Shown: positions 1-27,127 of the stretch, in pieces | Numbering within the stretch: the first letter of the stretch is position 1 | Layout of the letters: every line of letters begins with the position of its first letter | IMG/VR virus record: IMGVR_UViG_3300046804_000086 | Span: 1 to 27,127 of that record | Source of the DNA: a virus | Direction: 5' to 3' (one strand) | DNA length: 27,127 nt | Program-made: the position numbers and the translations under genes | Notes under the pieces: generated by a model | The model's database searches: none | Seen by the model: only the letters and a program-made list of their open reading frames with translations | What the model was told of the DNA's origin: nothing

Positions 1-1592
1 GCTCCACCTGCTCCACCGTCAGTTTCTGTAGTACCTGCTGCTGAAACTGCCACTCTTGTTGATTCATCGACCTCGCCTCCTTCTGGCGCAGCGACAGTAG
101 CCGCCGTAACCGCTGGTTTTGTTTGTAATGTTTGCTCAAGTTCTGGAGGCAAAAGATCTTTTGACTTTAGGTCTTCTAAGTATTCCCTAGATACAAGCCC
201 TTTTTCTACGTCTTCTAAATCTGGTATAGCAGGAGGCGCTGCGGCGGGTGGTGGGGCCGTAGTCGTCGCAGCCTCTTCACCCTTCGTTAAATCGTACTGT
301 TTGGCTTCGGGAACAAGGCTGCGGATGCCCGTAACGGGATTACGCGCCGTAACAACAGACTCACGAGAAAGCCTTCTAAGTAACGACTCTGCACTTTTTG
401 CCGGTATACCTGAACTAATCAATGCTCTTTCAAACTGACCGGGTTCAGTCTCGGTCATGAGCGGCGTGCCGTCAGGATTAGTTAGCCCAAAAAGCACGTT
501 TCTGGCGGCGTCTAATTGTTCGCCAATCTTGGCCTCACGGATTTCTTTTTTAGTACCTTTCTCGGCCTCACGCTTCGCTTCGGCTTCTTCTTTCTCGCGT
601 ACCTTGGCCTTCTGCCGCTCTTCTTCCCGCTCAATCTCACGGGCAAACTGAATCTGCTGGGCCTCTTCAATCTTGGCTTGGTTCTGGTAGTACCGCGACA
701 TGCCGCCAAGCGGCGCACCCAAGAGGGCCGCACCTGCCGCAGCCTCGTAGTATTCGCGCCGTGCATCGGGATCAGTCAGCGAAAGGCCAGCCTGTGCCCG
801 TTCAAGCATTGATTGAGCGATTTCTTGTGGAATTTCAAAAGCCGCGCCCTTGGCTGCACCTGTCAAAATGCCCGTCCGACCGCGCAAAGTTCGGTTACGC
901 ACGGCCTCAAGCAACGCATCCTCGGCTTCCTTGGCGGCTTTCTCGCCCGACTCGCCAAGCAGATTCCTCAGAATCGGGAATCGTCCAAACAATGGTTGGA
1001 AGAACTTGATACCCACCGCGTCCAGCGCGGTTTGTCCTGCTGCGGCAGCACCTGCTTTAGCCAGCGAAGTCTCAGACGGGGCTTCGCCACGTTGTATCTG
1101 TTCTTCTTGTGTCGCGGCTTGGCGACCCAGATTCTCAATGAGGTACTGCGCTCCAAGCGTGCCGTAACCTAGAGCCTTGGCAGCGCCGGGGGCTTTGGTA
1201 AGTATTTTGCCTACCGTAGCGGCAGCGGCAGGAGCAACGAGGTAACCCGCCGAAGTACCGGCGGTTTGCTTGGCCCAGTCAGCCAACGAGGAAAGGTCTT
1301 TGACCTCCTCAAAACTAGTCGTTTCTTTCTTGGGACGATTCGCCTCAAGGAAGGCTTTCCTAGCCTCACTCGTGCCGGGTTCAGCGGCTGCAAAACGTGC
1401 AGCCTCCGGAGCCTTGCCTAGCCCTAACGCAGATTCACGGAACGACTCAAGGAACCCAGCCTGTTCTGACTGGGCTTGCTTGGTTGCCATACGTGACTGA
1501 ATAGCAGCAATAACCTGCTCACGAGTAGCACCCGGTGGCCCTTCGATGCTGTACGTCTTACCGTCAGGCCCACGAATTTCGTAAATAGGCAT
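1..1592 (-). CDS. Large putative internal virion / polyvalent protein, N-terminal part (partial, runs off left edge)
   Basis: The frame opens at ATG 1592-1590 and stays open to base 1, about 530 codons without a stop, so only the N-terminus is visible. It starts MPIYEIRGPDGKTYSIEGPP, a short domain (residues 1-35) that I recognise at the start of many large phage proteins. Next come an Ala/Gly-rich segment with hydrophobic stretches (about 115-150 and 285-300), a highly charged Glu/Lys/Arg helix likely to form a coiled coil (about 305-350), and a Pro/Ala/Thr-rich linker near the left edge. The upstream gene ends 5 bases before the ATG and AGG at 1601-1603 can serve as ribosome site. Its position after the internal virion genes suggests an ejected or very long multi-domain protein. 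No catalytic motif is visible in this part, so enzymatic function is unknown. Confidence 0.8.
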   Translation of the reverse strand, partial: MPIYEIRGPDGKTYSIEGPPGATREQVIAAIQSRMATKQAQSEQAGFLESFRESALGLGKAPEAARFAAAEPGTSEARKAFLEANRPKKETTSFEEVKDLSSLADWAKQTAGTSAGYLVAPAAAATVGKILTKAPGAAKALGYGTLGAQYLIENLGRQAATQEEQIQRGEAPSETSLAKAGAAAAGQTALDAVGIKFFQPLFGRFPILRNLLGESGEKAAKEAEDALLEAVRNRTLRGRTGILTGAAKGAAFEIPQEIAQSMLERAQAGLSLTDPDARREYYEAAAGAALLGAPLGGMSRYYQNQAKIEEAQQIQFAREIEREEERQKAKVREKEEAEAKREAEKGTKKEIREAKIGEQLDAARNVLFGLTNPDGTPLMTETEPGQFERALISSGIPAKSAESLLRRLSRESVVTARNPVTGIRSLVPEAKQYDLTKGEEAATTTAPPPAAAPPAIPDLEDVEKGLVSREYLEDLKSKDLLPPELEQTLQTKPAVTAATVAAPEGGEVDESTRVAVSAAGTTETDGGAGG

Positions 1593-1597
1593 TTGCT

Positions 1598-3571
1598 TTA
1601 CCTAACAGTTACATCGCCCCAGCCTTCGGTAGAACCTTGGCCTTCAGCCCCGATCATGGGTGAATTGTAGCCCGGAATCTGTCCAAGCAACGCCTTGAGT
1701 TCGGCAGACTGGTAACTGCCGCTACCGACTTGGGTAGCACGTTGACGCTCTTTGTACAGGTCTTCCACTCGTTTACGTGCCGCTTCGCGCACGTTCGCCG
1801 GGGCTTTCGGGTCTTGAGCAATACGACGGAGTTTGACGATTTCTTGTTCAATCTCCTTGCCCAAACCGCCAAACCGGGCGTCATCTCGTGCCGCTTGCGC
1901 TGCAATCTCACGGTCAGACATAGCCAATTGGAACGCCTGCGTAGCCGCCAACTGCTCACCCGCAGTCTGCAAGTTCATGATCTGGTCGTTAATACGGTTA
2001 CGCTCAGACTCTAACTTATCGACACGCGACTCCGCCGCAGACCCTGCACGCTCCTTGAGGTTGGCAATACCCATGTCAATCTCGGTCATGCGATTCTGCA
2101 ACTTGTCGAGCGTGTTTTGCCGTTTCTCTTCAAAAGTCTCGTAGGCGGAGAGTCCTGCCGCACCGCCTGCTGCAAGGGCTTGGAAGAACGACCCGCGAGT
2201 CCCTGCCATGGTGAAGCCCATCATGGCCATCGCCTTGTAGAAGTTCTTGTCTTTGATGCCTTCAAGTTCTTTCAAACGGCCTTGCACGTTAGCCTTGGCA
2301 TCGTCAAACGGCTTCATGATGCCCATATCGGTGTAACGCTTCATACGGGCAGCGATTTCTTTATCAATTTCAGTCTGGCGAACATCGGCCTTGGATACAT
2401 CAGGCATACCGCCCAAGCGGTCTTGCAGACCTTTAATAGTCTTGCCAAACAAATCTCTATTGACCGCTACGCTGGGTAAGCGCGGTCCACCGCCTGCGCC
2501 TTGTTCACCCGCCGCAGACTGCGCCATGTATCGCCCCAACGCATCTTCGTCTTCGGGTGCAGCGCGACCCATTGCACCACGGTAATCTGCTTCAAACTTT
2601 TTGGCTTCGGGCGAATCAGCGCCGTATTGGCGAACAAGTGCCATATAGTTTTGAGCAATGGCTGTTTCGTCAGGGCTGAGTGTGGTTCTAATTCCACCTT
2701 TGTTGATGTCGCCAATAGTCTGCTCAGTACGTTCTCTAGCACGCTCCAAAGAAGTTTTACCTTCCTTGGACACAGCACGACGGCCCGCGCCATACGCGCC
2801 AAACGTGAGATTACTAGCCAAATCTTCAAGATAGCCAAGCCCACCGGCAGCGGTCTGCGCTCCGGGGAATTCTGGGTTGAACCCGTATTCTTCAGCCAGC
2901 ATACGTGGATCAGTCATGCCGACTTCATAAACTGCCTGACCAACTGAAACGGGCGTAGCGACTTTACCGTAGAGGTTTGACAATGTGCCGCCGCTTTTTG
3001 GCACCAACGCTTTCAGTCCTTCTCTTAATTTCTGTGGATCAGAGAAAGTGGGGAAGACACGACGAATCAGTTTTTCAATGCGTGCTTGTTCTGCTGGATT
3101 GCCCGCAGCCTTGTCATACGCTTGGAGTAGTTCTTCAACTTCAGGTATTGCACCGTAAGGATTGGCAGGTCCACCGCCAAAAGGTACTCCGCCTTGTTGA
3201 AACGCCACGATACCGCCACCGGCCATGCCGGGAGGTTGAGCCTGTTGAGGCGGCATTTGCATAGGCATCTGGGGACGCCGCGCAGCCATTGTTTGTTGAA
3301 TCTGCTGCTGCATTTGCTGAACTTTTTGCTCGTTCTCCTGCATCACATTAGGAGGAGCGGGAGGCGCTTGATTCTGTGACTGTTGTATAGCCTTCAGTCC
3401 TTCGCTTGCCTTATCAAGGCGCATACGGCTGGCCACTGCACCGGCTAGACCGCGATAGCCCATCGACATGAGAAACGGCACAACCTGTTCTTTCGGAATT
3501 TTCTTTTCGTCAAGAAACTTTTGTACTTGCCCGACAAACGGGTTAAGCGGGTTGTAGTTTTTGTCAATCAT
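1598..3571 (-). CDS. Putative internal virion (ejection) protein, 657 aa
   Basis: No enzyme motif is recognisable. The N-terminus (1-60) is helical; residues 65-115 are a Pro/Gln/Met-rich linker, followed by the Gly-rich motif GMAGGGIVAFQQGG (115-128). Residues 225-265 and 445-478 are Ala/Gly-rich and fairly hydrophobic (KAMAMMGFTMAG; FFQALAAGGAAGLSAY). From 480 to about 610 the chain is strongly heptad-like and charged, so a coiled coil is likely. A long, low-cysteine protein with alternating disordered, hydrophobic and coiled-coil parts, lying among other such proteins downstream of the nozzle gene, fits proteins ejected with the DNA by podoviruses. That role is inferred from context. A tape-measure-like role is the alternative. 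The start is 11 bases after the upstream stop, with AAGGAG just before it. Confidence 0.7.
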   Translation of the reverse strand: MIDKNYNPLNPFVGQVQKFLDEKKIPKEQVVPFLMSMGYRGLAGAVASRMRLDKASEGLKAIQQSQNQAPPAPPNVMQENEQKVQQMQQQIQQTMAARRPQMPMQMPPQQAQPPGMAGGGIVAFQQGGVPFGGGPANPYGAIPEVEELLQAYDKAAGNPAEQARIEKLIRRVFPTFSDPQKLREGLKALVPKSGGTLSNLYGKVATPVSVGQAVYEVGMTDPRMLAEEYGFNPEFPGAQTAAGGLGYLEDLASNLTFGAYGAGRRAVSKEGKTSLERARERTEQTIGDINKGGIRTTLSPDETAIAQNYMALVRQYGADSPEAKKFEADYRGAMGRAAPEDEDALGRYMAQSAAGEQGAGGGPRLPSVAVNRDLFGKTIKGLQDRLGGMPDVSKADVRQTEIDKEIAARMKRYTDMGIMKPFDDAKANVQGRLKELEGIKDKNFYKAMAMMGFTMAGTRGSFFQALAAGGAAGLSAYETFEEKRQNTLDKLQNRMTEIDMGIANLKERAGSAAESRVDKLESERNRINDQIMNLQTAGEQLAATQAFQLAMSDREIAAQAARDDARFGGLGKEIEQEIVKLRRIAQDPKAPANVREAARKRVEDLYKERQRATQVGSGSYQSAELKALLGQIPGYNSPMIGAEGQGSTEGWGDVTVR

Positions 3572-3582
3572 GTTCGTTCTCC

Positions 3583-5232
3583 TTAACCTCTACCCGCGCC
3601 GTAAAGACCCGCTAACCCAAGGCCAGCACCGGCAATCTGACTGAGTGCGCTAGGCGGAGACTGATACATCGTCTGGATACCGCCTGCCGTAGGCGTACCG
3701 CGAATAAGGTCAGACATGAAGCCCAACTGAGTGTACGGGTAACGCTGACGAGCAAGGAAGTCTTCGTACGCCGCCTGCAACCTCTGCTGCTCCTGCGCTT
3801 GAAGTTGCTGCCCCGCAGCCATCTGGGCTTGGTTGATACCCTGCTGTTGAGCAAACTGCTGCTGACCCAACTGGCCCAACTGCCCCGCTGCGGCCAACTG
3901 CTGCTGAATGCCCTGCAAGCCAAGATTGGCACCAAACTGACGAGACTGCTCGCCAAACTGAGCGCCAAACTGACGTTGAGCAAGGGCTTGCTGCTGTGCT
4001 TGAAGTTGAGACTGCTGATTGGCCAACTGGGCTTGCAGACCCTGCTGCGCTCCCAACTGCTGAACACCAAGTTGTGCGGCAAGATTTTGCTGGCCAGTCG
4101 TAAGCCCCGCCTGCTGGTTGGCGAGTGCGGCCTGCATTCTTGCCTGTTGATTGGCGAGTCCTGCCTGTAGACCCTGCTGTGCCCCCAACTGCTGAACGCC
4201 AAGTCGCGCCTGAAGGTTCTGTTCGGCGGCTCTTTGTCTGGCCTGTTGGTTGGCCAGTGCGGCCTGCAACCCCATCTGCCCACCAGTGATACGCGCTTGT
4301 TGATTCGCCAACTGCGCCTGCATACCTTGCTGTGCGCCAAGCCCCTGCGTCTGAAGTGCAGCCTGAAGATTGGCTTGACCGGCAGTAAGTCCCGCCGCTT
4401 GATTGGCCAGCGCAGCCTGCAACGCTTGGGCACGGTCAACGCCATACTGCTGTTGAGCCTGCTGGAACGCTTGTTGCGTACCGGTGGCCTGTATGCCCTG
4501 CAATTGGTTAGCCAAATTACGTTGTGATTCTGAACGCAACAACGCTTCACGCGACCCGCCACGCGCTCCTGCACGCGCTGCCGCACCACCAATACCGGGC
4601 ATCTGACGGGCTACGTCACGTACTGCCTCGCGCTTTTGGGTCTCCACAACGTCCTGCATGTACGGAGACATGTATGGTTGAAGTGAAGAAAGCCCAAACC
4701 GTTCGGCTTGAACTTGCTGCGGCCCACCCATCTGAATATCACGCAAACTGGGGGCAGAAATCGCCCCGAAGTCGGTCTGTGCCGCAACGCTTTCCGGCCC
4801 TTCCATCTGATACTGCTGCAAACTTGGCGCAGAAACGGTGTCAGCACCAACGCGCTCCGCTGGCCCCATCTGGTATTGCTGAAGTTGCGGGGCTTGTGCG
4901 CCAAGATAACTAACGTCTAGTCCTTGATACTGAGACGGGGCGTACTGACCAAGTTGTTGCGCTTGGAGCCCAGCGAGTCCTGCAAACCCAGTTGCCTGAC
5001 CTATTTGAGGTGCAAGTTGCTGTTGCTGCACTTGCTGCATGGCCTGCATCTGAAGCGGGTTGAGTCCCGCAAAACGCTGACCACCAAAGGTTTCATAGGG
5101 CTTGTTGTAGACAAGGCTTTCCGCAGTGCCAAGAGTTTTCTTGGCATACGGCATCAACTCAGGCGGTATCGTGACCTGAGTTACTGTTTGTTGAGTCGGT
5201 TGAGAAGAACCGCCACCGCCGCCGCTACTCAT
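3583..5232 (-). CDS. Gln/Ala-rich putative internal virion (ejection) protein with 11-residue repeats, 549 aa
   Basis: The protein is dominated by Gln, Ala, Gly and Leu. After a Gly-rich start (residues 4-8 are all Gly) and a conserved-looking N-terminal part (20-60), residues 114-180 hold three copies of an APxLQQYQM-type repeat of 21-25 residues. Residues 185-250 form an Arg-rich region, and 271-442 are an array of 11-residue units such as LGVQQLGAQQG and MQAALANQQAR. The C-terminal 35 residues are Gly/Ala-rich and hydrophobic. Eleven-residue periodicity is typical of long straight helical bundles and of lipid-binding amphipathic helices. With position among the internal proteins this suggests a long helical ejection protein, possibly membrane-active; that is inference. 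The start overlaps the upstream GNAT stop as ATGA. Long alternative frames here are by-products of the repeats. Confidence 0.75.
   Translation of the reverse strand: MSSGGGGGSSQPTQQTVTQVTIPPELMPYAKKTLGTAESLVYNKPYETFGGQRFAGLNPLQMQAMQQVQQQQLAPQIGQATGFAGLAGLQAQQLGQYAPSQYQGLDVSYLGAQAPQLQQYQMGPAERVGADTVSAPSLQQYQMEGPESVAAQTDFGAISAPSLRDIQMGGPQQVQAERFGLSSLQPYMSPYMQDVVETQKREAVRDVARQMPGIGGAAARAGARGGSREALLRSESQRNLANQLQGIQATGTQQAFQQAQQQYGVDRAQALQAALANQAAGLTAGQANLQAALQTQGLGAQQGMQAQLANQQARITGGQMGLQAALANQQARQRAAEQNLQARLGVQQLGAQQGLQAGLANQQARMQAALANQQAGLTTGQQNLAAQLGVQQLGAQQGLQAQLANQQSQLQAQQQALAQRQFGAQFGEQSRQFGANLGLQGIQQQLAAAGQLGQLGQQQFAQQQGINQAQMAAGQQLQAQEQQRLQAAYEDFLARQRYPYTQLGFMSDLIRGTPTAGGIQTMYQSPPSALSQIAGAGLGLAGLYGAGRG
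3907..4422 (-). repeat. Array of 33-bp units encoding 11-residue repeats
   Basis: Residues 271-442 of the 549-aa protein divide into 16 consecutive units, 15 of exactly 11 residues and one of 7 (ITGGQMG, 315-321). Two units are identical (LGVQQLGAQQG at 344-354 and 388-398), exactly 44 residues apart, and several read (L/M)QAxLANQQA(R/G). The 7-residue unit keeps a helical register, since 7 and 11 are both coiled-coil periods. Derived by aligning the translation by eye. Confidence 0.8.
4693..4893 (-). repeat. Three-copy 21-25 residue repeat in the 549-aa protein
   Basis: Residues 114-134, 135-159 and 160-180 each begin APQLQQYQM, APSLQQYQM or APSLRDIQM, followed by a Gly-Pro step and an acidic/Val segment. 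This is separate from the 11-residue array further downstream in the same protein. Confidence 0.7.
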
Positions 5233-5675
5233 GATTTCACCTCACCAAAATGCTTTTCGTACACCACCGTTTTCACGGTGTATCCGCGTTTTTTAACGTG
5301 CGGTTCCCATCCGGGGCGACCGTAGAATTCAATGCCAGAACATCCCATGTCTTGCGCGAACTTGTCGGCAGTGGTGTGCATAATGTCCTCAACGTACTGC
5401 ATATGATTCGGGTTCATCGCGCAGTACTGAATGACGAACATTTTGGTTTTGGGATACTGCTTGATCTCCGTCATGACATACCCGTGAATAGTGTCATGGT
5501 CTTCGGGGTCAAACACTACCCACAACTGCATCTGCCCAGTCAGAGCAAAACGAACGATGTCATCAACACTCGATCGGCCCTTGGTCCAACCTTCAGACTC
5601 CTGAAAGTACTTGATCAAAGACGGCACCAGATAACTGATCTGGCCGTACGGGACGAGTGAAATGTCTAACTTCAT
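5229..5675 (-). CDS. GNAT-like acetyltransferase-fold phage protein (T7 gp13-like), 148 aa
   Basis: The chain has the layout of small GNAT-fold proteins in podovirus genomes: N-terminal helices (about 12-50), a strand with QLWVVFD (about 50-56) and GYVMTEI (about 65-71), a central strand FVIQYCAM, a helix with the acidic stretch YVEDIMHTTADKFAQDMGC (about 94-112), and a final IEFYGRPGWE...KKRGYTV section, which resembles the end of GNAT domains where a G-W/F-E-x-x-L-x-x-x-G-Y pattern is common. A clear Q/R-x-x-G-x-G/A acetyl-CoA loop is not visible, so enzymatic activity is doubtful. In T7 the comparable gp13 is an assembly factor for internal proteins; its place between two large internal protein genes agrees with that. 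Start and stop overlap both neighbours by ATGA. Confidence 0.7.
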   Translation of the reverse strand: MKLDISLVPYGQISYLVPSLIKYFQESEGWTKGRSSVDDIVRFALTGQMQLWVVFDPEDHDTIHGYVMTEIKQYPKTKMFVIQYCAMNPNHMQYVEDIMHTTADKFAQDMGCSGIEFYGRPGWEPHVKKRGYTVKTVVYEKHFGEVKS

Positions 5676-8401
5676 GACGGGATGTACTTCCCGGCTTTGA
5701 TTGCCGGGGCTTGCTTACGCTTACCCGTCCTTGCCCGACGTACATCAGCCATCATCTTGTAAAGTTTGCGCGATCCGGCTTCGGTCGAACCGTTGCCAAG
5801 ATGTGATACCACATCGGCAGGGACTACGAACTCACCGTCAGCAAGTCGTGCTTCTTGTCTACCAGAAATGTTGGCTTTAATGCTGTCAGACATGCCATCG
5901 CCGGGGCCACGCAGCAACTTACCAGCAGCCGCGTATTGAACTGAGCCGCCTCCTGCGAACATGCCCATGTCATTAAATCCGCCGCTAAATCCACTCATAT
6001 CAGGAGCGGCTTGAGTCATTTGCGGGATGGCTTGCGGCGCAGCGTTGTAATCAAATCCACCAAACCCGCCCATATCAAATGAAGGCTGTTGAGCCATCAT
6101 TGAGCCGTAGTCAAAGGCGGGCTGCGAAGCAGGCTGTTGAGCCATCATCGCGCCGTAGTCGAAGGCAGGTTGTTGGTAATTTCCGTAGTTGGCTAACCCG
6201 GCTAGTCCACTCATGTCCGGAGCAGGTTGCGGAGCCGGATTGTTCGCCATCATAGCCTCGCCGTAAGTCATCGCCGGGCCTTGGCCAAACTCGGGAATAG
6301 GCATGTATGACTGTTCCGGCGGGGTGTACGAAGGCTCCGGGGTGTAGTCAAAAGCAGGCCGTGGAGCCAATTCTGGCTGCATCGCGCTATAAATCGGAGT
6401 TTCTGGCGCGTACATTTGCTGTTCCGGCATCGGTTGCGCGTATAGCGGTTCCTGCGCTTGATACTCGGGCGGCGTGTACGAAGGCTCCGGGGTGTAGTCA
6501 AAAGTATTTGATTGAACAGACTGCGGCTCAAACGGCATGTACGACGGTTCCGGCGGCGCGTAAGACGAGCCACCAATACCAGACATGTTTATGTTTTGCA
6601 GGCCGGACAAATCCAAATTGCTGAAGTCCATACCGCTGAAATCAGGCGTTACAGCACCGCTTTGATCGGGCTGCGCCGTACCAAATCCTTGGTCCGGAGG
6701 CACCATGCCCGTATCGCCCTGATCAATAAACGGCATGTCAGAAACATCGCCGCCGTACTGATTCTGCCCGCCCGGTCTACCGGCGCTTGGAGGCATTGCC
6801 CCTGTATTGCTAATCGAGCGGTTAGCCGCCGGGTTTTGCCCAGCGTTTCTAAAATAATTTTGAATTGCAGAGAAATCTATGTTGCCAAACCCAGAAAATG
6901 GGTTGCCAGTGGGCATGTTACCGGCACTAAACGGAGTCTGCGGTGCCGCCGAAACAAAACGCCCTTGGCTAGAATCCCAGCGCATCGCGCCGTCGCCGCC
7001 ATAGTACGACCCGCCAGTGGTTGAGGCTCCTCCCGCAGCAGGTGCCGCTTTAGGTGGTGCAGGAGGCGCAACCGGTGAAGTAATGTACTGATTAAGATTC
7101 TGAAGATAAGAAGAGAAAGCGTCAGCACTCTGAGGAGCAGACTGGTACTGCGGCATCGCGGACGGAGAAGCAATACCTTGCTGCGCTAACCGCGCTTGTT
7201 CAGAGGCTCTAACCGCTTCGTCTTTACCGGGAACAAACGGACGGTTGCCAGTGAAAGTCTCAGGGTTCTGTTGGAAAAATTCTGGAGGATACCCAGCATC
7301 AATAAACCGCTGTTGCTCTGCTGGGTTCTGCTGCATGTACTGCATCCAGCCAGCCTTGGCTGAGTTGGGCTGTGCTAGAGCAGGATCAATCGGCATCTCT
7401 TCGTAGCGTCTTCGCGTAAACGCCGGGCCACCCGCAGCAAAGCGTTCTTCGCCCGTGTAGGTGTCAATATCAGATTCGTACGCGCCTAACGCTTGCGTAG
7501 GCTTGGCCAACGGATAATTACCATTCGGGGCCGGGATTACGCCACCCGCCGCCATACCGCCGGGGAAACCGGGGTAGCCTTGCCGCCACTGCCCCTGCCG
7601 GAACGTGCCCGTTATAGGATCGTAATCCGCGCCTTCGTAGTAGGACTGGTCAACTTCCATGTCCCCGCCAGTCGGCATCTTGTAGTCGGGGGTCATGGCA
7701 TTGGCGACGTTCATCCCCGTAGCCGCAAGACCGCCAACACCACCCGGCATGACGTTAGCCAGCGTTTTGACACCACCAAACCCGCTCAACCCTAGTCCTT
7801 GACCGCCGGTTGCAACCTCTTTTAACCCAGCCCCCATGTTGCTAAGGCCACTGCTAAGATTGCTAAATCGTTGTCCAAGAGTGCCGACGTTTGTAGCGGC
7901 TTGATTAGCCATCTGCTGCTTGACCTGATTAGCCGCCGTTTCCTGTGCAATCTTGGCGGCAGCGTCTTTACCCGCGCCTGCCACGGCTTCTTGAGTCAAC
8001 ATTTTGGTGGCTGCGTCTTTCGATGCCGCACCGATACCGGCAAGTGAACTACCCAACCCCGCACCGCCGTACGCGCCAAGGCCAGCCATCAGACCCTTGC
8101 CAATGTCGCCCGTCCTAGCCGCTTCCACGCCGCCTACCAAGAGGCCACTACCCAGCGCACCAAGGCCGGGAACAAGGAAGTTGAGGCCCACTCCAAGGAG
8201 AGTCGGCAGTAGTTTCTTGAGGAAGTTGGCTTCAACCAGCCCCGTGTCGGGATTGACGGTCAAACTGCCACCGTGAGCCAAGGCAAGCGCCTGAAGCCCT
8301 TTGACCTCGCCGGGGGTCATGTGGACGAGCATGGTGTCGCCGTTCCTACCCCGCGACTGAACAAGGGAGGCGAGACCCGCCATGGATTGACTCTGATTCA
8401 T
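5672..8401 (-). CDS. Gly/Pro/Tyr/Gln-rich putative internal virion or tape-measure-like protein, 909 aa
   Basis: The N-terminus contains MLVHMTPGEV (24-33) and the last hundred residues contain LADGEFVVPADVVSHLGNG; both TPGEV and GEFVVPADVV are motifs I recognise from large phage tail and internal proteins. Residues 62-125 are a Gly/Ala/Leu-rich hydrophobic region that could cross or disturb a membrane. Residues 130-200 look helical. The middle, roughly 330-840, is low complexity: Pro, Gln, Tyr, Gly and Met-rich with repeated FDYTPEPSYTPPE and FDYGxMMAQQP units. Such long mostly disordered proteins next to GNAT and Gln-rich proteins in podovirus-type genomes are candidates for ejection proteins; a tape-measure role cannot be excluded. 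The ATG follows GAGGG at 8406-8410 with a 4-base gap, a rather short spacing. Confidence 0.7.
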   Translation of the reverse strand: MNQSQSMAGLASLVQSRGRNGDTMLVHMTPGEVKGLQALALAHGGSLTVNPDTGLVEANFLKKLLPTLLGVGLNFLVPGLGALGSGLLVGGVEAARTGDIGKGLMAGLGAYGGAGLGSSLAGIGAASKDAATKMLTQEAVAGAGKDAAAKIAQETAANQVKQQMANQAATNVGTLGQRFSNLSSGLSNMGAGLKEVATGGQGLGLSGFGGVKTLANVMPGGVGGLAATGMNVANAMTPDYKMPTGGDMEVDQSYYEGADYDPITGTFRQGQWRQGYPGFPGGMAAGGVIPAPNGNYPLAKPTQALGAYESDIDTYTGEERFAAGGPAFTRRRYEEMPIDPALAQPNSAKAGWMQYMQQNPAEQQRFIDAGYPPEFFQQNPETFTGNRPFVPGKDEAVRASEQARLAQQGIASPSAMPQYQSAPQSADAFSSYLQNLNQYITSPVAPPAPPKAAPAAGGASTTGGSYYGGDGAMRWDSSQGRFVSAAPQTPFSAGNMPTGNPFSGFGNIDFSAIQNYFRNAGQNPAANRSISNTGAMPPSAGRPGGQNQYGGDVSDMPFIDQGDTGMVPPDQGFGTAQPDQSGAVTPDFSGMDFSNLDLSGLQNINMSGIGGSSYAPPEPSYMPFEPQSVQSNTFDYTPEPSYTPPEYQAQEPLYAQPMPEQQMYAPETPIYSAMQPELAPRPAFDYTPEPSYTPPEQSYMPIPEFGQGPAMTYGEAMMANNPAPQPAPDMSGLAGLANYGNYQQPAFDYGAMMAQQPASQPAFDYGSMMAQQPSFDMGGFGGFDYNAAPQAIPQMTQAAPDMSGFSGGFNDMGMFAGGGSVQYAAAGKLLRGPGDGMSDSIKANISGRQEARLADGEFVVPADVVSHLGNGSTEAGSRKLYKMMADVRRARTGKRKQAPAIKAGKYIPS
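6080..6504 (-). repeat. Tyr/Pro/Gln-rich repeats in the 909-aa protein
   Basis: An exact 31-base direct repeat sits at 6324-6354 and 6474-6504, encoding the FDYTPEPSYTP unit twice. Between about 6085 and 6170 a second repeat encodes PAFDYGAMMAQQP and PAFDYGSMMAQQP. Slippage or recombination between such copies would change the length of the disordered region without breaking the frame. Confidence 0.75.
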
Positions 8402-8438
8402 AACGCCCTCACGGGGTCAAGTTTGGTGGATAGTATCA

Positions 8439-9035
8439 TTAGTTAGCCTCGTAGTTTGACACCCATGTCACCGTCAGGATGATGGACGGAATCGCTGGGA
8501 TGTTGCCGGTTGCGGCTACATACGGGATAACTACGTTGGTGTCCGAAGACTCCCATGCCAACTCAAAATAGTCGTTTTCTTGCAGCACAAGCACAAAGTT
8601 CCACGCCGCCACAATTTCGCTGTTGGGGCCGTCAATAACGATCTTGGTAGCCGAGTCCGGCAGGTTTACTCCGTTAATCCGGGGCCAGATATATACGGCG
8701 CTTGCTGCTCCGCCTGTTTTATCCAACTGGGCTGAAAACTGGAAGTTATAAATTCCCGTTTGAGCAACGAAGATTTTGGACGTAGGAGTACCGCGAGTAA
8801 CGGCTTGTTCAGTAACTAACGAGTTGTACTTAAATAAATTAACCGCGTTGGCAACCGGGTTCGTCTGCGTCGTGGTATCAAAATACGAACCGTGCGCGGT
8901 CGGGGAATTAACCCGATTGGCTACCTGCCTAAAGAAAAGCCGCAAAACGTTACTAAATTGATCTTGAAACCGCTGCTCGTATTGAACCGGAGCAACCGGC
9001 AAGTTCGGCGTAGATATGCCACGTGCAACGGTCAT
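8439..9035 (-). CDS. C1q/TNF-like jelly-roll virion protein, 198 aa
   Basis: The first 60 residues contain a helical segment (FQDQFSNVLRLFFRQVANRV, about 23-42) that could trimerise or attach to the tail. From about 85 to 198 the sequence looks like a C1q-like beta sandwich: GIYNFQFSAQLDKTGG, then a strand YIWPRINGVNLPDS, a central NFVLVLQENDYFELAWES and a last strand IPSIILTVTWVSN. Such domains are common receptor-binding or decoration modules in phage fibres. It lies directly after the nozzle gene with an ATGA overlap at 9032-9035, which suggests a tail-associated fibre or tip protein. The receptor is unknown. Family assignment is by pattern, not alignment. Confidence 0.65.
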   Translation of the reverse strand: MTVARGISTPNLPVAPVQYEQRFQDQFSNVLRLFFRQVANRVNSPTAHGSYFDTTTQTNPVANAVNLFKYNSLVTEQAVTRGTPTSKIFVAQTGIYNFQFSAQLDKTGGAASAVYIWPRINGVNLPDSATKIVIDGPNSEIVAAWNFVLVLQENDYFELAWESSDTNVVIPYVAATGNIPAIPSIILTVTWVSNYEAN

Positions 9036-11323
9036 CGGCGTCCATCCGGTCGAACGTCAATACGCATCACGCCCATCTGCCATGCCACGCCCAAATCGGT
9101 TGAGTCCACACGGAACGCCATCTGACGGCCACGCACTCGGGTATAGACCTGCCCCGTGTACTGCTGAATGGGTATCGTCGCAGTACGAGTAACAACTGGA
9201 CTGTCAGCGTTTGTATAGTTAGAACCCGAGTTCTGCCGAGGCCGTACCGTCAGCGTCACGCTCGGGCTTGACCCCGTAGACCCCGTGAAATTGAGGTCGG
9301 GCAACATACGCCAAACGTAACCAAAACTTTGCCCGTCTTGGATGTCAAAGTCGGACGATTCAATGTATGCCTCAATCGGCAGCGCGGGAGATACTGACGC
9401 ATCGTCGTTACCCACTTCGTGCAGCATGACTTGGTTCGGCACGTTGTAGGTCACGTAGGAATACAGGTCGTGCGAAGCAGCGGTCGTACCCTCGATGCCC
9501 CGAACACAGTCAAGCAGAGTATTACCGTCCTTGGCGGTGTAGGAAATCTTCTCCGAGTTCACCGTAATCGTGCCGGTCATCGGGAAGGTCGAAGTATCCG
9601 TCAAGGCAATCGTCGTGACTGAAGCATTGATCGACGTAGCCAAATACGCCTGTTGCACGTTGAAACTTGCAAACGGATACGTACGCTGCGTGTGCTGCGA
9701 CCAGAACGTACGGTTCAAATTACCGTAGTACCAAATCCGCTCCAGATAGTTATAGATCACGTAACGGTTGTTGATGGTGCTGTCCTGCGACGGATACAGC
9801 CACCAAATCTCGTTGTAGCCCTCGTTGGCCCCAGCGACAATCTGACTCAATTGGTCATAGTTAATGTCGCTGTAGACAAACTGACGCAGTGTGCAAGGCA
9901 GCGTCTCAACGCGCCCCGAGTACATGAAGAACTTGTCTTTACCCATCCAGTAAACAATGTTGTTCACTGTCAGCACAGCGTTCTGCGAGGCAATCGTAAT
10001 GTCTTGGTCGAGCAGCGTGAACGACCACACGAACGGAGGCCCAACGTACTGCATCGAGAAGAGCGAGGTGTCCGTCCAAATCAGGATTTCCTGACGGGTG
10101 TTGTTGGCTGTGACAATGTACGAGCCGTGTGACAGACGCTGCTCGCCTGATTGATTCGTCACTGCCGGAACCCATTCGTACGGCGAACCTTGGTCAGTCC
10201 AGCGAACCAAGAGCGGGTCAAAAGTTGTACCAAAATCCGTAGGGTCGTACGGCGTAGAACCACACGCAATTACGAAATCGTTGATAGGCGAGTCAATAAC
10301 CATATTGACTTCATTAGGTGCATGGCGACCTGCGTAACTGAACGATATGTCAGAGAGCGTATGCGAACCGATTGTCGCCGTCGAAATAGTCACAGATTGA
10401 CTAAAGTTCCACGCTGTCGTGACATACGTCCCAGAAGCGATGCCAGTTCCAGAAAGAACCGCGCCGGTATCAAGTCCGGTTACGTCGTCCAAAAGGATGG
10501 TCGTAACGCCCGATGCAAACGTAGCCAGAGCAGTGCCTTTGACCACGCTGTTGGCTTTTTCTTCAAGCGTTACGGCACGCGCCCACGTAGTCGTGTCAAT
10601 TGTCCAGAAATAAATCTCGCCCCCTCGCTGGGCAAATATGAGGTCATCGCCGTAGTTGAACATTGACCAGAGGCGCATATCGACACCTGCGCCCGTGTTA
10701 GACCCCCAGCCTCCTGCGCCCCACGGAGGCCCGCCCCAGCCTACGCCCGCACTGAATACGGCGTTGCCCGCGTCAATATCAAACTTGGCAATAACAAGTG
10801 ACCCGCCACCTGTCGTCGTGGAGGACGCAGTAGCCGAGGCATAGATCGTGAACGTATTGGCAGTGGGGGTGGACTGAATCTCGTACTGACCATTCAGCGT
10901 CAAACTGGCTACGGAAATCGCTCCCGAGAAGTCCACATAAGTGCCAATTGACGAGTTATGGGCCGAGGCCGTCACGGTGACGAGGCGACTGCCCGATGTG
11001 GTGGAGAACGGGTTCAGCGACAGGTTGAGCGAATTACCAAGCGGGGTGATGTCGTGGTACGTACCGCCAAGTTCTACATAGACCTTCTGACTTGTGCCTA
11101 TGCCAAGAAGGTTTTGGCTAACCGTACTGATCCAGTTCCACAGCATCCGGCACACACCCTTGAAGGTGCTGCCATTGATATTGATGCTCTCCCAGCCACC
11201 GATCTTTTCGGCATAGCCAGAGCGGAAGCGCACTTTGTCGCCCGCAAAGAACCCGCCCTCGTTAGCGTACGAAGTGGACTCGCGGTTGACGCCGGGGCGA
11301 AGTTCAATTTTTTGAAGGGGCAT
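9032..11323 (-). CDS. Tail nozzle / hub protein (P22 gp10-like), 763 aa
   Basis: The N-terminus (LRPGVNRESTSYANEGGFFA, then DKVRFRSGYAEKIGGW, residues 8-44) is a signature I recognise in podovirus tail proteins of the P22 gp10 / phage stabilisation type. The rest is beta-rich with regularly spaced aromatic strands (for example YEWVPAV, EILIWTDTSLFSMQY, NIVYWMGKDKFFMYSG, EIWWLYPSQDS), as expected for a beta-propeller nozzle that closes the short tail. Residues 193-207 hold the glycine-tryptophan motif GVGWGGPPWGAGGWG. The start ATG directly follows the lysozyme TAG (TAGATG). In the particle it would sit below the adaptor ring and contact the fibres. A T7 gp12-like name would be equivalent in role. 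Confidence 0.75.
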   Translation of the reverse strand: MPLQKIELRPGVNRESTSYANEGGFFAGDKVRFRSGYAEKIGGWESININGSTFKGVCRMLWNWISTVSQNLLGIGTSQKVYVELGGTYHDITPLGNSLNLSLNPFSTTSGSRLVTVTASAHNSSIGTYVDFSGAISVASLTLNGQYEIQSTPTANTFTIYASATASSTTTGGGSLVIAKFDIDAGNAVFSAGVGWGGPPWGAGGWGSNTGAGVDMRLWSMFNYGDDLIFAQRGGEIYFWTIDTTTWARAVTLEEKANSVVKGTALATFASGVTTILLDDVTGLDTGAVLSGTGIASGTYVTTAWNFSQSVTISTATIGSHTLSDISFSYAGRHAPNEVNMVIDSPINDFVIACGSTPYDPTDFGTTFDPLLVRWTDQGSPYEWVPAVTNQSGEQRLSHGSYIVTANNTRQEILIWTDTSLFSMQYVGPPFVWSFTLLDQDITIASQNAVLTVNNIVYWMGKDKFFMYSGRVETLPCTLRQFVYSDINYDQLSQIVAGANEGYNEIWWLYPSQDSTINNRYVIYNYLERIWYYGNLNRTFWSQHTQRTYPFASFNVQQAYLATSINASVTTIALTDTSTFPMTGTITVNSEKISYTAKDGNTLLDCVRGIEGTTAASHDLYSYVTYNVPNQVMLHEVGNDDASVSPALPIEAYIESSDFDIQDGQSFGYVWRMLPDLNFTGSTGSSPSVTLTVRPRQNSGSNYTNADSPVVTRTATIPIQQYTGQVYTRVRGRQMAFRVDSTDLGVAWQMGVMRIDVRPDGRR

Positions 11324-11812
11324 CTAGGCAACTCCCGACAAATACAACGCCCGTTCATCGTTGCGGCGCTTAACAAGACCCGGCAGGACTTTACCCCCTG
11401 CCTTTGTCCACTTCAGGAACTCATCGGCAGCGGCTTCAAACTCGCCGCGATTTGTCTTCATCCGAAGAGAAGACCTTTGAAGGTTTCCCAAACCGACGTT
11501 GAAGGAAAAAGAAACGAGGCTATCGAAGATTCCTTGACTATTAACAGCAGCAGGGCAAAGTCGGGCCACGCCGCGCTCAAACCGGCCAAGGTCTTGAGCA
11601 AGAATCCGATCCACCTCGTCCATGCCGAGGACGCGATCCCAGCCTGCGGGTATCGGTAGACTGCGCCGTTCTTCAAGAGGCACCTTCGTATGAGCCGGGT
11701 CAATCACGTGGCCCACCCCGACCGTCCACAAGAGAGCAGGACACCGGTAGGGTTTTAGTCTGACCCCCTCGTGGTGTTTGATCATCTTGATGGCTTCGGG
11801 GCTGGTCTTCAC
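11324..11812 (-). CDS. Endolysin, GH24 (T4-type) lysozyme, 162 aa
   Basis: The N-terminal HHEGVRLKPYRCPALLWTVG (residues 13-32) is the GH24 active-site region. E15 is the catalytic acid; C24 occupies the place of Asp20 of T4 lysozyme and T30 that of Thr26, so the triad is Glu-8aa-Cys-5aa-Thr. Cysteine at the Asp position is known in this family and tolerated in T4 lysozyme. The GVGHV after Thr and the C-terminal GLVKRRNDERALYL are also typical. No signal peptide or SAR helix is visible, so export should depend on a holin. The start is GTG 11812-11810, with AAGGG upstream; the holin-like gene stops 3 bases earlier. It cuts the glycan of peptidoglycan at the end of infection. Confidence 0.9.
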   Translation of the reverse strand: MKTSPEAIKMIKHHEGVRLKPYRCPALLWTVGVGHVIDPAHTKVPLEERRSLPIPAGWDRVLGMDEVDRILAQDLGRFERGVARLCPAAVNSQGIFDSLVSFSFNVGLGNLQRSSLRMKTNRGEFEAAADEFLKWTKAGGKVLPGLVKRRNDERALYLSGVA

Positions 11813-11815
11813 GGA

Positions 11816-12304
11816 CTAGCCCTTTTTGCCGAACGCCTGCGTTCCAAACCAGAAAGCAATGATGCTGGAGAGGATGGTCATCTCGTCATCGGAAAACACA
11901 TTCTCCATCGCAATCGCAAAGTCCACACCCTTGGTGTAGGCATACCAAATACCCGCCACATCTACGACGATGAGGAGCAATACAAAGAGATACGTCACGA
12001 TGGGACGCACCGAAGCCCGCAGGTTAATCACCCACTGCGAGGCGCCCTCACCGATCTTCATGTCGTGCTGATACAGGGCCACACGCTCTTCGGCTTGAGC
12101 CTGAATCTGAATCTGCTCAGTTTTGATTTCTTCAATGTGTGCCTGTGCCTGATAGCCCTTGGCGAGCATCTCCAGTTCACGTTCCTTCTGCATTTGAAGG
12201 ATGGCAAGTTCGTGTTTCTTGTCTTGGCGGTCTTGAAACGCCTGAAGAATCTTGGGTAAGCCGCCCGCAAGGAACGACACCAACGTGGTCAATAGCGTCA
12301 TCAT
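11816..12304 (-). CDS. Putative three-transmembrane phage holin, 162 aa
   Basis: Three hydrophobic segments are visible: residues 3-15 (short), 101-121 (PIVTYLFVLLLIVVDVAGIW, clear) and 143-154. Between the first and second lies a long Gln/Glu/Lys-rich coiled coil (about 22-80). The segment SQWVINLRASVRPIVTYLF and the final FWFGTQAFGKKG resemble a holin family found next to phage lysozymes. It lies immediately before the GH24 lysozyme gene, and its start overlaps the upstream stop as ATGA. It would sit in the inner membrane and release the endolysin. Which of the three consecutive membrane proteins is the true holin cannot be decided from sequence; this one has the best family resemblance. 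Confidence 0.7.
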   Translation of the reverse strand: MMTLLTTLVSFLAGGLPKILQAFQDRQDKKHELAILQMQKERELEMLAKGYQAQAHIEEIKTEQIQIQAQAEERVALYQHDMKIGEGASQWVINLRASVRPIVTYLFVLLLIVVDVAGIWYAYTKGVDFAIAMENVFSDDEMTILSSIIAFWFGTQAFGKKG

Positions 12305-12708
12305 TTGCTTGCCCTCACTACGTCATCGCCCTTGGTTACAGTTACGTGGTCGCCTTCGACATCGACCCGCATCGGCATCTCTTTGCGGTCAAGGCGGTCC
12401 AGTTTATTGATCAGTTCCTTGATTACGCCAAACTCGGGCTTGTCTTCTTTCTCATTAGCCCCGGCGATGTTGTTGAGCATGGAGATGAGCGCAGTCAACG
12501 AAGCCCCCAAGAGGCCCATCACGGCAGCGATCTTGTCGGCATCCAGCGCAAGGCTAGATAACACACCGATGACCACGATGGTCGTGATATAGGCGAGGCC
12601 GTGTTTGCCGATGGCTTTACCGGCCACATCCTTGGCAGACGAGTTGGCTTCAAGCCGTTGCAGTTCGGCCTTAATTTGCACTTTCAGCAGTTCAATGTCT
12701 TCGCTCAT
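12301..12708 (-). CDS. Small membrane protein of the lysis cassette (holin candidate), 135 aa
   Basis: Two predicted transmembrane helices, residues 38-55 (LAYITTIVVIGVLSSLAL) and 60-78, are joined by a short acidic loop (DADK). A charged N-terminal helix precedes them and a hydrophilic tail of about 50 residues (helix 94-110, then a beta-like VDVEGDHVTVTKGDD) follows. A two-helix hairpin with charged tail fits class II holins and antiholins. It overlaps both neighbours by ATGA (12705-12708 and 12301-12304), so the three membrane proteins are translationally coupled. It could be an antiholin or a second holin to the 162-aa protein; no closer family is recognised. Confidence 0.6.
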   Translation of the reverse strand: MSEDIELLKVQIKAELQRLEANSSAKDVAGKAIGKHGLAYITTIVVIGVLSSLALDADKIAAVMGLLGASLTALISMLNNIAGANEKEDKPEFGVIKELINKLDRLDRKEMPMRVDVEGDHVTVTKGDDVVRASK

Positions 12709-12947
12709 TTGTCGGCCTTGTCCTCTAAACGATCAAAGATAAGCCGGAGCATACCCTTGATTTCGTCTATATCGCGCTGGTAACGGGATTGGTCGCGGTT
12801 GTACGCATCTTGCGTCACATACGTCAGCGGCATATCACGCACATCCTCGTCCAGTTTTTCAATGGAACGTGAGATGTTGTTCAGTATCCAACCGCCAAAC
12901 AATCCCGCGACACCCACGATGATGTTGAACAACACCTGCGTGTCCAT
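12705..12947 (-). CDS. Small protein with N-terminal transmembrane helix and coiled coil, 80 aa
   Basis: Residues 5-24 (VLFNIIVGVAGLFGGWILNN) form one transmembrane helix; the remainder is charged, with heptad spacing at about 54-76 (DEIKGMLRLIFDRLEDKADK). There is no lipobox and no Cys. The design, a membrane anchor with soluble coiled coil, is seen in accessory lysis proteins such as inner-membrane spanins, but the soluble part seems short for reaching the outer membrane. The ATG lies 1 base after the upstream TGA and its own stop overlaps the next membrane gene. Role in lysis is inferred only from position. Confidence 0.55.
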   Translation of the reverse strand: MDTQVLFNIIVGVAGLFGGWILNNISRSIEKLDEDVRDMPLTYVTQDAYNRDQSRYQRDIDEIKGMLRLIFDRLEDKADK

Positions 12948-12948
12948 G

Positions 12949-13266
12949 TCACCCCCAAGGCAGCGGCGGGGTTTGCACAGTAGGCGCGATTTGCTGCTTG
13001 ATCTGCTCGTCTACCGCAATCTCTGTAGCGGCTTTGTCAACGCCGTTCGCCCAGATCCAACCTAGCACTTGATCTTGCGTCAGATCCGCATACGGCGTGA
13101 AGGTACCTGTCGGGCTGGGAACAGAACAAGTCGCATAAACGCTGCCATAGGTGTCGGCAAAGACCCCAGAGCAAGTCCAATGCACGTTGAAAACCACGTT
13201 TGTTTCGTTGCCTTCTTTCGTGTAGCAGTCCATCGCCGTGACAGACCAGTTAATGATCGTACTCAT
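12949..13266 (-). CDS. Small conserved phage protein, probably virion-associated, 105 aa
   Basis: The sequence is beta-rich in its first 50 residues (INWSVTAMDCYTKEG, then NVVFNVHWTCSG), has three Cys (14, 32, 47), then FTPYADLTQDQVLGWIWA and a helix ending in a Pro-rich tail (TPPLPWG). I recognise the pattern WxV...Y...FTPYxDLTxxQVxGW...PxPW from many tailed phages, where it stands near tail fibre genes. Its function is not known to me. It overlaps the upstream 55-aa gene by ATGA at 13263-13266. It could be a fibre assembly or fibre attachment protein given its neighbour; that is inference. Confidence 0.65.
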   Translation of the reverse strand: MSTIINWSVTAMDCYTKEGNETNVVFNVHWTCSGVFADTYGSVYATCSVPSPTGTFTPYADLTQDQVLGWIWANGVDKAATEIAVDEQIKQQIAPTVQTPPLPWG

Positions 13267-13430
13267 TGTTTGGATACCTCGTTAGATTCTTGTTTGGGCA
13301 ACATCGGCTCCACTTGTTCCTTGAGTTTTTGGAACAGCGGGTAAGCCCCCTGCGCCGTCGGCAACGAGCCGATCAAGTTAGTGATCGCAACGGCTTCTTC
13401 TAGGCTGACCTTCAGTTCAACGTCGGACAT
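13263..13430 (-). CDS. Small hypothetical protein, 55 aa
   Basis: ATG 13430-13428 opens a frame of 55 codons ending TGA at 13263-13265. It begins MSDVELKVSLEEAVAITNLI and reads on as one amphipathic helical region (GAYPLFQKLKEQVEPML). AGGAG lies 11 bases upstream of the ATG inside the end of the tail fibre gene, and the stop overlaps the next ATG. The helix pattern and coupling on both sides support a real gene. I do not recognise a function; small helical proteins at this position may act as fibre chaperones, but nothing in the sequence proves that. Confidence 0.65.
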   Translation of the reverse strand: MSDVELKVSLEEAVAITNLIGSLPTAQGAYPLFQKLKEQVEPMLPKQESNEVSKQ

Positions 13431-13436
13431 GGTTTA

Positions 13437-16172
13437 TCAGGCTCCTTTGAGTGCGGCGACTTCCGCTTTCAGTTCGTTAATCATTGCTTGCTGCTCTTGA
13501 ATAGCGGCGGTCAGCGTGGCAACAAGGAAAGACGTATCAATGCCTTGATACCGCGGACGAGTCTTTAATGTGTTGTCTGACTCATCTAAATATTCTTCCA
13601 TTTCATCTTTGATGCCTGTTACAGCCTCGGGAAAGACATCTTGCAATTCATGTGCAATGAATCCCTGTCCGTCGCTGTCATCTGCATTCCACTTGTAGGT
13701 GACGGGTTTGAGAGCCGCCACTTTCAACAACGCATCAGTCATCGGTTTAATATCGTGCTTGAGACGATAGTCGGATGAGGTGTTGTATGCAGTGCTGCCA
13801 GACCCAGTTCCGCTAGAGGTAATCGTTCCAAGAGCAGCGCCATTGCGGTCTTGAAACTGAATCATATACCCGGTTCCACCAGAGCCAATTACAGGGCCAT
13901 CATGTTTGATGGCAACTGCATACTGTGCGTCAGTATTGTCTCTGTTGAATAGCGCAGTAGGGAGTCCAGAAGGATACCCTTCAACATAAAGTGCTTTGTT
14001 TGCGTTGCTTCCGTTTACAACGGTTAGTTTTGCGCTAGAACTCGTTGTCCCAACAAGCAAATCTCCATCCGCACTGATTCTGGCGCGTTCGGTGTTGTTG
14101 GTTTCAAAAACTATCGGAACATTAGCAGGCGCAGCCATATACACGGCTGATGATGCGGCGTAAATATTTACGATATTCGTTCCGTTGGCTCGTAAACGAA
14201 ATCCAGCACCGGAAGTGCCATCTATATCAACCGTTCTATATCCAGAACCAAGGTCTGTGGCGGACGTTCTGCCAATCGCCAAATTCCCACTCGCATCCAG
14301 CGTCATCGCCTGCGTGAACGTGATGGCGTTTCCTGCGGTGCCGGATGCTGCGTAAGACCAAGTATGTTGTCCGCTTACAGCATTTTGCTGATACGCCAAA
14401 GCGTAGTCATTTGCATAATATTTATATGCACCGTCGTAGTACCAGTTGTAACCAACTGCGGTTTGCCCTGCTGATCCAGCAAATGCGCTGCGTACCGCTT
14501 GCAACGGCTTAAAATACGTCCACGCACTCGGCGTGACGCCCAAGCCGAGGTTGCCGGAGGAGTCAAGCAACATAGAAGGCGTGGTAAACGTGGTACCGCC
14601 ATTTGCTGTTGCACAAGTAAACTCCAAAGCACTTGCAACATAATTATTAGCCGAGATTTGCCATCCTTTTGCCGAAGCACTCGGATAAAGTGTTAGAAGT
14701 ACAGGGGTAGTTGTTCCTGTGCCGATTCGCGCATATCCAGCAACGGTCAACTTTTCTGTAGGCGAACTCGTCCCGATGCCGACGTTGTTTCCATTGCCAG
14801 CGTAAAGAATTGAAGTGCCAGCATAGTCGGCAACATTTAGCGCATAACGCGAACCGGCCCCGCCAGCCTGAATGTAAACTCCATACCCAGTCGCGCTGTT
14901 GTTGTAAAACTCACCGGGTGTTTGGTTTGCAGCGTTATATGTAAAGGATGAACTACCGCCCTGCACATTCAACCGATACGCCCCCGGCGAACTCGTCCCG
15001 ATGCCCAACCCCGTCGAGGTGAGGCGCATGGCTTCTGGCGCCGCTGTTCCTGCCGATGCTGAACCACCAGCAAAAAATTGAACATTTCCGCCGTTTGAAT
15101 AATAAACGCCAGAAATTACACCTGTGCTGTCGTAAATTGGGCTTCCGCTGTAAGTAATGTTGTACCCACCAACAAAACCACCGCCGCCGTCACCAATCGC
15201 AACTCGTGAAAATGTGGCGTTGTTCAGACGAAAATCTGTTGTTGCGCTTACGGTAGAGCCACTTGTCGTGGTGGAACTTCTAATTGCGCCAACTACATCC
15301 AACTTGACACCCGGCGAACTCGTCCCGATGCCGAGGCCCGTGGTCGTGAGGCGCATTTGTTCGGTGTTATTAGCATAAAAAACAATGTTATTAGAGCCAC
15401 CAACTCCGCCTGCAATGTATTGTGTACCTGCGGCATTAACGAAAGTTAGCGATGGGACTCCCGCAGAACCAGTAATTTTAACATCAGCATTACCCGCCGA
15501 CGTAACACCTAAATTCGTCCCATCAAACGTCAGCGCACTCCCACTCGTCGCCACCTTGCTGCCGTTCAGATACAGCACGCCGTTGGCGGTGCCGCCGGAG
15601 AGAGCAAGAGTCGTACTGATGGTTGCGGAAGACGAGGTAAGCGTCGTGATATTGGCCGAAGCAATGCTGAGGTTAGAAATGACAAGGCTGGTCAGCGTCA
15701 GGTTCGTGATCGTGGCCGAAGTCGCAGTCAACTGCGTAATGGTGGCCGAGTTGCTGCCGAAGTCTGCGATGTAATTGAGCGCGTTGACCGTATCCGTGCC
15801 GTTGGACGCCAGCACGACTTTCTTACCCTGCGGAACCGAGACGCCCGTCTGGCCCGACACCTTCACCGTCACCGCACCCGTGGTGTTGTTAAAGATGAAG
15901 TAAAGTTTCTTGTTGGCCGGGACGATCAAGTTCGTGGCAGCACCACCGGTACCCGTCAACTCAATGTACATGTTACGGGCCACGCCTGTGGCGCCGTTCG
16001 GGATGGTGATGGTGGTATCAGTACCGGTTGAAACGGCCTGAGTGACGTAACCTGAAATCGCCTGTTCAATCAGGGTTCCGAGGTTCGTATTGGTGGTGTT
16101 ACCCCAAGAACCTGCTTGGTCGCCCGTACCGATCAGTTCGATAGCAAGGTTGGTTGAATATGTACTAGCCAT
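13437..16172 (-). CDS. Tail fibre / tail spike with C-terminal S74 intramolecular chaperone, 911 aa
   Basis: The N-terminal 100 residues (MASTYSTNLAIELIGTGDQA, then SWGNTTNTNLG) look like the particle-attachment domain of many phage fibres. A repetitive segment (about 143-195) carries SATITxLT-type units, likely a trimeric stalk. The middle has repeated units of the type TGLGIGTSSPxxxLxVxG (at least five variants). The C-terminus holds an S74 peptidase/chaperone domain: SSDYRLKHDIKPM, GFIAHELQDVFPEAV and a last coiled coil (QEQQAMINELKAEVAALKG). By family analogy the chain is cut just before Ser800 once the trimer has folded, releasing about 112 residues. It would bind the host surface. Ribosome site GAGGT lies before ATG 16172. 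Confidence 0.88.
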   Translation of the reverse strand: MASTYSTNLAIELIGTGDQAGSWGNTTNTNLGTLIEQAISGYVTQAVSTGTDTTITIPNGATGVARNMYIELTGTGGAATNLIVPANKKLYFIFNNTTGAVTVKVSGQTGVSVPQGKKVVLASNGTDTVNALNYIADFGSNSATITQLTATSATITNLTLTSLVISNLSIASANITTLTSSSATISTTLALSGGTANGVLYLNGSKVATSGSALTFDGTNLGVTSAGNADVKITGSAGVPSLTFVNAAGTQYIAGGVGGSNNIVFYANNTEQMRLTTTGLGIGTSSPGVKLDVVGAIRSSTTTSGSTVSATTDFRLNNATFSRVAIGDGGGGFVGGYNITYSGSPIYDSTGVISGVYYSNGGNVQFFAGGSASAGTAAPEAMRLTSTGLGIGTSSPGAYRLNVQGGSSSFTYNAANQTPGEFYNNSATGYGVYIQAGGAGSRYALNVADYAGTSILYAGNGNNVGIGTSSPTEKLTVAGYARIGTGTTTPVLLTLYPSASAKGWQISANNYVASALEFTCATANGGTTFTTPSMLLDSSGNLGLGVTPSAWTYFKPLQAVRSAFAGSAGQTAVGYNWYYDGAYKYYANDYALAYQQNAVSGQHTWSYAASGTAGNAITFTQAMTLDASGNLAIGRTSATDLGSGYRTVDIDGTSGAGFRLRANGTNIVNIYAASSAVYMAAPANVPIVFETNNTERARISADGDLLVGTTSSSAKLTVVNGSNANKALYVEGYPSGLPTALFNRDNTDAQYAVAIKHDGPVIGSGGTGYMIQFQDRNGAALGTITSSGTGSGSTAYNTSSDYRLKHDIKPMTDALLKVAALKPVTYKWNADDSDGQGFIAHELQDVFPEAVTGIKDEMEEYLDESDNTLKTRPRYQGIDTSFLVATLTAAIQEQQAMINELKAEVAALKGA

Positions 16173-16183
16173 TTCGATTTACC

Positions 16184-17086
16184 TCACGCCGCAATCTGTG
16201 TCCAATTTGGGTTTTGCGGTGTATTAATTTCACTCCATCCCGCAGACTGAGATGTCCCCACCCCAGTCCAATTTGCATTCTGATTAACGTCAATAATTGT
16301 CCATATATTCACCGTCCCTACAACACCGGTTGCAGAGACGCCATTGACTATAACATTTGCACTCGATTGAGTAGTAACCGTTCCGACTGCCCCGGTCGCT
16401 TCAACGCCCGTGACAAAAACCTTGATCTCAAGCCGGACATTGACCGTCCCGACCTGCCCCGTACCCGAGACTCCAGTGACGCTAAGAACTTGGTCGGTGA
16501 CAACAAAGACGGTACCCGTCTCGCCCGTGGCTTCAACACCATTCGGGAAGGCCACTGCACCCGCAGCAACCGTAACCGTGCCCACAGCACCCGTCGCAGA
16601 CAGCCCCGTGACGACGATGACCTGATCGGTAACAACCGTGACTGTGCCAACCGCACCCGTCGCAGAGACGCCCGTGACCGAGAGAACTTGATCGGTCTTG
16701 ACGAAGACCGTACCGACTGCACCGGACGCCTCAACGCCCGTAACCGGCACCACTGCCGAAGCCGCAACAACCACGGTGCCCACGGCACCCGTTGCAGAAA
16801 GCCCCGTAACCGGCACCACTGCCGAGGCGGCAATCGTAACCGTGCCAACCTGACCTGTGGCTTCAACCCCTGTAACCGGCACATTGGCTACGCCAACGAC
16901 CGTAACTGTGCCGATCTGACCTGTGGCTGAGACCCCCGTGACGGGGATATTTACGGCACCCGTGACAACAACAGACCCTACCGCTCCTGTCGCAGTAAGG
17001 TTGCCAACACCTTCGCCCCAGCCTTGTTCGCCCCAGCCTACGCCGGAAGCGTTCCAACCGTCGAAGGCGACTATGACGCCTGCCAC
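16184..17086 (-). CDS. Virion protein made of eleven 22-residue beta repeats, 300 aa
   Basis: After a Trp/Gly-rich start (DGWNASGVGWGEQGWGEGVG, residues 9-28) the chain consists of eleven units of about 22 residues of the form GVxATGxVGTVTVxxxxVxV (28-270), then three 11-residue units each with one Trp (W273, W284, W295). The alternation of Val, Thr and Gly predicts short beta strands, as in a beta-solenoid or stacked fibre. It is placed just upstream of the tail fibre, so a fibre, collar or head-fibre role is likely; no receptor-binding or enzyme domain is visible. The start is GTG 17086-17084 with AAGG upstream. I know similar GAVGTVTV proteins from phage genomes but not their function. Confidence 0.75.
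   Translation of the reverse strand: MAGVIVAFDGWNASGVGWGEQGWGEGVGNLTATGAVGSVVVTGAVNIPVTGVSATGQIGTVTVVGVANVPVTGVEATGQVGTVTIAASAVVPVTGLSATGAVGTVVVAASAVVPVTGVEASGAVGTVFVKTDQVLSVTGVSATGAVGTVTVVTDQVIVVTGLSATGAVGTVTVAAGAVAFPNGVEATGETGTVFVVTDQVLSVTGVSGTGQVGTVNVRLEIKVFVTGVEATGAVGTVTTQSSANVIVNGVSATGVVGTVNIWTIIDVNQNANWTGVGTSQSAGWSEINTPQNPNWTQIAA
16277..17005 (-). repeat. Eleven 66-bp coding repeats
   Basis: Each unit encodes about 22 residues, beginning GVEATG, GVSATG or GLSATG followed by (A/Q)VGTV. The units are diverged in sequence, most strongly in their second half. Some second halves recur (TDQVLSVT in units at 117-138 and 183-204; AASAVVPVT in neighbouring units 73-94 and 95-116), suggesting growth by duplication of single and paired units. 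Confidence 0.85.
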
Positions 17087-17104
17087 GGCCCTTGCCTAAC
17101 TAAA

Positions 17105-17560
17105 TTAGGCGATACGAAGGATCGCGGTCGTCGAAGTCGCTGCCGGGAACTGGATGGTGAAGTTGCCTGCCGTCGAGGTCTTATCGCCACCAAACGCCAG
17201 AACAGCCACGGCTTTGTTGCCTTGGGTCGCGTTATAGATCAGTGCGCCATTTGACGTAATCGTCGCGCTGTCCCACGTGACATCATCAAAGTCGAGCCAT
17301 GCGGTCGTGCCGGTGAAGGTCGGAACTTGCGAAATCGTGAGCGTCTTGCCACCCGCCGTGTAGTTCGTGCCAGACGAAGAAACCTCGTCCGTCGTCGTAT
17401 ACGCCGTAGTGGAAGCGCCGAGCGTAGCCGAAGAGGTATACAAGGCAATCTTGAACACATCCGCAGCCGTCGATGCCCGGATCACACCGGTTCCAAAGTT
17501 GTGAATCCCGTCAAGGATTTCCACCTTGAACGAGGTCACCATTGCCTGAGAAATAGCCAT
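17105..17560 (-). CDS. Conserved beta-rich virion structural protein, 151 aa
   Basis: Helical start (MAISQAMVTSFKVEILDGIH), then FGTGVIRASTAADVFKIALY and a series of Thr/Ser/Ala-rich strands (TAYTTTDEVSSSG, YTAGGKTLTI, AWLDFDDVTWDSATI, GALIYNATQGNKAVAVLAFG) ending FTIQFPAATSTTAILRIA. I recognise this as a family common in environmental tailed phages, usually annotated as hypothetical or structural. The regular strands suggest a decoration, collar or tail protein; the exact site is unknown. AGGAG at 17567-17571 lies 6 bases before the ATG, within the last codons of the upstream gene. Confidence 0.75.
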   Translation of the reverse strand: MAISQAMVTSFKVEILDGIHNFGTGVIRASTAADVFKIALYTSSATLGASTTAYTTTDEVSSSGTNYTAGGKTLTISQVPTFTGTTAWLDFDDVTWDSATITSNGALIYNATQGNKAVAVLAFGGDKTSTAGNFTIQFPAATSTTAILRIA

Positions 17561-17561
17561 T

Positions 17562-17804
17562 TTAATCTCCTAAACGCGATGCAGCGTCGCTAAATCCATT
17601 CTTAATCAGAAACTGCCGCACATTCATCCTTTCGGACTCGCGTGCTTCGTGCAGGTACTTCAGCAGCACCCGTTGGAGTTCATCTTTGTTCTGAACGCGA
17701 AGTATACGTGTCACCGCACGTTCAGCAATTTCTTCCGGGGTATAGCCCCGGTTTTCCGTCGTGAAGACCGATACGGTCCCGAGTTCAATGTTGGTACTCA
17801 TCAT
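17562..17804 (-). CDS. Small conserved phage protein, helical, 80 aa
   Basis: After MMSTNIELGTVSVFTTENRG the protein has a helix-rich part (TPEEIAERAVTRILRVQNK and ELQRVLLKYLHEARESERMN). I know proteins with this start (STNIELG, then V-TTENRG-TPEE) from phage structural regions; most I recall have a longer insert in the middle. No function is known to me. Two ATG codons stand in tandem at 17804 and 17801; the first gives an ATGA overlap with the adaptor gene stop, the second starts MSTNIE. Both are plausible. Confidence 0.7.
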   Translation of the reverse strand: MMSTNIELGTVSVFTTENRGYTPEEIAERAVTRILRVQNKDELQRVLLKYLHEARESERMNVRQFLIKNGFSDAASRLGD

Positions 17805-18439
17805 GTGACCGGAATCCTAACTTGCCCAGAACGGTACGCATCCTGACGATCCAAGCCATCGCCCAGACGTTTGAGAAGTGCAAGCGACTCCTGATACTTC
17901 TGGTCGTAGTACTGCATCATGTCGGCTTCGCCCTTGAGATAGGTATATGCCTCCCTGAGCGAGCCATATAGCAATACCGTCTCAAAGTTATCGCCCAGCC
18001 ACGAAGTCGAGTTCGTGACGATGGAGGGCGGGTAATAGTAGTAATGCAGTTCTGCCGTGTACGCCTGATCCGGGGTCGGCCCGAGGATCATCGAGGCGTT
18101 GTTCCAGATGGCGTAGTACTTGGGCTTGCCGTACGTGTTCGGCGGCGGGTACGAGGCACGGATGAAATTCACATCCTTGTTCAGCAGGTACTCGTACTCC
18201 TGCGTCGTTGGGTCAATCACCGCCAACGAGAACGTCGATAGCCAGTCAGACGGCAACGAGAAGTATTGGAAATTCTGCGTCATCGTGCCGGTGACGTTTT
18301 TACGAATCGCCGGAATCTGGACCGAGTTGTAAATCCGCTCTTCGGCCAACTGAACAAAAGTCGGGATATTGGCTACGAAGGACTGCTCCGTAGACTCACA
18401 GTAATCCTGAATTAGTGTTGACAGTTGGCTGTAATTCAC
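17801..18439 (-). CDS. Head-tail adaptor-like protein, 212 aa
   Basis: I place the start at GTG 18439-18437, which overlaps the upstream stop as GTGA and gives MNYSQLSTLIQDYCES, the start expected for this family; an in-frame TTG at 18448 would add only three residues. The N-terminal helices (to about 30) contain FVQLAEERIYN; then come a beta region (FQYFSLPSDWLSTFSLAV, KPKYYAIWNNASMILGPTPD, ELHYYYYPP) and a C-terminal helical bundle (LLYGSLREAYTYLKGEADMM to LLKRLGDGLD). This layout fits podovirus adaptor proteins that sit under the portal. No motif gives a finer name. Confidence 0.68.
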   Translation of the reverse strand: MNYSQLSTLIQDYCESTEQSFVANIPTFVQLAEERIYNSVQIPAIRKNVTGTMTQNFQYFSLPSDWLSTFSLAVIDPTTQEYEYLLNKDVNFIRASYPPPNTYGKPKYYAIWNNASMILGPTPDQAYTAELHYYYYPPSIVTNSTSWLGDNFETVLLYGSLREAYTYLKGEADMMQYYDQKYQESLALLKRLGDGLDRQDAYRSGQVRIPVT

Positions 18440-18672
18440 GGAGACCAACCCGAGCGAACTTTGACCTTGTTCTCAAGATTAATCTGAGACACAAACTTCT
18501 TGCCCTTGGTGGCAGCGCCAGCACCCTGCATGTCCATATGGGTCACGCCCACATTGACATCTTTTTCAGGATAGCCGTTCTGTCCCGTGGACTCGTTGTT
18601 CGGCTTCGGCTGGTTGTACTTCCCAATTGGGTCCATACTCCAGTCCATGAACGTGTAGTCAGGCTTACCCAT
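18436..18672 (-). CDS. Small hypothetical phage protein, 78 aa
   Basis: A mostly polar, probably disordered chain: MGKPDYTFMDWSMDPIGKYN, a Asn/Gly/Glu-rich middle, VTHMDMQGAGAATKGKKF (about 43-60) and a basic end. The MDMQGAGAATxGKKF segment is one I have seen in small proteins of related phages, next to other small basic proteins. Function is unknown. GAGG precedes the ATG by 8 bases and coincides with the end of the upstream gene; the stop overlaps the adaptor GTG. Its location among head and neck genes suggests a packaged or neck protein. Confidence 0.65.
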   Translation of the reverse strand: MGKPDYTFMDWSMDPIGKYNQPKPNNESTGQNGYPEKDVNVGVTHMDMQGAGAATKGKKFVSQINLENKVKVRSGWSP

Positions 18673-18677
18673 GTTGA

Positions 18678-18863
18678 TTACCTCGGGCCAGAAGAGCCGC
18701 GCATCGGGCTACGCTGATTCATGACTTTCGCCATGTTGCGCCCGTACTTTTTCATTTCGGAATTGGTCTTGCCGCCAGCGCGCATTTTCTTCACGCCTTT
18801 GTGCATACGGCTCTCGTGAGCCTTGACCTCTTCCCGTGCGATCTTTCGCATACCGTCTTTCAT
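18678..18863 (-). CDS. Small very basic helical protein, 61 aa
   Basis: The 61 residues contain a high share of Lys and Arg and few acids: MKDGMRKIAREEVKAHESRM, then KGVKKMRAGGKTNSEMKKYG and NMAKVMNQRSPMRGSSGPR. The first two thirds should be helical, the end flexible. AGGAG stands 6 bases before the ATG and overlaps the TAG stop of the zinc-ribbon gene. An internal Met5 would also work. I have seen the motif KAHESRMH-KGxKKMRAGGKTN in phage small proteins, without function. Charge and size suggest contact with DNA or RNA inside the particle, which is inference. Confidence 0.7.
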   Translation of the reverse strand: MKDGMRKIAREEVKAHESRMHKGVKKMRAGGKTNSEMKKYGRNMAKVMNQRSPMRGSSGPR

Positions 18864-18872
18864 CTCAATCTC

Positions 18873-19250
18873 CTAGGTCGTAACGACCGTTACTGTTCCT
18901 ACCTCACCAGCAGGAGCAAGTGTGTTTGGGGTTAGCGCCGCATCGAAGGAACTTGATCCCCCGACCGGGTTCCAACCCCACTGAATCATTCTACTACCGC
19001 CTGCACCGTTGTTACCTTCTTCAAAGTAACTCAAGTCGGGGCGTGGGTTCCGCAACGCCTGCGGATCGTCCACGGGATACAAACCAAGCGATAACTGCGG
19101 TTGATCCGGCTCCCAGCACTCCGGACATACCAAAATGTTGACGTTCTTGGTCTTGATGACCAGCGACTTCAACTGGCGAAGTTTGTACCGAAATCCACAT
19201 CGGTCGCACTCCGCAATCGCGTGTTTGCCACTTGCAAACCTGTTCGGCAT
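18873..19250 (-). CDS. Zinc-ribbon phage protein with a GxVGTVTV tail, 125 aa
   Basis: Two CxxC pairs (C15-C18 in CDRCGF and C42-C45 in CPEC) with about 23 residues between them make a zinc-ribbon-like knuckle at the N-terminus. The segment MPNRFASGKHAIAECDRCGF and PECWEPDQPQLSLGLYPVDD recurs in phages I know, near adaptor genes. After an Asn/Pro/Arg-rich linker (DPQALRNPRPD) there is a Trp/Gly segment (IQWGWNPVGG) and an end with GEVGTVTVV, the same core as the repeats of the 300-aa protein. A metal-stabilised neck or connector protein is possible; unproven. The start overlaps the upstream stop as TAATG. Confidence 0.72.
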   Translation of the reverse strand: MPNRFASGKHAIAECDRCGFRYKLRQLKSLVIKTKNVNILVCPECWEPDQPQLSLGLYPVDDPQALRNPRPDLSYFEEGNNGAGGSRMIQWGWNPVGGSSSFDAALTPNTLAPAGEVGTVTVVTT

Positions 19251-19975
19251 TAGTAGCCACCCAAGAAACTCTCACGTGGGACGAAGCGCACCGCAGCCTT
19301 TTCACGGTCTTCACCCGCCGCCAAGTCCCAAGCCTCGTCGTACTGGGCCTTCAGTATCGGGGTGCGGATGTCTGCGCCCGGTATCTTCATCGACAGCATA
19401 TAGGCCAGCCCCGCAACCATGCAGGGCAAGAAGCGGAACGGGATGTCCTGACCGTTTGAACCCACGCCGGGGTCAAACATACGGCGGAGCCGGGTGTAGA
19501 CGAGCGTCCACGTGGTCGTGTTATCAGGCAGCGGCCAGACCGTAAATTGAGGGTAGACCACCGCGCCTGCGGCGTTAGTGGCACCCGTACGACGATTGAT
19601 CCAAATCTGAATCGGACGGCCCGTCGCGTTTTTGTTCGGGATAGAAAGATACGTGCTGGACGAAATACGGGTGATGTTGATGTCTTGCTGGCTTGTACCC
19701 GACCCGGTGCGGATCACGTGGTCCAAGAGGTCTACCGTATCGACCGGCAAGTCATACGTCCCGACGTTATAGGTCAGCACCTTTGTGCCTTCCTCTAGCG
19801 TCCACAAGTTCACGCCACGATTGGCCCAGTCCATCAGGAGCAGGGCAAGACTGCGCCGCGAGGTACGGAAGTCGTAACCCGTGCGTAACTCAGCCCCGCA
19901 ACGCTCAAAGGCTTCCTCAATAATCGTATTGAGGTCGAGGTTAAAGTCGGTTGTGGCTGTAGTCTTATCGGCCAT
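19250..19975 (-). CDS. Second head-tail adaptor-like / tail tube A-like protein, 241 aa
   Basis: The order of elements matches the 212-aa adaptor: N-terminal helices (FNLDLNTIIEEAFERCG, about 11-27; RRSLALLLMDWANRGVNLWT, about 40-59), a beta part with YDLPVDTVDLLDHVIRTG (about 73-90), GRPIQIWINRRTG and PQFTVWPLPDNTTTWTLVYT, then a helical C-terminus (FLPCMVAGLAYMLSMKIPG; LKAQYDEAWDLAAGEDREKA). The family is a regular podovirus-type structural protein; it would lie between portal and tail. The ATG follows the upstream TAA directly (TAAATG). Sequence identity with the other adaptor is low, so the two are at most distant relatives. Confidence 0.68.
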   Translation of the reverse strand: MADKTTATTDFNLDLNTIIEEAFERCGAELRTGYDFRTSRRSLALLLMDWANRGVNLWTLEEGTKVLTYNVGTYDLPVDTVDLLDHVIRTGSGTSQQDINITRISSSTYLSIPNKNATGRPIQIWINRRTGATNAAGAVVYPQFTVWPLPDNTTTWTLVYTRLRRMFDPGVGSNGQDIPFRFLPCMVAGLAYMLSMKIPGADIRTPILKAQYDEAWDLAAGEDREKAAVRFVPRESFLGGY

Positions 19976-20152
19976 TTACTTCTTCAGCCCTTTTAAGGTC
20001 TGAGCGAGACGCGCACGTTGGCCCATCTTGCCCGGAGCCTTGGCGGCTTTGGCTAGTTTGGCAGCGGGAATCTTCTGCCCCGCTTTGACACCGAGGCTGC
20101 TACGTAGCGCACCGGGCTTCTTGATCGCCTTCTGAATCCACTTCTCAGCCAT
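19976..20152 (-). CDS. Tiny highly basic protein, 58 aa
   Basis: ATG 20152-20150 opens 58 codons that end TAA at 19976-19978, one base after the upstream TGA and directly before the adaptor ATG. It reads MAEKWIQKAIKKPGALRSSL, then LGVKAGQKIPAAKLAKAAKA and a basic end with GQRARLAQTLKGLKK. I count 16 Lys/Arg against one Glu. I recognise IKKPGALRxxLGVKxGxKIP as a recurrent small phage protein of unknown function. The Ala/Lys spacing resembles the DNA-binding tails of histone H1-like proteins, which suggests nucleic-acid contact; this is a hypothesis. Confidence 0.78.
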   Translation of the reverse strand: MAEKWIQKAIKKPGALRSSLGVKAGQKIPAAKLAKAAKAPGKMGQRARLAQTLKGLKK

Positions 20153-20153
20153 G

Positions 20154-20399
20154 TCACATCCCCTTCCGTCTGTACGGCCTTACTTTTTCTTTGACGCCTT
20201 TAGGCTGCGCGACAAATTGCTTACCTTGGGCTTTGCCTTTGCGCTTGGCGGCGGTGGTGCGGGCATAGTCAGCAGGGCTGAGAGCCTTGATCGCAGCCTC
20301 TGGAAGATACCTTTCACCCGTGTCAGAAGACCGTTTACCACTTTTTGTTCTCCACTTCTGGGCAGTCCAAGCCTTGAGTGACTGCTGCGGCGCTTTCAT
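20154..20399 (-). CDS. Small basic conserved protein, 81 aa
   Basis: I start at ATG 20399, which overlaps the upstream TGA as ATGA and has a GGGGG run about 8 bases before it; a longer in-frame start at 20465 would overlap the upstream gene by 70 bases. The protein reads MKAPQQSLKAWTAQKWRTKS, then TGERYLPEAAIKALSPADYA and TTAAKRKGKAQGKQFVAQPK. This combination (WTxQKWRTKSGK, GERYLPExAIKALS, KGKQFVxQPK) is a compact conserved family that I have seen in phages and some bacteria; the function is unknown. It is Lys/Arg-rich throughout, like its neighbours. Confidence 0.78.
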   Translation of the reverse strand: MKAPQQSLKAWTAQKWRTKSGKRSSDTGERYLPEAAIKALSPADYARTTAAKRKGKAQGKQFVAQPKGVKEKVRPYRRKGM

Positions 20400-20692
20400 C
20401 CGCGATAGCCCCCGCCTTTGGCCTTGTACTGCTTCGCCAGCAACTGCGCTTTTCTTGCGCTCCATTGTCCCGCCTTGGTACCCTGCACGGCCCGGCCCTT
20501 GATTGACTCAAAGAGCCGCTTACGCATACCGGGCTTCGTATAATTTCCCGCCTCGTTCACGCGGCTCTCGCCTCCCTTGGCGTAGGTTTTTATCGGTCTC
20601 CCAGTCCCAATTACGGGTTTCTCGTCCCCCCGCCGTTTAGCGCGGGGGACTTTTTTGGGATTGATATCACCCATGCCGCGAGAAGGCATCAT
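20396..20692 (-). CDS. Small basic conserved protein, 98 aa
   Basis: The N-terminus is MMPSRGMGDINPKKVPRAKR, basic and probably disordered. From about 44 to 98 comes a conserved unit with ESRVNEAGNYTKPGMRKRLF, GQWSARKAQLLAKQYKAKGG and final GYRG, which I recognise as a small domain recurring in phage and bacterial proteins without known function. The first ATG overlaps the upstream stop as TAATG; a second ATG follows immediately. A strong plus-strand hairpin with a T-run lies inside codons 12-23. High Lys/Arg content and packing with other basic genes suggest a shared role. Confidence 0.75.
   Translation of the reverse strand: MMPSRGMGDINPKKVPRAKRRGDEKPVIGTGRPIKTYAKGGESRVNEAGNYTKPGMRKRLFESIKGRAVQGTKAGQWSARKAQLLAKQYKAKGGGYRG
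20624..20656 (+). terminator. Intrinsic-terminator-like hairpin on the plus strand, inside a minus-strand gene
   Basis: Bases 624-630 (gtccccc) pair with 644-650 (gggggac), and after a one-base bulge cgc 631-633 pairs with gcg 640-642, leaving a six-base loop. Six T follow directly at 20651-20656. In plus orientation this has the full form of a rho-independent terminator. In the coding direction there is no T-run. The T-run corresponds to codons AAA AAA for two Lys of the 98-aa protein, so it may be a coding coincidence. Confidence 0.45.
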
Positions 20693-21117
20693 TAGACAAA
20701 CTTCCCTCGGGTCTTACCCTTCACCGCGCAGCCATCAGCACGCTTGGAGGCAGAGGAAACGGAGCCACCTTTTTTATAGCCACGTTTGGACTTCTCAGCC
20801 ATTTGCCGACGAGCCGCCGTTGCCAATACATCCAACTCTTTATCTTTGTCACTGAGGGTTTTTTTCCCAAATCTGGACATAAATTCTTCTAGAGTTGGGG
20901 CAAGAGCAGGTTCTTTTGCCATCTCTCTGCGATAGCGATCAAGAGTGCCTTGGTTTCTACCACGCCGAGGAGTACCTCGTTGTCGAGGACCGCCTACGTC
21001 GTAACCGTCTTGTTGCATAGTTTTTAGCGCCTGAAGATCGGCTTCAACGTCTGCGCTTCCGCCTTCAACAAACCGCTTCATGCCGTAACGAGGACCAAAT
21101 TTAGCCGCACGTTTCAT
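20692..21117 (-). CDS. Basic protein with KGG...KGKT tail, 141 aa
   Basis: I choose ATG 21117, which overlaps the upstream stop as TAATG and has GGAG seven bases before it; an ATG two codons earlier (21123) lies only one base from that GGAG. The chain begins MKRAAKFGPRYGMKRFVEGG, has an acidic/helical part (SADVEADLQALKTMQQDGYD), an Arg/Gly-rich linker (about 43-65), a helical segment (about 73-110) and a C-terminal tail with KKGGSV, RADGCAVKGKTRGKFV (115-141). The tail closely resembles that of the 140-aa neighbour. Function unknown. Confidence 0.72.
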   Translation of the reverse strand: MKRAAKFGPRYGMKRFVEGGSADVEADLQALKTMQQDGYDVGGPRQRGTPRRGRNQGTLDRYRREMAKEPALAPTLEEFMSRFGKKTLSDKDKELDVLATAARRQMAEKSKRGYKKGGSVSSASKRADGCAVKGKTRGKFV

Positions 21118-21539
21118 TAGCATTCTCCGCCGTAACGCATTTTGACCATCTTGCCCTTGGTCTTGCCCTTGCTGGCAATGCCGTCAGCCACGCGACGGAA
21201 CGAACCGCCAACCGAGCCGCCCTTCTTCATGCCAACCATCGCACGGCCCATTTTGTCAGCCGTACGGTTTTTCATAGCGCGACCGGCTTTGTCAGCCATC
21301 TCGCTCATCTCGTGCTTGATCATGGACTTCGGAGCGCCTTTCTTTTTCATGAAAGACACTTCCTTCTTCATCATCGCCTTAGACTCTTTCATCGTTCCTC
21401 CGGAACCAAATTTGCGGCCTTTGTCGGCCTCAACGTAATCACGACCCACAGATTGAGGAATGCCCAGACGTTTGGCTGCTTTGGGGTCATGAGCAACCAT
21501 CGCCATCAGACGGTGTTGTTTTGCGGATTTGCTAGGCAT
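21117..21539 (-). CDS. Basic Lys/Met-rich protein with KGG...KGKT tail, 140 aa
   Basis: The start at ATG 21539, one base after the upstream TGA, gives MPSKSAKQHRLMAMVAHDPK, the start expected for this phage family; a longer frame from 21605 would overlap the previous gene and add an unrelated sequence. IPQSVGRDYVEADKGRKF (27-44) belongs to the same conserved part. The middle is Met/Lys-rich helix (50-104) and the end is KKGGSV...RRVADGIASKGKTKGKMV (105-132). Lys/Arg strongly exceed Asp/Glu. I recognise the N-terminal domain as recurrent in phages but know no function. The stop overlaps the next gene as TAATG. Confidence 0.75.
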   Translation of the reverse strand: MPSKSAKQHRLMAMVAHDPKAAKRLGIPQSVGRDYVEADKGRKFGSGGTMKESKAMMKKEVSFMKKKGAPKSMIKHEMSEMADKAGRAMKNRTADKMGRAMVGMKKGGSVGGSFRRVADGIASKGKTKGKMVKMRYGGEC

Positions 21540-21540
21540 C

Positions 21541-21795
21541 TCAGCAGTTCCACGCCCGCAAGGATTTGTTGATACGGCTATTAGGATCATTAGCCGTCTT
21601 GGCACTCGTCAGTTTCTTCTTCATTCCGGTCATGCGAGCGCAGAATGATTTCTTACGAGAACCGCCCTCGGGCTGCGGGCGTTTTAGGCCCGGTTTCCCC
21701 GGATTAGCACGGTTGTAGGAAGCCCTGCCTTTTGCGTTGAGTCCGCCAGCAGGGTTTTTCCCTTCTTTCCGTTGCCAAGCAGGGGTCTTAGCCAT
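21541..21795 (-). CDS. Small basic conserved protein (AWQRKEGKNPxGGLNAKGR family), 84 aa
   Basis: It begins MAKTPAWQRKEGKNPAGGLN and continues AKGRASYNRANPGKPGLKRP, a pattern that I know from many phage and some bacterial small proteins. The C-terminal half has RKKSFCARMTGMKKKLTSAK and ends in RAWNC. I count 21 Lys/Arg and three Asp/Glu in 84 residues. The ATG lies within the end of the upstream gene (8-base overlap, 21788-21795). The family has no established function that I know; strong charge and low hydrophobicity favour nucleic-acid or capsid-inner-surface binding. Confidence 0.8.
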   Translation of the reverse strand: MAKTPAWQRKEGKNPAGGLNAKGRASYNRANPGKPGLKRPQPEGGSRKKSFCARMTGMKKKLTSAKTANDPNSRINKSLRAWNC

Positions 21796-22093
21796 AAATC
21801 ACCATCGTCGAGATAACGGCTGACGGGACGATGTAGATGCTGGTCTGGAAAAGCAGACCCTCACCGGGCAACAGCACGTAGTCCGGCGCAGTGGAACTTG
21901 CCTTGGTGTTCACTGCAATCTTAACCGGGCCGCTTGCCCCACCGTCATAGAACGTTACGGTGCCTGCGCCGCTATCTGGCACGATATAGATCGCTTTTAC
22001 GCGAGAACGGCCAATAACAAGGCTATTTTGATCCAGCAGGTCGCCAGCAGAAGTGGCGACCTTACTAGCAAGGACATCTGTTTGCATACCCAT
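21788..22093 (-). CDS. Small beta-rich virion protein, 101 aa
   Basis: The chain has a helical start (MGMQTDVLASKVATSAGDLL) and then regular strands: RVKAIYIVPDSGAGTVTFYD, GASGPVKIAVNTKASS, YVLLPGEGLLFQTSIYIVPS and AVISTMVIYG. Neutral and hydrophobic, it differs clearly from the basic proteins that follow. Such short all-beta proteins near the capsid gene are candidate head decoration or head-completion proteins. AGGAG at 22101-22105 is seven bases before ATG 22093; a second ATG two codons later is possible. The leader can fold into the long hairpin at 22104-22147. Confidence 0.7.
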   Translation of the reverse strand: MGMQTDVLASKVATSAGDLLDQNSLVIGRSRVKAIYIVPDSGAGTVTFYDGGASGPVKIAVNTKASSTAPDYVLLPGEGLLFQTSIYIVPSAVISTMVIYG

Positions 22094-22103
22094 CCTGAGT
22101 CTC

Positions 22104-22147
22104 CTGTAATGGATGAAGGGGGCTTATCGCCCCCCGTGGAATTACAG
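22104..22147 (-). other. Long imperfect RNA hairpin between two small virion genes
   Basis: Outer arms ctgtaat (22104-22110) and attacag (22141-22147) are exact inverse complements; inner arms gggggc (22118-22123) and gccccc (22129-22134) close a five-base loop. The outer arm contains the stop codon of the upstream gene and two bases of the AGGAG ribosome site of the downstream gene. No T-run follows on either strand, so a strong terminator is unlikely; an RNA stability or translation-control element is more fitting. Confidence 0.55.
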
Positions 22148-22381
22148 AGTCAGGCTGGTGTACAGCGGGATGTACTTGGTCGTTGAGCCGATCTTGACCG
22201 GAAGATAGCCAAGTTGGGTCGAACCGACCGTGCCAGACACCACGCTGCCCGTGGTCAGCACGCTGCTGCCAATCGTCAGGGTCGTGCAAAGAAGATTCGT
22301 GATAACCGCCGAATCGGCAGCAATTGGGCCTTCAAAGCCGTTGTCAGACTTAACCGGGCCACTGAACGTAGTACGAGCCAT
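22142..22381 (-). CDS. Small virion protein, 79 aa
   Basis: It starts MARTTFSGPVKSDNGFEGPI, a beginning I recognise from short phage structural proteins, and continues with Thr/Ser/Val-rich strands (LLCTTLTIGSSVLTTGSVVS, STQLGYLPVKIGSTTKYIPL). No charge bias and no motif for activity. It is the first phage structural gene after the homing endonuclease and so would be next to the capsid gene if the endonuclease were absent. GAGGT lies about eight bases before the ATG. A head decoration or head-tail interface role is possible. Confidence 0.68.
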   Translation of the reverse strand: MARTTFSGPVKSDNGFEGPIAADSAVITNLLCTTLTIGSSVLTTGSVVSGTVGSTQLGYLPVKIGSTTKYIPLYTSLTL

Positions 22382-22426
22382 TGCAAATACCTCACATGCG
22401 AGTCAAGCCTGCCAGTCTGCATGTCG

Positions 22427-23416
22427 TCAGTCGGGGCTGTCTGGCAAGCGGATTTTTCCCGATGACTCTGTATACGCCGTGATTTGGGGGGTGTCAACAA
22501 TCTTATTAGCCCTCCGTCTTTCACCCGCTGCGATCAACGCTCGGTCTTGGTCAGTCAGTTTTCTGAGGTCGCCATAACTGAACGTATAACCCAACAACTT
22601 CCCCTTGGAGATAGGTTTGCCTGACTTTAACGCCCGTCGCAGGGTAGGCATTTTGATGCCGTAGTGAAGTAGGACTTGAGTCAAAGAGGGGAACAAAATC
22701 CCGTCCGGCATCGCAAACACTGGACGGCTCATTTTTTCTCTAACCTCTTGGCTGAGTTTCTTGCCTTTCATGTGGCTGTAGTGCCCTGCGGCAGCGGCAG
22801 CGCGTATTTTTGCCATACCCTCCTCTGAAATCTTCCTAGGGGCTTTAGGCTTGCCCCGTTGGGCGTCACCAATCTTGCGGCGTACTTCTTCGGAAAGGGT
22901 TTGGCCGTATCGGTAGTGATCTTCTCCAGAGGCTATTTTTCCCTGTATAGCAGCGCGAATCTTGGCCCTAGTTTCTTCGCTATGTTTAGTACCAGCGCGA
23001 GGGTGGTTGTTAGGGTCAGCCGCGTAAAACTCGCGTAAAGACTGGGATATGGCAGCGCGTTCAGCCTCAGTTTTGGGCCTACCAAAGTTGGGATGGTCTT
23101 CTTTGGGTATGCCCCGCATCGGGGTATCTGAATAGCGGCTTTTGTTGTAGCAGTAATCTTTACCTACGTGTTCTGCAAGCCATCTGTCTTCTACGGCTTG
23201 CAGCATGTCTACAGATTCAACGATTTCTACAACTTCAAACTTGAAACAGTCCTCCCCATATTTGTTCCACGCTGCCTGAAGGTGTTTTGCGTGATGGCGA
23301 TTTTTACGAAGCCGGTTTCTATGGTTACGAAACCGTTCTCTCGTGTTGTTAGTACTCCCCACATAAAACTTTTGATTCGTGACATTACGAATCTTGTATA
23401 TCACCGGCTGCTTCAC
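22427..23416 (-). CDS. Free-standing GIY-YIG homing endonuclease with NUMOD3 repeats, 329 aa
   Basis: The N-terminal nuclease domain (1-92) shows V5-I6-Y7 and Y18-V19-G20 for GIY-YIG, then R28, H32, E76 and N91 at the spacing of the I-TevI active site. At least four NUMOD3-like DNA-binding motifs follow (about 108-127, 138-157, 168-188 and 214-231), of the form GxxxSEExRxKIxxA. Residues 232-282 resemble a NUMOD1 / helix-turn-helix unit (LFPSLTQVLLHYGIKMPTLR). It would cut a related phage genome lacking the gene and spread by repair. The start is GTG 23416-23414 with GGAG six bases upstream. No intron is evident around it. Confidence 0.92.
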   Translation of the reverse strand: MKQPVIYKIRNVTNQKFYVGSTNNTRERFRNHRNRLRKNRHHAKHLQAAWNKYGEDCFKFEVVEIVESVDMLQAVEDRWLAEHVGKDYCYNKSRYSDTPMRGIPKEDHPNFGRPKTEAERAAISQSLREFYAADPNNHPRAGTKHSEETRAKIRAAIQGKIASGEDHYRYGQTLSEEVRRKIGDAQRGKPKAPRKISEEGMAKIRAAAAAGHYSHMKGKKLSQEVREKMSRPVFAMPDGILFPSLTQVLLHYGIKMPTLRRALKSGKPISKGKLLGYTFSYGDLRKLTDQDRALIAAGERRRANKIVDTPQITAYTESSGKIRLPDSPD

Positions 23417-23449
23417 ATTTATCTCCGTTACAGATGTGTCGAAGACCGT

Positions 23450-23478
23450 AAACTACACGGTGTGTGGTAAATGGTCAA
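23450..23478 (-). promoter_or_regulatory. Possible sigma70-like promoter for the homing endonuclease
   Basis: On the minus strand TTGACC (23478-23473) matches the -35 consensus at five of six positions and, after 17 bases, TAGTTT (23455-23450) matches the -10 at three of six. It stands between the capsid terminator and the GTG start of the endonuclease, which would otherwise depend on read-through. An ACCGT/ACGGT inverted repeat (23445-23461) brackets the -10. Weak -10, so tentative. Confidence 0.3.
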
Positions 23479-23481
23479 GGC

Positions 23482-23506
23482 AAAAGAAAAGCCCCCTTGC
23501 GGGGGC
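23482..23506 (-). terminator. Intrinsic terminator after the major capsid gene
   Basis: On the minus strand GCCCCC, loop GCAA, GGGGGC (23506-23491) is followed by TTTTCTTTT (23490-23482). The six-pair GC stem with a four-base loop and T-run is a textbook rho-independent terminator, 41 bases after the capsid stop codon. It would reduce transcription into downstream genes relative to the capsid gene. Confidence 0.88.
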
Positions 23507-23547
23507 TTCTCCAATCAACGTAAGTAGTTGATTTATCGGGCTTTTTA

Positions 23548-24456
23548 TCAGGACGAACCGGGCGAACCAAACATGCCCAATGGATCGCTCCATCCGAACG
23601 AGTAACGCTCGCGGCTCTTATACCGGACGTTGCCGGTATCGAAATCCCCGTCCATGGAGTTCTGAAGCGGCGTACGGACAAAGTGCTTCATGCCGTTCGG
23701 AACGTCGGTCGTAAGGAACCAAGCGTTCGTGTCAGTCAAGAAGTGGTTGACCGTATATCCGCCCGGAATCGAACCCATCGCCTTGAGGGCGTTGATGTCG
23801 TTGTCAGCGGTCGCAACACGGAGTTCCGTGTCGAGGAGTCGCTTGGCAGTGAACATCAATGCCGGGGGCACGATGAGTTTGTTGGGCTTTGCCGCGATCA
23901 GGAGTCCACGCTCGTCAGTCCAGCCAGCGATCTGAATGACAGCCGCCTCAAGCGAAGTTTCGTTGAGGTCAGAAGCCGTCAAACGGTTGCTGTTGGTACC
24001 ACCCGAGATCAGCGGATGCGAGGCCGAGAACAGCGGCTGACCGTCACCGCCCGTGTAGGACGATGAGAAGCCGTTGTTAAGGACCGAAGCCGCCTTGACC
24101 TGCTTCGTGTACGCCATCGCTCGGGCCAGCGCCTTTGTATAACGCTTGCTGAGTGAGTCGTACAGGTTGTCTTCAACCGCTTCTTCCGTGATGGAGAAGC
24201 CGAGAGCGATAGTCTCGTGGTTGTAACGAGCAGTCCACGCTTCCTGTGCGTTGTCATACGCAATCGCAGCACCTTCGGCCTTCACCGGAGCGGCGCTGAA
24301 ACCAGAAAGTTTGGTCTCCTCTTCAAAGGAACGCTCGGAAGTCTCAGTCTCGTAGATTTCCTTGTGTTCCTCACCATAGGTCTTGTACTCAAGGCCGAAC
24401 AGGGCGTTCAAACCCGGAAGGAGTTCCTTGAGTAATTGTGCACGTGAAATAGCCAT
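23548..24456 (-). CDS. Major capsid protein, Mu gpT-like, 302 aa
   Basis: The length equals that of Mu-like head subunit gpT (about 300 residues). Visible features are an N-terminal helix with FGLEYKTYGEEHKEIYETET (about 20-39), YNHETIALGFSITEEAVEDN (about 78-97), a helix with KALARAMAYTKQVKAASVLN, the loop QPLFSASHPL (about 139-148) typical for gpT-type proteins, LIVPPALMFTAKRLLDTELR and the last beta part RYSFGWSDPLGMFGSPG. An HK97 fold is expected. The position after scaffold and decoration genes and before a strong terminator supports the call. No protease or cleavage site is obvious. GGGGAG precedes the ATG by about nine bases. Confidence 0.85.
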   Translation of the reverse strand: MAISRAQLLKELLPGLNALFGLEYKTYGEEHKEIYETETSERSFEEETKLSGFSAAPVKAEGAAIAYDNAQEAWTARYNHETIALGFSITEEAVEDNLYDSLSKRYTKALARAMAYTKQVKAASVLNNGFSSSYTGGDGQPLFSASHPLISGGTNSNRLTASDLNETSLEAAVIQIAGWTDERGLLIAAKPNKLIVPPALMFTAKRLLDTELRVATADNDINALKAMGSIPGGYTVNHFLTDTNAWFLTTDVPNGMKHFVRTPLQNSMDGDFDTGNVRYKSRERYSFGWSDPLGMFGSPGSS

Positions 24457-24473
24457 GTCTTAGAACTCCCCTA

Positions 24474-25139
24474 TCAAGTGCCGAGCGGGTTGTAGTAAGC
24501 GTGACCACCCACGATCAGTCCCGATGCGCCCGTGGTGTACGGGGCATTGAACTTCACGATAACTTCGGGGTAGTACACGGTGCCGCTCGAAACAAACGCC
24601 GTGTCTTCAACGACATCAACGATACGCAACGGCAACGAACGGGTCGTCGCAACAGACGAGAGCAGAAGCCCACGCTGCGAGTCACCAGTCGTCGTGTTCA
24701 GCGCCTCGTCAACCAACGCAACGTTGGTGCCGATATCGCTATACACAAAGCCGTTCGTGGTCGAGACGTTCAACGAGGCCGAAACGCCCACAGCCTTGAA
24801 TAGGGTGTCCGGATCGTCAGCCACGTACGCAAGAATGTACGTGCCAGACTTTACCGAAGTGCCCGAAATCCAAGCCTGCGAGTAGGTCGGCTGACCCGTC
24901 ACAGAAGATACGAACGTGCAGCCCAAGAAAACGCCTGCAAAACCGCTATTGGCGGCAGCAGTCGTCACAGCGGCTACTTTCACGGTGCCGTCAGTGTCAA
25001 ACTCCAGCGGGTCACCGTAACCGATGCTCGCGGCACCGGAAGCGATTCGACGCTGACGAGTGGCACCGGCAAACACCTGCCCGCCGATCAAATTGACCGG
25101 CTTCAAGCCATACGGCTTGTCAACAGTAGGATATGCCAT
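24474..25139 (-). CDS. Putative capsid decoration / head protein, 221 aa
   Basis: Begins MAYPTVDKPYGLKPVNLIGG, then a beta-rich chain with Gly, Thr, Val and Ser throughout (ASIGYGDPLEFDTDGTVKVA, SGFAGVFLGCTFVSSV, SGTYILAYVADDPDTLFKAV) and an end with ASGLIVGGHAYYNPLGT. I recognise the GLKPVNLxGG...RxxRIASG...GDPLEFDTDG pattern as common directly upstream of capsid genes in environmental phages. It is probably displayed on or built into the head; a head-fibre or minor capsid role is the alternative. GGAG stands six bases before the ATG. Confidence 0.7.
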   Translation of the reverse strand: MAYPTVDKPYGLKPVNLIGGQVFAGATRQRRIASGAASIGYGDPLEFDTDGTVKVAAVTTAAANSGFAGVFLGCTFVSSVTGQPTYSQAWISGTSVKSGTYILAYVADDPDTLFKAVGVSASLNVSTTNGFVYSDIGTNVALVDEALNTTTGDSQRGLLLSSVATTRSLPLRIVDVVEDTAFVSSGTVYYPEVIVKFNAPYTTGASGLIVGGHAYYNPLGT

Positions 25140-25161
25140 TGATCACTCCAAAAATGAAAAG

Positions 25162-25611
25162 TTATTTGCCCTTGCCAAACGAAGTGACAGATTTGCGCTC
25201 ACTAAAGAGCGGCATCCGCTCGTCGTTCAGCCTCATAAAGTTATTGTCTACAGACTGCACCTGAGCCTTGGCCTGCTCTGCGTAATACGCATCGCGCTGG
25301 TCCATCAACTCTTTCGGTGCCTTGCAGAGCAACAACCCACCGATTTCGATATTTCCCTTAAATCGGGAATTCGGATCGGCTTGCATCATCAGTTTGGGTT
25401 GGTCTTCAGCCTTCACAGGCTCCCAACCTTCCCGAAATTTTGCGGAGGTATTTGATGGGTCAGGTTGACCCATGATACTGGTCCGAATCCAGCGGAAAAC
25501 CCATCCATCCTGCGGCTCTGGTTCAGGGAGCGTCTGTGGGGGTTTCCACGCCATTTTACGTTGCGCTGATTCTCGGTTTTCGAGTTCACGTGCGAGTCTA
25601 TTCTCAGCCAT
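25162..25611 (-). CDS. Conserved phage head-region protein, 149 aa
   Basis: Basic helical N-terminus (MAENRLARELENRESAQRKM), then WVFRWIRTSIMGQPDPSNTS and EGWEPVKAEDQPKLMMQADP, GGLLLCKAPKELMDQRDAYY and a disordered end (ERKSVTSFGKGK). The WVFRWIR...D...N.....R..GWEPV and GGLxLCKxP pattern recurs between scaffold and capsid genes in related phages I know of, without assigned role. It may be a head assembly factor. The ATG follows the scaffold TAA after one base and uses GGAGG in the scaffold's last codons. Confidence 0.68.
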   Translation of the reverse strand: MAENRLARELENRESAQRKMAWKPPQTLPEPEPQDGWVFRWIRTSIMGQPDPSNTSAKFREGWEPVKAEDQPKLMMQADPNSRFKGNIEIGGLLLCKAPKELMDQRDAYYAEQAKAQVQSVDNNFMRLNDERMPLFSERKSVTSFGKGK

Positions 25612-25612
25612 T

Positions 25613-26590
25613 TTAGTTAGCCTCCAGTTTCATAAGTTCTTTTGCGTACTGTTCGTTGCTCAGACCCAGTTTTTTGGCGATAGCAACTTGAGTCGGTGTC
25701 AGGCGGACCTGACGCGGCGCGGTTCCCCGCGTTACCGGAGCCACTACATTGGCTGGTTTTGTGCGAGCGGGCTTTTCAGCCTCCCTCGTTTGAGGAGCGT
25801 CCCCATCTTCGTCATCAAACGCTTCCGGGTATCGCTTTCTCATAGTCTCGTCAACTCGGCGGTAGTAATCATCGCTACGCGGATCAACACCAGCCCGGAC
25901 TAATTTTTCGTGCAGGCCGAGCGCGAGGGCAGTCATCTCCTCGTCCACACCAAACCAAGTATTCTTTTGTTTCCAATTTTCGGCCTTTTGGTCGATAACT
26001 GGAGAGGAATACGCTGATGGTGTCGGTACCTGTTGATTTACTTGTACTCCTGTGTCCTGCTGTTGTAAAGCAGGCTGGAACCGGGCGAACTGTTGCAGTT
26101 TGAGTTTTGCATCCGTCAGCATTTCCTGAGCCGATGCAATCTGCTCGGCATCACCCGATTCATAAGCAGACTTTAGTTTATCTTTGGCTACGCTTAGATC
26201 GTTATTAGCCGCCTTGGTCATTTCATTAACAAAGGCGCGTTCACCGACCCCCAAACGCTGTTTTAGACGGCGGTTTTCCTCCATCTGGGCTTGGGCAAAA
26301 CGGTAGGTCTCTTCCCGCTCACGTGCGGCACGTTCTTTCTCGCGGCGCTCGTCATGCCACGCCTTCTTCATCTGAGAAAGGCGTTTCTTAACCTTCTCGG
26401 AATACTCCTCAAGGTCGTCGTTTTCGAGTTCGCTTACGACCTCTTTAGGCAGCGGCTTTTTATTCCGATCCTCTGGCGGGGTGTCGTCTTCAATTTTGAT
26501 TTCAATTTCGTTGTCAACTTCCTGTTTTGCCTCGGCTTTTTCTGCCTCAGCCTCGTCAGGAAATTTGTATTCTTCGCGTTCAACAGCCAT
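25613..26590 (-). CDS. Putative capsid scaffolding protein, 325 aa
   Basis: The first 60 residues are acidic and Glu/Lys/Asp-rich; from about 58 to 170 the chain is almost all charged helix (SEKVKKRLSQMKKAWHDERR, REKERAAREREETYRFAQAQ) and should form a coiled coil. Then follow a Gln/Pro linker, a helical part with YYRRVDETMRKRYPEAFDDE (about 238-257), a Pro/Arg-rich stretch and a C-terminal helical segment (LTPTQVAIAKKLGLSNEQYA) that could bind the capsid. Composition, length and place upstream of the capsid gene match scaffolds of tailed phages; no protease domain is seen. AGGAG lies seven bases before the ATG. Confidence 0.75.
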   Translation of the reverse strand: MAVEREEYKFPDEAEAEKAEAKQEVDNEIEIKIEDDTPPEDRNKKPLPKEVVSELENDDLEEYSEKVKKRLSQMKKAWHDERREKERAAREREETYRFAQAQMEENRRLKQRLGVGERAFVNEMTKAANNDLSVAKDKLKSAYESGDAEQIASAQEMLTDAKLKLQQFARFQPALQQQDTGVQVNQQVPTPSAYSSPVIDQKAENWKQKNTWFGVDEEMTALALGLHEKLVRAGVDPRSDDYYRRVDETMRKRYPEAFDDEDGDAPQTREAEKPARTKPANVVAPVTRGTAPRQVRLTPTQVAIAKKLGLSNEQYAKELMKLEAN

Positions 26591-26599
26591 GGTTTACTC

Positions 26600-26977
26600 C
26601 TATGCGCGACGGATTCCACGGGGGTCTTCGACCACCGCTTCCACCGTGTCGTCGTTGATGATGCGGAACTCCCGACCGTGGATGACCACGCGGGTGCCGG
26701 AATACGGACGCGTCAGAACAAAGTCACCTTCCTTGCACCATGCTCCGGTGGGGAAGCGTTCTTTGTCTGCATAGCAGAGATCGCCCATCTTGATAACGAA
26801 GAGAACGACCGTAGTCTGCTCTTCAATCCGTTTGGTGTCGTCTGACTTGATGATGCCGCCCTCAAACTCTTCTTCTACGTGCGGAACGGCACACAGCATC
26901 CGATAGCCTTTCGGCTCAGGCAGTAGTTTGGCCTTCGCAGCCTCTTCCTGTGTCTTCTCTACGTTGATGCTACTCAC
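26600..26977 (-). CDS. GroES-like co-chaperonin, 125 aa
   Basis: The chain has the GroES order: GYRMLCAVP (24-32) as first strand, the mobile-loop region EEEFEGGIIKSDDTKR (35-50) with the GGI-I element that contacts GroEL, then VVLFVIKMGDLCY, TGAWCKEGDFVLTRP and the final GTRVVIHGREFRIINDDTVE section that corresponds to the usual end of the fold. At 125 residues it is longer than bacterial GroES (about 97) because of a charged N-terminal extension. Phage versions, such as T4 gp31, adapt the host GroEL to capsid protein folding. The start is GTG 26977-26975, overlapping the upstream stop as GTGA. Confidence 0.85.
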   Translation of the reverse strand: MSSINVEKTQEEAAKAKLLPEPKGYRMLCAVPHVEEEFEGGIIKSDDTKRIEEQTTVVLFVIKMGDLCYADKERFPTGAWCKEGDFVLTRPYSGTRVVIHGREFRIINDDTVEAVVEDPRGIRRA

Positions 26978-27127
26978 TCTTCCTCCAGTCGCTTTGCAAG
27001 GTCTTTGATGTGGTTACGTGCGAGGTCGAGACCCTGTAACGCCCCGCATAACCTTTTGTATTCGCCCTCATCCAATTTGCCTTGGATAAGAGTCTCTACA
27101 ATCAGTGCGCGCTCATCTTGGAGTTTG
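26974..27127 (-). CDS. Small helical hypothetical protein, C-terminal part (partial)
   Basis: Only the last 50 codons are in the window, ending TGA at 26974-26976. They read ...ERALIVETLIQGKLDEGEYK, then RLCGALQGLDLARNHIKDLA and KRLEEE. The pattern is amphipathic helix, with an acidic end. I know no function; such short helical proteins often precede the co-chaperonin or scaffold in related phages. The GTGA overlap with the GroES-like gene shows that both are in one transcription unit. Confidence 0.7.
   Translation of the reverse strand, partial: KLQDERALIVETLIQGKLDEGEYKRLCGALQGLDLARNHIKDLAKRLEEE

Follow-up and report, generated by a model that had tools for sequence, protein, structure and literature searches.

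A candidate head-protein module of small basic proteins and a shared C-terminal tag between the capsid and adaptor genes of a short-tailed phage

The window, a 27,127-nucleotide stretch of viral DNA (IMG/VR record IMGVR_UViG_3300046804_000086, positions 1 to 27,127), is the structural operon of a short-tailed phage with Pag-Yong1, DSL-LC04 and HTVC023P as its kin. Seven small open reading frames for basic proteins, designated sb1 to sb7, lie in this operon. Their linkage was counted in 80 capsid-anchored loci, of which 23 span the whole interval. The features are as follows.

17801-18448, minus strand: second adaptor-like gene (phrog_2941, 2.9e-29; PDB adaptor 7z47, E 0.00038)
18678-18863, minus strand: sb1, 61 aa, basic, two genes away from the other six; in all 23 spanning loci
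18873-19250: neutral gene which, with 19250-19975, lies between sb1 and the other six
19250-19975, minus strand: head-tail adaptor-like gene, downstream limit of the variable interval; its DSL-LC04 homologue is annotated as a Pam1 adaptor protein
19976-20152, minus strand: sb2, 58 aa, the most basic (16:1); weak PHROG matches; in 7 of 23 spanning loci
20154-20399, minus strand: sb3, 81 aa (phrog_14910, 2.7e-32); similar to the C-terminal half of DUF5872-type proteins
20396-20692, minus strand: sb4, 98 aa, with a phrog_17747 match in its C-terminal half; similar to the N-terminal half of DUF5872-type proteins
20692-21117, minus strand: sb5, 141 aa, tagged; its variable body resembles just 3 other tagged bodies
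20695-20775, minus strand: tag of sb5, its last 27 residues; the DNA patch 20692-20775 aligns to the relative L012
21117-21539, minus strand: sb6, 140 aa, with an N-terminal PSKS domain, a Met/Lys-rich middle and a C-terminal tag (phrog_16759, 1.8e-17)
21120-21230, minus strand: tag region of sb6, residues 104-140, a variant with extra residues after GKTKG
21411-21539, minus strand: N-terminal domain of sb6, residues 1-43 (N-terminus of phrog_22033 and phrog_25121; phiKZ PHIKZ165.1)
21541-21795, minus strand: sb7, 84 aa, DUF6321 protein (PF19846; Pfam 70.6 bits), 21 basic to 3 acidic residues
21788-22093, minus strand: conserved neutral gene adjoining sb7 on its upstream side; 156 of 240 sequences, counting the window, have a homologue
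23548-24456, minus strand: Mu gpT-like major capsid protein, upstream boundary (phrog_371, 8.2e-24; 74% to Pag-Yong1)
25613-26590: scaffold-like protein

The capsid, 19250, 21788 and 24474 proteins had no matches when searched against the PDB.

The seven reading frames all lie on the minus strand and end at the stop codons where the initial annotation had placed them. The products of sb1 to sb7 are 61, 58, 81, 98, 141, 140 and 84 residues long, the 58-residue protein being that of 19976-20152 and the reading frame at 18678-18863 encoding 61 residues. The residue counts given earlier, 16 K+R to 1 D+E in the 58-residue protein and 21 to 3 in the 84-residue protein, were reproduced. Net charge per residue ranges from +0.12 to +0.26, the seven highest values among the 36 listed genes of the window, and the next is a GIY-YIG endonuclease at +0.08. 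Since opposite-strand reading frames in the window can also look Arg-rich, a basic product was not by itself accepted as evidence for a gene, and the gene calls rested on conservation and dN/dS. The median dN/dS was 0.10-0.20 for sb1, sb2, sb3 and sb4, the median pN/pS was 0.136 for sb7 (0.163 for the capsid protein) and 0.337 for sb6, while for sb5, owing to its variable body, only 30-37 codons could be aligned even in the four best comparisons. The seven are true genes. The junctions of the six adjacent genes (-1, -1, -4, +1 and +1/0 nt in transcription order) indicate that the coupling proposed for them is real; the proposal of a single cluster of seven holds for these six, with sb1 set apart by the two neutral genes at 19250-19975 and 18873-19250.

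Homologues of sb7, sb4 and sb1 are present in all 23 spanning loci and those of sb3 in 17 of the 23, gene order is kept in 17 of 17, and the sb4-sb3 pair is kept together in each of the 15 isolate records having an sb4 homologue. The homologues are thus linked rather than scattered, and the genes form a late/head set. The basic character persists as well: mean charge per residue in 103 loci was +0.124 for 722 homologous reading frames between the capsid and adaptor genes and +0.012 for 902 outside, a comparison that shows persistence and is no independent proof since the sequences compared are homologues of window genes, the seven included.

The seven are not one kind of protein. Their description as mostly lacking hydrophobic cores was overstated, for W, F, Y, L and C are invariant at many positions of sb3 and sb7, and 25 of the 81 positions of sb3 are invariant across 28 sequences. 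AlphaFold2 models of sb3 (pLDDT 79.8, pTM 0.61) and sb7 (pLDDT 77.9, pTM 0.41) are helical and of moderate confidence; neither model had a Foldseek match in the PDB at E <= 0.001, and neither profile matched a PDB chain. With respect to a histone-, HU- or protamine-like condenser, the Pfam and NCBIfam searches gave no such match.

The sb7 protein scores 70.6 bits against a curated DUF6321 cut-off of 28.5 and covers model positions 1-72 of 72. It is a full-length, stand-alone member, whereas in many phages the family is a C-terminal domain of longer proteins. DUF6321 matches occur in 542 phage records, and a literature search by family name found no paper, the family being known by number only. 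The domain is encoded between the scaffold and capsid genes in S-CBP4 and between the small and large terminase genes in P-TIM40 and S-SZBM1. The name 'structural protein' given to T4-GC0119 in S-P4 is the annotator's label.

Judged by alignment, sb4 and sb3 look like the two halves of a DUF5872-like protein, split in the window and fused in other loci. The fused relatives align to DUF5872 (PF19197) over most of the model length, and the halves in DSL-LC04 and one in HTVC023P align as well, with every score below the curated cut-off of 27.5 bits (26.4 for the fused relative L266; 20.1 and 24.1 for the DSL-LC04 halves), and sb3 and sb4 of the window taken alone had no Pfam match to DUF5872. The family is named in an algal giant virus genome (PMC12085832). 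The sb4-sb3 pair adjoins the large terminase gene in MEP402.

The new feature at the locus is that sb5 and sb6, compared as sequences, end in a common C-terminal tag with invariant G, K and T columns. The tag expression matched 322 reading frames in 179 of 267 loci (some contigs counted twice), 320 of them on the operon strand and 291 no more than 12 residues from the C-terminus. The protein ends exactly three residues past GKTxG in 201 of 261 distinct tagged reading frames, and a second search with tag DNA found the peptide three residues from the C-terminus in 78 of 85 reading frames. Of the 80 loci found by this independent DNA scan, 78 were in the same structural operon and the other two were fragments of 1.1 and 1.4 kb. 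All 12 whole records had tag matches, 31 in total, grouped at one place per record; where both anchors were present (11 records), all 28 matches fell between the capsid and adaptor genes, an interval comprising 7.1% of the bases. In the records searched, the tag is restricted to this operon. Relatives carry 0-4 tagged proteins per operon, and since 3 of the 23 spanning loci have no tagged reading frame the tag is not indispensable. A tblastn search of phage isolates with the 27-residue tag gave zero matches, which reflects short-query sensitivity since the Pag-Yong1 protein of 308 residues between capsid and adaptor has, by eye, a divergent tag at its end. Literature searches on tags, DUF6321 and Pag-Yong1 found no description of the present tag.

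The bodies preceding the tag turn over extensively. The 252 tagged bodies fall into 74 blastp clusters, although clustering was by single linkage, the largest cluster mixes sb6-type with other bodies and some bodies share pieces, so that 'unrelated' is approximate. In an alignment of 75 tagged proteins (the cluster representative L154:61-723 dropped since its start looked wrong, and sb5 of the window added), the conserved positions lie almost solely in the tag. Pfam and PHROG scans of these 75 identified one DUF6321 and one sb6 N-terminal domain. Four weak single Pfam matches (the best Spo0A_C at 0.00027) and one weak PHROG match were not trusted as cargo domains, and sb5 had no Pfam or PHROG family match below E 0.1. 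The relative L012 is 97-100% identical to the window in the capsid, 21788, sb7 and sb4, and its slot holds three different tagged proteins; around the aligned patch at 20692-20775 the DNA is otherwise mostly unalignable. The sb5 of the window resembles a join of two tagged L015 genes.

The initial annotation had proposed that the seven are packaged together as nucleic-acid-binding proteins. If they acted by charge, condensing or neutralizing the genome or coating the inner shell, then the seven highest net charges of the window, the late head position and the conserved linkage would follow, and lysines of T4 head internal proteins do touch packaged DNA (PMC3012670). However, two of the seven are tagged and in relatives the charge of the tagged bodies is close to zero (median +0.062 per residue over the 252 bodies), the residue-specific conservation of sb3 and sb7 exceeds what charge needs, and the family and fold searches above gave no DNA-binding match. 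An explanation of all seven by charge is therefore considered unlikely and collective DNA condensation is unproven; what stands of the proposal is the linked late/head set. The variable, near-neutral bodies suggest that sorting rather than charge is the common feature of sb5 and sb6.

Indirect support for a head location comes from two of the families. DUF6321 proteins of T4-like phages frequently start with peptides resembling the T4 capsid-targeting sequence (CTS), which are present on 10 of 22 distinct DUF6321 proteins with an N-terminal extension versus 8 of 649 other reading frames, most of the latter belonging to one gene family next door; over all DUF6321 reading frames the count is 10 of 65, the longer fusions being without them. 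The N-terminal domain of sb6 is 67% identical to phiKZ PHIKZ165.1 over 43 residues and matches the jumbo-phage virion-protein families phrog_22033 and phrog_25121. Since the match covers no more than the first 42-58 residues of sb6, the relationship is that of a shared domain and not of the same protein; the jumbo-phage protein with this domain is acidic (pI 5.5). PBECO4 gp454 (29.07 kDa), which starts with the sb6 domain and adjoins the genes for a 60.10-kDa protein and a topoisomerase, apparently corresponds by mass and gene neighbors to phAPEC6 gp161c (28.98 kDa), which mass spectrometry identified in virions (Table 1 of PMC7247149). Both observations speak against the alternative that the products are late proteins outside the virion, the basic ones acting in the infected cell as assembly chaperones or by regulating packaging or late translation, with the tag serving assembly or interaction without directing proteins into the particle. 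That alternative, which we regard as improbable, would account for the terminase gene neighborhoods of DUF6321 and of the sb4-sb3 pair in MEP402. It would also account for the S-SZBM1 DUF6321 protein SSZBM1_192, which is absent from the 30 virion proteins detected (Table 1 of PMC9146016) and counts against a head location, though small K/R-rich proteins are easily missed. For S-CREM2, with a virion proteome in PMC10665884, a search of 30.8 kb revealed no homologues of the seven genes, so that this proteome does not bear on their location.

It is very improbable that the tag is mainly a recombination device whose DNA provides short homologies for the exchange of small genes, the peptide having little function: alignable tag DNA in a mostly unalignable slot and the resemblance of sb5 to the L015 two-gene join are consistent with exchange, but DNA homology alone does not explain the fixed reading frame and C-terminal end or the invariant G, K and T columns.

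The interpretation that we prefer, with confidence evenly balanced, is that the genes encode a head-internal protein module, with conserved basic members that attach to DNA or the inner shell and a tag that brings in variable cargo. The DUF6321 protein, the two DUF5872-like halves and the 58- and 61-residue proteins would be produced late alongside the capsid and enter the head, with packaged DNA or the inner shell as their binding partner. The products of 20692-21117 and 21117-21539 would be loaded into the head through their common tag, which the scaffold, the inner shell or a conserved basic protein would recognize, and the variable bodies would probably be delivered to the host together with the DNA, for example against host defenses. 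The tag would then act as the T4 CTS does, a constant address on changing bodies. The T4 CTS is cut off on maturation. Encapsulin cargo-loading peptides are C-terminal tags that load proteins into an HK97-type shell, and offer an analogy of position only. In T4, one conserved CTS is carried by diverse internal proteins (PMC3012670) and is an N-terminal packaging signal (PMC9024508). The likeness to the locus described here consists of one constant short peptide on diverse, changing small proteins encoded among head genes. The candidate tag differs in belonging to a short-tailed phage and in being C-terminal, whereas a CTS-like N-terminal start is found only in DUF6321 relatives of other phages and in none of the window proteins. 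A short terminal signal also suffices to bring P1 DarB into the capsid (PMC9024508), comparable to the putative loading role of the tag, although the signal of the P1 Dar proteins is N-terminal and without consensus and the tag has a strong consensus.

Extended to what appears to be a widespread lineage of short-tailed aquatic phages, a C-terminal capsid-loading code is a tentative and somewhat doubtful proposition: a tag of about 20-27 residues would bring exchangeable small proteins, whose genes occupy a swap slot between those for capsid and adaptor, into the head, where conserved basic proteins would be docking or DNA-binding partners, each phage delivering its own effectors with its genome. 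If this is true, the tag is a simple sequence rule for finding the proteins that this phage group carries into cells, and the tagged proteins, nearly all without known relatives, are a natural place to seek anti-defense proteins. Proteins could also be loaded into a phage head by means of this short C-terminal handle, and DUF6321, with matches in hundreds of phage records, would be placed among the head proteins.

The operon that bears the basic genes lies on the minus strand of the window, a virus record of 27,127 bases in which no tRNA genes were found. Its genes are as follows, the names of the co-chaperonin and scaffold being taken from position, composition and annotated relatives.

26600-26977, minus strand: GroES-like co-chaperonin, first in transcription order
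25613-26590, minus strand: charged scaffold-like protein
25162-25611, minus strand: operon gene after the scaffold-like gene
24474-25139, minus strand: operon gene directly before the major capsid gene
23548-24456, minus strand: major capsid protein (phrog_371)
22427-23416, minus strand: GIY-YIG homing endonuclease, after the capsid gene
22142-22381, minus strand: operon gene between the endonuclease gene and 21788-22093
21788-22093, minus strand: operon gene, last before the basic genes
21541-21795 (sb7), 21117-21539 (sb6), 20692-21117 (sb5), 20396-20692 (sb4), 20154-20399 (sb3), 19976-20152 (sb2) and 18678-18863 (sb1), minus strand: basic genes
19250-19975 and 17801-18448, minus strand: adaptor-like genes, after the basic genes and followed by tail genes

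The capsid protein matched 24 of 50,697 phage records, with identities of 74% to Pag-Yong1, 66% to DSL-LC04, 64% to HTVC023P and 55% to CRP-901. The GroES-like gene, located upstream of the scaffold-like gene, has counterparts in these four phages and QDWS535. The endonuclease gene is an insertion that separates the capsid gene from the structural gene following it.

The seven small genes claimed as strongly basic by the initial annotation are real and encode the seven most basic proteins of the 36 window genes. Their described coupling holds for six, which are joined end to end, but not for sb1, which stands apart behind two neutral genes. Median dN/dS was 0.197 for sb1, 0.097 for sb2, 0.112 for sb3 and 0.118 for sb4, and median pN/pS was 0.136 for sb7, 0.337 for sb6 and 0.163 for the capsid gene; the measure of 0.434 for sb5 comes from short alignments (the best four of 30-37 codons). 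Homologues of the 58-residue sb2 protein (L012:5212-5466, L110:3561-3848, L153:1133-1414) carry an EF-hand/dockerin-like N-terminal stretch (FPDLTGDGKVT..DVLKGRG).

Linkage was evaluated in the best 80 of at least 600 loci with capsid similarity, hence close relatives, 23 of which span the capsid, 19250-type and 17801-type genes. In this gene-neighbourhood check sb7, sb4 and sb1 each had a homologue in 23 of 23 spanning loci; sb3 homologues were present in 17, sb2 homologues in 7, a tagged ORF (see below) in 20 and, with a loose expression, the sb6-type N-domain in 10. The order capsid, sb7, sb4, sb3, adaptor, sb1, 17801 was constant in all 17 loci containing sb7, sb4, sb3 and sb1.

The sb4 protein matched 15 isolate records, all among the 19 matched by sb3. 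By the listed coordinates the pair lies on one strand with the sb4 type upstream and within 0.5 kb in 13 of the 15, the other two being copies of HMO-2011 with a spacing of 1.8 kb. Beyond the lineage the pair is found in late regions, adjoining the large terminase gene in MEP402, amid large late genes in HTVC103P and close to lysozyme and terminase in HMO-2011. A single fused protein occurs in some loci (L266, L276, L279 and others); those of L266 and L276 align with DUF5872 at scores below the family cut-off, and the separate halves of DSL-LC04 and one half of HTVC023P align weakly. Judging by the close pairing, the fusions and the DUF5872 alignments, sb4 and sb3 most likely form a single functional unit. 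This phage structural operon is also present in several GTDB contigs with sb3 homologues (within L253-L279) that had been assigned to bacterial or archaeal bins, L257, L261, L267 and L276 among them. The sb4 N-terminal module (M.ASRGMG.I.P.KMP) is fused to DUF6321 in L312, L316 and L320; thus, sb4 and sb7 have exchangeable parts in common.

The sb5 and sb6 proteins end in a common peptide, the tag, with the core GKTxG; the C-terminus of sb5 is KKGGSVSSASKRADGCAVKGKTRGKFV and that of sb6 MKKGGSVGGSFRRVADGIASKGKTKGKMVKMRYGGEC. The tag expression fits 322 ORFs, 320 encoded on the operon strand, and these come from 179 of 267 loci. Once duplicates and proteins whose tag is distant from the C-terminus were set aside, 261 remained, of which 201 end three residues past GKTxG. 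The G, K, T and G of the core are invariant, as the expression already demanded, while the flanking preference for SASxRADG and two hydrophobic last residues were not fully demanded by it. The remainders of the tagged proteins, or bodies, numbered 252 at 35 residues or more and formed 74 clusters (sizes 98, 29, 13, 11 and downward), and in 48 of 72 loci with at least two tagged bodies all fell in different clusters. Alignment of the 74 representatives with sb5 revealed little conserved except the tag. Some DUF6321 proteins are also tagged (L041, L126, L331, L337 and others).

Searching 12 virus records (47-67 kb) with the tag yielded 31 matches, which were grouped within each record. In the 11 records with both capsid and adaptor genes, all 28 matches lay between them, in an interval comprising 7.1% of the bases; three matches at the other end of the twelfth contig, L045, fit only if it is circular and were not counted. 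Of the 80 loci listed in a scan of viral contigs with tag DNA alone, 78 belong to this operon and two are short fragments; among the 85 exact-core ORFs of the listed loci, 78 stop three residues past the core. In the cultured phage Pag-Yong1, a 308-residue protein encoded between capsid and adaptor (L002:10650-11576) has a divergent tag at its end.

The bodies turn over between relatives. The locus L012 is 97% identical to the window in capsid, 100% in 21788-22093, 99% in sb7, 97% in sb4 and 94% in sb3, whereas it has three tagged ORFs (77, 85 and 163 residues) where the window has two; the best local identities of their bodies to that of sb5 are 36% over 11, 30% over 40 and 30% over 90 residues. 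The DNA is 87% identical over 20147-20757 and 21540-22289; between these blocks alignment is limited to patches, one within sb6 at 21310-21392 and two of tag DNA at 21113-21188 and 20692-20775. Two tagged genes of L015 resemble two parts of sb5 (77% over 30 and 80% over 20 residues), as if the genes were shuffled piecewise.

The whole sb6 protein matched 69 phage records, all over its first part only (67% for phiKZ PHIKZ165.1), and this N-domain as query matched 108 at a looser limit. In BUCT555 it makes up a stand-alone protein whose gene is flanked by terminase-side genes and capsid genes, and it forms the N-terminus of PBECO4 gp454, a 29.07-kDa protein annotated as virion structural; the 29.07- and 60.10-kDa proteins of PBECO4 are encoded beside topoisomerase genes. 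Results for PhAPEC6, a phage of the same kind, report virion proteins gp161c (28.98 kDa) and gp162c (60.05 kDa) beside topoisomerase subunit gp159c (PMC7247149). From mass and topoisomerase-side position we infer that gp161c is the counterpart of gp454.

The sb7 protein is a full DUF6321 member and matched 542 phage records, 379 of them named Synechococcus phages. In other phages, and in PHROG profiles, DUF6321 is a C-terminal domain in proteins of widely differing length. Its gene sits between those for scaffold and capsid in S-CBP4, and in P-TIM40 and S-SZBM1 it is flanked by the terminase genes. In 80 loci retrieved with the S-SZBM1 protein as query, out of at least 583 relatives, N-terminally extended DUF6321 ORFs have an MKTFxQF-like start in 11 of 24 cases versus 9 of 692 other ORFs, a start which we take to resemble, letter by letter, the T4 capsid targeting sequence (CTS). 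With each distinct sequence counted once, the figures become 10 of 22 versus 8 of 649 (P 5e-12 by Fisher's test), or 10 of 65 when every closed DUF6321 ORF is included (P 5e-7); these P values overstate independence since the sequences are related. Left out of the 22 were ORFs that open with the RASRGMG module or with one similar long start, as well as ORFs whose domain lies before residue 10 or past residue 270. The background starts belong mostly to the gene adjoining DUF6321. In L280, L285, L293, L295, L297, L299, L301 and L309 the gene directly after DUF6321 also has a CTS-like start (MKSF.QFLSES..I.GDFNG and similar) and is a candidate for a further internal head protein. S-SZBM1_194 (L246:502-2625), encoded near the DUF6321 gene, ends in a SAM lyase domain (PF23780) that scores above cut-off, and its N-terminus matches DUF3008 weakly.

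The late genes are linked, their basic domain proteins are conserved, and in the records searched a constant tag on changing proteins is confined to the head interval. The tag would direct proteins to the head through recognition by the scaffold, the shell or one of the basic proteins; the role of the latter would be to hold DNA or shell, and tagged cargo would exit the head together with the genome. In T4 a conserved CTS sends diverse internal proteins into the head (PMC3012670), and T4-type internal proteins are injected (PMC9391042). The proposed working is alike, but the window set lacks the defining N-terminal peptide of the T4 system and is therefore kept apart from it. One window protein is a DUF6321 member and two are DUF5872-like, below cut-off. 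Both head-internal and loading readings are weakened because the S-SZBM1 virion list of 30 proteins lacks the DUF6321 protein. The chances appear evenly balanced that the seven-gene set is a head-internal module, and it is only tentatively proposed, at perhaps one chance in three, that the tag loads exchangeable proteins into the head for delivery with the genome. The tagged Pag-Yong1 protein is a ready test object.
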